This document shows, in pieces, positions 1 to 44,805 of a stretch of DNA of 44,805 bases (positions within the stretch are counted from its first letter, which is position 1; the number at the start of each line of letters is the position of its first letter). A program made the translations under genes and the position numbers. Location of the stretch: positions 1 through 44,805 of IMG/VR virus record IMGVR_UViG_3300044726_000051. One strand, 5' to 3'. This DNA is from a virus. Below the pieces are notes generated by a model that was given only the letters and a program-made list of their open reading frames with translations, did not search any database and was not told the origin of the DNA.

Positions 1-135
1 GGTGGGAATGTATCGGCCTACTTTTGTAGTGAGCGACCCCGCCGCTTTCAAGTCCAAGATCAAGTATGACTTCGCAGGTGAGCTGATTACCGCCCCCGGC
101 CCGCTACCTCCTGCTACCAACTCCCTATGGGGGGT
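1..135. repeat. Terminal direct repeat, left copy
   Basis: These 135 bases recur at the right end of the window with one difference, A at 127 here against C at 44797. Both variants encode leucine in the same tail gene. A redundancy this short that lies inside a coding sequence is most simply an assembly overlap of a circular or circularly permuted genome. A genuine short terminal repeat is the alternative. Confidence 0.93.
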
Positions 136-307
136 GGGGAACTGGAACGAGTCTACATGGGGTGGCGGGGATACGATTCAAAAGCAATGGGTACAAGCGG
201 AAGGTATGGGAACGGCCGCTTCTCTGATCATGGTAATGAGGACAGAGGGCGAAGTCCTATGGGTGTCTACGGACTACTCGGTGCTACCGGGAGGGGGATT
301 GCTATGA
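1..307 (+). CDS. Podoviral tail protein, 3' part (begins at 43388)
   Basis: This is the C-terminal 101 residues of the tail protein that starts near the right end. The codon at position 2 corresponds to 44672. The apparent GTG start here is an artefact of where the circle was cut, because the true protein reads through it. The segment is rich in tryptophan and glycine (VGNWNESTWGGGD). The TGA stop overlaps the ATG of the next gene by two bases, so translation is probably coupled. Confidence 0.85.
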   Translation, partial: VGMYRPTFVVSDPAAFKSKIKYDFAGELITAPGPLPPATNSLWGVGNWNESTWGGGDTIQKQWVQAEGMGTAASLIMVMRTEGEVLWVSTDYSVLPGGGLL

Positions 308-771
308 ACGAGCAGTCTCAAAAGGTCAAGTACCTAGTAAACAACAACGAGGCCGCCCACAGCCTCATAATGAACCTGTGGCAGTTTGTAGTCGTATGGG
401 ATGACTCGGTAGACCGGGACAAGACCCTGTCCTCGGGGGAGATCAACGCCGCTATGCTCTGGGCGTTCCTGGGTATATCGGACAATACCTTTTACGACAA
501 GCATCAAGAGATACTCAAGCCTGCCTTCTACAAGATGATAGCTATGTGGATGGTAGCCAACGAGTTTGAGAAGTCGGGGGACCGCTCCAAGGTGGAGCAG
601 GCCTACTACATGAGGTGCTCCCCCTACGATGTCTTCAGCCTGATCGTACTCCTAGCGAGTGGGTTCGCTAAGCTGCTAGAGTCGGAAGCGTACTTCAGGA
701 GCCTAGCCCCTGAGGATTCCTTAGCCAAGTATATGCGCGAGCATTTAGGAGAACAATATGGGCTGGCTTAG
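304..771 (+). CDS. Hypothetical virion-module protein, 155 aa
   Basis: The protein is mostly helical and soluble, starting MNEQSQKVKYLVNNNEAAHS, with no signal peptide or clear membrane segment. I chose the ATG that overlaps the upstream stop (ATGA). An in-frame upstream extension to 127 would lie wholly inside the tail gene. The gene lies between the tail protein and the probable ejection proteins and overlaps the next start by 14 bases. That packing makes it part of the late operon. A role in tail assembly or as a chaperone for ejected proteins is possible but not shown by any motif. Confidence 0.8.
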   Translation: MNEQSQKVKYLVNNNEAAHSLIMNLWQFVVVWDDSVDRDKTLSSGEINAAMLWAFLGISDNTFYDKHQEILKPAFYKMIAMWMVANEFEKSGDRSKVEQAYYMRCSPYDVFSLIVLLASGFAKLLESEAYFRSLAPEDSLAKYMREHLGEQYGLA

Positions 772-1756
772 TAGTGCTCCTGCTCCCCCAGCGCCTGACT
801 ACACGGCGCTAGCGGAGAAGACAGCCGCGTCTCAAGCTGAGGCGGCGGCTAAGCAAACCCAGGCGAATCGTCCGAATCAGGTAGACATCTATGGCAATAC
901 GTCTACCTGGACCCAGGACCCGGCCAGCGGGACCTGGACTCAAAAGCAGGCCCTGTCCCCTGAGCAGCAACAGCAACTAGACGCCCAGGAGGCTTTACGG
1001 AGCAGGGCTACAAGCAACGCTACCGACGCGCTGGGTCAACCCCTGAATACTGAAGGGTTGCGGGACTACAGCGACTACGATACAAGCGCCCTTCAAGGCG
1101 TGGATGCCGAGAAACTGCGCAGCAGCGCCGGTCTATTCAGTCTGGACCCGGTAGGCAACTCTCAGGCTATTCAGGATGCCACCTACGGACTCCTCAGGCC
1201 CCAGCGAGAGCAGGCTACCAACTCTGAGCTTCAACGCCTCGCTAGCCAGGGCCTCACCGAGGACTCCCCAGCTTGGCAGGCGGCTATGCTCCGTCAGGGG
1301 CAGGCGGATACCGACGCTCAGCTCAAGTCCCTCCTGGCCGGTCAGCAGGAGTATGGTAAGTCTTTCGAGCGGGCCAGCGGTCAGAACAAGCAGAACTTCG
1401 AGCAGATGACCGAGGCCGAGAAGTTTGCCCAGGGTCTGAGAGGTCAGCAGTTCAATGAGCAAACCCAACAAATCGGTATGGATGCAGCTACTCGGGAGCA
1501 GCAACTAAACGAACGGATGACGCTCCGTAACCAGCCTATGAGCGAGCTTCAGCAGATTCTGGCTATGCAACAATATAGCAATCCCTCCTTCGGCAATTTC
1601 GCTAGCGCCACCGGGGAGCAAGGCACGGATTACCTCGGGGCGGCTCAGTCGGGGTATGACGCAGCTATAGGGAACACCAACGCGAAGAACGCTAGCAAGG
1701 CGGGGACGACCTCGGGCATCGTGGGTCTAGCTATGGCGGGGGCGACGGCATACTAA
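758..1756 (+). CDS. Probable internal virion/ejection protein, 332 aa
   Basis: The protein opens MGWLSSAPAPPAPDYTALA, followed by a long alanine- and glutamine-rich helical region (about residues 17-250) with heptad-like patterning, and ends in a glycine/alanine-rich segment (SGIVGLAMAGATAY) that could insert into a membrane. A Pro/Ala start, QANRPNQVD..GN stretch and Gln-rich coiled body are typical of podoviral proteins packed in the head or tail and injected with the DNA. It precedes two larger proteins of similar composition and overlaps the next gene at TAATGG. The assignment is by composition and context. Confidence 0.7.
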   Translation: MGWLSSAPAPPAPDYTALAEKTAASQAEAAAKQTQANRPNQVDIYGNTSTWTQDPASGTWTQKQALSPEQQQQLDAQEALRSRATSNATDALGQPLNTEGLRDYSDYDTSALQGVDAEKLRSSAGLFSLDPVGNSQAIQDATYGLLRPQREQATNSELQRLASQGLTEDSPAWQAAMLRQGQADTDAQLKSLLAGQQEYGKSFERASGQNKQNFEQMTEAEKFAQGLRGQQFNEQTQQIGMDAATREQQLNERMTLRNQPMSELQQILAMQQYSNPSFGNFASATGEQGTDYLGAAQSGYDAAIGNTNAKNASKAGTTSGIVGLAMAGATAY

Positions 1757-2427
1757 TGGAAGTCCTACAATTCTCCGGCGGCTTGGATTCCCTCGCCTGT
1801 CTTGAGCTTCTCAAGGACAAGCCGGGGTTGATCGTGCTTACCGCCTCCACCGATGGGGCCTACCCGGAGCGCGACGAGTACCTCAAGATGGTAGCGTCAT
1901 ACTACCCCGGCCTGATCTTCAAGGAGTGCTACGCGGATCGGCACCTGGAGCGGTTCGGTCAGCCTGTCGATGTGGTTCCCATCAAGTTCACGACTATCGG
2001 CCATATCGTTCAACTGTCCCCCGTTAAGTACCAGCCCCATTTCGAGTGCTGTAACCGTAGCCTATGGCTCCCTATGATGCAGGCGACAGCGGCGCTGGGG
2101 GCTACCGTAGTCTACAAGGGTCAGAGGTCGGAGGATTCCTTCAAGGCTCCGATACAGGACGGTCACTTTGAGGACGGTATCCTGTACCGTATGCCTATAC
2201 AAGATTGGTCTAGGGAGCGGGTGCGCGACTTCGTCAAGGCCCGGTGCCCCGAGCTTATCCCCCCATACTACGAGAAGGAAAAGACATCGCGGGATTGCTG
2301 GGATTGTACCGCCTATCTACACGAGAACCTAGACCGTATCCGCAACCTCCCCCGGGATCGGTACCTCCACGTAGCGGACATCCTAGATGAGTGGCGGCGG
2401 GACATTAACGACGAAACAAGGTGGTAA
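1756..2427 (+). CDS. PP-loop ATPase, PAPS-reductase-like
   Basis: An N-terminal PP-loop signature SGGLDSLA (residues 7-14) marks the adenine-nucleotide alpha-hydrolase fold of PAPS/APS reductases and of relatives that adenylate a substrate before sulfur or nitrogen transfer. Cysteine pairs ECCNR (near 97) and DCWDC (near 181-185) could bind metal or carry sulfur. The 223-residue length fits a stand-alone PAPS-reductase-like domain. It is unusual to find this enzyme between probable ejection-protein genes of the late operon, where it overlaps the upstream stop by one base. Possible roles are sulfur metabolism in the host, nucleic acid or protein modification, or counter-defence. The sequence does not decide among them. 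Confidence 0.75.
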   Translation: MEVLQFSGGLDSLACLELLKDKPGLIVLTASTDGAYPERDEYLKMVASYYPGLIFKECYADRHLERFGQPVDVVPIKFTTIGHIVQLSPVKYQPHFECCNRSLWLPMMQATAALGATVVYKGQRSEDSFKAPIQDGHFEDGILYRMPIQDWSRERVRDFVKARCPELIPPYYEKEKTSRDCWDCTAYLHENLDRIRNLPRDRYLHVADILDEWRRDINDETRW

Positions 2428-2428
2428 T

Positions 2429-3721
2429 ATGGGCTTTTTTGACGCTCCTGTCGACCCCAACGACACCTATGGTGTAAACACCGCCGCCCGTCAACGTAAG
2501 GTGGCCGAGTCCCTACGCAAAATGACGGGGAATATGCCTCAGGGTCAGATGGTCGGTAAGCACTATGTGGCCCCCTCGTGGACTCAGTACCTGGCCCCCT
2601 TGGCCGGTAGCGTCGGCGGGGCCTTCGCGGACACGGCGGCGGATAAGTCTGAGGCCGCGTCCAAAGCGTCCATCGCGGACGCTACTAACAAGTGGATAGC
2701 CGCCACCCCAGCGACTCAGCCCGCTCAGGTAATGCCGGGCGAGACCAAGGAAGGACTGTACGGCCCCGAGACATTCGCCCCTCACGAGCTCACGCCTGAG
2801 GTACCCGTTACGGGCCCCCAGGTGCTTAAGCATGCCCTGGAGGGTCGGCGTATCCCCGGCAACGAGGAGAATGCGAAGATGTACCAGACCGGAGCTATGG
2901 CCGATCTGAGCCGCGAGGACAATCAAAGAGAGGCTTTGCGCAAGCAACTGCTCGATCAGCAGCTCAAGCGGGAGACCACGGAGAAGGAACTAGTGGCCAA
3001 GCGGGAGGCCCTTGAGAAGGAGTTGGCCGGTAAGGCGGCCACCGACGCCTCCCGAGCTGAGACCGCTAGGATGATCGACGCTACCAATCGCTTGATCGCG
3101 GCGGGTCAGCGGGAGGGGGCTATGGAGCGGGCCCAGCTGCGGGCTCAGACGGCGAACGACAAGCCGGTTAACCCCACGGTTGTAGACAAGCTCAACAAGG
3201 GCTATGAGAAGCTCTCTACCATACAACAATTGGCTGGAGAGTACCAACCTGAGTTCTCCGGTGTAAAGGGCGCGGCGGCTGATTGGGCCGGCAAGCTCCC
3301 TCTGGTGAATACACGGTCGAACGAGTGGTGGAAGAACTACAAGCGTGAGTCGGCCCTGATCGAGCGGCACGGCCTGTTCGGCTCGGCCCTGACCCCCGCT
3401 GAGTTGGCTTCGTGGAAAGAGGCGGACATCTCATCCGATATGGACTCTACCAAGGTAGCCGACAACCTTCAGCGTAGGCAGATGATCATGCGGAAGCACT
3501 TCAAGGATCAGGAAGGTGCTTACGAGAGGGGCGGACACAAGGTAGCGGGTATGTTCGATCTAGGGCCCGAACCTACCCCCGTTGCTGGTTCTACCGCCGC
3601 TGCGGCTGCGGCTACCCCCCCGGCCCCTACAGCCATCCCGGCGGGGACCAAGAAGATGATCGGGAACAAGCAATACGTCAACAATGGGGGCGGACCTAAC
3701 GACTGGCACGTAGTACCATGA
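2429..3721 (+). CDS. Probable internal virion/ejection protein, 430 aa
   Basis: I start it at the ATG one base after the upstream stop (MGFFDAPVDPNDTYG), preceded by an AAGGTGG-like ribosome site. An upstream in-frame start would intrude on the PP-loop gene. The middle third (about residues 155-250) is a highly charged Lys/Glu/Arg/Ala helix likely to form a coiled coil. The C-terminus is an Ala/Pro linker ending in a compact NKQYVNNGG segment. These traits and the position between two similar genes suggest a protein carried in the virion and delivered with DNA. No lysozyme or transglycosylase motif is visible. Confidence 0.7.
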   Translation: MGFFDAPVDPNDTYGVNTAARQRKVAESLRKMTGNMPQGQMVGKHYVAPSWTQYLAPLAGSVGGAFADTAADKSEAASKASIADATNKWIAATPATQPAQVMPGETKEGLYGPETFAPHELTPEVPVTGPQVLKHALEGRRIPGNEENAKMYQTGAMADLSREDNQREALRKQLLDQQLKRETTEKELVAKREALEKELAGKAATDASRAETARMIDATNRLIAAGQREGAMERAQLRAQTANDKPVNPTVVDKLNKGYEKLSTIQQLAGEYQPEFSGVKGAAADWAGKLPLVNTRSNEWWKNYKRESALIERHGLFGSALTPAELASWKEADISSDMDSTKVADNLQRRQMIMRKHFKDQEGAYERGGHKVAGMFDLGPEPTPVAGSTAAAAAATPPAPTAIPAGTKKMIGNKQYVNNGGGPNDWHVVP

Positions 3722-5544
3722 CTAAAGTAACCGACCCCAACTTACTAGCTCAGCTTAACGGCGGCGGGGGCGGTACGCAAGTGACCGACCAGGCCTTGCT
3801 AGCTCAGTTGAACGGGACCCCCGCTGCTCCCTCCCTGGGCCCGGCTAAGCCCAAGGGCCTTAGCGCGGAGGGTCAAGCCTACCGCGTTGAGGGGGCCCAG
3901 GGGGCTCCCGGTATGGGTGAAGAGTTCCTCGGTGGGTTGAAGAGTTCCTTCGACCAAGCGGCTATGGGCCTAAAGAGTGCCCTACCCGAGTCCGTACAGC
4001 GGGCGGGCGACTGGGTTGACGAAAAGGTTACGGGCAAGAAGGTGATGACCCCCGAGCTAATCGAGCAGGGCAAGGAATTTGAGAAGGGCACCGGCGCAGC
4101 CTCTACGGTAGGCAAGTTTGCCGGGGAGCTGGGTATGGGGGCGGCGGCTACTGGTGGCCTCGGGACTATCGGGGCCGGTGTCAGAGGGCTCCCCCTAGCG
4201 ATTGAGGCGGCGGGGAACGCGGGTTGGAGCGCACTTACTAGCCCTGACGATAGGACGGGTGCGGCTATCGGCGGAGGGGCGGGTACAGTGGGAGGTAATC
4301 TACTGGCGAAAACGCTCGGGGGCGCTGCGAAGCTAACTAACAAGGCCGTTAAGTATGTTCTCCCAGAGGTTCTACCTACGGAGGGCGCAGCGGCCATTAG
4401 AGCAAGTCGGGGCCTGGAAAGGACTTGGGGTAAGCCAGAATTTGAGCGGGTTACCCAAGAGTTAGAGAAGCAGGGTCCTCATAGGCTCCCCCAAACAGTA
4501 GCGTCGGCGGCGGATAGCGCGGCGGCGGGTGCGTCCGAGGGCGCGGCCCGTAGGCTTCATCCGAGCGTGTTCGAGGCTAAGGATGCGGCTACGAAGTCCT
4601 CGGCCTGGGAGCAGCTTAAGCGAGCCACCCCGGAGGCTACGGGGGCCAAGACTACCGCTCAGGGGGCTACCCCTATCTACAATGAGGGTCAGGAACTACT
4701 GGACCGGATTCCCTTCAGCCAGAAGAACCGGGCTGACTTGTCTACTAACATAGCTGCCCTGAAGAACAGCAATGAGGTCATAGCTAATCCGGGACTGATC
4801 CCCGAACTTGACCGAATCCTTGCGGCGGCAAATAACGACAAGGCCACTCTAGGGGTCCTCCCTGAGCTCTACACTTCCTTGGACAAAGCGGCTGCGGGCT
4901 CTCCCGCGATTCGTGAGGCCAAGAAGTTAATCAAGGACCTAGCCGACGAGCGGAGCAAGGGCCAGTTCACCAACACCCTGGAGGGATACGGGGGCGCCAA
5001 GGATCAGGTCAAGGCCTCTCAGGCGGCTGACCGGATACGGGGCAAGTTTATGGGTGAAGGGGATATACCCCTCACTAAGAATGCTAAGGGTGGCGTACCC
5101 GAGGTTACGGACCAATCCTTGCGTCAAGCCCTAGGTAGGGAAACCGCCAAGGAGGCGAAGGGTCAAGGGAAGTACCTGGACCCGGCTAGGATCAAGGATA
5201 TGGAAGCTCAGGCCGAGGCCCTACGCAGGCATGAGCTCTACAAGACCTCCCCGGGGTCGGGCGGGCTGGATGAGGGCTTCGATACCGCCAGGGCCGTTCT
5301 CAATACGGGCCCGCTACGGAACGTGTCAGGGTTCCTTACTAGCCCATATCTCACTCACCTGAGCGACGCTACCAAGAAAGAGGCGGCCAAGGCCCTAGAG
5401 GACCCGGAGCTATTCATGAAGAGCGTAGCTCAGCGTAAAGCCGCAGGTAAATCCATAGCGGAATGGGAGAGGAAGACAGAACAGGCTATCAGGGCTAGTA
5501 CGATCCTAGGGGGTAGAATCGGAACCAATATTGGAGAGAAATAA
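3718..5544 (+). CDS. Large internal virion/ejection protein, 608 aa
   Basis: The start ATG overlaps the upstream TGA. The N-terminus holds two copies of a short motif, VTDPNLLAQLNG and VTDQALLAQLNG, joined by glycines; a related VTDQSLRQAL occurs near residue 463. Residues about 130-200 are Gly/Ala-rich and could cross a membrane. The rest is helical and charged. Repeated VTD..LLAQLNG motifs at the N-terminus are familiar from large podoviral virion proteins and may act as docking pegs inside the head. The gene is the last of the ejection-type group before the tail fibre and overlaps its start by one base. Confidence 0.7.
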   Translation: MTKVTDPNLLAQLNGGGGGTQVTDQALLAQLNGTPAAPSLGPAKPKGLSAEGQAYRVEGAQGAPGMGEEFLGGLKSSFDQAAMGLKSALPESVQRAGDWVDEKVTGKKVMTPELIEQGKEFEKGTGAASTVGKFAGELGMGAAATGGLGTIGAGVRGLPLAIEAAGNAGWSALTSPDDRTGAAIGGGAGTVGGNLLAKTLGGAAKLTNKAVKYVLPEVLPTEGAAAIRASRGLERTWGKPEFERVTQELEKQGPHRLPQTVASAADSAAAGASEGAARRLHPSVFEAKDAATKSSAWEQLKRATPEATGAKTTAQGATPIYNEGQELLDRIPFSQKNRADLSTNIAALKNSNEVIANPGLIPELDRILAAANNDKATLGVLPELYTSLDKAAAGSPAIREAKKLIKDLADERSKGQFTNTLEGYGGAKDQVKASQAADRIRGKFMGEGDIPLTKNAKGGVPEVTDQSLRQALGRETAKEAKGQGKYLDPARIKDMEAQAEALRRHELYKTSPGSGGLDEGFDTARAVLNTGPLRNVSGFLTSPYLTHLSDATKKEAAKALEDPELFMKSVAQRKAAGKSIAEWERKTEQAIRASTILGGRIGTNIGEK

Positions 5545-6647
5545 TGCCACGTGACGCCTCCGGTAATTACACTCTCCCCCTAGGCAATCCGGTACAGGGA
5601 GGCACAGTTATTGACGTTAACTGGGCTAACCCGACGATGGCGGACGTAGCTACCCAGCTCAACAACGTCTTCACCCGGGATGGTCTACTGGGGCCCCTGG
5701 CCCCCTTCAGGCTGGTAGACGGCGCGGCTGCGGCCCCCGGTATGACGTTCAACTCAGAGTTGAACATGGGCGTGTTCAGGGAGAACGCCGGCACCTTGGG
5801 GATCACGGTCGGAGGCAATGTAGTCGGTAGGTTCCAGGACTCGGGTTTCTCCACCCCTGAGGGGCTGTCGGTAGGTAAGAACCTCACCGTAGCTGGCGAC
5901 TCGACCACTACGGGTAACTCGACCACTACGGGTAACTCAACAGTGACGGGCGGGCTAGCGGTGGCCGGAGGCATCACTAATGCGGGACTCCCCATAGCGA
6001 CCGTCCCTACAGGTACTATCCTTGACTTCGCGGGCCCCAACGCCCCCGCAGGCTACTTGCTCTGCGACGGTGCAGCCATATCCCGTACCACTTACGCGGC
6101 CCTGTTCGCGGCTATCGGCGGCTACTGGGGCGCAGGTAACGGAGTCAATACCTTCAATGTACCGGACCTCCGTAGGCAGGTCACGGTAGGCTCGGGTGGA
6201 ACTCAGGTAACTGCTGGCCTCGGTCCGGCCACCGGAGTAGGTAACAGGGGCGGAGTGGAGGTCAATACTCTCCAGGTTACCCATCTACCCTCTCACTACC
6301 ATACGGTACCGGACCCGTCCCACTATCACACCGTCAACGACGGCACTCACGCCCACGGCTATACCGACCCCAGCCATACCCACAGGTACCAAGCCGGTAA
6401 CCATGTCCCCGTATGGCAAGGATACAATCTCGGATATGGCCAGTATGGCGGTGGTACCGTGGACGACGCGGCCTATATCCACAATTCCGAGATAGCCTAC
6501 TCCGGTATTGCTATCTCTCTCAACTACTCTAACATAGCGGTGAACTATGCTTACTCAGGAATCAATAGTACCGGCTACACCGGTAGCGGCACCTCCTTCA
6601 CTAACTATCCTCCAGCAGCAACAGTCCTCAAAATCATTAAATACTAA
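5544..6647 (+). CDS. Tail fibre with collar domain, 367 aa
   Basis: After an N-terminal region and a repeated STTTGN linker comes a phage tail-collar domain (about residues 155-215). It reads PTGTILDFAGPNAPAGYLLCDG and then YAALFAAIGGYWG..FNVPDLR, the hallmark of this family. The C-terminal third is rich in HxH pairs (SHYHTV twice, THAHGY, SHTHRY), as in fibres that thread iron or other metal ions along a trimer axis. The protein most likely forms a trimeric fibre for host recognition. Note the perfect 18-base tandem repeat within the linker. It is coupled to the ejection protein upstream. Confidence 0.9.
   Translation: MPRDASGNYTLPLGNPVQGGTVIDVNWANPTMADVATQLNNVFTRDGLLGPLAPFRLVDGAAAAPGMTFNSELNMGVFRENAGTLGITVGGNVVGRFQDSGFSTPEGLSVGKNLTVAGDSTTTGNSTTTGNSTVTGGLAVAGGITNAGLPIATVPTGTILDFAGPNAPAGYLLCDGAAISRTTYAALFAAIGGYWGAGNGVNTFNVPDLRRQVTVGSGGTQVTAGLGPATGVGNRGGVEVNTLQVTHLPSHYHTVPDPSHYHTVNDGTHAHGYTDPSHTHRYQAGNHVPVWQGYNLGYGQYGGGTVDDAAYIHNSEIAYSGIAISLNYSNIAVNYAYSGINSTGYTGSGTSFTNYPPAATVLKIIKY
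5900..5935 (+). repeat. 18-bp perfect tandem repeat in tail fibre linker
   Basis: Two identical 18-base units, each encoding a Ser-Thr-rich STTTGN-like unit, lie back to back. A degenerate third unit follows. Being a multiple of three, the unit can expand or contract without frameshift and so vary fibre length. Confidence 0.9.
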
Positions 6648-6648
6648 G

Positions 6649-6873
6649 TTGGTACTCGAACTTGAAGACAATGAGATGGACTATCTATTCAGGGTGTTAG
6701 CGGCTCGGCCCTGGGGCGAGGTCCATCCGCTGATAAGTAAGATTCAGCAACAGTTACAGGAGCAAGATAATGCCAGGCATCAATCCGATGGCTCTTCAGG
6801 AGCTAGTCCAGAGGGCAGCCCAGGGGGACCCGGGGGCCTCCCAGACACTTCAGCAGCTGGGATACAGCCCTGA
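6649..6873 (+). CDS. Small hypothetical protein, about 74 aa
   Basis: The frame carries a compact amphipathic sequence, LVLELEDNEMDYLFRVLAAR followed by a PWGEVHPLISKIQQQLQEQ segment. The pattern of acidic start, RPW/RPF.EV motif and helix resembles widespread short phage proteins. The most natural start is TTG two bases after the tail fibre stop, with an ATG at 6676 as alternative. The last 35 residues overlap the next gene in another frame, are low in complexity, and may not be selected for. The start codon is uncertain. Confidence 0.5.
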   Translation: MVLELEDNEMDYLFRVLAARPWGEVHPLISKIQQQLQEQDNARHQSDGSSGASPEGSPGGPGGLPDTSAAGIQP

Positions 6874-7117
6874 CGGGCAACCGATGCCGCCCCCGGGCGG
6901 CATGGCGCCCCCTGGCGGTATGCCTCCTGGAGGCGGGGGCCCTCCTGGTATGGGCGGGGGCCCTCCGATGGGCCCAGGCGGTCCCCCTCCCGGCGGTGGT
7001 GGAATGCCGCCCCCAGGTGGTGGAGGTATGCCCCCTCCCGGGGGCGGTGGTGGGGGTCCTCCCATGGACCCCCGAATGATGCAAGCAGCACAAATGTCCC
7101 AAGGGCTTAGGAGATAA
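6770..7117 (+). CDS. Proline/glycine-rich low-complexity protein, 115 aa
   Basis: A good AGGAG site lies seven bases before the ATG. The first 35 residues (MPGINPMALQELVQRAAQGD) are helical and followed by about 60 residues of PPPGGGGMPPPGGG-type repeats, then a short helix ending QMSQGLRR. The repeat region is nearly pure Pro, Gly and Met, likely an extended or polyproline-II linker. It sits between the tail fibre and small lipoprotein genes. Function is unknown; a flexible virion or adaptor component is plausible. Out-of-frame overlaps here also give long open frames, so coding is supported mainly by ribosome site and spacing. Confidence 0.65.
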   Translation: MPGINPMALQELVQRAAQGDPGASQTLQQLGYSPDGQPMPPPGGMAPPGGMPPGGGGPPGMGGGPPMGPGGPPPGGGGMPPPGGGGMPPPGGGGGGPPMDPRMMQAAQMSQGLRR

Positions 7118-7119
7118 AC

Positions 7120-7371
7120 ATGTCCAAATCGCTAATCGCTCTCATGATCGCGGCCGCAGCCGTAGCCGGATGCGCGGCACGCCTTAACTTGCCGGGTCCG
7201 AACGACCTGGAGATCAACATCCCGGCGGTCACCATCGAGAGCCGCCCTGAGTACCAGAACCGCATCCATCTGCGTCGGCATTGGGTCGAACGTGGAACGC
7301 GGTATTGTGAGTACAACAACGGTACGGTTCACAAGCGGCACTACCGCTATGACTGCCCCTACACCTACTAG
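7120..7371 (+). CDS. Small lipoprotein, 83 aa
   Basis: The protein has a short positive N-terminus, a hydrophobic stretch and a lipobox VAGC (Cys at about 18), so it is probably a lipid-anchored envelope protein after signal peptidase II cleavage. The mature part starts AARLNLPGPNDLEINIPAV and ends with paired cysteines (RYCEY, YDCPY). The gene follows the Pro/Gly protein with two bases between. The next gene encodes another exported protein that shares the NLPGP motif. An outer-membrane spanin-like role is possible because no other lysis genes are recognised, but the sequence lacks typical spanin features. Confidence 0.75.
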   Translation: MSKSLIALMIAAAAVAGCAARLNLPGPNDLEINIPAVTIESRPEYQNRIHLRRHWVERGTRYCEYNNGTVHKRHYRYDCPYTY

Positions 7372-7380
7372 GATACACCC

Positions 7381-7647
7381 ATGAGATACCTGATCCTGAT
7401 CCTCTTTGCCTTCTTCACTACGCTGGCTAGCGCCCAGCCGGGGCCTCGGCCTAACCTGCCCGGACCCGACCGGGACCGCTGGGACCAACAATGGCGACCC
7501 CATCCGGGTCACGTTCGTCATCCGCGCAACTGCCGCGAGTGGCGCCGAGAGGTCCGCCATCATCCTCGCCTTCGCCTGCCCTACTATTGTAGGTATGACG
7601 AGCGTCGTGATGTCCCTGTCGGCCCGCCCCGGCCAGGACCACGGTAA
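7381..7647 (+). CDS. Small secreted basic protein, 88 aa
   Basis: MRYLILILFAFFTTLASAQP is a classical signal peptide with AXA cleavage near residue 19. The mature part is rich in Arg, Pro, His and Trp. It contains RPNLPGPDRDRWD, sharing NLPGP with the lipoprotein just upstream, and ends PVGPPRPGPR. The shared motif, the terminal Cys/Tyr pattern (YYCRYDERRD against YRYDCPYTY) and adjacency suggest the two genes are diverged paralogues or a functional pair in the envelope. The stop TAA overlaps the next ATG. Confidence 0.7.
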   Translation: MRYLILILFAFFTTLASAQPGPRPNLPGPDRDRWDQQWRPHPGHVRHPRNCREWRREVRHHPRLRLPYYCRYDERRDVPVGPPRPGPR

Positions 7648-7817
7648 TGCCTAAGGCCCTACACGACAAGCTGGAGAAAGCAGCTAATGCGCAGGGCCTG
7701 AAAGGCGACCGCAAGGACGCCTTTGTCTACGGGACTATGCGCAAGACCGGCTGGGAGCCCGAGCAGGAACAGAAACGGAAGTCCAAGGCTACCGTGAGAG
7801 CCCTACGGAACAGGTGA
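7647..7817 (+). CDS. Small basic protein, 56 aa
   Basis: This short gene starts at the ATG that overlaps the upstream TAA (TAATG). It encodes a very charged peptide, MPKALHDKLEKAANAQGLKG then DRKDAFVYGTMRKTGWEPE, with a lysine/arginine-rich C-terminus. Short proteins with a YGTMRKTGW-like segment are common in phage structural clusters and remain uncharacterised. Tight coupling on the left and four bases to the tailspike start on the right support it as real. Confidence 0.7.
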   Translation: MPKALHDKLEKAANAQGLKGDRKDAFVYGTMRKTGWEPEQEQKRKSKATVRALRNR

Positions 7818-7821
7818 CTAT

Positions 7822-9066
7822 ATGTCCGAACAGAGCGCCCGGAGCGACCATTCCGACGAGATAATCCTCCCCATCATCGCGTTGGAGGCGGGTTACAATG
7901 GCGCGGTCATCAATATCACCAAGGACCTCAACCTGTACGTTCGTCAGGGCGGCTCCGATGTCAATGATGGGTACTACAATACCGATCAGCACGCATTCTC
8001 TACAGGTACCCGGGCCTACAATGAAGCGGCCCGGTACGTGCCGAGTAATGGGGCCCAGGTCATTATCAATTTCGCTGAGGGGACGTTTCCCCCCATGCAA
8101 GCGGTAGGGTCCACTCCTGGATCCACTCCAGTCATTGTGAGAGGTAAGGGGGCCAACCTTACCTCTATCATCAAGAATCCTACCACGGTACCCGGTAACG
8201 CAGCCATATACGCTGACGGGGCCTATTTACAAGTAGAACAACTCAGGGTCGGAGGCAACGCGCTGGGTAACGGGCTAGTGTCCACTAACGGGGGCGTTAT
8301 TACCGTGGGGGCCGGGGTAGACTTCGGGGCGGTTCAGCCTAGCGGCGGCTCCCATATGTTCGCCTCGTCGGGGGGCAAGATATACAACTACCTCCCCTAC
8401 AGTATTAGCGGAGGGGCCAAGAACCATATGTCGGTATGGGGTGCCGGATCGTCTATCGAGGGTGGTCAGTCCGTAGTTACGATCCCGTCAGCCATAGCCT
8501 TTACTGGAGCGTTTGCCGACGCAGGCGCTGAAGGCTATATCTACAACTACGGTACCAACTACACCGGCTATGCTAACGTCACCGGCAAGAAGTTCTATGC
8601 GTACCAGTTCGGCTACATCAACACCGAGAACAGCGGCGTCAACTACTTCCCCGGCGACATAGCGGGCACTTACGATACGGGCGGGGCATACGACACACTA
8701 GGTGGAGCCAACGCGGGCCCTCCGGGCGTGGCGGGTCCTATGGGGCCCAAGTCGCTATCACTACAACTTCCCGTAACCGGGGACGAAGTGGGTATGTTCT
8801 TCGCTAAGGCGGCGCTGACCATTACTCAGATCAACGTAGTGGTGCGGGGGACTACCCCTGGGGTGACCTGGTCCCTACGCTACGCCACTTCCCGCGCTGC
8901 GGTTGGTACCCCGGTGATCACGGCTGATACGGTCACGTCCTCTACCGCTAACAACACTATCACCACCTTCAACAACCCCAATATCCCGGTGAATAACTGG
9001 GTTTGGCTCAAGGTAAACGGCACCTCTGGTGTAGTCCTTGAGTTTGACATGAGCCTTCAGTTTTAA
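7822..9066 (+). CDS. Tailspike-like beta-helix protein, 414 aa
   Basis: Residues about 35-260 show the short-repeat beta pattern of right-handed parallel beta-helix proteins. They begin LYVRQGGSDVNDG, a common entry motif of phage tailspikes and pectin-lyase-like folds, with GGxxxN turns and Ser/Gly/Asn ladders. A short collagen-like GPPGVAGPMGPK segment (near 303-314) separates a C-terminal domain of about 100 residues with jelly-roll-like alternation, which may bind glycans or trimerise. It probably binds or degrades a surface polysaccharide. Catalytic residues cannot be picked out by eye. Confidence 0.75.
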   Translation: MSEQSARSDHSDEIILPIIALEAGYNGAVINITKDLNLYVRQGGSDVNDGYYNTDQHAFSTGTRAYNEAARYVPSNGAQVIINFAEGTFPPMQAVGSTPGSTPVIVRGKGANLTSIIKNPTTVPGNAAIYADGAYLQVEQLRVGGNALGNGLVSTNGGVITVGAGVDFGAVQPSGGSHMFASSGGKIYNYLPYSISGGAKNHMSVWGAGSSIEGGQSVVTIPSAIAFTGAFADAGAEGYIYNYGTNYTGYANVTGKKFYAYQFGYINTENSGVNYFPGDIAGTYDTGGAYDTLGGANAGPPGVAGPMGPKSLSLQLPVTGDEVGMFFAKAALTITQINVVVRGTTPGVTWSLRYATSRAAVGTPVITADTVTSSTANNTITTFNNPNIPVNNWVWLKVNGTSGVVLEFDMSLQF

Positions 9067-9080
9067 CCAAGGAGATTAAC

Positions 9081-9503
9081 ATGACACTCGCATATAGCGT
9101 AGGCGTGAATAGCGCCCGGCTGGACGCCATCGAATCCAACATCGGAGTATCCGCCAAGTTGCGGGTATATAGCGGATCGGCCCCTGCGGTCGGCGCGGCG
9201 GCTACCGGCACGCTACTGGTGGAAATGACCCTGCCCGCAGACTGGATGGCGGCGGCGGGCGGCGCGGCCCCGGCTACCGCCAAGGCCAAGCTGGGGACCT
9301 GGACAGGCACGGCGGTCGCGGCGGGTACGGTGGGCTACTTCCGTATCGTCCCATCCGCTGCTGCGGCCGGGGCCGCAGGTGAGGTCCAGGGTACCTGCGC
9401 GGCCTCGGGCGCTGATATGAACTTCGACAACGCGGTGATCGCGGTGTCGCAGGTCGTTACGGTTAACACCTTCACGCTGACCGCCGGCAACCAAGTCGCG
9501 TAA
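9081..9503 (+). CDS. Hypothetical structural protein, 140 aa
   Basis: A clear AAGGAG lies eight bases before the ATG. The protein is alanine-, glycine- and threonine-rich with alternating beta pattern (VSAKLRVYSGSAPAVG, TVGYFRIVPS) and no signal peptide or membrane helix. Its composition resembles small phage surface decoration or tail proteins. It sits between the tailspike-like protein and the giant repeat protein, so a role in the receptor-binding apparatus is a reasonable inference without motif support. Confidence 0.75.
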   Translation: MTLAYSVGVNSARLDAIESNIGVSAKLRVYSGSAPAVGAAATGTLLVEMTLPADWMAAAGGAAPATAKAKLGTWTGTAVAAGTVGYFRIVPSAAAAGAAGEVQGTCAASGADMNFDNAVIAVSQVVTVNTFTLTAGNQVA

Positions 9504-9512
9504 CGGGGCCAT

Positions 9513-12500
9513 GTGGCCACTACCCTCTGGCTCATAGGGCAAGGCGGTGAACTGTTCCCTGAGCAGGGGGAGCAGGCTACCAACCTGCCCAAGGCTACCA
9601 ACAATGTTGCTTCCGGTAGCAGCGCTGAGGGTCGTCTTAGCCTGTTCCTTAATGGTAGTGCTAACAAAGAAGACAGGTCTGTCGACCTTACAGCCACTAC
9701 CGCGCTACAGTCCACGTTCTTTGGTAGGTTCACTAGTCGGGAACTAGCTGCCCAGACGATCCCCGCTCAGACGTGGACTGCTGCCTTCTTCATGGGGGAG
9801 GAAGCAAGCACCGCTAACCAGTACTTGTGGCCTGTTTTGTACGTCTGGAGGCCGGGGGTAGGTAGGGTTGGGTTCCTCTATGATCCTACGGCAGCAAGCG
9901 GCACGGAGCTTCCCACCACTCCCGCTATTGCGTCAAAGACGTTCTCGGGCACGTCACTTGTCGTACAGACTGGTGACGTTCTTGTTCTTGAGGTATGGTA
10001 CGCTGGCACATCAGGCGGCGCGGCGGGGCAGACTCAGACGTTGCGGGTTACATCTAACCCCGACACTAAGCTCACCTCGCCCTACACCATACAGTTCAAG
10101 CCTAACCCTAAGATAGAGACACTGAAGGAGGACTTTGAGGCACCCCTCGATACCTCTAAGTGGCTGACGGATACGGTAAATGGGTCTGTTGTCTTCTCCG
10201 GGGGTACAGGCAACTTCTCATATACAGCAGCGGTAAACGGCAACCACGCGGGCTTAGAATCCCAAGGTGAGTACGACTTCGCAGGCAGCTCGGCCTTCGT
10301 CAAGATAGCTGATGCCCCATGGTGGGGAGCCGGCAACCCCGCAGGCGGTGAGTTCTCGTTCAGTATTGAATCCGCGAACACCAACCGGATTGACTGGACG
10401 ATCTACTCGACTGGTAACCTCTCGCTCATCAAGTTCACCAATAACACTTGGGGACAGATTGCGGAGATAGAGGCCAACTTCCGCCCGGTCAAAGACAACT
10501 ATGCGTGGCTGCGGTTTCGGGAATCTGGTGGGACGATCTACTTTGAAGCGGCCCCCCTCACTGCTTCTAATCCACCCCTACCGGATGAGTGGGTTGTTAA
10601 ATTCTCGGGGACGGTTGGCTCGCTACCCATAACGCTTGCCTCCGCTAAGGTCACTTTCAGGGTTTGGATAAGCAATGCTACGGCTGGTATCGCTAACCCG
10701 ATGCCGAAGATTGACGCGCTAAACGGTCCCACCACTTCCGGCCCCACTAGCCTAGCTACCCTTACAGTTACCGAGGGGGCCGACACGGTAGCCTCTGATG
10801 TAGCGGTTACCACTCCCCCTCGTACCGCCACTCTTACCGTTACAGAAGCAGCGGATACCATATCTGGCGCAGCTAAGGTCGCCACTACCGCTAACCTCAC
10901 TCGCACCGAGTCGGCGGACACAATAGCTAGTATAGCCAAGGGCGGGTCCGAGGCTGCGGTTATTGTCGCTGAGGCCCCGGACACGATTGCGGCTACCGCT
11001 AGTGTGATCCCCTTCCCCCTGATTGAGACCTTCACGGAGAACTTTGAGGCCCCGCTAGACACTGCTAAGTGGAACCCAGTTACGGTCAACGGAACGATTG
11101 ACTTCGTGGGCGGGGTTGGGGTCCAAACCCTGACCTCGGCGGCGGTAGCCAACCAAGCGTCACTAATCTCAAAAGGATTCTACACCTTTCTCGGTAGCTC
11201 GCTGTTCTACAAGTTCGTCCAACCAATACGTACAGCAGGTAATGTCGTAGGGCTTGAGAATGGCTTCGGTGTTAGGACCCCCGACAACGGCCGCACTATC
11301 CAGTGGTGGTTAGAGGCTGACGGTGTCCTGAAGGCGGTAAAGCAGGACCAGTTCGTACAGACGGTGTTCGCTATAGTAGAGCCCAACTACTACGCGAATC
11401 CCCTCCCCTACACCTGGCTGCGTATCCGGGAGTCGGCTGGGACGGTTTACTTTGACTCGGCCCCGGATACCGCCTCCAACCCACCCATAGAGGCTGACTG
11501 GGTCAACAGGGCTTCCGCCGCCACCGCCACCATAAACGGGCCGTGGACGCAAGCTCAGGTCAACTCCTACATATACATGCAGGGGGCGGCGGCGGGGGTC
11601 CCGACCCAGCCGCTGAAGATCGACGGCATTAACACCGCCGCTAATGCCGCCGTTACTAGCCTAGGCAATCTGGCCGTCCAGGAGGCTGCGGACGCTATCT
11701 CGTCCACCGTTACGGTAGAGGCCCTGGCTACGTCTACGGCTGACCTGTCCGTCACGGAGGCCCCGGACACGGTAGCCTCTACCGTCACCGTAGCGGCGAT
11801 CCCACCGGCTACGGCTAACCTGACTCTGACGGAGGCCCCCAACACTATCTCGGCCACGGCGGGGTCCGTCGCAGGGGCGACCTTCACCAGGTCTGAGGCC
11901 CCTGATACGATTGTAGCCACGGCCTCGTCGGGGATAACGGCTAACCTGACCCGAACGGAGGCCCCAGACGCTATCTCGGCCACGGCCTCGTCCCCGTCCA
12001 CGGCTAACCTGGGAGTAGCAGAGGCCCCGAATACCCTCGCTGCGTCCGTATCGTCGCCCGCTACGGGGGCCCTCACAAGCACTGAAGCCCCAGATACCAT
12101 ATCGGCTACGGCCCTGGTACTCCCCTTCCCGGTTATCAACGCTAGCCTGACGGTACAGGAGGCCCCTGATCAGGTAGCCTCGGCGGCGGGGTCACCGGCT
12201 GCGATCGCGGACTTCTTCAGGACAGAGGCCCCCGATACTATAGTTGCGTCGGCCACCGCTACTATTGGGGCGACCCTTACCCGGACAGAAGCTCCCGATG
12301 GGCTGGCGGCCTCGGCGGCGGGGATCGCGGGGGCTACCCTAGCGCGAACCGAAGCAGCGGATTCTCTAGCCTCTTCCGCAACGGTCCCGGCGACCGGGAA
12401 CTTGAGCAAACAGGAGCTAGACGACAGCCTCTCATCTATAGTTAAGGTGGCGGGGCTAGCTAACCTATCTATACAAGAGGCGGGGGATACCCTAGCTAGC

Positions 12501-12683
12501 ACCGCCTCTGTACTTGAGGGGTCTACCGGGGGCCTAACGGTCACGGAAGCCCCCGACACCCTAGCCGCTACGGGGACGGTGGCGGACCCTATCTCGTTCG
12601 CCAACCTGTCGGTGACGGAGGCCCCCGATACCTCCTTCATGTATACGGTCCACGCTAAGAAACGGGCGATTCTCATCACATAG
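9513..12683 (+). CDS. Giant tail-appendage protein with duplicated domains and TEAPDT repeats, 1056 aa
   Basis: Translation probably starts at GTG, because the overlapping ATG two bases earlier is in another frame. After an N-terminal domain of about 200 residues come two similar blocks, residues about 201-403 and 504-709. Each opens with (KED/TEN)FEAPLDT.KW and runs as a beta sandwich of the concanavalin/LamG type. Each block is followed by short repeats with core (L/N)xxTEAPDTI(A/S): about four after the first and about fifteen after the second. The repeats likely form a rigid stalk and the duplicated domains glycan-binding heads. It closes the late operon just before a terminator. No enzyme motif is seen. 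Confidence 0.8.
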   Translation: MATTLWLIGQGGELFPEQGEQATNLPKATNNVASGSSAEGRLSLFLNGSANKEDRSVDLTATTALQSTFFGRFTSRELAAQTIPAQTWTAAFFMGEEASTANQYLWPVLYVWRPGVGRVGFLYDPTAASGTELPTTPAIASKTFSGTSLVVQTGDVLVLEVWYAGTSGGAAGQTQTLRVTSNPDTKLTSPYTIQFKPNPKIETLKEDFEAPLDTSKWLTDTVNGSVVFSGGTGNFSYTAAVNGNHAGLESQGEYDFAGSSAFVKIADAPWWGAGNPAGGEFSFSIESANTNRIDWTIYSTGNLSLIKFTNNTWGQIAEIEANFRPVKDNYAWLRFRESGGTIYFEAAPLTASNPPLPDEWVVKFSGTVGSLPITLASAKVTFRVWISNATAGIANPMPKIDALNGPTTSGPTSLATLTVTEGADTVASDVAVTTPPRTATLTVTEAADTISGAAKVATTANLTRTESADTIASIAKGGSEAAVIVAEAPDTIAATASVIPFPLIETFTENFEAPLDTAKWNPVTVNGTIDFVGGVGVQTLTSAAVANQASLISKGFYTFLGSSLFYKFVQPIRTAGNVVGLENGFGVRTPDNGRTIQWWLEADGVLKAVKQDQFVQTVFAIVEPNYYANPLPYTWLRIRESAGTVYFDSAPDTASNPPIEADWVNRASAATATINGPWTQAQVNSYIYMQGAAAGVPTQPLKIDGINTAANAAVTSLGNLAVQEAADAISSTVTVEALATSTADLSVTEAPDTVASTVTVAAIPPATANLTLTEAPNTISATAGSVAGATFTRSEAPDTIVATASSGITANLTRTEAPDAISATASSPSTANLGVAEAPNTLAASVSSPATGALTSTEAPDTISATALVLPFPVINASLTVQEAPDQVASAAGSPAAIADFFRTEAPDTIVASATATIGATLTRTEAPDGLAASAAGIAGATLARTEAADSLASSATVPATGNLSKQELDDSLSSIVKVAGLANLSIQEAGDTLASTASVLEGSTGGLTVTEAPDTLAATGTVADPISFANLSVTEAPDTSFMYTVHAKKRAILIT

Positions 12684-12685
12684 AA

Positions 12686-12709
12686 AAGGCCCCTTGCGGG
12701 GCCTTGTTT
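12686..12709. terminator. Bidirectional terminator between convergent operons
   Basis: An eight-base stem (AAGGCCCC / GGGGCCTT) with a TTGC loop is followed by GTTTA. It sits three bases after the stop of the giant tail gene and between it and the convergent - strand operon, with A-rich bases on the other side serving the opposite direction. Confidence 0.85.
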
Positions 12710-12749
12710 ACTTCTTCGGTGGGGGCTTCGGGGGTTTTTTCTTACCCAT
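12708..12749 (-). CDS. Possible 13-residue Lys/Pro microprotein
   Basis: Two bases after the stop of the secreted 105-residue protein there is an ATG with AAAGGA upstream. It opens a frame reading MGKKKPPKPPPKK before TAA. The composition echoes the Pro/Lys/His tail of the preceding protein (HPKPIPLKPKHKPKPKYHH), so it may be decayed sequence from that tail rather than a gene. The ribosome site and spacing are good enough to record it. Confidence 0.3.
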   Translation of the reverse strand: MGKKKPPKPPPKK

Positions 12750-12751
12750 GA

Positions 12752-13069
12752 TTAGCATCCTTTCTTGGGGTGGTGATACTTCGGCTTCGGCTTGTGCTTC
12801 GGCTTCAGGGGGATCGGCTTCGGATGCGACTGGGGCATCATGATAGGCGACTGGTGTACCACCGCCGGGGCCGTCACTGGAGCCGAGTAGGCTACAGGGG
12901 GCGGAGGCGCTGGTTTAACCCAGGCTTGAAGCTCGGGTTGGCACTTGGAGAAGGACCCGGAGGACTTGTGACCCCCGTTCCACGAGTAGCAGGTAGGCTC
13001 ATCCGTGAAGCCCCCGGCGTTGGCGCCGAAGGCTACCAGGAGGCCCCCAAGGAGGGCCAGGTGTTTCAT
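12752..13069 (-). CDS. Secreted Pro/Lys/His-rich protein, 105 aa
   Basis: I start at the ATG overlapping the stop of the Acb2-like gene (ATGA), because it gives a clean signal peptide, MKHLALLGGLLVAFGANAGG. The mature part has a small cysteine pair (TCYSWNGGHKS..SKCQPE) and then a long Pro-rich basic tail of PKP/KHKPK type ending KKGC. Such tails can cross the periplasm or bind the wall. Upstream in-frame codons are inside the preceding gene and rejected. It is part of a tightly coupled operon of exported proteins and the sponge. Its role is unknown; an envelope or lysis-related part is possible. Confidence 0.75.
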   Translation of the reverse strand: MKHLALLGGLLVAFGANAGGFTDEPTCYSWNGGHKSSGSFSKCQPELQAWVKPAPPPPVAYSAPVTAPAVVHQSPIMMPQSHPKPIPLKPKHKPKPKYHHPKKGC

Positions 13070-13296
13070 TTGTGATCCCATGTTACGGCCTTGACTGCCC
13101 ACATCTGAGCGGTCTGAGCCTCGGTGATTGCGATCGAGAGCATGCGGGTTTCGTCCGAGCCTTGCGCCTTGCTACGGATGTCGTTCAGGAGGTCGATGAT
13201 GTCCGCGAACTTCCCCTTGATCGCATCGACCTGGGAGTTGTTGCTGGGGTTGAAGGACACCCCTGCGGCCTTCTGGCCGAAGGTCAGGCCGCTCAC
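13066..13296 (-). CDS. acb2: Acb2/Tad1-type hairpin protein, predicted anti-CBASS sponge
   Basis: The 76-residue protein has the pattern of the Acb2/Tad1 hairpin family. It begins TFGQKAAGVSFNPSNN, then QVDAIKGKFADIIDLLNDI, then an ETRMLSIAITEAQTAQMW helix and a VKAVTW end. Known members assemble as oligomers that sequester cyclic di- and trinucleotides made by CBASS enzymes and so block abortive defence. The FNPS entry, the ID..ND helix and the SIAIT..QTAQM helix are what I rely on. Translation starts at GTG overlapping the upstream TGA, and its TGA overlaps the next ATG. Ligand specificity cannot be read by eye. Confidence 0.78.
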   Translation of the reverse strand: MSGLTFGQKAAGVSFNPSNNSQVDAIKGKFADIIDLLNDIRSKAQGSDETRMLSIAITEAQTAQMWAVKAVTWDHK

Positions 13297-13946
13297 TTGG
13301 GAGCCTTCACATGTTCCCCGATGATCGCGGAGTTCATGGCGCCGAGGCCACGGACAGCGTCCATCATCAGGAGCATCAGTTCACCCTTCTCCTGGGGATA
13401 GGCGTTGCCGTCGAGCGATTGCATCGCCATGCCGATCACGCGGACGTTCTCGCGGACTACGCAGGAGGGTTCGACCTTGGCCCCATTAAGACCCAGTCCC
13501 CAGCCAGGACCAGCGAGTCCCAGTCCACCCGACGCGCCGGTACAGGGGCCGGAGGCGGGTCCAGACATCGCGATGCCCGGGACGTTCTTGAGCGTCTGGG
13601 TTCCGCTGTAGTGAACGTTGGTGTTGTTGGTCGAGGTCCCCGACTGGATGTTCTCGATCTTCCCGTTGTAGGTAGACGTAGAGTTGGCATTGACCGTCTG
13701 CGACGTGGGGCCCGATTGGTCGATAACCACCACGTTGCCGAGGGCCCCCGACTGGGTAGAAGCGGTGGCCCCCGACTGAGAGCCGGATTGGGACTGAGCC
13801 GTGGCGTCGTTCGTGTTCCCCACGGCGACGGCCCCGGCCCCCGAGTTGCTCGTGGAGCCCGACTGGCTCCCCGACTGAGAAGTAGATTCCTGCGCCTGGG
13901 CGCTGAACGCGGCCATCAGGGCTAGGACGATGAGAGTGTGTTTCAT
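13293..13946 (-). CDS. Secreted Ser/Gly/Gln-rich protein, 217 aa
   Basis: A classical signal peptide (MKHTLIVLALMAAFSAQAQ) is followed by about 95 residues of Ser, Gly, Gln, Thr and Asn with repeated SQSGSQSG. A Gly/Pro linker with two cysteines follows, and then a helical C-terminus (VIGMAMQSLDGNAYPQEKGE). GAGGAA lies close to the ATG. Export and low complexity suggest a protein acting in the periplasm or outside the cell. It heads the operon that includes the Acb2-like gene. I do not recognise a family for it. Composition differs from replication proteins and resembles the neighbouring 126-residue secreted protein. Confidence 0.75.
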   Translation of the reverse strand: MKHTLIVLALMAAFSAQAQESTSQSGSQSGSTSNSGAGAVAVGNTNDATAQSQSGSQSGATASTQSGALGNVVVIDQSGPTSQTVNANSTSTYNGKIENIQSGTSTNNTNVHYSGTQTLKNVPGIAMSGPASGPCTGASGGLGLAGPGWGLGLNGAKVEPSCVVRENVRVIGMAMQSLDGNAYPQEKGELMLLMMDAVRGLGAMNSAIIGEHVKAPK

Positions 13947-13971
13947 GGATTCCTCGATTGGTTAAGAGAAA

Positions 13972-14003
13972 GCCCCGCCAGGCTTGTAGCTCGGCGGGGC
14001 TTA
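13972..14003 (-). terminator. Stem-loop between two secreted-protein genes
   Basis: A roughly ten-base stem (AGCCCCGCC / GGCGGGGCT) with an 11-base loop lies 3' of the 126-residue secreted gene, and A/G-rich sequence follows in the - direction (TTTCTC on that strand). It is a probable terminator or partial attenuator before the next operon. Confidence 0.65.
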
Positions 14004-14023
14004 GGTGCCGTCAGGCCCCCGGA

Positions 14024-14404
14024 TTAGGGGTTGATGAAGACGAAGCCCTTCAGGAGGCCGAAGCTGCCCGAAGCGGTGGAGGTCGAGCCGGCCACCGAGG
14101 AGCCGCTTTGCTGAGCGAAGCCCAGGGAACCACCGGTTTGGGTGGCGCCGGCAGCGTCTTGGTGCTCGCTGACGGTCGTGCCGCCGGTGGAGTTGACCGA
14201 GGTCAGGTTGCCCGAAATGCCGGTGGAGGCAGCGGTTTGGGTGCCGCCGGAAACGCCGAACAGGGCCGAGCTTTGTTGACCACCAGCGGCTGCGCTACCG
14301 CCCGTTGCGCTCGTACCGGTGGCGCCGGCAACGCCAGCTCCGATGTCCAGAGCGAAGGCGGAAGTGGCGGCCAGCAGGGCCAGGGCGATGAGTGACTTCT
14401 TCAT
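14024..14404 (-). CDS. Secreted Gly/Ser/Thr-rich protein, 126 aa
   Basis: I take the ATG at the signal peptide MKKSLIALALLAATSAFA, which has AGAGGAA upstream. The longer in-frame ORF would put an extension before a perfect signal sequence. The mature part is nearly all small residues (GVAGATGTSATGGSAAAGGQ) with repeated TGG/TQTGG motifs and ends in a hydrophobic GLLKGFVFINP. Codon choice is unlike most neighbours: it favours CTG and GCC over the CTA/GCT-rich style, as the major capsid gene also does, which suggests high expression. Its function is unknown; it may coat the cell surface or virion. Confidence 0.78.
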   Translation of the reverse strand: MKKSLIALALLAATSAFALDIGAGVAGATGTSATGGSAAAGGQQSSALFGVSGGTQTAASTGISGNLTSVNSTGGTTVSEHQDAAGATQTGGSLGFAQQSGSSVAGSTSTASGSFGLLKGFVFINP

Positions 14405-14472
14405 GATGCGATTCCTCTTACACGTGTATCCCGGAAACTGCCGGGCCAGATCAACCTCTCCCTCGGAGTGGT

Positions 14473-14655
14473 TCAATACTTGATCGCGATGGCGAACAGG
14501 GCCACCGTGATGCAAAGGACAAGGAAACCGCCCAGCGAGGGACGGACCTGAATGGGGGCGGGCTTATAGCCTGCGTAGGCGTAATCGACTCCCCTCGACA
14601 CTCGCCCGAATCGGGCGGTGGTGGAATTGTGGCCTCGCGGCAGGGTGACTTTCAT
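14473..14655 (-). CDS. Small membrane protein, 60 aa
   Basis: A strong AAAGGA site within a CCTAAAGGAC leader precedes the ATG. The N-terminal 40 residues are basic and polar (MKVTLPRGHNSTTARFGRVS). The C-terminal 20 form one hydrophobic helix (GGFLVLCITVALFAIAIKY), giving a single-span or tail-anchored protein. The size is compatible with a pinholin-like or inner-membrane accessory protein, but the topology differs from typical holins. It stands alone between two operons, and a weak -10-like element lies upstream. Confidence 0.7.
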   Translation of the reverse strand: MKVTLPRGHNSTTARFGRVSRGVDYAYAGYKPAPIQVRPSLGGFLVLCITVALFAIAIKY

Positions 14656-14724
14656 AGGGTCCTTTAGGTTTTGGATTACTTTCGGCGTAACCGTATCTTA
14701 CTCGAATTTTTGGCGCCGTCTAGA

Positions 14725-15015
14725 CTATTTTTGGTTAGTGTAGCCGGGGCCGGGTTCAGTTCCGTTGTCGTCCAGTTTGGATAGGACGCGGTTGATCCGG
14801 TCGTGCTGATCCTGACGCAGGTTCTCCGTAGCGAGCCACATACAGGTGTAGTCGAGTACCTTGATTAGGTCCTCCACGAGTTGGCCCTTATGCGGGGCCC
14901 GCTCGGCATACTTCGTGATATTGCCTTGGTACCAGTTGAGGTTCAAGCGGATCGCCCGCTCGTGATGCTGCTCCCCGGGAACAGTCTTGTAGTGCGCACC
15001 TTGTTCTTCAGCCAC
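14725..15015 (-). CDS. DUF3310-like protein, 96 aa
   Basis: I start at GTG overlapping the upstream stop, with AAGGAA in front. The sequence GAHYKTVPGEQHHERAIR, then WYQGNITKYAERAPHKG and EDLIKVLDYTCMWLA, follows the pattern of DUF3310 phage proteins (HYK...; GN.IKY..R...K; EDL.K...Y). The family's biochemical role is unsettled; members recur beside phage nucleotide-metabolism genes, as here beside an HD nucleotidase and a ThyA homologue. The C-terminal 20 residues are polar and end YTNQK. Confidence 0.7.
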   Translation of the reverse strand: MAEEQGAHYKTVPGEQHHERAIRLNLNWYQGNITKYAERAPHKGQLVEDLIKVLDYTCMWLATENLRQDQHDRINRVLSKLDDNGTEPGPGYTNQK

Positions 15016-15481
15016 GGTATTCCTTAAACAGTTTATCGGCCTCTTTGGTCGGGGGCCCCATCGCAACCAGGGCCTCCCTAGCGGTTTCGACCACGTACCG
15101 CATCAGATTGTTCCCCATATCGACTTCTCTCATCGAGTACAGGTAACACTCGAACATATCCGCCCAGGCCAGACACTTCAACTCGATAGGCGTCAGGCTT
15201 AGGGGGGTCCCATTGATCATAGCAAACTCCCGCTCGGCCTCTAGCGTGGTTTGCTTTAGCTTGGGATACTTCTTCTTGCCGGTATAGGGGATGTCCCCCG
15301 TTATCGACTCGGCCAGGTCGTGAGTCAGCGCGGCCTCGACCAGGTGGAGGTTCCCCGGCATGATCTCGCGGATGATTAGGGCTACCCCCCACGAGTGGGC
15401 GGCTAGGTCCTGATCCTTGAGTAGGTTCTGCGTATGGTACCGTCGCACGGCCCCCGCGTTGTATAGCGTTTTGAAGTTCAT
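15008..15481 (-). CDS. HD-domain 5'-deoxynucleotidase, YfbR-like
   Basis: The metal-binding HD signature is complete: R13-R14/H16 near the N-terminus, H29, H54-D55 (LTHDLAE), E58, D63 (TGDIP) and D108 (WADMFE). This matches the YfbR-type dNMP 5'-nucleotidases. The 157-residue length fits a single-domain enzyme. It would hydrolyse deoxynucleoside monophosphates. Next to a dUMP hydroxymethylase candidate it could remove dTMP so that the modified nucleotide enters DNA. A -10 TATACT ends eight bases before the ATG and no ribosome site is seen, so the transcript may be leaderless. Confidence 0.85.
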   Translation of the reverse strand: MNFKTLYNAGAVRRYHTQNLLKDQDLAAHSWGVALIIREIMPGNLHLVEAALTHDLAESITGDIPYTGKKKYPKLKQTTLEAEREFAMINGTPLSLTPIELKCLAWADMFECYLYSMREVDMGNNLMRYVVETAREALVAMGPPTKEADKLFKEYRG

Positions 15482-15488
15482 AATTCAG

Positions 15489-15505
15489 AGTATACCCGAT
15501 TTAGG
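15489..15505 (-). promoter_or_regulatory. Promoter of HD nucleotidase gene (TATACT)
   Basis: The - strand reads CCCTAAATCGGGTATACT, a variant of the recurring promoter word in this genome. Seven bases separate the -10 from the ATG, which places the start point at or next to the start codon. Confidence 0.6.
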
Positions 15506-15536
15506 GGAGGGAGGGGGCCGACTATAGGCCCCCGGG

Positions 15537-15598
15537 AACAAGACAGAATCGAGGCGGGCGGGCCCTCTAGCGGGGACCCGGTAGGGTACCCCACAAAA
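15537..15598 (-). repeat. Bracketed element, copy 1 (- orientation)
   Basis: The - strand carries TTTTGTGGGGTACCCTA, 33 unrelated bases with weak pairing, then TTCTGTCTTGTT. The same two words with nearly the same spacing occur on the + strand at 28522-28584. Both copies follow the end of an operon (here the ThyA homologue), so a shared role in transcript termination or processing is likely. Confidence 0.75.
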
Positions 15599-15613
15599 TT
15601 AGGATCGCGCCTC

Positions 15614-16585
15614 CTAGACCTTTGCCCTGCGCTCTAACCACTCCTTGCAAGCAAGGCGCCAATCGGTGGCGAGGCAGTCTTGTACGTACTGGAGGGCCCA
15701 CATAGAGTCCCCGCTCTTGTGAGCGTCCCAGGCCTTACGGAGGGGCATTACCACCCCGGCGAAGTAGGCAGTTCGTACATCGTAGGATTGGTCGGTGAAG
15801 TACCGGCAATCAGCATCGAAGTTGTGACGATCGTCTGGGTTCTCGAACAAGGCCACCGGGAGGACCCGGCGTTGAGAGTAGGGCTCGGTGTCCCGGTCGG
15901 AGATCACCCCCAGGTCGAATAGGGGCCAATGCTTCTCGTACACGTGGAGATTGTTAGTGAACTGGTAGTAGGTCCCCTGTAGGTATCCCGCCGCCCGAGC
16001 GATGTACTCGTGGAGGAAGGACATATGGACGGCGTTCGCCCCGCAGGCCCCCCACACCAGGTCGTTGCTTCGGTTACACACCGTCATATTGAGGAATGGA
16101 GCATTGATGTCGAAGTAGATGTGGGTATTACAAGGGAGGTCCTTGCCGGCCCGATCCAGGTCGCTGTGGGGGTCCCACATACCGATAACCGCACGGCGCG
16201 TATCCGGGTCCCGCCTGAGCATGGAGATAACCTGCTCGATCTGATCGACCCCGAAGTGGAGCCTCCACCGGTGGCCGTAGGCCCCGTGAAGGGTCACGCC
16301 GTCGTCGCTGTACTCCCGTATCTGCTTGGCGTACCGGGCCGGCAGGGCGACCTCGTTGCTCCCCGATAGCATCCAGATCGACTCGAACAGGTGGAAGAAC
16401 GGGTTGGCGTCCCTCGTCTCATCGAACAGGACCCGCTCGGCGGGGTTGGAGTACTCCAATATGGCGGGGAAAGGGAGCGCCATGACCCTCCCGTTCCTGG
16501 AGGGACCCTCGGCCCCCTCCATTTGTACTCGCCACATCGCCTCGGGGAACATCTGGTTGACGTTCCTTGCCTGAATATGCATCAT
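15614..16585 (-). CDS. Thymidylate-synthase homologue, probable dUMP hydroxymethylase
   Basis: Start is the first of two ATGs overlapping the upstream TGA, with AAGGAA in front. The ThyA core is complete: RRAVI (130-134) for phosphate, catalytic Cys152 in DLPCNTHIYF, NRSNDLVWG (171-179) and LHVY (213-216). Asn184 aligns with the thymidylate-synthase Asn that selects uracil, whereas dCMP hydroxymethylases have Asp there. It could be a plain thymidylate synthase, but WGACGANAV and the hypermodification genes beside it favour making 5-hydroxymethyl-dUMP from dUMP and methylene-tetrahydrofolate. This is the entry step of the proposed pathway. Confidence 0.83.
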   Translation of the reverse strand: MMHIQARNVNQMFPEAMWRVQMEGAEGPSRNGRVMALPFPAILEYSNPAERVLFDETRDANPFFHLFESIWMLSGSNEVALPARYAKQIREYSDDGVTLHGAYGHRWRLHFGVDQIEQVISMLRRDPDTRRAVIGMWDPHSDLDRAGKDLPCNTHIYFDINAPFLNMTVCNRSNDLVWGACGANAVHMSFLHEYIARAAGYLQGTYYQFTNNLHVYEKHWPLFDLGVISDRDTEPYSQRRVLPVALFENPDDRHNFDADCRYFTDQSYDVRTAYFAGVVMPLRKAWDAHKSGDSMWALQYVQDCLATDWRLACKEWLERRAKV

Positions 16586-17412
16586 GATGGTTCCTTGTAT
16601 TGGGCTTTCGCCCTGCCTTTGTAATACTTGATCCGAACATACTTGCTGAACTCGCACAGACAGTTCTGAGTGTCGTGGGCGGTCAGGTCGTACCCGGTGT
16701 TATGACTGATCAATACCCTTATTTCGTTGACCTCCTTAGAGAATTGAGTAGCGTTAATGGATTGGCCCGGAGGTCTACCGTGGAGGTAGTTCAGCCCCCG
16801 GCTAGAGCCGGGCCCCGGTGAGCAGAAGGTCCACCAGTCGTCGGCGTATTCAAGCAGAGGGGTGTACTTGAGGTCGGCTATGACCTGGGCGGCTAGGAAG
16901 CTCCCCAGGCCCCGGGAGCACTGGATGATCCGGCAGGCGTCCTCTAGCTTCATGCTCTTTCGGATCGTCCTACAGTGGTGGAAGGCGTCGTCAAGGACCC
17001 GGGCGATGATCTCCTGCTTGGTCTCCCCGCCCTTGGAGAACCCCCCGGTGACCATATAGGCCCCGGTCCATATCTTGAACCCGTTCTCCGACAAGGCGTC
17101 CATCTGTTGAACGAACCTGTCGTGGGACCAGACCTCGGGGAAGCCCAGGGACCCCAGGGTAAGGGGCCAATTGACGGTACGGGCGACACACATAGAGAAG
17201 GCCAGGTTCTCGTGGTGTCGGTAGGGGTCCCGCCAATTGTCCTTGATCCACCGAGTGACCTTGTCGTCCTCCCGGCGGATGTTACAGAAGCGGGTCGTTC
17301 GGATTATCTGGTCCGTAGTCCACGGCGGGGGTCGGCGTTCCTCCTCCCGCTTAATCCGCACGCTTTCCCGCTCCCGTATCCAGTGATACAGGTCGGCTTC
17401 GTGGGGAGTCAT
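16582..17412 (-). CDS. aGPT-pyrophosphorylase-like thymine hypermodification protein, 276 aa
   Basis: The protein matches my recollection of the alpha-glutamyl/putrescinyl thymine pyrophosphorylase family. It has an N-terminal WIRERESVRIKREE helix, RTTRFCNIRREDDKVTRWI, a middle NLAFSMCVARTVNWPLTLG, GAYMVTGGFSKGGETK, then CSRGLGSFLAAQVIADLKY and CSPGPGSSRGLNYLHG. In characterised phages such helical proteins act on pyrophosphorylated 5-hydroxymethyl-dU in DNA, replacing pyrophosphate by an amine or amino acid. I start at MTPHEADLYHW with AAGGAC upstream; the ATG overlaps the stop of a small membrane peptide. Three nearby genes fit the same pathway. The acceptor amine is unknown. Confidence 0.75.
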   Translation of the reverse strand: MTPHEADLYHWIRERESVRIKREEERRPPPWTTDQIIRTTRFCNIRREDDKVTRWIKDNWRDPYRHHENLAFSMCVARTVNWPLTLGSLGFPEVWSHDRFVQQMDALSENGFKIWTGAYMVTGGFSKGGETKQEIIARVLDDAFHHCRTIRKSMKLEDACRIIQCSRGLGSFLAAQVIADLKYTPLLEYADDWWTFCSPGPGSSRGLNYLHGRPPGQSINATQFSKEVNEIRVLISHNTGYDLTAHDTQNCLCEFSKYVRIKYYKGRAKAQYKEPS

Positions 17413-17522
17413 TTGAGGTCCTTCTTCATCCCCTTGACGAAGAGCCAAGCCACCGTGACGATAGTGACGCAGGGGATACCCACCACGATGAGGAGGGCGA
17501 CCATCAGTTCATTGTTGCTCAT
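17409..17522 (-). CDS. Small membrane peptide, 37 aa
   Basis: The frame MSNNELMVALLIVVGIPCVT continues IVTVAWLFVKGMKKDLK. It has one hydrophobic helix (about residues 7-28) and a basic end, so an inner-membrane peptide with the C-terminus in the cytoplasm is likely. Both ends are coupled: ATG overlaps the upstream TGA and its TGA overlaps the next ATG. Its place inside the modification operon is unexplained; it may be a holin-like or regulatory microprotein that hitch-hikes on the transcript. Confidence 0.65.
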   Translation of the reverse strand: MSNNELMVALLIVVGIPCVTIVTVAWLFVKGMKKDLK

Positions 17523-17743
17523 AGCTCGTATTCCCATTTGAGGGCGTCCTCAAGAGAGGTCGCGGTTACAATTCCTTCCTTGGGGAAGGGCTTGATCCAG
17601 AAGGTGAGGTTGTTCTTCTTGCGCCAGCCTTTCGACCAGCCAGACTTAACCAACTCCTCTTCCATGATGCGGTCTAGCTCCAGCTGGGCCCCCCGGATAC
17701 GGTTGTACCCTGCCCCGGACATAGGGGTGGAGCCGATAGTCAT
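17519..17743 (-). CDS. Hypothetical protein in modification operon, 74 aa
   Basis: I choose the ATG overlapping the kinase stop (MTIGSTPMSGAGYNRIRG). The longer in-frame form would be embedded in the kinase gene. The protein is soluble with a charged helix (QLELDRIMEEELVKSGWSKG) and a C-terminal beta/helix part (LTFWIKPFPKEGIVTATSLE). The four-base overlaps on both sides imply coupled translation with the kinase. No family is recognised; a small partner of the kinase or transferase is possible. Confidence 0.65.
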   Translation of the reverse strand: MTIGSTPMSGAGYNRIRGAQLELDRIMEEELVKSGWSKGWRKKNNLTFWIKPFPKEGIVTATSLEDALKWEYEL

Positions 17744-18312
17744 CGGGGCTCCAAAAGCTGTAGGAGCTGGGCTAGGGGCAGCTTCTCGTAGTTGAGGATA
17801 GCTACCTTGTGCTCCTTCTCCAGGAGCAGCCTGTCGCGGAGTCGATTGATCGTGGTCCATTTGTTTCTCGTCAGTTGTGGGTTGAACTTGTTCTTGCTCT
17901 CGTTGGTAGCGCGGCGCTCCACTACCCGGTCCAGGCAGACGTTGATCGGGGTATCCAGGAAGGCATAGATGTAGTCGCCCCCGTACTTCTTGGAGTGCTC
18001 CCCCATCGCCCCGTAGTAGGTGCTCTGGAGAAGGCCCTCGTGTACCACGTGGCCCTCCTTGGCGTAGCGGTCAATCATCTCCATGACCTCTTGGGCGGTG
18101 CCGACCGTATCGACACCCCCGCAAGCGTTCTCGTAGCTCCCCAGGAGGAAGACAGGGTTGTCTAGCTCCAGCAGGTCGAGGCGGTAGCCCACGGTCTTGC
18201 GCTTGTTGTTGATCTCGTGTAGAGGATCGATGGTCGCGGCGGCTTCGATCAGGGAGCGGGCAAAGGTGGTTTTACCCGCCCCCGAGCAGCCATGTATCTT
18301 CAAAATGGTCAT
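17740..18312 (-). CDS. P-loop kinase, probable 5-hydroxymethyl-dU DNA kinase
   Basis: A Walker A loop GCSGAGKTT occupies residues 8-16. Further on are YRLDLLELDN, a VVHEGLLQSTYYGAMGEH region resembling an acceptor site, YAFLDTPINVCLDRV and an RR..N basic lid (RRATNESKN). The 190-residue size and layout agree with the small 5-hmdU DNA kinases that phosphorylate hydroxymethyluracil in DNA to prime amine transfer. A nucleoside monophosphate kinase acting on hydroxymethyl-dUMP is the main alternative. Its position directly between a SNF2 helicase and the aGPT-type protein supports the DNA kinase reading. It overlaps the helicase stop by one base. Confidence 0.72.
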   Translation of the reverse strand: MTILKIHGCSGAGKTTFARSLIEAAATIDPLHEINNKRKTVGYRLDLLELDNPVFLLGSYENACGGVDTVGTAQEVMEMIDRYAKEGHVVHEGLLQSTYYGAMGEHSKKYGGDYIYAFLDTPINVCLDRVVERRATNESKNKFNPQLTRNKWTTINRLRDRLLLEKEHKVAILNYEKLPLAQLLQLLEPR

Positions 18313-19676
18313 TAAGCCCTCCTGGCTTTAAGTGCGTCGTTAAATCTCGTCTGGGTACGATCCTTGTACTCCAGGGCTTTCATTACATCTTCGTCCTTGG
18401 TGTCCTTAGTACCAATGTGGTGGACCATTACAATGGGCGCGATCTGACCTTGACGCCAGACGCGGGCGATAAGCTGCTGGTAGTGCTCTAGGTTCCACGT
18501 GATGCCGAACCAGCAGACGGTAGAGCAAGCCTCCTGGAGGTTCAGGCCGTGGCCCGCGCTAGCCGGGTGGGCCAGGAGTACCGGGATTTGGCCGTTGTTG
18601 AATCGGTCGATGGTGATCTGGGGGTTCTTGACCTTACCCAGGTCGATGGCCTCGGGGAGCCTCTTGAGTATCCGGTCGGCGTCGGCCTGGAACTCGTAGG
18701 CGACCAGGAGGGGTCGGCCCTGCATTTCCTCGATCAACTCCTCTAGGGCGTCAATCTTCTCGTCGTGGAGGTCTATCGTCCTGCGATCTGTCTCGATGTC
18801 GGTATAGATAAACCCGTTAGCCATCTGGCGGAGCTTAACACCGACTGCGGCCGCGTTAAACACCGCGACCGACTCGTTGTCGTTCATCTTGGTGACGAAG
18901 TTGTCTTCCAACTCTTTGTATTGCTTCCTGAGGTGAGGCGGAAGCTCGACCCCGATGAAGTTGTTGACTAGTTCGGGCATATCTAGATGATCGCGGGCGT
19001 CCATACGCAGGAGCTTATCGGCTACCCGCTTATAGATGATGTCCTCGGCCCCCCGGTTAAGGTGGTACTCGTAGAGGTTCCCCGGGACCTGATGCATGAA
19101 CTCGTTACGGAAGTGGGTAATGTACTTCCCTAGCGACTCCCCGAAGTCCACGACGAACATCTGCCCAAAGAGGTCGGCTACCCCGTTAGGCACAGGCGTA
19201 CCCGTTAGGATCATACGGCGCTTAAAGCCGAACAGGACCTTCTTGAGCGCCTTAAAGCGCTGAGTCGTAGTGTCCTTGAACTTCGTACTCTCGTCCAATA
19301 CGAGCAGGTCAAAGTCCCGGGTGAGGAGAGGAAGGATTTTGACCAGGCTTTCCGGGTTGATGAGGTAGACATCGTTGGGGGCGGCTATCAGCCTCTTGCG
19401 CTCGGCCTCGGGCTGGTTACAGAGATTGGCGATCTTCAGATGGTTGAAGTCGTTCCACTTCTTGCCCTCGTTGGGCCAGACGGTGTGGCAAACCCGGAGG
19501 GGGGCGACCACAAGTGTCTTCCTGATCTCTTTCTCGGCCACGAGGATAGAGATACAGGCGAGGGTGATAGAGGTCTTTCCCAGGCCGGGGTCGAGCATAA
19601 GCCCGCAGCCCGCCCGCGCTAGGGCGAACCCAATAGCCTTTTCCTGGTAGTCTTTCGGCATCCAATCACGCGACAT
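18312..19676 (-). CDS. SNF2-type DNA helicase/translocase, 454 aa
   Basis: All main superfamily 2 motifs are visible: I DPGLGKTS (29-36), Ia VVAPLRV, II LDES (127-130), III LTGTP (157-161), V ASAGHGLNLQ (372-381) and VI QLIARVWRQGQ (401-411). The DES form and QxxARxxRxGQ are typical of phage SNF2-like enzymes. It would translocate on duplex DNA using ATP. Elsewhere it would be read as a replication or recombination helicase. Here it lies between the transferase-like gene and the DNA kinase, overlapping both, so it may help modifying enzymes reach bases in duplex DNA. That is inference. Confidence 0.9.
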   Translation of the reverse strand: MSRDWMPKDYQEKAIGFALARAGCGLMLDPGLGKTSITLACISILVAEKEIRKTLVVAPLRVCHTVWPNEGKKWNDFNHLKIANLCNQPEAERKRLIAAPNDVYLINPESLVKILPLLTRDFDLLVLDESTKFKDTTTQRFKALKKVLFGFKRRMILTGTPVPNGVADLFGQMFVVDFGESLGKYITHFRNEFMHQVPGNLYEYHLNRGAEDIIYKRVADKLLRMDARDHLDMPELVNNFIGVELPPHLRKQYKELEDNFVTKMNDNESVAVFNAAAVGVKLRQMANGFIYTDIETDRRTIDLHDEKIDALEELIEEMQGRPLLVAYEFQADADRILKRLPEAIDLGKVKNPQITIDRFNNGQIPVLLAHPASAGHGLNLQEACSTVCWFGITWNLEHYQQLIARVWRQGQIAPIVMVHHIGTKDTKDEDVMKALEYKDRTQTRFNDALKARRA

Positions 19677-20487
19677 GGCGATACTCCCCGCGAACGTACA
19701 GGCCTTGAGGTATCCGGGCAGGTATATGCTCGGTGATGTTTTGGGGCAGGTCCCCCAGGAGGTTCCAAGCGTCGGCTATGTCCTCCCCGATCCAGTGGGC
19801 CTTGGTCTTCAGGTAGCCCTTGAGGGTACAGATGACCGTTTCGACCTCGCCCAGGCCGCACTTCTCCCCGACCTTGACCGGGTGGTCGAACTGAGATACG
19901 TGGTCGAGGACGATCCTGATGGTATCCCGGAGGTCGTTGTAGGGGAAGAAGTCCGCAGCCGCCTGCTTAGGCACGTCAGGCATATACTTGATCGCGTCCT
20001 CGATAGACATCGTGACCGGCCAATCGAGGCAGATGTCGTACCAATCCATCAGCTTCCAGATATAGTAGGGGCCCAATTGGCAGCCCTCGTAGCGGTTGCG
20101 GATATGCTTTACCATAGCCGGGTAGTGCTCCTTGTGCATATCGGCTACGATCTGCGCGGGGGTCAGACCCTTACCGGACATCAGTTCGATGGCCTTGGAG
20201 GCTACCGCGCCCCGGAAGTGCCTACGGGCCCCCCGGCGCTTAACCAAGTCTGCGGCCCCGTCAACGCGGCACTTATCCCAGAAGGTCCTCTCGGTGGTGC
20301 TACCGGCGACGTTGTAAGCGTCCCGGAGGTTATAGAACCACATGTAGTGGAGGATGAATCGACCGTTCCACTCGCTGTCGTGGAGGTCAAATAGAGCGCG
20401 CAGGACAGGATAGGTCGGGTCCAGGTCCTTGGTCTCTATCATGATGCGAGAGAAGTCTCTCCAGTTGTCAACTACTATCGGGTTCAC
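19666..20487 (-). CDS. Probable amino acid:DNA transferase (ADDT-like), 273 aa
   Basis: The all-helical protein has an N-terminal block DPTYPVLRALFDLHDSEWNG with HYMWFYNLRDAYNVAG, a basic RRGARRHFRG segment, and GPYYIWKLMDWYDICLDWPV followed by EDAIKYMPDVPKQAA. This order resembles the amino acid:DNA transferase domain found with thymine hypermodification kinases. Such enzymes are proposed to attach an amino acid or amine to the activated methyl group in DNA. Family naming between ADDT and aGPT-pyrophosphorylase is not settled in my memory. Start is GTG within the nuclease gene (20-base overlap). The SNF2 gene begins before it ends. Confidence 0.6.
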   Translation of the reverse strand: MNPIVVDNWRDFSRIMIETKDLDPTYPVLRALFDLHDSEWNGRFILHYMWFYNLRDAYNVAGSTTERTFWDKCRVDGAADLVKRRGARRHFRGAVASKAIELMSGKGLTPAQIVADMHKEHYPAMVKHIRNRYEGCQLGPYYIWKLMDWYDICLDWPVTMSIEDAIKYMPDVPKQAAADFFPYNDLRDTIRIVLDHVSQFDHPVKVGEKCGLGEVETVICTLKGYLKTKAHWIGEDIADAWNLLGDLPQNITEHIPARIPQGLYVRGEYRHVA

Positions 20488-20749
20488 CTACGAATCTCCT
20501 AATGGCCTTTCGACCGTCGATTAAATTGTCTACCCAGATCACCTCAAATCCTTGCTTCCTAATCAGGTCAATAACGTAGACCTGTAGGGGCCCAGGTCGC
20601 TCCCCGGGCCGCTTGAACTCGATGAAGAGGATTCGGCCCTTCCACAAGAACATGTAGTCGGGCCAGCCCTCCCCAAAACTCAGCTTTCTGGCTATTACGC
20701 CCCGGTGGCGCGCGAACTCCACCACTTTGCGCTGAATCTGGCTTTCCAA
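20468..20749 (-). CDS. VRR-NUC domain nuclease, 93 aa
   Basis: The active-site pattern of the VRR-NUC branch of PD-(D/E)XK nucleases is clear: E2..Q6 helix, GWPD with D31, IEFK (43-46) and a following PGPLQ with Gln56. The minimal stand-alone size is typical for phages, where it cleaves branched or junction DNA during replication and packaging. The only start is TTG, five bases downstream of a TATAAT box, so the message would be leaderless from this promoter. Initiation at this codon needs confirmation. Confidence 0.85.
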   Translation of the reverse strand: MESQIQRKVVEFARHRGVIARKLSFGEGWPDYMFLWKGRILFIEFKRPGERPGPLQVYVIDLIRKQGFEVIWVDNLIDGRKAIRRFVGEPDSS

Positions 20750-20754
20750 AATAG

Positions 20755-20771
20755 ATTATACCTCTTTTTGG
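20755..20771 (-). promoter_or_regulatory. Early promoter, CCAAAAA-GAGG-TATAAT
   Basis: On the - strand CCAAAAAGAGGTATAAT precedes the VRR-NUC, ADDT, SNF2 and kinase operon. It is a clear member of the recurring promoter family in this genome; the perfect TATAAT lies almost at the start codon. Confidence 0.7.
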
Positions 20772-20784
20772 TTAGATCGGGGGG

Positions 20785-21453
20785 CTATTTGGAAGCGGCG
20801 GATTCGCAGGGGCCTCCGTTGAACTTAGAGTAAGTACAGCGTTTGCAGTGGTCTCCAGGAGTTGGATCAAGTCTTGTATCGCGTTCCATTCGGACAATGT
20901 CCCCGTCCCACCGCTTACGGCTGTGCTCCAGCATTTCACGTAGCATGGAATCGGTTGCGCCGGTATTGCCGCTATCAATGTAGATAGCGCCTGTCTCAAC
21001 ACGTCTTGCGTCGGGGTAGATGATAAGTCCGAGGACACCGTAAAGATTAAGTTGATCGTAATGGGAAGGATATTGTCGTCCAGATTTGTAGTCATAGCAA
21101 TAGAGCACTTTCTCTTGTACGTAGTGAACGTCAACGATGGCTTTGACGCGGGCCTTGCTTTGGTCGGTCGTAGGCTCCCAGTTCTCGTCCACCAACCAGG
21201 TCGCCTCGGGGGAGGCCCCCAGGGTACGGAAGTGGTGGAGCTTCAGCCCTATCTTCTTTACATCATAGGGGACCGGGCTGACCTTGTTAGGGTCCCCCAT
21301 ATAGTCCTCGCATAGCTTGTGTAGCCGGGTCCCCCTCATCATGGGCGCGCTCGGGGGCGACGGCAGCTTGAGTACATAGCTGTAGTAGTATTCCCGGGGG
21401 CACTCCTTGTAGGTGGAGATAGAGGAGTAAGAGTGTCTAGTAGGCCGGTTCAT
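20785..21453 (-). CDS. Cas4/RecB-like PD-(D/E)XK exonuclease, 222 aa
   Basis: The motif order is that of RecB-family nucleases: YSSISTYKECPREYYY with Cys18, GTRLH (41-45), D108 in VDVH and DYKSG (121-125). The C-terminus has C203, C206 and C216. One N-terminal plus three C-terminal cysteines is the ligand set of the 4Fe-4S cluster in Cas4 and AddB nucleases. It probably degrades DNA ends, for host DNA breakdown or recombination. It overlaps the DNA polymerase stop by one base and is co-expressed with it. Confidence 0.85.
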   Translation of the reverse strand: MNRPTRHSYSSISTYKECPREYYYSYVLKLPSPPSAPMMRGTRLHKLCEDYMGDPNKVSPVPYDVKKIGLKLHHFRTLGASPEATWLVDENWEPTTDQSKARVKAIVDVHYVQEKVLYCYDYKSGRQYPSHYDQLNLYGVLGLIIYPDARRVETGAIYIDSGNTGATDSMLREMLEHSRKRWDGDIVRMERDTRLDPTPGDHCKRCTYSKFNGGPCESAASK

Positions 21454-23342
21454 TATTTACCTCTCATATGTAGTGGTCCGTCCCTAGAACTTGAACTAAA
21501 TTCTTCCATTTGTCTTCCCATCCCTCGGCTATCCCTCCCAGCCTGGTTTACTTCTATGTACTTCTCCAGGTTATGCCAATCCTCGCCAAACTTCACTTCC
21601 GAGCGGAACGGTACATCCCATCCCGGCTGATCTTCCATCGCGGCGCGGAGGATCGTCACCTCAGTCTTGAGGTGCTCCCGGGGAACCGTGATCACTAGCT
21701 CGTCGTGGACGGTCATCAGGAGGTTCCCGTGGTGCTTGTACTCGTCGTACCGCACGATGGCTTCCTTGGTTTGATCCGCCGCGCTACCTTGAATGAGATA
21801 GTTACATAGCTTGTAGTTAAACGTCCACCAGGACCCCTTGAACAGCTTCGGCTCTTCCACCGGGAGCACACGCCCGCCCCAGGTCTTGACCTGGGTACGC
21901 GTGTCGAACTGATCAACGAACGCTTGGAGACCGGGGATCGCCTTGAAGTAGGCTTTCTTGATTTGAGCTGCCGTGTTATAGTCTACCCCCAGTTGTTGAG
22001 CCAGCTTCGTAACGCCCGACCCATAGAGTAGAGAGAAGCCCACAATCTTACACATCTTCCGGGGGACCTGTAGCCCGGTATATTGTAGGATAAGGGCTGA
22101 GGCAACGGCGTGGAAGTCTGCGGTGGGGTCGGTTTGGTAAATCTCCATGGCCCGCCCCTCGGCATAGTGAGCCATGATACGCATTTCCTGCCCGTTGTAG
22201 TCAGCAGGCACAATGATCTCCCCTTCATCGGGGAGGATGTACTGCCGCATAAACGGTATGTCGAGCCCCTCAAGTACGCTATCGTCAAATTCCGTCGGCA
22301 CGTTCTGGAAATTGGGTTCACTACAGCTAAACCGGCCGGTGCGCGCGCCGCCCTTATCCGAGCGTACTTGGTTCCATGAGGGGTGAACATTCCCATCCCT
22401 TTCGCTAAAGTTGATCCAGTTCTTGTAGAAGTTGCTAGTCAGGGTATGGAGGGTCCCCCGGTAGCGGAGGGCCTTGAGTAGGCCCGGCTCGGTCACCGCC
22501 TCCTCCAAGGCGTCCTTGGCTGTGGATAGCAGCCCCGTAGGGGTTTTCCTGAGGGGCTTAGCGTAGGGGCTAGCCTCCAGGGCGGCGGCGATCTGCCGGG
22601 GCTTTGAACAATCTACGTCCCCCAGATAGCCTTGGATAACCTCCTCTTGGGCCGTCTGTATCTTCTGGTACTTGTCGAAGTCCCGCTCCAGGGCCTCCCG
22701 GTTCACCTTGACCCCCACGAACTCCATGTGGTAGGCTATCTTGGCTATCTTGAGCTCCCGCTCGTAGGCGGGCATCTGCCCCGATACCTCCAGTTGGGGC
22801 ATAAGTAGCTCGGACAGGCCGTTGGTACGGAATGTGTCCCCCTCTGCGTAGGGGGCAACTATTTCGTAGGGGGCGTAACCAATGTAGCCCCCGAAGTTGG
22901 TCTCAGTGATCTCCTTCTCACCGTTGACGAACGGCCCCTTAAAGTGGGACTTAAGCCAGCGGTAGACGGCCTGCTGCTCGTCGGGGGGTAGCCCCAGGAG
23001 GCGTTCGGCTGACGGCTTAAGGGACAACTTGTCGGCTAGGGGATGCATCAGATACAACATGAACATCGTATCATCGTAGCGATCCGGCCAGGGTAGCCCC
23101 ATATGCTCTACCGCCACCCCTACGTCGAACTTGCAGTTATGGAATAACGGCTTGTGGTCCCAGACGGCAGACAGGGCCTTACGGCCCTGTTCATAAGTAT
23201 GGGGGTTATGACCGGGATGGCCCCAGCCATAGTAGATGTTCCTCTGCCCCGGTAGGTATATAGATACACCTACCGGGGCCGGGGCTAGCCCAGAGCCGAA
23301 AATGATCGGCTTGGTCTCAAAGTCAACGACCGGCTGCGCCAT
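21453..23342 (-). CDS. Family A DNA polymerase with 3'-5' exonuclease
   Basis: The 629-residue protein carries exonuclease motifs DFETK (7-11), FHNCKFDV (68-74) and YAEGDT (165-170). The polymerase part has the TGR..S.PNFQN.P block (335-349), motif A with Asp381 (PADYNGQEMR), motif B RKMCKIVGFSLLYG (428-441) and motif C VHDE (545-548). All catalytic residues are present. There is no 5' nuclease domain, as in T7-like enzymes. It is the replicative polymerase. It must copy from and incorporate modified thymidine if the proposed pathway works at dNTP level. The N-terminus overlaps the upstream gene by 20 bases. Confidence 0.95.
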   Translation of the reverse strand: MAQPVVDFETKPIIFGSGLAPAPVGVSIYLPGQRNIYYGWGHPGHNPHTYEQGRKALSAVWDHKPLFHNCKFDVGVAVEHMGLPWPDRYDDTMFMLYLMHPLADKLSLKPSAERLLGLPPDEQQAVYRWLKSHFKGPFVNGEKEITETNFGGYIGYAPYEIVAPYAEGDTFRTNGLSELLMPQLEVSGQMPAYERELKIAKIAYHMEFVGVKVNREALERDFDKYQKIQTAQEEVIQGYLGDVDCSKPRQIAAALEASPYAKPLRKTPTGLLSTAKDALEEAVTEPGLLKALRYRGTLHTLTSNFYKNWINFSERDGNVHPSWNQVRSDKGGARTGRFSCSEPNFQNVPTEFDDSVLEGLDIPFMRQYILPDEGEIIVPADYNGQEMRIMAHYAEGRAMEIYQTDPTADFHAVASALILQYTGLQVPRKMCKIVGFSLLYGSGVTKLAQQLGVDYNTAAQIKKAYFKAIPGLQAFVDQFDTRTQVKTWGGRVLPVEEPKLFKGSWWTFNYKLCNYLIQGSAADQTKEAIVRYDEYKHHGNLLMTVHDELVITVPREHLKTEVTILRAAMEDQPGWDVPFRSEVKFGEDWHNLEKYIEVNQAGRDSRGMGRQMEEFSSSSRDGPLHMRGK

Positions 23343-23682
23343 TCGGCTCGGCCTTACGCATGGACTCCATCACGGCGATCATCTTCTTGGTGACCGCCGC
23401 CTGCTTCTGTCGATTCTCGATGAAGGGCAGGCCGTCCTCCTTGGTGTGGTCCTCGTTGATGAGGTCGATCAGGTCGGCGGTCAGATTGAGGAGTCGCTTG
23501 AGGAACTCCACCTTGTCGTTCAGCTCGTTGCCTTGGTCCAGAAGGACGGTGCGCATCTTCTCCTGGTCCTTGTCGCGCAGGGGCCGCTCGATGTCGCCCC
23601 CCAGGAGTTGGTTGATAGCGGCCTCGATTGCCTTCTCGATGTCGCCGGTCTTGCTCAGATCAATTACGTGAATACCGTTCAT
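23323..23682 (-). CDS. Hypothetical helical protein, 119 aa
   Basis: The protein begins MNGIHVIDLSKTGDIEKAIE and is almost wholly helical and charged, with a long amphipathic region (about 55-110) likely to form a coiled coil. No catalytic motif or membrane segment is seen. It lies immediately upstream of the polymerase gene and overlaps it, so it may be a replication accessory factor. This is inferred from position only. Confidence 0.75.
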   Translation of the reverse strand: MNGIHVIDLSKTGDIEKAIEAAINQLLGGDIERPLRDKDQEKMRTVLLDQGNELNDKVEFLKRLLNLTADLIDLINEDHTKEDGLPFIENRQKQAAVTKKMIAVMESMRKAEPNGAAGR

Positions 23683-23683
23683 A

Positions 23684-24028
23684 TCATTCCTCGTTGTTAC
23701 CTTGTGCCCAGTCGAACACGTTGTCGTTAATTTCGCGGTCCCAAATGATGACCGCGTCTGCTAGTGCCGTTGCGATGTAGTCCCAGAACCTGTCCTTTAC
23801 CAGGGTGGGAAGTACGGTGGAGTTCTTACCCTTGGGTAAGTCGAAGTCAGCCGCGAACTTCTGCGCGGCGACGATGGCCACGGAGCGGGGGTTAGACATT
23901 GCGTACCCCTCCCCGTAGGCTACCTTCACAGGGGACTCGACCAGTGTCTTGGGGACATCCGGTCGGGCCCGCTGTAGGTCACGGAGAATGGTTCCCCATT
24001 CAACGATGAAAACATCGGGCTCGTCCAT
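23684..24028 (-). CDS. Hypothetical replication-region protein, 114 aa
   Basis: A soluble, slightly acidic protein starting MDEPDVFIVEWGTILRDLQR. It has a middle GYAMSNPRSVAIVAAQKFAAD segment and a C-terminal helix KDRFWDYIATALADAVIIWD. No known domain is recognised. Its ATG overlaps the stop of the coiled-coil protein upstream, and one base separates it from the next gene, so it belongs to the replication operon. Confidence 0.75.
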   Translation of the reverse strand: MDEPDVFIVEWGTILRDLQRARPDVPKTLVESPVKVAYGEGYAMSNPRSVAIVAAQKFAADFDLPKGKNSTVLPTLVKDRFWDYIATALADAVIIWDREINDNVFDWAQGNNEE

Positions 24029-24399
24029 TAAATGACCTTCCTGGGGCCCTTGGCCGGGAACGTCGCGTTGATCCAGGTTTCGAGCTTGTTGATTCGTTCT
24101 TCCAGTTCCTTGATGTGAAGGTCGTGGGCCAGCAGCATAGCCGTGTCCGCTTCGGTGGCGCGGGGGCTATACTTCGTTTGGTTGGACGGAATCTCGTATT
24201 GATCCCGGCGCATCTTGATCGTGTGGTCCTTGATAACGATCCCCTCGCGCAGCTTGATCTTCGTCATCGCGTAGGTGGCGAACTCCGTGTCCGGGAGGCC
24301 GCTGGAGGTGTACTCCGCGATCATCAGATTGGCCAGGTCGAGGTTCTCGCGCATCGTCAGGAATTGACGGGTGACTTTGGAGTCGGTGGTTTCGCTCAT
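24028..24399 (-). CDS. Hypothetical coiled-coil protein, 123 aa
   Basis: The protein starts MSETTDSKVTRQFLTMRENL and ends in a heptad-like helix (HDLHIKELEERINKLETWIN). The middle is polar and basic. It leads the operon that goes on to the DNA polymerase and is preceded by a CCTAGGAT ribosome site and a promoter set in a hairpin loop. A DNA-binding or scaffolding role in replication is possible; no motif confirms it. Confidence 0.75.
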   Translation of the reverse strand: MSETTDSKVTRQFLTMRENLDLANLMIAEYTSSGLPDTEFATYAMTKIKLREGIVIKDHTIKMRRDQYEIPSNQTKYSPRATEADTAMLLAHDLHIKELEERINKLETWINATFPAKGPRKVI

Positions 24400-24425
24400 A
24401 CAATCCTAGGGTTGGGTTAACGGGG

Positions 24426-24465
24426 ACGGCCCCCGTTCCTAATTATACTTTGGAACGGGGGCCGT
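24426..24465 (-). promoter_or_regulatory. Promoter TATAAT inside the loop of a 14-bp perfect hairpin
   Basis: A 14-base perfect inverted repeat (ACGGCCCCCGTTCC and its complement) surrounds a 12-base AT-rich loop. The loop reads TATAAT on the - strand, preceded by CCAAAG. The structure follows the SSB-like gene and precedes the coiled-coil gene, so it may both end one transcript and begin the next. A T-run follows only in the + direction. Confidence 0.6.
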
Positions 24466-24480
24466 TTTGGCGGCTCTGAA

Positions 24481-25416
24481 CTAGAACTTCTTGCTAGGGG
24501 TAGCAGCGCCCCGGGCGAGCTTTTCGGCATCCTCGGCGTCGGGCTTCGGCATGTTGACCGGCTTCGCGCTGATGGTCTCGTGGCGCGTCAGGAGGGCCAT
24601 CATCAGCCCCTCGTCCTTGATCTGCTCGATGATCTTGAAGTGGACCATGAACAGGAAGCGGTCGTGGGGCGTGACGCTGATCTCGACCACGGCTCCGAAG
24701 ATGGGAGTGTCGAGGACGTTGACGATCTGGTTCGCCATCTTCTGGAAGTTGTCGACACTCGTCGCGGGCGGGATCATCGTCATGTACGAGGCCCGCGCCA
24801 CGTCAGCGGGGTTGGTACAGTCGTCGGCGGCGAAGACATGGAGGCGGCGGGAGGTCTTACAGGCCTTGCCCTTACCACCCTTGAGGTCGCTGCCCCACTG
24901 GAACATCGGGCAATCCTCGCAGACCTGACCGGCGTCGATCTGAGGGTTGGGCGCCTCGGTCTTCCAGGTGTCTTCCACCGCATCGTAGGTCCAGGGAGTC
25001 AGGACCTCGTGGGGGCGAACGATCGCATAGCAGACCGGCGTGGCGGGGGTGTTCGCGTTGTACGGCTTGTCGTAGAACTCATAGTCCTTGCGGTAGTCCA
25101 CGATGATGCAACGGAGCTTGTCGCCTGGGACCAACTCGTCCCCGATAGTCATTCGACCCCCCTTGAAGCTGATGAAGCCGCCGCTGGGCTTCTCGGCTAG
25201 CTTGGTCTGCTTCGTCAGGACGGCCATCCGGTCCTTCCAGTTGACAATGGACGTACCCGGTTTCTTGGGCTCGTCCTCGGGGGGATGCCCGTGATGGGGC
25301 TGATCGAAAGCCTTGTCCGAGTCGGACTTGGGCGGGGTAGGCATGGGGGGAACTCCTTTGGTGGGGGGCAGGGGGGTGATCTTGTCGAGGCCGGGGTTGA
25401 CGGGTTTGTTCATCAC
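24481..25416 (-). CDS. Probable ssDNA-binding protein with zinc-type cysteines, 311 aa
   Basis: A Pro-rich disordered N-terminus (about 1-55) leads to a beta-rich core. Around residues 165-190 it has VCEDCPMFQWGSDLKGGKG with a further KACK and later DDC, a four-cysteine set that may bind zinc. Phage proteins with this CPxxQWG..GKGKACK layout are usually found beside polymerase and nuclease genes and are regarded as ssDNA-binding or recombination proteins. It may start at GTG 25416 or ATG 25413, both overlapping the upstream stop with AAGGAAG in front. Confidence 0.65.
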   Translation of the reverse strand: MMNKPVNPGLDKITPLPPTKGVPPMPTPPKSDSDKAFDQPHHGHPPEDEPKKPGTSIVNWKDRMAVLTKQTKLAEKPSGGFISFKGGRMTIGDELVPGDKLRCIIVDYRKDYEFYDKPYNANTPATPVCYAIVRPHEVLTPWTYDAVEDTWKTEAPNPQIDAGQVCEDCPMFQWGSDLKGGKGKACKTSRRLHVFAADDCTNPADVARASYMTMIPPATSVDNFQKMANQIVNVLDTPIFGAVVEISVTPHDRFLFMVHFKIIEQIKDEGLMMALLTRHETISAKPVNMPKPDAEDAEKLARGAATPSKKF

Positions 25417-25766
25417 ACTTCCTTCACGGTGTAGGCGGTCTTGGTGTCGGTGGAAATGCCGGGGATGATCTCACCGGCTTCGATACGCTCCATGATGGCC
25501 GACTCGGTCAGGCGCTTGTGGAGCAGCTCAGGAGCGTTCTGGGCGATGACGTAGCGGTGGAAGGCCGACCAATCGTCGCACTTCGGTACGTCCTTGGACT
25601 TGGAGAACAGGGCGAACTTGCCGTACACGCCAGCCTTGACGTTGGCGGCGGCTAGTTCTGCGGTGAGGTTCTTTTCCTCTTGTTCGAGGATGGCGGCCCT
25701 AGCGGTGAGCTTGAGGCGCTCGGTACGCTTGTCGAAGAGGGCCTTGAGAATTGCTTTCGTGTCCAT
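25413..25766 (-). CDS. Conserved-type phage protein, 117 aa
   Basis: An N-terminal helix rich in Leu, Lys and Glu (FDKRTERLKLTARAAILEQE) is followed by a small beta part (GKFALFSKSKDVPKCDDW) and a helix plus LTESAIMERIEAGEIIPGI ending in TAYTVKEV. The order of coiled coil, short beta segment, LL.KR and PGI..YTV occurs in many phage proteins encoded next to ssDNA-binding proteins. Their function is not known. Here it is coupled to the SSB-like gene, strengthening that link. Confidence 0.7.
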   Translation of the reverse strand: MDTKAILKALFDKRTERLKLTARAAILEQEEKNLTAELAAANVKAGVYGKFALFSKSKDVPKCDDWSAFHRYVIAQNAPELLHKRLTESAIMERIEAGEIIPGISTDTKTAYTVKEV

Positions 25767-25883
25767 AGTGTCCTAGTAATGAAGTGAGGAAGGGGTTTAA
25801 CGTGGGCCCCCCGCCGGGGAGGACGGCGGGAGGTTCCACGAGCACCTGGGGGTGCTAGTCCAGACCCTACGGGGCCTAGGTCG
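25767..25883 (-). other. Structured 5' leader of SSB-like operon
   Basis: Between the promoter and the first ATG lie about 115 bases with at least two GC-rich hairpins: GAGCACC / GGTGCT with neighbours, and CCCGCC / GGCGGG. The latter has extra pairing to the GGGCCC block. The region has no open frame. It may stabilise the transcript 5' end or regulate translation. Confidence 0.5.
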
Positions 25884-25902
25884 ATTATAGCCTACTTTTT
25901 GG
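25884..25902 (-). promoter_or_regulatory. Early promoter, CCAAAAA-GTAGGC-TATAAT
   Basis: On the - strand CCAAAAAGTAGGCTATAAT lies after the stop of the 99-residue gene and drives the operon with the SSB-like protein. It is a member of the recurring promoter family. Confidence 0.7.
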
Positions 25903-25907
25903 CTATA

Positions 25908-26207
25908 TTAGGCGGGCTGCTGCTCTTTTGGCTTTGGCTTGTAGTAGCTCTTGCGATGCGCGGGTTTCTCCGGCGCACCAAATCCGTCAGGCAGGTCTTG
26001 GATGCGGCATTCGGCCCCCTCGGGCAGATGCTCGCGTACATACATGGCTACGTTCTTGTAGAGCCAGTACGTGTTTCGGAACTCCTGCCACTTGGTGGTC
26101 TTGGCCTCGCAGGTTTCGCCGTTGACTTGAATAGTCAGTGGCTTGCCGACCCGTGGCATTGCGTAGAAGTGGATGGGGATCACTCTCCCCTCGTATTGTA
26201 AGTCCAT
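25908..26207 (-). CDS. Hypothetical protein, 99 aa
   Basis: The first 60 residues look like a small beta domain (MDLQYEGRVIPIHFYAMPRV, KPLTIQVNGETCEAKTTKW), and the C-terminus is a Lys/Pro-rich tail (YYKPKPKEQQPA). It is the first - strand gene after the divergent promoter region, so probably among the earliest transcribed. An ACGGAG site is near the ATG. No family is recognised. Confidence 0.7.
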   Translation of the reverse strand: MDLQYEGRVIPIHFYAMPRVGKPLTIQVNGETCEAKTTKWQEFRNTYWLYKNVAMYVREHLPEGAECRIQDLPDGFGAPEKPAHRKSYYKPKPKEQQPA

Positions 26208-26226
26208 AGCATACTCCGTGAAAGCC

Positions 26227-26258
26227 CTAGTATACCCCCAAAAATCGGGCTATACTAG
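26227..26258. promoter_or_regulatory. Divergent promoters within an inverted repeat
   Basis: Eight-base arms CTAGTATA and TATACTAG flank CCCCCAAAAATCGGGC. On the + strand it reads CCAAAAATCGGGCTATACT and faces the primase-helicase. On the - strand a TATACT faces the 99-residue gene. One short element thus offers a -10 box each way. Confidence 0.7.
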
Positions 26259-26279
26259 GAGTCCCCGACCCCAAAAAGA

Positions 26280-26301
26280 ACCACCCCCGAGGGGGTGGTT
26301 T
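26280..26301 (+). terminator. Hairpin in primase-helicase leader (attenuator-like)
   Basis: ACCACCCC / GGGGTGGT with a CGAG loop, then TTGG. It lies about 25 bases after the + promoter and 105 before the primase-helicase ATG, so it could attenuate or protect that transcript. The T-run is weak. Confidence 0.6.
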
Positions 26302-26364
26302 GGAAGATCAACTTTTCAGAGGCAACTGCTAAGTTGAGAGGACGGAACTGAGGAATCCAATACT

Positions 26365-26383
26365 CCGGGTAATTATAACCCGG
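26365..26383 (+). promoter_or_regulatory. Second candidate promoter/operator upstream of primase-helicase
   Basis: A CCGGGT / ACCCGG inverted repeat encloses AATTATA. The enclosed bases give TATAAC on + and TATAAT on -. It recalls the hairpin-enclosed promoter at 24426-24465. A GCGAGGACG ribosome site and the ATG follow about 25 bases later. Confidence 0.45.
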
Positions 26384-26406
26384 CTTTAGACAAAGCGAGG
26401 ACGTTT

Positions 26407-28509
26407 ATGGCCATCCCAGCGTCACCCTTCTCCCGAGGGTTGATATCCCAGACAGAAGATGTACAGCTACTTGACGAATACCTTAACAAACGCATACTAG
26501 AACCTAGTGACTTCCCCCTGGGTCTCGTCCCTATGCGGGACCCGGCGGTGTTACGAGAACGGGGCTACGCCAACGTCAGCGCGGGCCGACCGTATGTGTT
26601 CTTTCGATACTTGCGACCCGACGGCACCCCCTACTACAAGAACAAGGACCCCTACGAGTTGGTCAGGTTCCTAGGGCCGGTCAAGATGTGGCGAGGCGAA
26701 ACGCCCCCGCCCAAAGCAATCTCCCCTAGTGGTCGCCCCCCGGTACTACACTTTGAACCTATCGGGGGCGGCAAGGATTGGGCCTCCCTCCCTGACGGGA
26801 CCGTAGTGCTACACGTAGAGTCCCTGATCAAGGCGAAGGTCGTACATAAGTGGCTCCCCGAGAATCCCTGCGTCGGCCTCAATGGCGTATGGGGCTGGGC
26901 TAGTAGCAAGATGGGAGTGGAACTGACCTACGTCGATACAGGCGTGGACTTTAGTCGGTTCAAGAACGTCATCCTGTTCGATTCTAATACCCACAAGGCA
27001 GACGTAAACAAGGCCAGGCACTCCCTGGCCTTTAAGCTGCGCAATGTGTTAGGATGCAAGGAGGTGTTCATTGCTGAGCTCCCCCGGCCCTCCAAGCTAG
27101 AGTACGATGAGCCTGACTGGGGCCCCGACGACTTCTTGCGCGTCAGGGCCGACCCTAATCAGCTCATAGACGTTATCAACGCGGCTACTCCATTCGTGGG
27201 TAGTCTGGACGACCCCCTCATTGAGGCTATCCAAGACAAGATCGTTCTGTGTACCGCTACGGTGGCGGTCATAGACCGTAGGGACAAGATAGTTCGGGAC
27301 TTCACGAAGGCTCAACAATTGTACTCTACGATTAACCGCAAGGAACTGATAGGCAAGAGCGTTAAGACCACCTATGCTTTCAAGCTATGGCAGGACGATC
27401 CCTCAGTGCGCCGGGAGGTCAAGGCCCCTTGTTACCGCTACCTGGGCGAGGAGTTTATAGACAAGCCTGACGGGGAGTATTACAACCTCTACGTTAGAAG
27501 TGGGGCCTGGCCGACCGGGGAACGTACAGGTCAGGCCGATCCGGTCATTAACCAGTTACACAATATGCTAGGGGATGACGGCGTATACAGGTTTCGCACT
27601 TACTTCAGGTTCCTCAAGTATAGCCCTAACAAGCCCTCTACGCTATTGGTTATGTACGGGGGCCGGGGCCATGGGAAGGGTTGGTCCACTAAGATAGTTG
27701 ACCGTCTTATCGGGGATGCCAATGTGGCCTCGGCCCGGGGCAAGGACCTGAGTAGCAACTTCAACGCGATCCTCCAGGCCAAGCGGCTTATCATCCTCAA
27801 CGAGTACAACCCAGAGGGGTCGCGACAGACGGCCCTCAACGCGATCAAGGGGCTAGCGGGGGACGAGTACATTACCATCGAGCCAAAGGGGATGGACCCG
27901 TATCGGGTGGAGAATAACGCGGGGGCGATGTTCACAACTAACTTCCTGGAGGACGTTCCCACGGACGGCCTGGAGGACAGGCGGCTGATCTACATGGAGG
28001 CCAAGAATCGCGTTGAGGTTCCCCAGGCGGATTGGGACCCACTTCACAAGATGCTCGATGACCCGGAGGTTATGGCCGACTTCGCCCAGTGGCTGTACGA
28101 GGGCGATGAGGTCAACTATAGTACCTGGCGCCCCGATCCCCTCGACCACGCGAGGCAGGAGGCCATCTTGGGGTCCTCCCGGGGCCCCGAAGGCACCGCC
28201 CGCATCATACTTAATCGGCTGCGCGAGGACCCGGCTGGCTACATATGCCTATGGATGGAGACCCTGTATGAATTGTTTGCCGAGGAGGGCTACGCCAAGG
28301 ACAGGTTCCCAGTCACATCGTTCGCCTCTATACTCAAGCGCGGGGACTGGAAGGGCACCGGGTCAGAGAGATATGGGAAGAACGGTAAGCAAGCAGCGGT
28401 ATGGGTGGTAGACCAACACAAGTTTGACGAGATTCGGTCGAACAAGCTAGCGGTCAGAGATGAGGCCGATAGAGCGGCCAAGAACCTAATCATCCCTCCA
28501 AAATTCTAG
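26407..28509 (+). CDS. Primase-helicase (Toprim-like plus SF3/D5-type helicase), 700 aa
   Basis: The N-terminal half has a DUF3854/Toprim-like region, with VILFDSNTHKADV near 188-200 as the metal-binding strand. The C-terminal half is a superfamily 3 helicase of the DUF5906 type. It has Walker A GGRGHGKGWSTK (418-429), Walker B LIILNEY (461-467), EYITIEPKGMDPY, sensor FTTN (509-512) and an arginine finger in EDRR (523-526). It unwinds and probably primes replication forks, working with the family A polymerase on the opposite strand. It is the only + strand gene in the early half, with its own promoter and terminator. Confidence 0.88.
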   Translation: MAIPASPFSRGLISQTEDVQLLDEYLNKRILEPSDFPLGLVPMRDPAVLRERGYANVSAGRPYVFFRYLRPDGTPYYKNKDPYELVRFLGPVKMWRGETPPPKAISPSGRPPVLHFEPIGGGKDWASLPDGTVVLHVESLIKAKVVHKWLPENPCVGLNGVWGWASSKMGVELTYVDTGVDFSRFKNVILFDSNTHKADVNKARHSLAFKLRNVLGCKEVFIAELPRPSKLEYDEPDWGPDDFLRVRADPNQLIDVINAATPFVGSLDDPLIEAIQDKIVLCTATVAVIDRRDKIVRDFTKAQQLYSTINRKELIGKSVKTTYAFKLWQDDPSVRREVKAPCYRYLGEEFIDKPDGEYYNLYVRSGAWPTGERTGQADPVINQLHNMLGDDGVYRFRTYFRFLKYSPNKPSTLLVMYGGRGHGKGWSTKIVDRLIGDANVASARGKDLSSNFNAILQAKRLIILNEYNPEGSRQTALNAIKGLAGDEYITIEPKGMDPYRVENNAGAMFTTNFLEDVPTDGLEDRRLIYMEAKNRVEVPQADWDPLHKMLDDPEVMADFAQWLYEGDEVNYSTWRPDPLDHARQEAILGSSRGPEGTARIILNRLREDPAGYICLWMETLYELFAEEGYAKDRFPVTSFASILKRGDWKGTGSERYGKNGKQAAVWVVDQHKFDEIRSNKLAVRDEADRAAKNLIIPPKF

Positions 28510-28521
28510 CCCCTCCGGGGG

Positions 28522-28584
28522 TTTTGTGGGGTACCCTATGGAAAAGGCCCCCCGGAGCGATCCGGGGGGCCTTTCTGTCTTGTT
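28522..28584 (+). repeat. Bracketed element, copy 2 (+ orientation)
   Basis: TTTTGTGGGGTACCCTA, 34 bases including a strong terminator hairpin, then TTCTGTCTTGTT. It matches the - oriented copy at 15537-15598 in both outer words and spacing and likewise follows an operon end. Confidence 0.8.
28543..28574. terminator. Strong bidirectional terminator
   Basis: A 14-base perfect stem (AAAGGCCCCCCGGA with its complement) capped by a GCGA tetraloop lies between the convergent primase-helicase gene and the 61-residue gene. A and T runs flank the GC core on both sides. Confidence 0.92.
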
Positions 28585-28768
28585 ACTGGCGGCGTAGGAG
28601 GGGGGAGGGGTCTGGCCCCCGGGGGGCTATCAACAGAGCCACTCGCCCGTCACGAGTGTGACCGCTCATCACGCAATAGGGGACCCCGATGTCCACGGTC
28701 ATTTGGTCTTGGAGGAGGGCCAAGTGGGCCTTGGCGGCGTCCTCGCGGTTGGGGAATATGATCTTCAT
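28583..28768 (-). CDS. Hypothetical protein, 61 aa
   Basis: I choose the ATG that overlaps the stop of the methyltransferase-like gene (MKIIFPNREDAAKAHLALLQ). A TTG four codons earlier is possible. The small alpha/beta pattern (VDIGVPYCVMSGHTRDGRVA) has no known motif. It is the last gene of its operon before the strong terminator. The coupling suggests a partner or minor product of that operon. Confidence 0.65.
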   Translation of the reverse strand: MKIIFPNREDAAKAHLALLQDQMTVDIGVPYCVMSGHTRDGRVALLIAPRGPDPSPLLRRQ

Positions 28769-29385
28769 TCGCTTATCCAAAGGCCAGGGGAGGATTGGTG
28801 AACTAGGCCGGCCAGCCCTAGCTCGACCATGTAAGGATTGACCACCCAGGGGGCTAGGTGGACTTGTGTGAAGCCTAGCTCGCGCATGAGATCGTTCTTG
28901 GGAGAGTTGTACTCAAAGGCCGTGTTGAACGCGGGGGTACCATCGAACGCATCGAGGACCACTACGGGCCCCACGGTGTATTCTAGGGCGTCTTCCAGCA
29001 CCTCCCGAGCCTCCATGTGGCCGAGCGCGTAGGCGATCAGGGTAACGTCCGGGGCACACTCGGGGTCATAGCCCTCGGCTGGGCCGAGAATCCGCCGCCC
29101 CGGGCAGACGCATAGGGCCAGCTGGGCCTTGGACGCGTTGAGAAGGTCAAACTTGAGGTCGGGCCGGTAGTGGTGCCAATGGTACTCCATACCGCCCACG
29201 CCGCAGCCGAGCGATAGGACGTCAGCGAGCATGGGGAGTTGGAGCGCCTTGAGGACCAAGCGGGAGTGCTCGGCCTCGTCGGTGTCGAGGAGCCAGAGTT
29301 GGAAGACCTTGCGGCCTGCCTCTAGGAGGGCCTTGGTGACTTGGCCCACTTGGGCCTCGTCGGAGTAGAGTGAGTGGAGGGTCAT
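28765..29385 (-). CDS. Class I SAM methyltransferase-like protein, 206 aa
   Basis: The core pattern of a Rossmann methyltransferase is visible: motif I VLSLGCGVGGMEYHW (about 56-70), an acidic/aromatic strand KFDLLNASKAQL, VTLIAYALGHMEAREVLEDA and VVVLDAFDGT. The N-terminal helix may cap the active site. No DPPY or NPPY signature of an amino-methyltransferase is present, so it is more likely a small-molecule, protein or tailoring methyltransferase than a restriction-type one. It could decorate the hypermodified base, but nothing in the sequence proves it. It is coupled to small membrane peptides upstream. Confidence 0.6.
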   Translation of the reverse strand: MTLHSLYSDEAQVGQVTKALLEAGRKVFQLWLLDTDEAEHSRLVLKALQLPMLADVLSLGCGVGGMEYHWHHYRPDLKFDLLNASKAQLALCVCPGRRILGPAEGYDPECAPDVTLIAYALGHMEAREVLEDALEYTVGPVVVLDAFDGTPAFNTAFEYNSPKNDLMRELGFTQVHLAPWVVNPYMVELGLAGLVHQSSPGLWISE

Positions 29386-29477
29386 AGGGCCTTGGTCTTG
29401 GGGGTCAGGAGGTAGATGGCGGTGAGCATTACGATGGCCAGGTATGCGAAGGCCAGGTTGACGAGGGTTTCGAGCAT
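29382..29477 (-). CDS. Membrane microprotein, 31 aa
   Basis: The frame reads MLETLVNLAFAYLAIVMLTA then IYLLTPKTKAL: one transmembrane helix with a basic end. Its TGA overlaps the methyltransferase ATG, and its ATG follows the previous stop by one base. Tight coupling and membrane-like composition support translation. Function is unknown. Confidence 0.55.
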   Translation of the reverse strand: MLETLVNLAFAYLAIVMLTAIYLLTPKTKAL

Positions 29478-29478
29478 G

Positions 29479-29532
29479 TTAGAGCGCGTTGATGATTAGG
29501 AGGATGATTACGATGGTCCAGAAGGTGGTCAT
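29479..29532 (-). CDS. Hydrophobic 17-residue micro-ORF
   Basis: The ATG overlaps the TAA of the zinc-type protein (TAATG). The frame encodes MTTFWTIVIILLIINAL, entirely hydrophobic after the first three residues. It could be a true membrane micropeptide or just a re-initiation relay for the 31-residue gene that follows one base later. Confidence 0.4.
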   Translation of the reverse strand: MTTFWTIVIILLIINAL

Positions 29533-30155
29533 TACAGCAGCCCGTAGTTGGCCGCGCAGATCGGGCCGATGGTACGCTGGATGGACTCCTCGGCGGTCAG
29601 GAGGCGGCCACAGATGGCGCAATTACCTGTCCGCTCCCCGTAGGCGATGGCCGCCAGGGTAGGGTCCTTGAGAAGCTCGGCCAGGGGTTGGGAGTGGATG
29701 AAGCCCGGGATCGTAGGGATCCATCGGCCATCCTTGATCTTTCCCAGGTAGGTGTCTTGGAGAGTCACGTAGATGGCCCCGGCGTTGGCCGAGAACGCGC
29801 TGGCCGTTCTGAGCTTGTATACGCCCAGCCGCATCTGGGGTTGCTTGATGCCTCGGGACTTCGCGTATGAGAAAATCTCCTCGATGCGCGCTACGGGGAC
29901 GGTCAGGGGGGCCGGGGCGTTGGCCTTGACCTCGGCCTCGTCCATCCCCCGCGTGATACACGCGACTTGCTTGGGGGAGAGGTAGCCCTTGGCCACCCAC
30001 TGGGCGTCGAGGGATCGCAGGAAGTCGGAGCCACCGGGGTGGGCCTTGGAGCGGAGCCAGGTGGCCTGCTCTAGGGAGAGGACAACCCGGTCGGGATCGG
30101 TGACGGGGGCCGAGGGTGCCGGGCGAACGTAGGAGGCGAGATGCGAGATAGCCAT
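29532..30155 (-). CDS. DUF6011-like protein with C-terminal zinc motif, 207 aa
   Basis: The C-terminus has GNCAICGRLLTAEESIQRTI followed by GPICAANYG, a CxxC...C arrangement like small zinc ribbons of the DUF6011 type in phage and mobile-element proteins. The N-terminal 60 residues are helical and contain LSPKQVACITR, which also recurs in such proteins. A middle beta part (RLGVYKLRTASAFSANAGAI) precedes the zinc motif. Nucleic-acid binding is the likely activity. It leads the operon containing the methyltransferase-like gene. Confidence 0.65.
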   Translation of the reverse strand: MAISHLASYVRPAPSAPVTDPDRVVLSLEQATWLRSKAHPGGSDFLRSLDAQWVAKGYLSPKQVACITRGMDEAEVKANAPAPLTVPVARIEEIFSYAKSRGIKQPQMRLGVYKLRTASAFSANAGAIYVTLQDTYLGKIKDGRWIPTIPGFIHSQPLAELLKDPTLAAIAYGERTGNCAICGRLLTAEESIQRTIGPICAANYGLL

Positions 30156-30188
30156 AGGGGACCTTAAGGGTGAGGATTAGGGGGCGTA

Positions 30189-30207
30189 GGCCCCCCGGAG
30201 GGGGGCC
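30189..30207 (-). promoter_or_regulatory. 5'-leader hairpin of the zinc-type operon
   Basis: An eight-base GC stem (GGCCCCCC / GGGGGGCC) with a three-base loop lies about ten bases downstream of the TATAAT at 30216-30221 in the - direction. It would therefore sit near the 5' end of the transcript and could guard it against decay. Confidence 0.55.
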
Positions 30208-30215
30208 CGTAGGGG

Positions 30216-30234
30216 ATTATACCCCGGGTTTTGG
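30216..30234 (-). promoter_or_regulatory. Early promoter, CCAAAA-CCCGGGG-TATAAT
   Basis: On the - strand CCAAAACCCGGGGTATAAT follows the stop of the 189-residue gene and precedes the zinc-type operon. It is a member of the recurring promoter family. Confidence 0.7.
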
Positions 30235-30238
30235 AGGG

Positions 30239-30808
30239 CTAGAGGTCGATTGCGAGGATGGGGGCCGGGAGCTTGTCGTGGACTTCGCCCTCGGGGACCA
30301 CGCAATCGTAGCGGTAGACTGGCTGCTCTACCGTCTTGGTGCCGATCTGGACCCGGCGACATTCGGATGTCTCCTTGTCTTCGTAGGCGTTGAGGTTGAC
30401 CTCGATGGAGAGGCCCCCGCGAAACTTCCAGGTGAACTTGTAGTCGCGTGAGAAGTAGTCCTTGTTCTCGGAAAGGTCCATCGCGTCGGGCCGGATGGCG
30501 GTCAGCGCGTTGATGAAGTCGATCATCTTGGGGTCCTCCCACCGCTTGAGGCCGGACATATAGACGTGGAAGGCTACACGGCTGTACTCCGCGTCCAGGG
30601 AGGGGTGTTGGGCCGTGCTACGGTCCACGGCGAAGATCGCGTTGGCGATCTGGTTGTACTCGTTGGTGACGATGACCGTCTTGAGCTTGTCGAGGGCCGC
30701 GATGCGAGCATCGACTAGCTCCAGGGCCTGGTCGCTCGGCTGAGCCGCGCGTTGAGAGACACGCTTGGCGACGGCGATGGCGGTGGGATGGGGTTTGTAT
30801 GTAGCCAC
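30239..30808 (-). CDS. Hypothetical protein, 189 aa
   Basis: The start is GTG with an AACCCTAAGGAC leader. The first half is helical (QALELVDARIAALDKLKTVI), the second beta-rich with charged strands (DYKFTWKFRGGLSIEVNLNA, RRVQIGTKTVEQPVYRYDC). There is no signal peptide, membrane helix or known catalytic motif. It lies between two early genes with hairpin-rich spacers, so it is likely expressed early. Function is not recognised. Confidence 0.7.
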   Translation of the reverse strand: MATYKPHPTAIAVAKRVSQRAAQPSDQALELVDARIAALDKLKTVIVTNEYNQIANAIFAVDRSTAQHPSLDAEYSRVAFHVYMSGLKRWEDPKMIDFINALTAIRPDAMDLSENKDYFSRDYKFTWKFRGGLSIEVNLNAYEDKETSECRRVQIGTKTVEQPVYRYDCVVPEGEVHDKLPAPILAIDL

Positions 30809-30897
30809 GAATTGTCCTTAGGGTTGGATTAGGGTCGGGGGCCGGAGGCCTCCTTGTAGCCCCCTCCCCCGGAGGGGAGGATGGCTAGGGGGAGGGC
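30809..30897 (-). other. Hairpin-rich spacer between early genes
   Basis: The spacer holds CCCCTCC-type and GGCCTCC-type GC-rich inverted repeats and the CCAACCCTAAGGAC leader. It is similar in design to the two better conserved spacers at 32172-32258 and 32493-32575. No promoter word is visible here. Confidence 0.5.
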
Positions 30898-31857
30898 TTA
30901 AGCCTGGGCGTGCTCGCGCTCTGCGGGTGTCGGCGTATCGTCCGTGGGGGTCGGCTTGTCCGCCGACTTCGCGGCCACTACCTTGGGCGCGGGGGCCTCG
31001 TAAGCGTTGGCCGGGATCGAGACACACGCGCCTTCCAGGTTATCCCAATCGTCGTTGTCGATCAGGATGTGGAACGTAACGGTGGCCCGGGAGGTAGCGC
31101 CGACCATCGAGGGGGGAAAGTCGGTGGCCGGGGCCTCGATCCACAGGAAAGAGGTTTTGATCCCTCCCCAGGTACCGCGTGTCCGGGCGGCGGCCACGTG
31201 GCGGTCCCCGAGCATCACGCCGTCAACGAGCGACTTGTCCGAGAAACTGGAGATAGCGCGGTGGTGGAGAACGGCGGGGAGGTCGGTTGGCTCGTCCTGG
31301 CCTTCGAGTTGGAGGAGGAGGCCCTTCTTGGTGCGGAGGGAGGGGTGGCTCTTGTTGGGATCGTACTCCCCGGCCTTGACCGCGTCGAGAACCTTGGCCA
31401 TGGCGTCCCGGAGTTTCTGGGAGCGCTGGGCGGCCTTATCGGCTGCCGCTTGCTCCTCCTCGGAGAGGGGGGCTGGCTCGGGGGCCTCGCCCTCGGTGGG
31501 CGCGGGGGAAACGGTGTCCCCTACGATGTCCGTGACGTCGAGCGTAGCGTGGATGACGGGGAGGTCCGTGGGGGTATCGGTGGGTTCGGTCATTTCTGGG
31601 GTCTCCGTGGGGGTAGAGGCCGGGGCCTCGGGGTTGGCCTCGGGGGCGAGGTCGGATGCGAGAATCGAAAATTCGGGGATGTAGTTCTGGACGAACTGCT
31701 CGGCCCCGGCCTTCTTGGACTTCGTGGCGAGGATGTTCCCCTCCGCGTCGAGAACGCGGAAAGAACGGCCATCCTTGGCGATGGAAAGGCTAGCCCGGAT
31801 GTCCGCGAGGTCGGCGTGGCTGATGATCGCGGGATTTTGGGCGGTATGGGAGGTCAT
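30898..31857 (-). CDS. Hypothetical early protein with acidic Pro/Thr linker, 319 aa
   Basis: The N-terminal 65 residues form a small domain (SLSIAKDGRSFRVLDAEGNI) like those that read DNA or peptide ligands. Then comes a long Glu/Pro/Thr/Ala linker (about 70-150), a helical part (RSQKLRDAMAKVLDAVKAGE), a beta domain containing DDWDNLEGACVSIPANAY, and a Pro/Thr tail. Modular, acidic linkers suggest a multi-partner binding protein. A long open frame also exists on the opposite strand here, but its product lacks protein-like features. It has its own promoter with a 34-base leader and CAGGAAA site. Confidence 0.7.
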   Translation of the reverse strand: MTSHTAQNPAIISHADLADIRASLSIAKDGRSFRVLDAEGNILATKSKKAGAEQFVQNYIPEFSILASDLAPEANPEAPASTPTETPEMTEPTDTPTDLPVIHATLDVTDIVGDTVSPAPTEGEAPEPAPLSEEEQAAADKAAQRSQKLRDAMAKVLDAVKAGEYDPNKSHPSLRTKKGLLLQLEGQDEPTDLPAVLHHRAISSFSDKSLVDGVMLGDRHVAAARTRGTWGGIKTSFLWIEAPATDFPPSMVGATSRATVTFHILIDNDDWDNLEGACVSIPANAYEAPAPKVVAAKSADKPTPTDDTPTPAEREHAQA

Positions 31858-31896
31858 AGGGTTTCCTGTAGAATCAAAGTTAATGGACGAAGCCGA

Positions 31897-31912
31897 ATTA
31901 TACCGGACTTCA
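31897..31912 (-). promoter_or_regulatory. Early promoter, AAGTCCGG-TATAAT
   Basis: On the - strand GTGAAGTCCGGTATAAT lies 39 bases before the ATG of the 319-residue gene. The TCCGG-TATAAT half matches the family; the A-tract is degenerate. Confidence 0.6.
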
Positions 31913-31963
31913 CATAACCCCCCAAAATAGAGGGGTTATGGGAAGCCCCCATACCGGGGGTTT
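31913..31963 (-). terminator. Two consecutive stem-loops after the 64-aa gene
   Basis: One stem pairs CATAACCCC with GGGGTTATG; the other pairs AACCCCC-type with GGGGGTT around ATACC. They lie directly after the 64-residue gene and before the next promoter, a likely terminator pair in the - direction. Confidence 0.65.
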
Positions 31964-31975
31964 CGCGCATAGGAA

Positions 31976-32170
31976 TTAGAAGACATCCCCCCAGACGGCC
32001 CTGGCCGCCGATGCGGAGGGGTAGGGCAGGGATATTTCCCCCGTAGGGTCTTTCACCACGTATTCCCCCGTTGGGGTACCGTCTGGGAGAATTACGGGGA
32101 GGAGGAGGCAGGGGATCGGCGTTGGCTTAGCTACGCGCTTGGGAAGCCGGAGGATTGGTCGTTTTTCCAT
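31976..32170 (-). CDS. Small hypothetical protein, 64 aa
   Basis: A CCTAAAGGACC ribosome leader precedes MEKRPILRLPKRVAKPTPIP. The protein is basic and Pro-rich at first, then a small beta part (LLLPVILPDGTPTGEYVVKD). No known motif. The duplicated hairpin spacer upstream and terminators downstream make it a single-gene cassette. Confidence 0.65.
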   Translation of the reverse strand: MEKRPILRLPKRVAKPTPIPCLLLPVILPDGTPTGEYVVKDPTGEISLPYPSASAARAVWGDVF

Positions 32171-32171
32171 A

Positions 32172-32258
32172 AGTAGGTCCTTTAGGTTAATTCAAGGCTA
32201 AACTCGGCCCCCTGGGAGGGGGCCTAGGTTAGCCCTCCCCCGTAGGGGAGGGGGTAGG
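32172..32258 (-). repeat. Intergenic hairpin cassette, copy A
   Basis: In the - direction it reads CCCCTCCCCTACGGGGGAGG, then CTAACCTAGGCCCCCTC, GGGGGCCGAGTTTAGCC and a CCTAAAGGACCTACTT ribosome site. The order and most bases recur at 32493-32575. Two hairpins and a ribosome site form the unit. Confidence 0.75.
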
Positions 32259-32261
32259 GGT

Positions 32262-32492
32262 CTACTCGGCTAGTACCGCGACGTATAGCGCCTCTAGGCG
32301 AGTTATCTCGGCCCGGAGGTTAGCTATAGCGCCTAGGAAAGCCGGGAGGTCCCTCCTAATATCGGGCCGGAGGGATACGCCTCCGGGGGGAGTATTTTCG
32401 TACTCGTCCGAGATAGCGTCAAATTCTACGGCCATATCGAGGGCTATAGAGGTAAAATCGGCCAGGTTTTCGGGATCGTATTCGAGAATCAT
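32262..32492 (-). CDS. Small acidic hypothetical protein, 76 aa
   Basis: MILEYDPENLADFTSIALDM starts an acidic helical protein that ends in RAEITRLEALYVAVLAE, likely an amphipathic helix or short coiled coil. It is preceded by AACCCTAAAGGAC and a hairpin cassette. It is the first - strand gene after the large intergenic region, so very early expression is likely. Small acidic early proteins often inhibit host enzymes, but no motif shows this here. Confidence 0.65.
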   Translation of the reverse strand: MILEYDPENLADFTSIALDMAVEFDAISDEYENTPPGGVSLRPDIRRDLPAFLGAIANLRAEITRLEALYVAVLAE

Positions 32493-32575
32493 TTAGGTAG
32501 TCCTTTAGGGTTAACTCGGCCCCCTCGGGAGAGGGGGCCTAGATAACCCCTCCCGTAGGGGAGGGGCTAGACCTA
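32493..32575 (-). repeat. Intergenic hairpin cassette, copy B
   Basis: In the - direction CCCCTCCCCTACGGGAGGGG is followed by TTATCTAGGCCCCCTCTCCC, GAGGGGGCCGAGTTAACCC and TAAAGGAC. It is a near copy of the unit at 32172-32258 and precedes the 76-residue gene. Confidence 0.75.
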
Positions 32576-32699
32576 TATAACCTTACCTTATCTAAGTTTT
32601 TAAAGGACGTAGGCCCGGGGGCCCGACCCTACCGGACGATCCCGGAGGGGAGGAGGGGGGTTTTTCTAGCGTTTTCGCTACCCCCTCTCCTCTGGCTCT

Positions 32700-32719
32700 A
32701 GTATATCCCGGATTTTTGG
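32700..32719 (-). promoter_or_regulatory. Early promoter, CCAAAAA-TCCGGGA-TATACT
   Basis: On the - strand CCAAAAATCCGGGATATACT faces the leftward early genes, about 205 bases before the first ATG. It is one of the best matches to the recurring promoter word. Confidence 0.72.
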
Positions 32720-32768
32720 GTTTCGGCCAATTTCGGGGGGCACAAACGTAATAATAAGTAACGGTGGG

Positions 32769-32788
32769 GCCCCCTATATATAGGGGGC
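32769..32788. repeat. 20-bp perfect palindrome
   Basis: GCCCCCTATATATAGGGGGC is a perfect inverted repeat with an eight-base AT core. It lies about 50 bases upstream of the - strand early promoter, where a repressor operator or cruciform could act. Confidence 0.75.
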
Positions 32789-33140
32789 TGGCTAGTTCCC
32801 AAGAGGGGGCCGGGGAGGGCCCTCGGTGGCCGTATAGGCCTGGCTCGGCTCGGGGCCAGGGGTAGCCCCAGGTTTTCGCGTTTGTGGCTAGGGGGCCCAT
32901 AGGATTGGCTAGAAACCTGGCCTTTGATAGTGGACCGATTGGCGAGGGAGCCAGGGGGTAGTCTGGACGGGGGCCAGATTGGTGCCTAAGGGCCGGATAA
33001 TTGGCCGCTCCCGAATTAGGAGCTGGGTTCTATAGACCGTGTTGCTATATTAGGGTTAGCCCCTATAGATATAGCTTTGGACGTAGAGTAGCGGGGGTTT
33101 GGAACTAGGTCTGGCGCTAGGCGGGATCCAGTGGCTATAG

Positions 33141-33169
33141 TTCCAATAGTTCCAATAGTTTAATATAAT
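33141..33169 (+). promoter_or_regulatory. Tandem TTCCAATAG repeats abutting a TATAAT box
   Basis: Two copies of TTCCAATAG are followed by TTTAA and TATAAT (33164-33169) in a locally AT-rich patch. It may be an operator-controlled + promoter or an unwinding element. No gene starts soon after it. Confidence 0.45.
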
Positions 33170-33535
33170 TAGACTTTACGCGCGGGATCGTATACGCGCA
33201 CGAGGGTTTCGTATAGACCGCTCGGGTTTTCCTCTGGAGCTAGGAGCTATTGGCGCTAGCCTGTGGATAGCCTGCGGCTATCATCCGGCCCTGGACGCCG
33301 GGGGCCACGTATGGCGCCGATGGGGTCCACCCTGGCTGGCCCCCGGGCGTACACACCTAGAGGCTATACGTTGGCCGTCCACTAAGGCCATTTCCTGGCC
33401 TTAGGTGGCTGGATTGGTGCTGCCTGGGCTATAGTATGTACTTTTGCCTGCGCCACACTGCGGGACAAATTGTCCGGCCATTTCCCGCACAAAGCGGCGG
33501 GTGGGGGTGGGGGGTAGAGGATGCTGATAGCTAGA

Positions 33536-33605
33536 GTTAGCAGCACATAGAAATTGGCCTTCAAAGCGAGGTTAGCAGCACATAAAAATCTGGGTTCAGA
33601 GCGAG
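33536..33605 (+). repeat. Two 35-bp tandem repeats upstream of terminase
   Basis: Each unit starts GTTAGCAGCACATA and ends AGCGAG; 29 of 35 bases agree. The repeats end 15 bases before the -35 of the late promoter, a placement suited to an activator of late transcription or a packaging/origin protein. Confidence 0.8.
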
Positions 33606-33620
33606 GTGTCTGAGGGCCCC

Positions 33621-33649
33621 TTTACTTTCCATTCTGAATCGGTTATACT
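33621..33649 (+). promoter_or_regulatory. Late-operon promoter of terminase genes
   Basis: TTTACT and TATACT are separated by exactly 17 bases, a good sigma70-type promoter. The -10 ends nine bases before the TerS ATG, so the message would start two or three bases before the start codon and lack a ribosome site. Confidence 0.7.
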
Positions 33650-33658
33650 CCGCGTATC

Positions 33659-34054
33659 ATGCCAACCCCTAGCCAACAGCAACAGAACCTGTCCGAGCTT
33701 GTAACGGCACTCCAACAGGACCCCTCAATCAGCCCTGAGATGAAAGAGCTTGTCGAGAGGGGCCTACACCATGTGTTCCTCCCCGACGCACTTCAGGTCA
33801 AGTCCGCCGAGGCCTTTCAACTCGCGTTTGAGGCAATCGGTGGCCTCCCAAGACTCGCAGTCTGGGCTGACAAGAACCCTACCAAGTTCTTCAACCTCTA
33901 CGCACGTATGATCGGCCCCACGATCACCCCTGTGCTCCCCTCGCCACATACCACCAACCAGGTATGGCCGGAGTGGCTCAGCGCAAGGCGGCTAGCGTAC
34001 CAAGAGGCCGCCCAGTATGCCGAGGACATCAAGGTGAAAGATGTCCCACGCTGA
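33659..34054 (+). CDS. terS: Terminase small subunit, 131 aa
   Basis: The protein begins MPTPSQQQQNLSELVTALQQ and is helical, with a C-terminal charged segment (AAQYAEDIKVKDVPR). It directly precedes the large terminase gene with a 14-base overlap. That, rather than any motif, defines it as the small subunit that recognises the packaging site. The size fits small terminases. The promoter lies so close that initiation is probably leaderless. Confidence 0.75.
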   Translation: MPTPSQQQQNLSELVTALQQDPSISPEMKELVERGLHHVFLPDALQVKSAEAFQLAFEAIGGLPRLAVWADKNPTKFFNLYARMIGPTITPVLPSPHTTNQVWPEWLSARRLAYQEAAQYAEDIKVKDVPR

Positions 34055-35438
34055 CTATACCCCACGCGCTGCATTCCTGCCGTTCCATAATCGGGAGCAG
34101 CGCTGGGCCACACTAGTCACTCACAGACGCGCAGGCAAGACCGTCGCGCTAGTCAACGACGTCATATTAGCCGCCCGCACGCCCCTTCCACTCCCCGACC
34201 CTCAATATGCCTATGTCGGCCCCACGTTCACACAATCAAAACGGATCGCGTGGAACTACCTCAAGCAATACTCCCAGCCCTATTGGTCGGCCCAGCCTAG
34301 CGAGTCCGAGCTCAAGATCAAACTCCACCCGAACTCTACCATCTATTGCCTGGGCGCAGACAACGCTGATTCACTCCGGGGTATGTACCTCGACGGGTTT
34401 GTCGGTGACGAGTACGCGCTGTGGAAGCCATCGGTATTTTCCCAGGTCATCCGTCCCGCTCTTTCGGATAGAGTTGGGTGGGGCGTCTTTGCCTCTACCC
34501 CACGAGGTAAGAACCTATTTCATGACAAAGTAAAAGAGGCCATCAGGTCCCCGCTAGACAACTTCCTGCTTACCCTGCGCGCTGACTCCTCGGGGCTCAT
34601 GCCCCTGTCCGAGCTAGAGGACCTGCGCAAACACATGGACCCGGAGGAGTTTGCCCAAGAGTATTTGTGCTCGTTCGACGCTGCGCTCAAAGGAGCCATA
34701 TATGCAGAAGAAGTCAACCAACTATTCTTGGAGGGCCGGTATCACGCCCCCAGCGACCTCGGACCAGCCCTCTCACTATATGATCCCGACCTCCCGACTC
34801 ATGTTGTATTTGACCTGGGCTTCACGGACTCCACCGTGGCGATCTACTGGCAAGAGCACTCCGACGGCACCATCAGAGTCGTCAACGTCGAAGCCACCAA
34901 CGGCAAAGACATCTTCCACCACATCGACGCCATTATACAGTTCCAAGGTCAAGCTGACCTAGGGTCTGTGTGGCTCCCCCATGACGCCCGAGCCAAAAAC
35001 CTCCAAACGGGCAAGTCGATCGTGGAGCAGTTTCTACACAACGACATCCGCCCCTCCATCGTCCCCAACCACAAGGTCCGGGACCGGATCGCGGCCACGC
35101 GCAGCATATTCCCCCGGGTCCATATTGACTCTGAGACTGGCGGGGAGGACCTGCTAGAGGCCCTCAAGGGGTACCGCCGCGAGTGGGACGATGATAACCT
35201 CATGTTTAAGGAGCAGCCGCTCCACGACTGGTGCTCAGATTACGCTGACGCGTTCGGCTACATGGGGGTAGTATGTGCCCCGAAGTTCGGGCAGCTCATC
35301 ACTGCTGATGCTTCCCCTGAAATGAACCAGCGCAGGCTCAAACGCGCCCAGGTCGCTCTACCTTCCACGTACAATCTCGCGTCCCTGTTCAAGGACCGCG
35401 AGGACCGCCAACGCGGCGGCCATAGGAGAATCGCATGA
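34041..35438 (+). CDS. terL: Terminase large subunit, 465 aa
   Basis: The packaging motor has a variant Walker A HRRAGKT (28-34), Walker B LDGFVGDE (117-124) and a C-motif-like FASTPRGK. The nuclease part has FDLGFTDS with Asp258 and Asp263, LPHDARAK with Asp315 and HDWCSDYADA (395-404). These are the acidic residues of the RNase H-like headful or site-specific cutter. It cuts concatemers and pumps DNA into the prohead through the portal encoded next. Its first codons overlap TerS and its end overlaps the portal gene. Confidence 0.93.
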   Translation: MSHADYTPRAAFLPFHNREQRWATLVTHRRAGKTVALVNDVILAARTPLPLPDPQYAYVGPTFTQSKRIAWNYLKQYSQPYWSAQPSESELKIKLHPNSTIYCLGADNADSLRGMYLDGFVGDEYALWKPSVFSQVIRPALSDRVGWGVFASTPRGKNLFHDKVKEAIRSPLDNFLLTLRADSSGLMPLSELEDLRKHMDPEEFAQEYLCSFDAALKGAIYAEEVNQLFLEGRYHAPSDLGPALSLYDPDLPTHVVFDLGFTDSTVAIYWQEHSDGTIRVVNVEATNGKDIFHHIDAIIQFQGQADLGSVWLPHDARAKNLQTGKSIVEQFLHNDIRPSIVPNHKVRDRIAATRSIFPRVHIDSETGGEDLLEALKGYRREWDDDNLMFKEQPLHDWCSDYADAFGYMGVVCAPKFGQLITADASPEMNQRRLKRAQVALPSTYNLASLFKDREDRQRGGHRRIA

Positions 35439-37681
35439 GTGACAATAGCGCCAGCATCGAGTCCCTCAAGGACAAGAAGCTCACCCCCTACGAGCGGTGG
35501 GACGAGGAGATCAAGCAGGCCGAGTTGGAGCTCAAAGACTTTCACAACAGGGGCCGCAAAGTCAACCGGCGCTTCCTGGACGAGCGGGACATGCTGGACT
35601 CCTCTAACAAGTGGTTCAACATCTACTATGCGAATACTAATATCATGGAGTCTGCGCTTTATGCGCAACTCCCGAAGCCTAGCGTCTCACGGCGTTTCAA
35701 GGACTACGACGATGATGTTGCCCGGGTGGCCGGTACGATTATCCAGCGCAGCATCACGCAGGACCTCGATGACCCGCGTGATGCTTTCGATTCTACCATG
35801 CGCTCCTGCGTCCAAGACCGGCTCATTCCTGGTCTCGCGGCTGCTTGGCTACGGCTCGAAACGGACACCGAGGACGTACCCTATCAAGAGGCAATGGGGG
35901 ACACGTTTCACCCGGGGGACGCGACGGACAAGCCGCCCGAGCCGCTCAAGAAGATCATTGACCAGCGCGTCTGTATAGACTACGTGTATTGGCAGGACTT
36001 CATATGGTCCCCCTGCCGCACTTGGGAGGAGCGCCGCTGGGTCGGCCGCAAGGCTTACATGAGCCGCGATGCGCTGGTGAAGCGATTCGGCAAGAAGATC
36101 GGTGGGGCGGTCAGTTTGGATTTTAATCCCACCCTCCCTCCCAATCACGGCTCCACCCCCGGGACAACGCCGAAGCATATGGCTATCAAGCAGGCCTGTA
36201 TCTACGAGATATGGGACAGGGAGAAGAAGGAGGTCATCTGGTTCTCCAAGGGCTACAAGGAGATTCTGGACACCAAGCCTGATCCCCTGAAGCTGGTAGG
36301 GTTTGAGCCCTGCCCGCGCCCGATGTTCGCCAACATTACTACGAGCAACACTGTTCCCCGGCCCGACTACTACATGATTCAGGACCAGTACCAAGAACTG
36401 GACACAATCAATAACCGGGTCAGTATGCTACTCCAAGCCTGTAAGGTCGTCGGTGTATACGACCAGTCGGCCTCAGGCGTCTCGAGAATGCTCACCGAGG
36501 GCTTCGACAACCAGCTCATCCCGGTAGACAACTGGGCGATGTTCGCGGAGAAGGGGGGCCTGAAGGGGCAGGTGGATTGGCTCCCCCTAGACGTTGTGGT
36601 CGACGCTCTGACCCAGCTTATCACCAACCGGGACCTCATCAAGGCGCAGATTTATGAGCTCACAGGGATCAGCGACATTGTTCGAGGCGCTTCCAAAGCC
36701 AGTGAAACGCTCGGGGCGCAGGAAATCAAGTCCAAGTTTGCCTCAATTGCGATCAAGAAGCGACAAGATGAAGTCGCCCGATTCGCAGGGGACCTCCTCC
36801 GACTCAAGGCCGAGATCCAGGTAAAGCATTTCGATGACGAGTTCCTGCTCAAGAACAGCAACATAGTTGCTACTGGGGCTGAGAACGTCAAGCTGATCGA
36901 GCCCGCCTTGGCACTGCTGCACGCTGACGAGGGCTTTGAATGGCGTATTCAGGTCACTGCCGATTCCATCGCGCAGGCCGATTACGCTATGGAGAAGGCT
37001 GATCGGATAGAGTTCCTCACGGCGGTAGGCGGCTACCTGGAGAAGGCTATGCCGATGATGACTACGATCCCCGCCTCGGCCACCTTCCTGATCGGTATGC
37101 TTAAGTGGGCCGTCGCAGGCTTCCGCAATTCCGCTGAGATCGAAGGCATGCTCGACAAGGAACTGGACGCGCTCGGCAAGCAACCGCCACCACCTCCCAA
37201 GCCCGACCCAGACGAGAAGAAGATGGAGTTGGAGGAGAAGAAGATACAGGGCAAGATGCAGGCCGACGAGCAGAAGGCCAACCTAGACATGCAGAAAGGG
37301 CAGCAGGAGCTCCAACTCAAGGAGCGTCTGGGCGAAATGGAACTTCAGATGAAGCAGATGGAACTCAAGTTCAAGGAACAAGAGATGCAACTGAAGGCCC
37401 AGGAGAACCAGATGAACCTGCAGTTCAAGCAGGCCGAGGCCTCCCAGGATCAACAAACTCACGCTGCCGAGACTCAGATGGAGTTGGACGCCCGGTCCCA
37501 AGAGCACGCTATGGACATCGAGCAGCAGCGCGAGTCCCATGCTATGGAGTCCGAACAAGCTCACGAGGACCACGAGTTGTCTATGGAGCAGACCAAGGAG
37601 CAGGGCAAGGTTAAGACCGAAGTGATGAAGCAGCAGGCGGCGGCTAAGCCGAAGCCCAAGCCAGCAGGAGGTAAGAAATGA
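35435..37681 (+). CDS. Portal protein, 748 aa
   Basis: The position after TerL and the size match the large podoviral portals. Regions typical of them are WFNIYYANTNIMESALYAQL, DQRVCIDYVYWQDFIWSPCR, RNDL/RMLTEGFDNQLIPVDN and ELTGISDIVRGASKASETLG, the latter a hallmark of this portal group (GISD..RG...ASET.GA). From about residue 590 to the end it is a very long Lys/Glu/Gln/Met coiled coil that would make a barrel-like extension. Its ATG overlaps the TerL stop and its stop overlaps the next ATG. Confidence 0.9.
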   Translation: MSDNSASIESLKDKKLTPYERWDEEIKQAELELKDFHNRGRKVNRRFLDERDMLDSSNKWFNIYYANTNIMESALYAQLPKPSVSRRFKDYDDDVARVAGTIIQRSITQDLDDPRDAFDSTMRSCVQDRLIPGLAAAWLRLETDTEDVPYQEAMGDTFHPGDATDKPPEPLKKIIDQRVCIDYVYWQDFIWSPCRTWEERRWVGRKAYMSRDALVKRFGKKIGGAVSLDFNPTLPPNHGSTPGTTPKHMAIKQACIYEIWDREKKEVIWFSKGYKEILDTKPDPLKLVGFEPCPRPMFANITTSNTVPRPDYYMIQDQYQELDTINNRVSMLLQACKVVGVYDQSASGVSRMLTEGFDNQLIPVDNWAMFAEKGGLKGQVDWLPLDVVVDALTQLITNRDLIKAQIYELTGISDIVRGASKASETLGAQEIKSKFASIAIKKRQDEVARFAGDLLRLKAEIQVKHFDDEFLLKNSNIVATGAENVKLIEPALALLHADEGFEWRIQVTADSIAQADYAMEKADRIEFLTAVGGYLEKAMPMMTTIPASATFLIGMLKWAVAGFRNSAEIEGMLDKELDALGKQPPPPPKPDPDEKKMELEEKKIQGKMQADEQKANLDMQKGQQELQLKERLGEMELQMKQMELKFKEQEMQLKAQENQMNLQFKQAEASQDQQTHAAETQMELDARSQEHAMDIEQQRESHAMESEQAHEDHELSMEQTKEQGKVKTEVMKQQAAAKPKPKPAGGKK

Positions 37682-38013
37682 GTAGGTACACCATAGTCTA
37701 TCCCGACAATGGTCCGTCGTATTACAAGGGCTCAAATACGCCTGAGGCGTCTGCTACTCGTGGCCCGACAATTCTTCCAGACTTGCCGGACTTCGTATCC
37801 CCCATAGACGGCAAGACGTATAGCGGGCGGGCGGGGCTACGCGAGCATTGTCGGATACACGACGTTGTACCTAACGCTGATCTCAAGGGGTTGCCACAAC
37901 TCCCGGGCACTGGGGATACTCGATCCCCTGAGCAAAGACGATCCGACGCGGAACACCGCAAGCGGGTCATGATTCAGGAAGTTGACAAACAGTACAGGAG
38001 ATATAATGGCTGA
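37678..38013 (+). CDS. Hypothetical head-module protein, 111 aa
   Basis: A small basic protein, MSRYTIVYPDNGPSYYKGSN, with LPDLPDFVSPIDGKTYSGRA and a C-terminal charged helix (RRSDAEHRKRVMIQEVDKQY). Pro-Asp-Phe-Val-Ser-Pro-Ile-Asp-Gly segments are common in short proteins encoded between portal and scaffold in podoviruses. It overlaps the portal gene by four bases and the scaffold gene by eight. A head-assembly role is likely from position. Confidence 0.75.
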   Translation: MSRYTIVYPDNGPSYYKGSNTPEASATRGPTILPDLPDFVSPIDGKTYSGRAGLREHCRIHDVVPNADLKGLPQLPGTGDTRSPEQRRSDAEHRKRVMIQEVDKQYRRYNG

Positions 38014-39076
38014 TGAAGTCGAAGTTGTAGACCGCCGCACTCAAATTGAAGCGGCATTTGCCGAACAAGAGCAGGCGGATACGGAGATCAAGGATGAGGT
38101 TCCTGCCCCCGTAGCGCCCCCGGCTGCGCCCGTACCGGCGCCGCCGCAACCAAAGGAAGAGCAGCCCTCTCAGGCTTCTCCAACTAAGGCTAAGGCTGAG
38201 ATTCCCCCCGCGCCCTCTCCTGAAACTCCTGCGTCCTACCCGGTAGACAAGGCCCCGCAGTCTTGGCGGGCACCTTCTCGAGAGAAGTGGGCGAAGATCG
38301 ACCCGGATATTCAACAGGAGATCATGAAGCGGGAGCGCGAAACCACCCGCGTCCTCGGGGAGACAGCTCACGCCCGTCAGCTGGCTAACAACTTCCAGCA
38401 GATGGTTAACCCCTACTTGGCCCGCATCCAAACCTTCGGGATTGAACCGATGTCGGCCATAGGGGAGTTGCTCAAGGCTGACTACCTGTTGGCGACGGCC
38501 CCGAAGGCTCAGCGTGCTGCCTATATGGCTAAATTGATCAACGACTACGGGGTGGATATTCGTGAACTTGACTCGGCCCTGGCCGGCAAGGGCGCAGCGG
38601 ACCCCGTTGACTCGCGGGTCGAGCAACTACTGCAACAGCGGTTGGCCCCCTTCCAGCAGTACATCCAAGCTCAACAGCAGCGGGAGCAGCAATACGAGCA
38701 ACGGTCTCAAGCCGAGGTCAATGAGTCCATCGAGAACATGGCTACGGACCCGAAGTATCCTCACTTCGACGCGGTTCGGATGGACATGGCCGATATTGTC
38801 GATCTGGCTGCGAAGAGGGGGCTTTACCTTTCGCTGGACGACGCCTATAATCGCGCTATTGCAATGAACCCAGAGGTAAGTGCACAGGTAGCCGCGCAAC
38901 GGCAAGCCGACGCAAAGAGAGCAGCAGCCCAGGCAGCTAATGCCCGGGCCCAGAAGGCTCTAGGTGCTTCGGTTTCCGTAGGTGGCGCTCCTGGTGGAGT
39001 TCCTGTTGGGGCCTCGGAAGCAACTGATCGTCGTTCAACAATCGCGGCTGCGTTTGATTCGCTAGGTGGAAGATGA
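38006..39076 (+). CDS. Scaffold-like capsid assembly protein, 356 aa
   Basis: I start at MADEVEVVDRRTQIEAAFAE, which has AGGAG eight bases upstream. The longer in-frame version would overlap the previous gene further. The first 85 residues are acidic, then Pro/Ala-rich; the middle is helical (EKWAKIDPDIQQEIMKRERE), and the C-terminal third has Gln/Arg coiled coil and Ala-rich helix. High helix content, disorder and place right before the capsid gene fit scaffolding proteins. It would shape the prohead and leave before packaging. Confidence 0.8.
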   Translation: MADEVEVVDRRTQIEAAFAEQEQADTEIKDEVPAPVAPPAAPVPAPPQPKEEQPSQASPTKAKAEIPPAPSPETPASYPVDKAPQSWRAPSREKWAKIDPDIQQEIMKRERETTRVLGETAHARQLANNFQQMVNPYLARIQTFGIEPMSAIGELLKADYLLATAPKAQRAAYMAKLINDYGVDIRELDSALAGKGAADPVDSRVEQLLQQRLAPFQQYIQAQQQREQQYEQRSQAEVNESIENMATDPKYPHFDAVRMDMADIVDLAAKRGLYLSLDDAYNRAIAMNPEVSAQVAAQRQADAKRAAAQAANARAQKALGASVSVGGAPGGVPVGASEATDRRSTIAAAFDSLGGR

Positions 39077-39270
39077 GCTTAAGTTTCTTTACTCGTCGCA
39101 TCCTCGGAGCGGTTCATTTCCCGCAGCGCCGGATTCCATTGGAAGAGGTCGAGCCCCAGGTCTATCAACCCGAGCTGAGGCGGAGAGTAGGTGACGAAAT
39201 GCCCCTACCCCCCGCTCCGGTTTCACTCTTAACTAGGAGCTTGCAATGGCTTTCCCGAACAGTGCGATAA
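39073..39270 (+). CDS. Small protein between scaffold and capsid, 65 aa
   Basis: The ATG overlaps the scaffold TGA. The product, MSLSFFTRRILGAVHFPQRR then IPLEEVEPQVYQPELRRRVG, is basic and Pro-rich. It overlaps the first 25 bases of the capsid gene in another frame. It may be a real small head protein or serve to keep ribosomes moving to the capsid start. The capsid gene has its own AGGAG. Confidence 0.5.
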   Translation: MSLSFFTRRILGAVHFPQRRIPLEEVEPQVYQPELRRRVGDEMPLPPAPVSLLTRSLQWLSRTVR

Positions 39271-40265
39271 GTGATGTTATCGCCACCACCATCCAGAGCC
39301 GCACTGGCCAAATCGCGGACAACGTGACGTCCAACAATGCCTTGCTGACGAAACTGAAGCAGCGCGGCAACATCAAGACGTTCTCAGGCGGCAATACGAT
39401 CATGCAGGAGCTCAGCTTCGCATCGAACGGCAACGCCGGTTGGTATTCTGGCTACGAAACCCTGCCCATCGCTGCGCAGGACGTGCTGAGTGCCGCCGAG
39501 TACACGATCAAGCAGGCGGCGTGCCCCGTAACGATCAGCGGCCTGGAGCAACTCCAGAACGCCGGCAAGGAACAGATCATCGACATGCTCGACGCCCGGA
39601 TGGACGTGGCCGAGTCCTCGATGGCCAACCTGATCGCCTCGGGTCTGTACTCGGACGGCTCCGGTGCCGGCGGTAAGCAGATCGACGGTCTGCTCAAGCA
39701 GGTCTCCACGACCCCGACCAACACCGTCGGCGGCATCGACCGGAACACCTGGCTGTTCTGGCGCAATCAGTACTTCCGTATGACGACCACCGGCGGCGCG
39801 GCTGTCTCGGCGGCCAACGTGCAGACGTACTTCAACCGTATGTGGTCCAGCCTGGTCCGCGGCAATGACCGTCCCGACCTGATCCTGGTCGACAACCTGA
39901 TGTGGTCCTACTACATGGCCTCCCTCCAGGCCATTCAACGGTTCACCGGCACCGATACCGCCAAGCTGGGCTTCGTCAGCGTCAAGTATATGGACGCCGA
40001 TGTGGTCCTCGACGGCGGCATGCAGATCAACTGGACCTCGACCGGCGCAGCGGGTACCCCGCCCACCGCCGTGCCCGCGACCAGCGCGTACTTCCTCAAC
40101 ACGAAGTACATCCACTATCGTCCGCACTCCAGCCGGAACATGGTCCCGCTCTCTCCGGGCCAGCGCTACAGCGTGAACCAAGACGCAGCGGTTCAAATCC
40201 TGGCTTGGGCCGGCAACCTGACGGCTTCGGGACTTCAGTTCCAAGGCCGGATGGACAACACCTGA
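39246..40265 (+). CDS. Major capsid protein, 339 aa
   Basis: An AGGAG precedes the ATG. The sequence MAFPNSAISDVIATTIQSRT, then GWYSGYETLPIAAQDVLSAA, QIIDMLDARMDVAESSMANL and NTKYIHYRPHSSRNMVPLSP corresponds to the major capsid group found after podoviral scaffold genes and presumably has the HK97 fold. Its codon use is clearly optimised (CTG, ATC, GGC favoured; no CTAG that I could find), unlike the surrounding genes, as expected for the most abundant virion protein. Confidence 0.88.
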   Translation: MAFPNSAISDVIATTIQSRTGQIADNVTSNNALLTKLKQRGNIKTFSGGNTIMQELSFASNGNAGWYSGYETLPIAAQDVLSAAEYTIKQAACPVTISGLEQLQNAGKEQIIDMLDARMDVAESSMANLIASGLYSDGSGAGGKQIDGLLKQVSTTPTNTVGGIDRNTWLFWRNQYFRMTTTGGAAVSAANVQTYFNRMWSSLVRGNDRPDLILVDNLMWSYYMASLQAIQRFTGTDTAKLGFVSVKYMDADVVLDGGMQINWTSTGAAGTPPTAVPATSAYFLNTKYIHYRPHSSRNMVPLSPGQRYSVNQDAAVQILAWAGNLTASGLQFQGRMDNT

Positions 40266-40275
40266 GGAGCACGCC

Positions 40276-40473
40276 ATGACCACCGTAGTACATCAAACGA
40301 CGACCGTGGTAAAGGTCGTGCCGGCAACTCCCGAGTCCCTTTGGGACTTGCGCCAGAAGTACCGCGCAGGGCTTATCGTCCTGGGCGACTTCTTCGCTGT
40401 CTTGGATCGCTTCCTGGATGGAGCGCATCCCGAGGCCAAGCCTGCGAAGGAGAAGGCAAATGAGCCCAAGTAA
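40276..40473 (+). CDS. Small hypothetical protein, 65 aa
   Basis: GAGGAG lies close to the ATG. The peptide MTTVVHQTTTVVKVVPATPE has a helical centre (YRAGLIVLGDFFAVLDRFLD) and a lysine-rich end. It follows the capsid gene by ten bases and overlaps the next. It may decorate or cement the capsid; no motif is recognised. Confidence 0.7.
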   Translation: MTTVVHQTTTVVKVVPATPESLWDLRQKYRAGLIVLGDFFAVLDRFLDGAHPEAKPAKEKANEPK

Positions 40474-40702
40474 GGACAAGGGGGTCGAGGCGACCCCTCT
40501 CATGGATCCCGAAGTGGTATCCAAACTCGTATGGGACGCGAAGTACCTGTTTGACCATGGGGCCTTCGGGCCCCTACAGCAAGCGGAGTTCTTCAAGGCC
40601 CTGATCGAGCAGGTGGAGGCACCCCCGCCTCCCGAGCTTGATTTGACCGAAATCAAGGCTACTCTCGACTTGGTCGAGGACGCCGACGTGAAGGAGCCAT
40701 GA
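40460..40702 (+). CDS. Small acidic protein, 80 aa
   Basis: I use the ATG of MSPSKDKGVEATPLMDPEVV, which has AGGAGAAGG in front. An upstream in-frame codon would overlap the previous gene more. The product is acidic and helical (EVVSKLVWDAKYLFDHGAFG, LTEIKATLDLVEDADVKEP) and resembles short head-completion helpers. It overlaps both neighbours by a few bases. Confidence 0.7.
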   Translation: MSPSKDKGVEATPLMDPEVVSKLVWDAKYLFDHGAFGPLQQAEFFKALIEQVEAPPPPELDLTEIKATLDLVEDADVKEP

Positions 40703-41094
40703 TGAGTCAAGGTAACGCAGCGGCCCAAATCGGTAGCGCCACCCCCGCTACCGACAAGATTCCGCAGATCGGCACCTACATCCAGGACCCGGATGCTCCG
40801 GGGCCCGGATCAATCGGGCCCTATTTTGGGGTACAGGGCATCACCTACTGGAACAACAACTGGTTGGGCGAAGATGCGGGGTTTTTGGCCCCCTCTAACT
40901 CGGGTGTTGCGGCCGGCAAGACGGCCCAGTGGTCTACTTCCGGGGCCTCGCCTATCACGGTGCCGGCTGACGGTAGGGTGACGATCACGGGCGGTACTGC
41001 CGTGGCGGCGTCGGGTACGGGCCTCTCCAAGGTCTTTATCCCCGCAGCTACGGTCATCCCGGCAGGGTCGTGGTTCTGGGCATTCCTGATCTGA
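40699..41094 (+). CDS. Hypothetical head/neck protein, 131 aa
   Basis: Start is the first of two ATGs overlapping the upstream TGA. The protein is rich in Gly, Ala, Thr and Pro with beta-like segments (GRVTITGGTAVAASGTGLSK, KVFIPAATVIPAGSWFW), matching small jelly-roll-like decoration proteins. Location after capsid favours a capsid surface protein. No known family is recognised by eye. Confidence 0.7.
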   Translation: MMSQGNAAAQIGSATPATDKIPQIGTYIQDPDAPGPGSIGPYFGVQGITYWNNNWLGEDAGFLAPSNSGVAAGKTAQWSTSGASPITVPADGRVTITGGTAVAASGTGLSKVFIPAATVIPAGSWFWAFLI

Positions 41095-41095
41095 T

Positions 41096-41473
41096 ATGCT
41101 GAACCATCAGCTCATCCTTACGGATTCGGAGGGGCGTCTGCGTTGTACGTTGGACGCCCCTACCGACTTCAACGGTGGAACCCCCACCAAGGACGGGCTG
41201 CTTTGCGTCGTAGACGTAGACGGTGTGTATTTCGTGAACGGTCTAGGGTATGGACCCGAGGGCCGCGTCACCTACGAACAAGAGGTCAACCCCGAGCCGG
41301 GGGGGCTCACAGGCCGGGCCGGTCGTATGCGGTCCTCCTTGGATGGGGTCCCTATGTTTTGGCTGTACGGCCTCCCGATGGACGCTAACGGCCAGATTTG
41401 TATTACTCTGGGGGATATACCGCCCCCGGATACCCGCGCCTTCAGCAGCGCCTTTTCCGCAGCCTTTGATTGA
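41096..41473 (+). CDS. Hypothetical head/neck protein, 125 aa
   Basis: MLNHQLILTDSEGRLRCTLD opens a compact beta protein (LLCVVDVDGVYFVNGLGYGP, MFWLYGLPMDANGQICITLG) with three cysteines, ending in a Ser/Phe/Ala helix. One base separates it from the upstream stop. It may be a decoration or head-tail joining protein. The sequence gives no motif that says which. Confidence 0.7.
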   Translation: MLNHQLILTDSEGRLRCTLDAPTDFNGGTPTKDGLLCVVDVDGVYFVNGLGYGPEGRVTYEQEVNPEPGGLTGRAGRMRSSLDGVPMFWLYGLPMDANGQICITLGDIPPPDTRAFSSAFSAAFD

Positions 41474-41480
41474 GGTCTAT

Positions 41481-42050
41481 ATGCCCTACCGCACTATCAT
41501 AGCCCTCAGAGAGCAAGTCGGTGACACTCTGCCGGATAACACCACCGGAGACATCAGCGCGGCGGCAGTCAGGGACATGTTCAAGGATGTCATCGACACG
41601 TTCGCCCCGGGCTACGGCATCATGTCGATCGACTCTCTGGTGCTACCGGCGCTCGGCATTACCCCACAGGTGATCACCTATGATACGCTCCTGGCTCAAA
41701 CGGACACTTATACTGCTCTGCCTCCATCTGGTACGGTTACGCGACTGGCTCGTGGGCTCCCCTCGACGGTGAACCGCGTGTCGTTCTACGCGGACGTGTC
41801 CGCGCCTACGGGCGACGAGGTGGTGTTCTCGCTATACCGCGACGGGATGGACATCCCCGGCGGCGGTACCGTCAGCGGTCAAGGTTTAGGTAACGTGGTC
41901 CAGGTAGCCTTCAGTATCTCTACGAGTGCTGAGGACGCCCTGGATCACACCTATGATATTCGCGCCCTCAAGGTAACTGGCGGCGCGGACAACGTCGATC
42001 TGGCTAACGTCAGATTCATTCTCGAATACATCCCGACCATCGGGATTTAA
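41481..42050 (+). CDS. Hypothetical virion protein, 189 aa
   Basis: I start at MPYRTIIALREQVGDTLPDN with GAGG seven bases before it; the longer frame reaches into the preceding gene and is not needed. The N-terminal 45 residues (TGDISAAAVRDMFKDVIDTF) resemble the start of many phage decoration or fibre proteins, where this motif packs into the virion. The C-terminal 130 form a beta sandwich (RVSFYADVSAPTGDEVVFSL, NVRFILEYIPTIGI). It is likely a head fibre or neck appendage. Confidence 0.7.
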   Translation: MPYRTIIALREQVGDTLPDNTTGDISAAAVRDMFKDVIDTFAPGYGIMSIDSLVLPALGITPQVITYDTLLAQTDTYTALPPSGTVTRLARGLPSTVNRVSFYADVSAPTGDEVVFSLYRDGMDIPGGGTVSGQGLGNVVQVAFSISTSAEDALDHTYDIRALKVTGGADNVDLANVRFILEYIPTIGI

Positions 42051-42063
42051 CCCAGGAACAGTA

Positions 42064-42660
42064 ATGTCCACCGATACCATCGACTATGTAATGAATTTTG
42101 AAGACAACCAGCAGTCGGAGGCCGACAAGAAGCTGCTGGTTATCTTCTACAAGGACGTAGTCAAGAACGAACTCAAGTCCACCGAGGCCGGTCGCCCCAT
42201 CTTCGATGAGATCGACCTGATCAAGATCATCACCCCCGGGTCCCGGGACAGCTTCGTGGGGGACGCCTCGCCCCACTATCAGGAGCGGTTCCCCCAACAG
42301 TGGGCCCGGTACAAGGCTGGTCGCTCCCAAGAGATGAGCGGCACCCCGCTGAACCAACTGCCGTGGCTCGGCGTCGGTCAGATCGCTGAGTTCAACGGCG
42401 TCGGTTGCCACACCGTCGAGCAGCTGGTCGGTATGCCCGACTCTGTGTCCCAGAAGTTCATGGGACACCACGCTATCAAGCAGCGCGCCCAGGCGTATCT
42501 GGAAGCCGCCAAGGCCGAGGCCCCCCTGCTGAAGATGCAGGAGGAGCTCAAGAAGCGTGACGATGAGATCGGTGAGCTCCGCGAAATGGTGAATGCGATG
42601 CAAGCGTCCCGGAAACAAGAACAGGAAGCCAAGAAGGTGGCGGCTCCTGGCAAGGGGTAA
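42064..42660 (+). CDS. Conserved-type virion-module protein, 198 aa
   Basis: The sequence has a recurring phage pattern: LLVIFYKDVVKNELKSTEAG, RPIFDEIDLIKIITPGSRDS, then FPQQWARYKAGRSQEMSGTP, LNQLPWL and VGCHTVEQLVGMPDS. A Lys/Glu coiled coil (about 160-190) ends it. Such proteins sit in head-to-tail regions of many phages, with no settled function. The VEQLVGMPD segment is similar to helix-hairpin-helix-like repeats in them. AGGAAC precedes the ATG. Confidence 0.7.
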   Translation: MSTDTIDYVMNFEDNQQSEADKKLLVIFYKDVVKNELKSTEAGRPIFDEIDLIKIITPGSRDSFVGDASPHYQERFPQQWARYKAGRSQEMSGTPLNQLPWLGVGQIAEFNGVGCHTVEQLVGMPDSVSQKFMGHHAIKQRAQAYLEAAKAEAPLLKMQEELKKRDDEIGELREMVNAMQASRKQEQEAKKVAAPGKG

Positions 42661-42663
42661 GAC

Positions 42664-43386
42664 ATGTCTGAATACTGGACCGCTGTAGATACTCTAAAGC
42701 AACTGGCCGGCGAGCTTGGATTGCCCCGGCCCGCCACGATTGTGGGGATAGAGGACATACAATCGGTTCAGTTACTCTCCCTGCTGAACTCGGCGGGGAA
42801 CGAGTTGATCATGTTCTATCCTTGGGCTCAGTTCTCCAAGGAATGGATTTGGGAGACCGTTGAGGGTCAGGAGGATTACCCTCTGCCCGACGATTGGGCC
42901 TATTTCCACGATCAGACTCAGTGGGATCGCTCGGATAGGTGGCCCCTCCTAGGTCCGAAGTCGCCTCAAGAATGGGCTTGGTTGAAGGGGTCTAAGGTAG
43001 CTGCCTTGCCCCGCCATAGGTTTAGGGTATTCGACGGCAAGTTCAAACTCTGGCCTATACCGGGAGGACCCAATCTAACTATGGCGATGGAGTACGTCAC
43101 TAAGAAGTGGGTACAGTCCGGCCAGACGTTCACGGATATGGTGAAGCAGGACGGCGACATCATCCGGTTTAACCCCTGGCTGATGATCAAATTCGTGAAG
43201 CTGAAGTTCTACGAGCTCAAGGGGTTCCCTACCATAGGGCCGCAGGGCGACTTCATTCGAGTGTTCAACTCCCTCACCGGCAAGGATACCGGGGCCAAGA
43301 TTCTCTCCTTGAGCCCGCGTCCTACCAGCGAGTACCTGGGGCCGTGGTCGGTACCTGACGGTTCCTGGAACGTGTTTAGTAGGTAG
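42664..43386 (+). CDS. Short-tail adaptor protein (tail tube A/gp4-like), 240 aa
   Basis: The protein opens MSEYWTAVDTLKQLAGELGL with SVQLLSLLNSAGNELIMFYP, followed by WETVEGQEDYPLPDDWAYFH and WDRSDRWPLLGPKSPQEWAWL. This pattern is widespread in the podoviral adaptor that binds below the portal. Known relatives attach the tail hub and nozzle. The C-terminus (LRPTSEYLGPWSVPDGSW-like) is glycine- and tryptophan-rich. It is followed two bases later by the tail protein that crosses the circle junction. The assignment to the adaptor group is good; the exact class is not certain. Confidence 0.8.
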   Translation: MSEYWTAVDTLKQLAGELGLPRPATIVGIEDIQSVQLLSLLNSAGNELIMFYPWAQFSKEWIWETVEGQEDYPLPDDWAYFHDQTQWDRSDRWPLLGPKSPQEWAWLKGSKVAALPRHRFRVFDGKFKLWPIPGGPNLTMAMEYVTKKWVQSGQTFTDMVKQDGDIIRFNPWLMIKFVKLKFYELKGFPTIGPQGDFIRVFNSLTGKDTGAKILSLSPRPTSEYLGPWSVPDGSWNVFSR

Positions 43387-43387
43387 T

Positions 43388-44805
43388 ATGTTCCTACCCG
43401 CCGCCATACCCGCAGTCAACAAGCCCGCTAGTATTGCGGCTCCCGTAGGGGGGCTCAACGCTAAGGACTCGCTTGTCGCCATGCCGGAGGGCGACGCAAT
43501 CATAATGCAGAACTGGTGGCCCCAGCCCTACGGTTGTACCGTGAGGAAGGGGTACCAGGAGTGGGCTACGGGTATGCCTGCCGAGGTAGGTACTATAGCC
43601 CCCTGGGCTGCGGCGACCGGTCAACAGAAGTTGTTCGCTTGGTCGGGTAACAACGTGTACGACATCAGTATTCCGGGCCCGGCTGTAACCACCCCCATAA
43701 CCGGGCTTAGCAACTCTATCTGGGAGTGGGTTAACCTAGTCAATTCGGCGGGGAGCCATCTCATAGCCCTGAACGGGATAGATGACGGTATCCTCTACAA
43801 CGCTGCGGGCGGGGCCCGTATCATACCCGGCGACGGACTTGTAGCTAACACCTGGGCGGGGGTTAGCCCCAAGAATGCCGTTTGCCCTACCGTACACCAA
43901 CATAGACTTTGGGTGGTAGAGAAGAACTCGGCCAACGGCTGGTTCTTACCCACCAATGCGATTTACGGCACGTTCAAGAAGTATGACTTTGGTCCGCTGT
44001 TCTCTCGTGGGGGCTTTCTCCAGTTCCTCTCCACCTGGACACTAGACGACGGATCGGGTGCGACGGACCACCTCATAGCTGTTTCCTCCCGGGGCGAGGC
44101 CGTGGTGTACGAGGGTATCGACCCTGCGGACGACCTTAAGTGGTCTTTAACTGGCGTCTACTACATTGGTGCCCCCGTATCGGGGCGGCGGGCGTTCTGT
44201 AAGGCGGGGGGCGATCAGTTCATCCTTACCCAGCAGGGTATCGTGTCCATGAGTTCGGTTCTCATGTCCACTAAGGTCACCGAGAAGGCTCGGTCAATTC
44301 AGACCGATAACATACAGTTTCTCATATCTGAGCTGGTCTCGACCTACGCTCAGACCTTTGGGTGGGACCTCAAGTACTACCCAAAGGATAACATGCTTAT
44401 CCTTAACATACCGTCAGTCACGATCAACGGAAACATACAGCTAGCCGCTAACCAGATCACCGGATCGTGGACCCAGTTCACCGGTATGGACGCCTCCTGT
44501 TGGTCGTTCTTCGGCTCTACCCCCATATTTGGTAGCCACGATGGTAAGGTCTATCAAGCTTGGACGGGTAACTCCGACAAGGTAGCGGTGGACGGCTCGG
44601 GCGGCGAACCTATCCTGAGCGTAGTCCAGCAGGCTTACAGTTATATGGGGTCGCCAGCCACTCAGAAGCAGGTGGGAATGTATCGGCCTACTTTTGTAGT
44701 GAGCGACCCCGCCGCTTTCAAGTCCAAGATCAAGTATGACTTCGCAGGTGAGCTGATTACCGCCCCCGGCCCGCTACCTCCTGCTACCAACTCCCTCTGG
44801 GGGGT
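43388..44805 (+). CDS. Podoviral tail protein, 5' part (continues at the left end)
   Basis: The frame opens with ATG two bases after the stop of the preceding tail adaptor gene and stays open to the window end. It resumes at position 2 in the same frame and stops at 307, giving 529 residues in all. The sequence starts MFLPAAIPAVNKPAS and is rich in aromatic, beta-prone segments without signal peptide or membrane spans. Its place straight after a short-tail adaptor, and its size, match the beta-propeller-like tail or DNA-stabilisation proteins (P22 gp10 type) of podoviruses. That identity rests on order and general look, not on a catalytic motif. It should be annotated as one gene once the genome is circularised. 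Confidence 0.8.
   Translation, partial: MFLPAAIPAVNKPASIAAPVGGLNAKDSLVAMPEGDAIIMQNWWPQPYGCTVRKGYQEWATGMPAEVGTIAPWAAATGQQKLFAWSGNNVYDISIPGPAVTTPITGLSNSIWEWVNLVNSAGSHLIALNGIDDGILYNAAGGARIIPGDGLVANTWAGVSPKNAVCPTVHQHRLWVVEKNSANGWFLPTNAIYGTFKKYDFGPLFSRGGFLQFLSTWTLDDGSGATDHLIAVSSRGEAVVYEGIDPADDLKWSLTGVYYIGAPVSGRRAFCKAGGDQFILTQQGIVSMSSVLMSTKVTEKARSIQTDNIQFLISELVSTYAQTFGWDLKYYPKDNMLILNIPSVTINGNIQLAANQITGSWTQFTGMDASCWSFFGSTPIFGSHDGKVYQAWTGNSDKVAVDGSGGEPILSVVQQAYSYMGSPATQKQVGMYRPTFVVSDPAAFKSKIKYDFAGELITAPGPLPPATNSLWG
44671..44805. repeat. Terminal direct repeat, right copy
   Basis: This is the second copy of the 135-base end repeat. It begins right after a codon boundary pattern that joins in frame to position 2. 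The single mismatch against the left copy lies eight bases from the end and is silent, which fits population variation or an uncorrected read end. Confidence 0.93.

Follow-up and report, generated by a model that had tools for sequence, protein, structure and literature searches.

The window analysed here is a 44,805-nucleotide stretch of viral DNA that spans positions 1 to 44,805 of IMG/VR record IMGVR_UViG_3300044726_000051. On its minus strand, at 13066–13296, lies an open reading frame that starts with GTG at 13296 and encodes a 76-residue protein resembling the Acb2 hairpin proteins (MSGLTFGQKAAGVSFNPSNNSQVDAIKGKFADIIDLLNDIRSKAQGSDETRMLSIAITEAQTAQMWAVKAVTWDHK). The first-pass annotation had placed a gene here with no strand given; the reading frame is real, and the plus strand over 13066–13296 encodes no comparable protein. 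Both ends of the gene overlap its neighbours by four bases: the GTGA at 13296–13293 joins its start to the stop of the upstream gene, and the ATGA at 13069–13066 joins its TGA to the ATG of the downstream gene. From these overlaps we infer translational coupling of the gene to both neighbours. A GAAGG stretch lies 7 nt 5' of the GTG. Comparison with six relatives yields dN/dS values of approximately 0.24–0.45, i.e., the gene is under purifying selection. In the comparison with one related contig (L011), dS is higher for this gene (0.84) than for the upstream gene (0.47), which, as a weak signal from one short gene, hints at allele exchange at this locus.

The setting between genes for Sec-exported proteins, also claimed in the first-pass annotation, is likewise real. 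Both overlapping neighbours are read from the minus strand and encode proteins with Sec signal peptides (MKHTLIVLALMAAFSAQA and MKHLALLGGLLVAFGANA), which were called by eye and with a simple rule. The upstream product (13293–13946, 217 aa) is rich in Ser, Gly, Thr, and Gln; it has no significant family match and none in 50,697 phage records. The downstream product (12752–13069, 105 aa) has a Pro/Lys-rich C terminus, and a weak TonB-like similarity, far below the cut-off, is confined to this part; it too has no match in the 50,697 phage records. Both genes, including that of the 217-residue protein, are kept in related metagenomic contigs and are under purifying selection. A third exported protein of the cassette (14024–14404, minus strand, 126 aa), with a Sec signal peptide (MKKSLIALALLAATSAFA), has no Pfam match. 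Since the Acb2-like protein carries no signal peptide, it is not read as exported itself.

The Acb2-like gene, both its neighbours, and the next upstream gene are all read leftward. The Acb2-like gene is close to the end of this operon, beyond which lies a convergent tail-side gene (9513–12683, plus strand). A terminator-like hairpin (12686–12705) is situated between the two; it comes from a consensus scan only, with 5 sites in the whole window vs. 3.2 expected by chance. The arrangement resembles that of acb2 in PaMx33, which closes a leftward operon that faces a structural gene. The tail-gene stretch of the window has only short matches, at 70–73% identity, to Arthrobacter phages.

Further genes of the same leftward operon, all on the minus strand, include a thymidylate-synthase-like gene (15614–16657; phrog_5131, 1.8e-108), a gene for a 5-hmdU DNA kinase helical-domain protein (16582–17448; PF18723, 3.8e-40), and a gene for a 5-hmdU-kinase-like P-loop protein (17740–18312; PF18748, 26.9 bits, slightly below the cut-off). 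Grouped in this way (15614–18312), they look like a thymine hypermodification pathway, and such a modification could shield phage DNA from restriction. Adjoining the thymidylate-synthase-like gene is a gene for an HD-domain protein resembling the 5'-deoxynucleotidase YfbR (15008–15481, minus strand; PF12917, 3e-12; phrog_6047, 2.8e-30).

PF24729 (Acb2_Tad1_hairpin) is the single Pfam family matched by the 76-residue protein (hmmscan; 50.1 bits, E 3.2e-13; curated cut-off of 27 bits), and its best PHROG is phrog_717 (E 2.9e-10), the set of Vs.4 homologues of Jenson et al. (PMC10097602). All 48 of 48 aligned relatives match both profiles, while neither the reversed sequence nor a scrambled control of similar composition matches PF24729. 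Known Acb2 proteins (PaMx33 gp24/PaP2 p26 and T4 Vs.4), which are likewise small and all-helical, share these assignments: T4 Vs.4 and PaMx33 Acb2 match PF24729 and phrog_717 too, the latter with E-values of 2.3e-32 and 9.8e-33, respectively. Membership in the Acb2/Tad1 hairpin family, which the first-pass annotation had proposed from sequence motifs, is thus clearly borne out by profile search. Each of these motifs (FGQKA, FNPS, VDAIK, SIAIT, QTAQMW, and KA.TW) is found in the protein, and they are the segments best conserved across the family, which is large (71 distinct sequences in the alignment; 323 viral loci). PADLOC and NCBIfam gave no match for the protein. Unusually long reading frames in three contigs (L042, L066, and L076) were considered as fusion proteins and rejected, as they look like upstream start-codon extensions, a normal start lying directly ahead of the conserved region.

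Direct sequence search of the PDB gave marginal matches (Vs.4, E 0.46 with phmmer and 0.0093 with a profile; p26, E 0.6), and the homology therefore rests on PF24729, phrog_717, and profile–profile alignment. With hhalign, the new group aligns to the PaMx33-type Acb2 profile at 96% probability (E 4e-9, 49 columns) and weakly to the T4 Vs.4-type group (33.8%, 19 columns); the two known groups align to each other at 97.8%. The good score against one known group and the poor score against the other indicate that homology is well supported and that the branch is separate and divergent. On this sequence evidence, we assign the protein to a distinct, divergent branch of the Acb2/Tad1 hairpin family.

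The AlphaFold2 model built from the 48-sequence alignment (pLDDT 95.5) has a short helix at 5–10 followed by a long antiparallel hairpin of helices 20–41 and 46–71, the initial Met being excluded from the numbering. This is the Acb2 layout as described, i.e., one short and two long helices (PMC10419184). The stretch linking the helices is shorter in the new protein, which totals 76 aa vs. 88–93 in Acb2. Structural comparison does not discriminate for such a short helical hairpin, either with Foldseek or with VIA-align: T4 Vs.4 (7uq2) ranked first among 133 aligned chains with Z 7.5, tied with unrelated bundles (background 7.5), and the solved Acb2 8h2j gave Z 5.8. As a yardstick, the PaP2 Acb2 model scores Z 9.3 against Vs.4, and unrelated bundles reach up to 8.9.

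The same model bears on the suggestion in the first-pass annotation that the host range includes bacteria with Thoeris-like signalling, which is not supported. The Pfam model, by its name, spans the helical hairpin of Tad1 (Thoeris anti-defence 1) too. Tad1, however, has an N-terminal antiparallel beta sheet (PMC12043709), whereas in the 76-residue protein no more than 19 residues precede the hairpin, and the model is all helix, with no strand. Because this beta domain is missing, inhibition of Thoeris is not expected.

Residue equivalences were taken from the joint alignment of the 48 relatives with the known Acb2 groups. In the Vs.4–cGAMP complex, Y8 and F82 stack, contacts are made by Y8, H11, K23, and R79, and the hexamer is formed by L29, A66, A73, and A77 (PMC10097602). 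Several of these positions are kept, as in Acb2. The helix-cap T12 of Vs.4 corresponds to N16. The basic pocket residue K23/K26 of the known Acb2 proteins corresponds to K27 (48/48), and R79/R85 corresponds to K69 (48/48), a conservative change of Arg to Lys. The interface residues A66, A73, and A77 of Vs.4 correspond to A56, A63, and A67, with alanine or a similarly small residue kept at all three.

The lid is different. In the KGY motif, the tyrosine that stacks on cyclic dinucleotides (Y8 in T4, Y11 in PaMx33) is present in 30/30 and 13/13 members of the known groups, whereas the aligned column in the new branch holds Q or E8. Where Acb2 has a KGY..[ST] lid, the new branch has a conserved TFGxKAxGxxFNP segment with a four-residue insertion, which makes the alignment of the lid uncertain. 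F82 of Vs.4 aligns with T72, and the adjoining W73 is almost invariant. With the lid replaced and no stacking tyrosine in the aligned column, the sequence does not reveal the ligand. One possibility, which we hold to be a minority reading though a substantial one, is that this hairpin-fold relative with its remodelled lid sequesters a signal other than cyclic dinucleotides, e.g., cyclic trinucleotides or the cyclic oligoadenylates of type III CRISPR systems. It would account for a lid that has changed to another strongly conserved segment while K27, R51, T58, Q61, Q64, W66, K69, and W73 stayed near-invariant in the branch, and it agrees with the location of the trinucleotide site of Acb2, which is separate from the dinucleotide site (reviewed in PMC12043709). 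However, F6 and F15 are conserved aromatic residues nearby, and either may take over the stacking role of the tyrosine, in which case a modified dinucleotide site may still be there. The proposal that this large, unannotated subfamily, marked by its TFGxKAxGxxFNP lid, takes up a nucleotide signal other than those of the characterised Acb2 proteins is put forward tentatively, as one that we regard as rather unlikely to hold.

Sequestering of a nucleotide signal is also the strategy proposed here in common with the sponges Acb4 and Tad2. In contrast to the hexameric Acb2, both are described as tetramers (PMC11722364; PMC12043709), and Acb4 is without structural homology to Acb2 (PMC11722364; PMC12043709). 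No sequence link of either of them to the 76-residue protein was found.

Relatives are carried by 323 confirmed viral contig loci in IMG/VR and by 159 phage records, with Enterobacter phage EcP1, Pasteurella phage Pmp11, and numerous Flavobacterium phages as examples; among the matches listed, they are annotated as "hypothetical protein". In bacterial genomes, 33 loci were found, ranging from Bacteroidota to Pasteurellaceae and Saccharibacteria. Such an occurrence in diverse phages and bacterial genomes is as expected of a counter-defence gene. CD-NTase (SMODS) matches above the cut-off were present in 3 of 15 genomes with related prophage genes vs. 2 of 14 controls, i.e., no enrichment was seen; the wider suggestion of the first-pass annotation about the host range is not supported either. 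In other phages, small exported cysteine-rich proteins (e.g., MKKAIIGVYLATLATMTWASCTTNTYYING...) are encoded near the Acb2-like genes (L049:5243–5368, L053:4755–4904, L058:2942–3091, and L060:2800–2946).

Outside the lineage of the window, the Acb2-like gene is flanked for the most part by genes for DNA metabolism, terminase, or lysis, or by genes of unknown function. This gene context, found in many phages, and a conservation that is strong for an arms-race gene would suit a hairpin protein of Acb2 ancestry that has lost nucleotide binding and adopted another role, e.g., as a DNA-metabolism or assembly factor. Such a loss seems improbable to us, as several conserved positions correspond to residues that contact the ligand or form the interface in Acb2, and known acb2 genes are also found among DNA-metabolism, terminase, and lysis-type neighbours.

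The arrangement in which the Acb2-like gene is enclosed by two exported-protein genes, with ends overlapping or nearly touching, occurs in nine contigs that are close relatives (L007–L013, L017, and L021). None of the other family members checked has both neighbours exported, as judged by the rule-based check of signal peptides. Being present in the nine related contigs and not seen elsewhere, the arrangement is a lineage trait. Its retention in all nine might be taken to mean that sponge and exported proteins function as a unit, with the latter shielding the envelope against CBASS effectors that target membranes; with all nine contigs belonging to one phage group and no such pair of neighbours in any other member checked, we consider this very unlikely. 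The placement of the sponge gene is best read as co-expression in the cassette of one phage lineage.

The reading that we prefer, and consider likely, is that the protein is a cytoplasmic Acb2-like sponge, likely a hexamer, that binds cyclic oligonucleotides and keeps CBASS-type effectors inactive. The phage would make it in the host cytoplasm from the leftward operon, and the helical-hairpin protein would assemble into a hexamer, like Acb2. The hexamer would then bind the cyclic oligonucleotide alarm signals produced by an immune nucleotidyltransferase of the host, and these would be withheld from their effectors, so that CBASS-type effectors stay inactive during infection. The homology, the predicted fold, and the conservation of several basic pocket and interface positions were observed here, while hexamer formation, ligand binding, and the anti-CBASS effect are what we infer; that the sponge acts against CBASS is probable.

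The new element is a widespread, uncharacterised branch of a known family of sponges that has an altered lid, and this branch shows which positions stay fixed while the ligand lid changes. If its members do sequester another signal, a widespread phage group would carry a sponge whose specificity is new. The branch would also add to the phages that probably escape CBASS or else set off the sponge-sensing Panoptes (PMC12657218).

Follow-up and report, generated by a model that had tools for sequence, protein, structure and literature searches.

Introduction

Certain bacteriophages carry enzymes that exchange some of their DNA thymine for an amino-acid-linked base, which blocks restriction by the host. 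The DNA of Delftia phage phiW-14 contains alpha-putrescinylthymine. For the transferase gp46 (PUGT) of phage PaMx11, a structure has been solved, and the title of entry 8z2n names the protein a 5-PmdU glycinyltransferase. In the group of Pseudomonas phage M6 and YuA, the modified base is 5-NedU (PMC6449724).

A podoviral setting of such genes is not new, as illustrated by pelagiphages and by phage P26218. The pelagiphage report describes a thymidylate synthase (TS) and an aG/PT-PPlase1 gene beside polA in HTVC023P-type podoviruses of clades V, VIII and IX, with a 5'-deoxynucleotidase and a glucosyltransferase in some of them, and proposes thymidine hypermodification (PMC9599517). The 2015 paper on the cultured podovirus Rhodoferax phage P26218 did not recognise its cassette as hypermodification genes (PMC4657236).

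Organisation of the locus

The DNA analysed here, called the window, is a stretch of 44,805 nt (IMGVR_UViG_3300044726_000051, positions 1-44,805). The phage is represented solely by metagenomic sequence. The window holds a set of five core genes which, judging from their sequences, quite probably represents a thymidine-hypermodification cassette of the M6/PaMx11 kind minus the known tailoring step. As the first-pass annotation had described, these genes are located together on one strand: the HD deoxynucleotidase, ThyA homologue, PF18723 protein, kinase and ADDT-like genes are all on the minus strand. Their order is shared by homologues in M6, PaMx11 and Pam3, whose cassettes adjoin polA, and in dozens of IMG/VR contigs. 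Thus, the gene arrangement is far beyond chance. The cassette is intact in the related L008-L011, and a nucleotide search of the 14-24 kb region of the window against phage records gave no match.

The overlaps previously noted from the VRR-NUC gene down to the TS gene are real (20 bp, 11 bp, 1 bp and ATGA overlaps), but the gene list that accompanied them was incomplete. Indeed, the chain, headed by the VRR-NUC nuclease (20468-20749, minus strand; phrog_93, 2e-19; PF08774, 0.0013, below cut-off), also includes an SNF2-family helicase and two small open reading frames, all on the minus strand. The helicase (18312-19676; PF00176, 9e-21) occupies the same neighbourhood in P26218 and its kin, and is a replication gene, not a modification enzyme. 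The first small frame (17519-17743, 74 aa) is conserved in close kin (L007-L011, L017 and L020) and matched nothing in Pfam or PHROG. It was ruled out as a substitute for a tailoring enzyme because it coexists in L017 and L020 with MT1, a methyltransferase-fold gene described below. The second (17409-17522, 37 aa), read from the sequence as a putative membrane peptide, has an ATGA overlap at both ends, and a similar peptide precedes the PF18723 gene in L017. Also on the minus strand are genes for a Cas4-like PD-(D/E)XK exonuclease (20785-21453; PF12705, 7e-16) and a family A DNA polymerase (21453-23342; PF00476, 1e-56), the latter being expected to incorporate 5-hmdUTP.

The portal and capsid proteins of the window are closest to those of BUCT555, Mx8/Mx9 and ppBjS10J-1. 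Mx8 has a short tail; the present phage may be podovirus-like.

Kinase and PF18723 protein

Pfam, PHROG, PDB and BLAST searches placed each of the five core proteins where the first-pass annotation had guessed, and neither the kinase nor the helical proteins fell into unrelated families. The P-loop 5-hmdU DNA kinase (17740-18312, minus strand, 190 aa) matched M6 gp54 (1.5e-22) and PaMx11 gp49 (3.3e-23) by BLAST; its score against Pfam PF18748 was marginal, at 26.9 bits for a cut-off of 27, i.e. 0.1 short. The helical protein encoded at 16582-17412 (minus strand, 276 aa; "aGPT-PPlase1", HMUDK_hel) matched PF18723 (3.8e-40, 138.5 bits for a cut-off of 25) and M6 gp55 (1.7e-40 by BLAST). It had been called aGPT-pyrophosphorylase-like. 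The family stands, but the "pyrophosphorylase" label is doubtful, and the present Pfam name for PF18723 is helical domain of 5-hmdU DNA kinase. The protein is probably a base-flipping partner of the kinase.

PDB sequence searches with the PF18723 protein and with the kinase gave no match. The AF2 model of the former (pLDDT 93.5) displayed a weak fold match to the OGG glycosylase 3fhf and to PaMx11 gp46 (8z2n). Sequence homology between the PF18723 protein and the transferase was also considered and rejected, the profile comparison being non-significant (probability 3.4% or less); the two have a weak glycosylase-like fold in common, and nothing more.

ThyA homologue and HD deoxynucleotidase

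The ThyA homologue, of the M6/YuA type (15614-16585, minus strand, 323 aa), starts at the ATG at 16585, where homology begins; the GTG listed at 16657 makes the frame too long. It matched PF00303 (1e-22) and phrog_5131 (1.8e-108), and scored 47% to the M6-type TS of MP1412. The uracil-type asparagine reported earlier was confirmed: the catalytic C152 and N184 are invariant with M6, PaMx11, P26218 and Pam3. Given its M6-type relatives and the cassette in which it lies, it is probably a dUMP hydroxymethylase.

The YfbR-like HD-domain 5'-deoxynucleotidase (15008-15481, minus strand, 157 aa) matched PF12917 (E 3e-12, above cut-off), P26218 gp17 (1e-19) and M6 gp59 (6e-12), the last two by BLAST. 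This gene had been credited with its own promoter, but the consensus scan lists none at that place; over the region, it returned 4 sites compared to 4.2 in shuffles, i.e. no excess. The 132-bp gap upstream of the gene contains a TATACT box. Since neither a ribonucleotide reductase (RNR) nor a dCMP deaminase or hmdUMP kinase could be recognised, the host would have to supply the precursors.

These genes might instead serve nucleotide metabolism or DNA repair, as an ordinary thymidylate synthase, a dNMP kinase and glycosylase-like proteins, without any hypermodification. The resemblance of the PF18723 fold to DNA glycosylases would fit this explanation, as would the automatic annotation of homologues as thymidylate synthase, kinase and terminase small subunit. 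However, we consider it very improbable: the kinase and PF18723 protein match known hypermodification cassettes, e.g. those of M6 and Pam3, the TS is closest to M6-type phage enzymes, and a homologue of the transferase, a 5-PmdU glycinyltransferase, has a solved structure.

The ADDT-type transferase

The protein described in the first-pass annotation as ADDT-like and helical (19666-20487, minus strand, 273 aa, GTG start) is indeed homologous to PaMx11 gp46, which was its best PDB match (8z2m, 3.6e-6; also 8z2n) and its sole relative in that database. When the transferase clades of the window and of PaMx11 were compared as profiles, they aligned over 238 columns at 1.8e-40. In BLAST searches, it matched P26218 gp14 (2e-23) and phiW-14 gp109 (1.3e-16). 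Against Pfam ADDT (PF18724) it scored 17.1 bits, under the cut-off of 26.2, which is passed by the relative L017 (29.5 bits) and by P26218 gp14 (164.6 bits). Thus, the ADDT homology of this protein is established through intermediates and profiles, not through the Pfam cut-off.

In a transferase tree of 87 rows, 39 fell on the PaMx11/M6 side and 48 on the window side. Tailoring genes adjoin the transferase in 33 of the former and in none of the latter. The residues D23-P24-Y26, Y52, R84, R88, G139, K145, D148, E214, E216 and C220 are invariant in 72 of 72 sequences, including that of the window. All 35 sequences of the PaMx11 side have gp46 residues W146 and K248, against none of the 37 on the side of the window; W48, W146, F149 and K248 of gp46 are replaced by M49, Y141, W144 and T221 in the window protein. 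The two transferases belong to separate clades, and since the window side differs at several otherwise fixed positions, glycine cannot be assumed to be its substrate.

Of the cassette genes, that of the transferase has diverged most: in kin that share 76-91% identity in the capsid protein, its identity is 32-36%. This divergence and the low Pfam score could reflect a branch that is degenerate or otherwise employed, the pathway then being partial and leaving 5-hmdU or phosphomethyl-dU in the DNA. We regard such an outcome as improbable, because every invariant core residue is kept and the frame is intact in all close relatives. The gene is also retained in every sister phage seen, a biased sample as all were found through the transferase.

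Tailoring genes

The reported absence of PLP, radical-SAM and acyltransferase tailoring enzymes was upheld across the whole record. Homologues of PLP, radical-SAM, flavin-lyase or acetyltransferase enzymes were not found in the 44.8-kb record, PF04055 was absent from it, and the tailoring proteins of M6, PaMx11, Pam3 and RHph_TM26 matched none of its open reading frames. Tailoring may be performed by an enzyme of an unrecognised family or by a host enzyme.

In sister phages that share its capsid, the cassette includes a SAM-methyltransferase-fold gene (MT1 or MT2), which lies at 14275-14994 in L028, for example. This type of gene, previously undescribed, is missing from the cassette of the window group. 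Conversely, a different, small SAM-methyltransferase-like gene (28765-29385 in the window) is present in the window and in its three closest relatives, in a complementary distribution. The core pathway might therefore work and its adduct be further altered by an unrecognised enzyme, such as this one acting in trans, to give a new tailored base. We judge this unlikely, although less so than a partial pathway. The protein has no detectable homology to MT1/MT2, which excluded it as a relocated copy of either; its gene is separated by 5 kb from the end of the cassette at polA, and it matches part of phrog_424 (PAPS-reductase family). It may thus serve another function.

Proposed pathway

Altogether, the gene matches, their order and the conserved core residues make it very likely that this phage produces 5-hmdU, which is phosphorylated once in DNA and then coupled to an amino acid or amine, with no known trimming. 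Every catalytic step of this pathway is assigned by homology. The ThyA homologue would convert dUMP to 5-hydroxymethyl-dUMP, which host or phage kinases would raise to the triphosphate, and PolA would place 5-hmdU in DNA while the HD deoxynucleotidase clears competing dTMP. The P-loop kinase, with the PF18723 protein binding DNA and presenting the base, would turn some 5-hmdU into 5-phosphomethyl-dU. At the transferase step, the phosphate would give way to the amine group of glycine, as for PaMx11 gp46, or of another amino acid. As no decarboxylase, radical-SAM isomerase, flavin lyase or acetyltransferase of a known kind was found, the adduct would stay as installed and guard the DNA against restriction enzymes with T in their site.

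As every known finishing enzyme is missing and the transferase sits on a separate branch, the end product is probably either an amino-acid adduct left bare or a new base. More tentatively, and with less than even confidence, we suggest that the window clade uses something other than glycine, be it another amino acid or an amine, and that this substituent stays bare, as an undescribed thymidine derivative, and that sister phages finish the same adduct by MT1/MT2, a new tailoring class.

This analysis distinguishes a common core of the pathway (5-hmdU, kinase, transferase) from finishing enzymes that are optional, and draws attention to a transferase clade whose substrate may be glycine or another amino acid or amine. 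If the DNA bears a bare amino-acid adduct, trimming would not be needed for protection and the base might be a new natural one. The methyltransferase-fold genes of the sister cassettes suggest additional tailoring chemistry.

Comparison with known systems

PaMx11, of the long-tailed family Mesyanzhinovviridae, resembles the window in carrying the transferase, kinase, PF18723 protein, ThyA homologue and HD genes in the same order near polA (gp46-gp52). It differs in possessing gp47 (FAD) and gp48 (acetyltransferase), both missing from the window, where the SNF2 helicase lies between transferase and kinase. The M6/YuA group likewise has homologous core genes adjoining polA, but in M6 they are accompanied by tailoring genes of the PLP (gp52) and radical-SAM-like (gp53) types, neither of which is present in the window. 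For the pelagiphage cassettes, the parts of the report used here do not mention an ADDT-type transferase (PMC9599517), unlike what is seen in the window.

In P26218 and the Manatee Spring phage ctfPj964, the SNF2 gene is found together with those for the transferase, kinase, ThyA homologue and HD protein, without a tailoring gene. This group is short-tailed and its transferase falls on the window's side of the tree. However, P26218 has no PF18723 protein genome-wide and its capsid protein is unrelated to that of the window. The unrecognised cassette of this cultured podovirus is even smaller. PhiW-14 differs from the window in its 157-kb genome, where modification genes are scattered, but it shares the PF18723 protein, and its ADDT homologue gp109 clusters with the window clade and not with M6/PaMx11.

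Organization of the cassette and identity of its products

The genes named in the first-pass annotation, which had claimed a thymidine-hypermodification locus, were all found on the minus strand (cassette at 15008-20487). Along the direction of transcription, polA comes first, followed by a Cas4-like exonuclease, VRR-NUC, the ADDT-like transferase, an SNF2 helicase and the P-loop kinase. Then come a 74-aa ORF, an ORF for a 37-aa putative membrane peptide, and the genes of the PF18723 helical protein and the ThyA homologue; the HD gene is last, beyond a gap of 132 bp. The overlap chain was also confirmed, every gene from VRR-NUC to ThyA overlapping its successor. However, the proposal that the HD gene has its own promoter is unsupported, because the promoter scan returned no site upstream of HD and no excess of sites over shuffled sequences. 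With corrections such as this one, the earlier observation and its interpretation stand. The ORF adjoining the HD gene (14725-15066, minus strand) has PHROG matches labelled "nucleotide kinase" but no visible P-loop; its product is DUF3310-like in appearance and weakly resembles gp18 of Rhodoferax phage P26218 (0.007).

Gene content, gene order, homology, the lack of known tailoring genes and the separate transferase clade were observed directly, and each catalytic step, like the end product, is predicted from sequence. The PF18723 protein scored 138.5 bits against PF18723 and 1.7e-40 against M6 gp55. The kinase fell 0.1 bit short of the Pfam model PF18748 but matched M6 gp54 and PaMx11 gp49 at about 1e-22. 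The ThyA homologue is a phrog_5131 member (1.8e-108) with 47% identity to M6-type enzymes, and retains the catalytic Cys (C152) and the uracil-type Asn (N184). The HD protein is YfbR-like. The transferase lies under the Pfam ADDT cut-off; its sole PDB relative (8z2m/8z2n, 3.6e-6) is the 5-phosphomethyl-2'-deoxyuridine glycinyltransferase gp46/PUGT of PaMx11.

The PF18723 protein gave a confident AlphaFold2 model (pLDDT 93.5), whose best PDB matches were 8-oxoguanine DNA glycosylase and PaMx11 gp46 (probability 0.99 and 0.97, E 0.02-0.05, TM 0.40-0.52). These matches are consistent with, but do not prove, a base-flipping role beside the kinase. PF18723 is absent altogether from P26218, ctfPj964 and contigs L036, L047 and L053; the protein is therefore dispensable in some such cassettes.

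A distinct transferase clade

Relatives were collected by profile search, giving 80 viral loci that were mapped with family models. The profile of the window transferase clade aligned over 238 columns with that of the PaMx11/M6 clade (1.8e-40), and the P26218 clade was matched at 2.2e-37. A tree of 87 transferase rows has two sides. One, of 39 rows, includes PaMx11, M6, Pam3 and RHph_TM26; the other, of 48, comprises 23 rows for the window group with phiW-14 and SH-Ab 15599 and 25 for the P26218 group. At least one homologue of a PLP, radical-SAM, FAD or acetyltransferase tailoring gene lies within 10 kb in 33 of the 39 rows, whereas none of the 48 rows adjoins one; these are counts without a statistical test, since some contigs are fragmentary and the rows are related.

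Twelve residues (D23, P24, Y26, Y52, R84, R88, G139, K145, D148, E214, E216 and C220) are invariant among 72 transferase sequences, whereas PaMx11 W146 and K248 are present in 35/35 sequences on the PaMx11/M6 side and 0/37 on the window side. From this pattern we infer that catalysis is kept on the window side, where the substrate may be different.

Virion genes and sister phages

The window is 44,805 bases long (GC 59%) and makes up a single IMG/VR virus record, in which no tRNA gene was found. Among its products are a large terminase, a portal and a capsid protein. Their closest named kin are Stenotrophomonas phage BUCT555, Myxococcus phages Mx8/Mx9 and Bradyrhizobium phage ppBjS10J-1, so a short tail, as in Mx8, is likely. 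A 1056-aa protein (9513-12683, plus strand) with many TEAPDTI(S/A)A-like repeat units is probably a tail or surface protein.

Sister phages have capsid proteins 76-97% identical to that of the window, against about 33-58% for the replication/modification module in the same phages; between the window group and L017-L029, the virion module is thus far better conserved, and no gene diverges more than the transferase. Some sister cassettes carry a transferase only 32-36% identical, and most of these (L017-L022, L024-L029, L031) have one of two related extra genes, never both together. MT1 lies between SNF2 and the kinase (L017:12806-13390, L018:12790-13383, L024:3858-4583, L026:6932-7603), and MT2 between the PF18723 gene and ThyA (L021:8387-9103, L028:14275-14994, L029:5934-6647, L031:6364-7077). 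Both are missing from the window, L008-L011 and L032. More remote homologues are found in L081/L084, flanked by PLP and radical-SAM genes, and in the neighbourhood of the Pam3 cassette (Pam3 gp39). No Pfam or PHROG family covers MT1/MT2; the structural model of MT2 gave 705 PDB matches at or below E 0.001 and shows the fold of a SAM-dependent methyltransferase. MT1/MT2 are candidates for a new tailoring enzyme from an undescribed SAM-methyltransferase-fold family.

Most sister cassettes, but not the window, have ahead of the kinase a gene of 135-140 aa (L017:12399-12803 and kin) whose product weakly matches pyrimidine-dimer glycosylase (PF03013, 0.0076; phrog_624, 1.4e-9). Two mutually distant window proteins match separate parts of phrog_424: a small SAM-methyltransferase-like protein (28765-29385, minus strand; residues 9-78), with homologues in L008-L010 only, and a PAPS-reductase-like protein (1756-2427, plus strand; residues 164-359), with homologues additionally in L017 and L020.

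Comparison with known cassettes

The modified bases of M6, ViI and phiW-14 and the 5-hmdU kinase step have been described (PMC6449724), and PMC9599517 already reports podovirus hypermodification genes, TS plus aG/PT-PPlase1, in pelagiphages. For the cultured short-tailed phage P26218, the 2015 description lists ThyA, ATPase and hydrolase genes, leaving the cassette unrecognised (PMC4657236). Its gp14-gp17 (L002:9773-12780) form a minimal cassette of transferase, kinase, ThyA and HD in a cultured podovirus. In P26218 the kinase bears the name "terminase small subunit", which phrog_800 has also spread over M6-type kinases.

PaMx11 (gp46-52), M6 (gp51-59), Pam3 (gp47-53) and RHph_TM26 have a core in common with the window, in broadly similar order and near polA. 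Unlike the window, M6 and Pam3 add PLP and radical-SAM genes to this core, and PaMx11 and RHph_TM26 add FAD and acetyltransferase-like genes. The tailoring proteins of these four phages, and Pam3 "Nmad5", matched no window ORF at E 0.01, also when profiles were used, and Radical_SAM is absent from the whole record under a search that was positive in M6 and Pam3. The absence of a known PLP, radical-SAM or acyltransferase tailoring enzyme, as first read, thus holds at this threshold. According to Lee et al. (2021/22), such adducts reportedly derive from free amino acids and many gene permutations occur in metagenomes. In SP10 a glutamyl adduct is left untrimmed; a tailoring-free cassette therefore has precedent.
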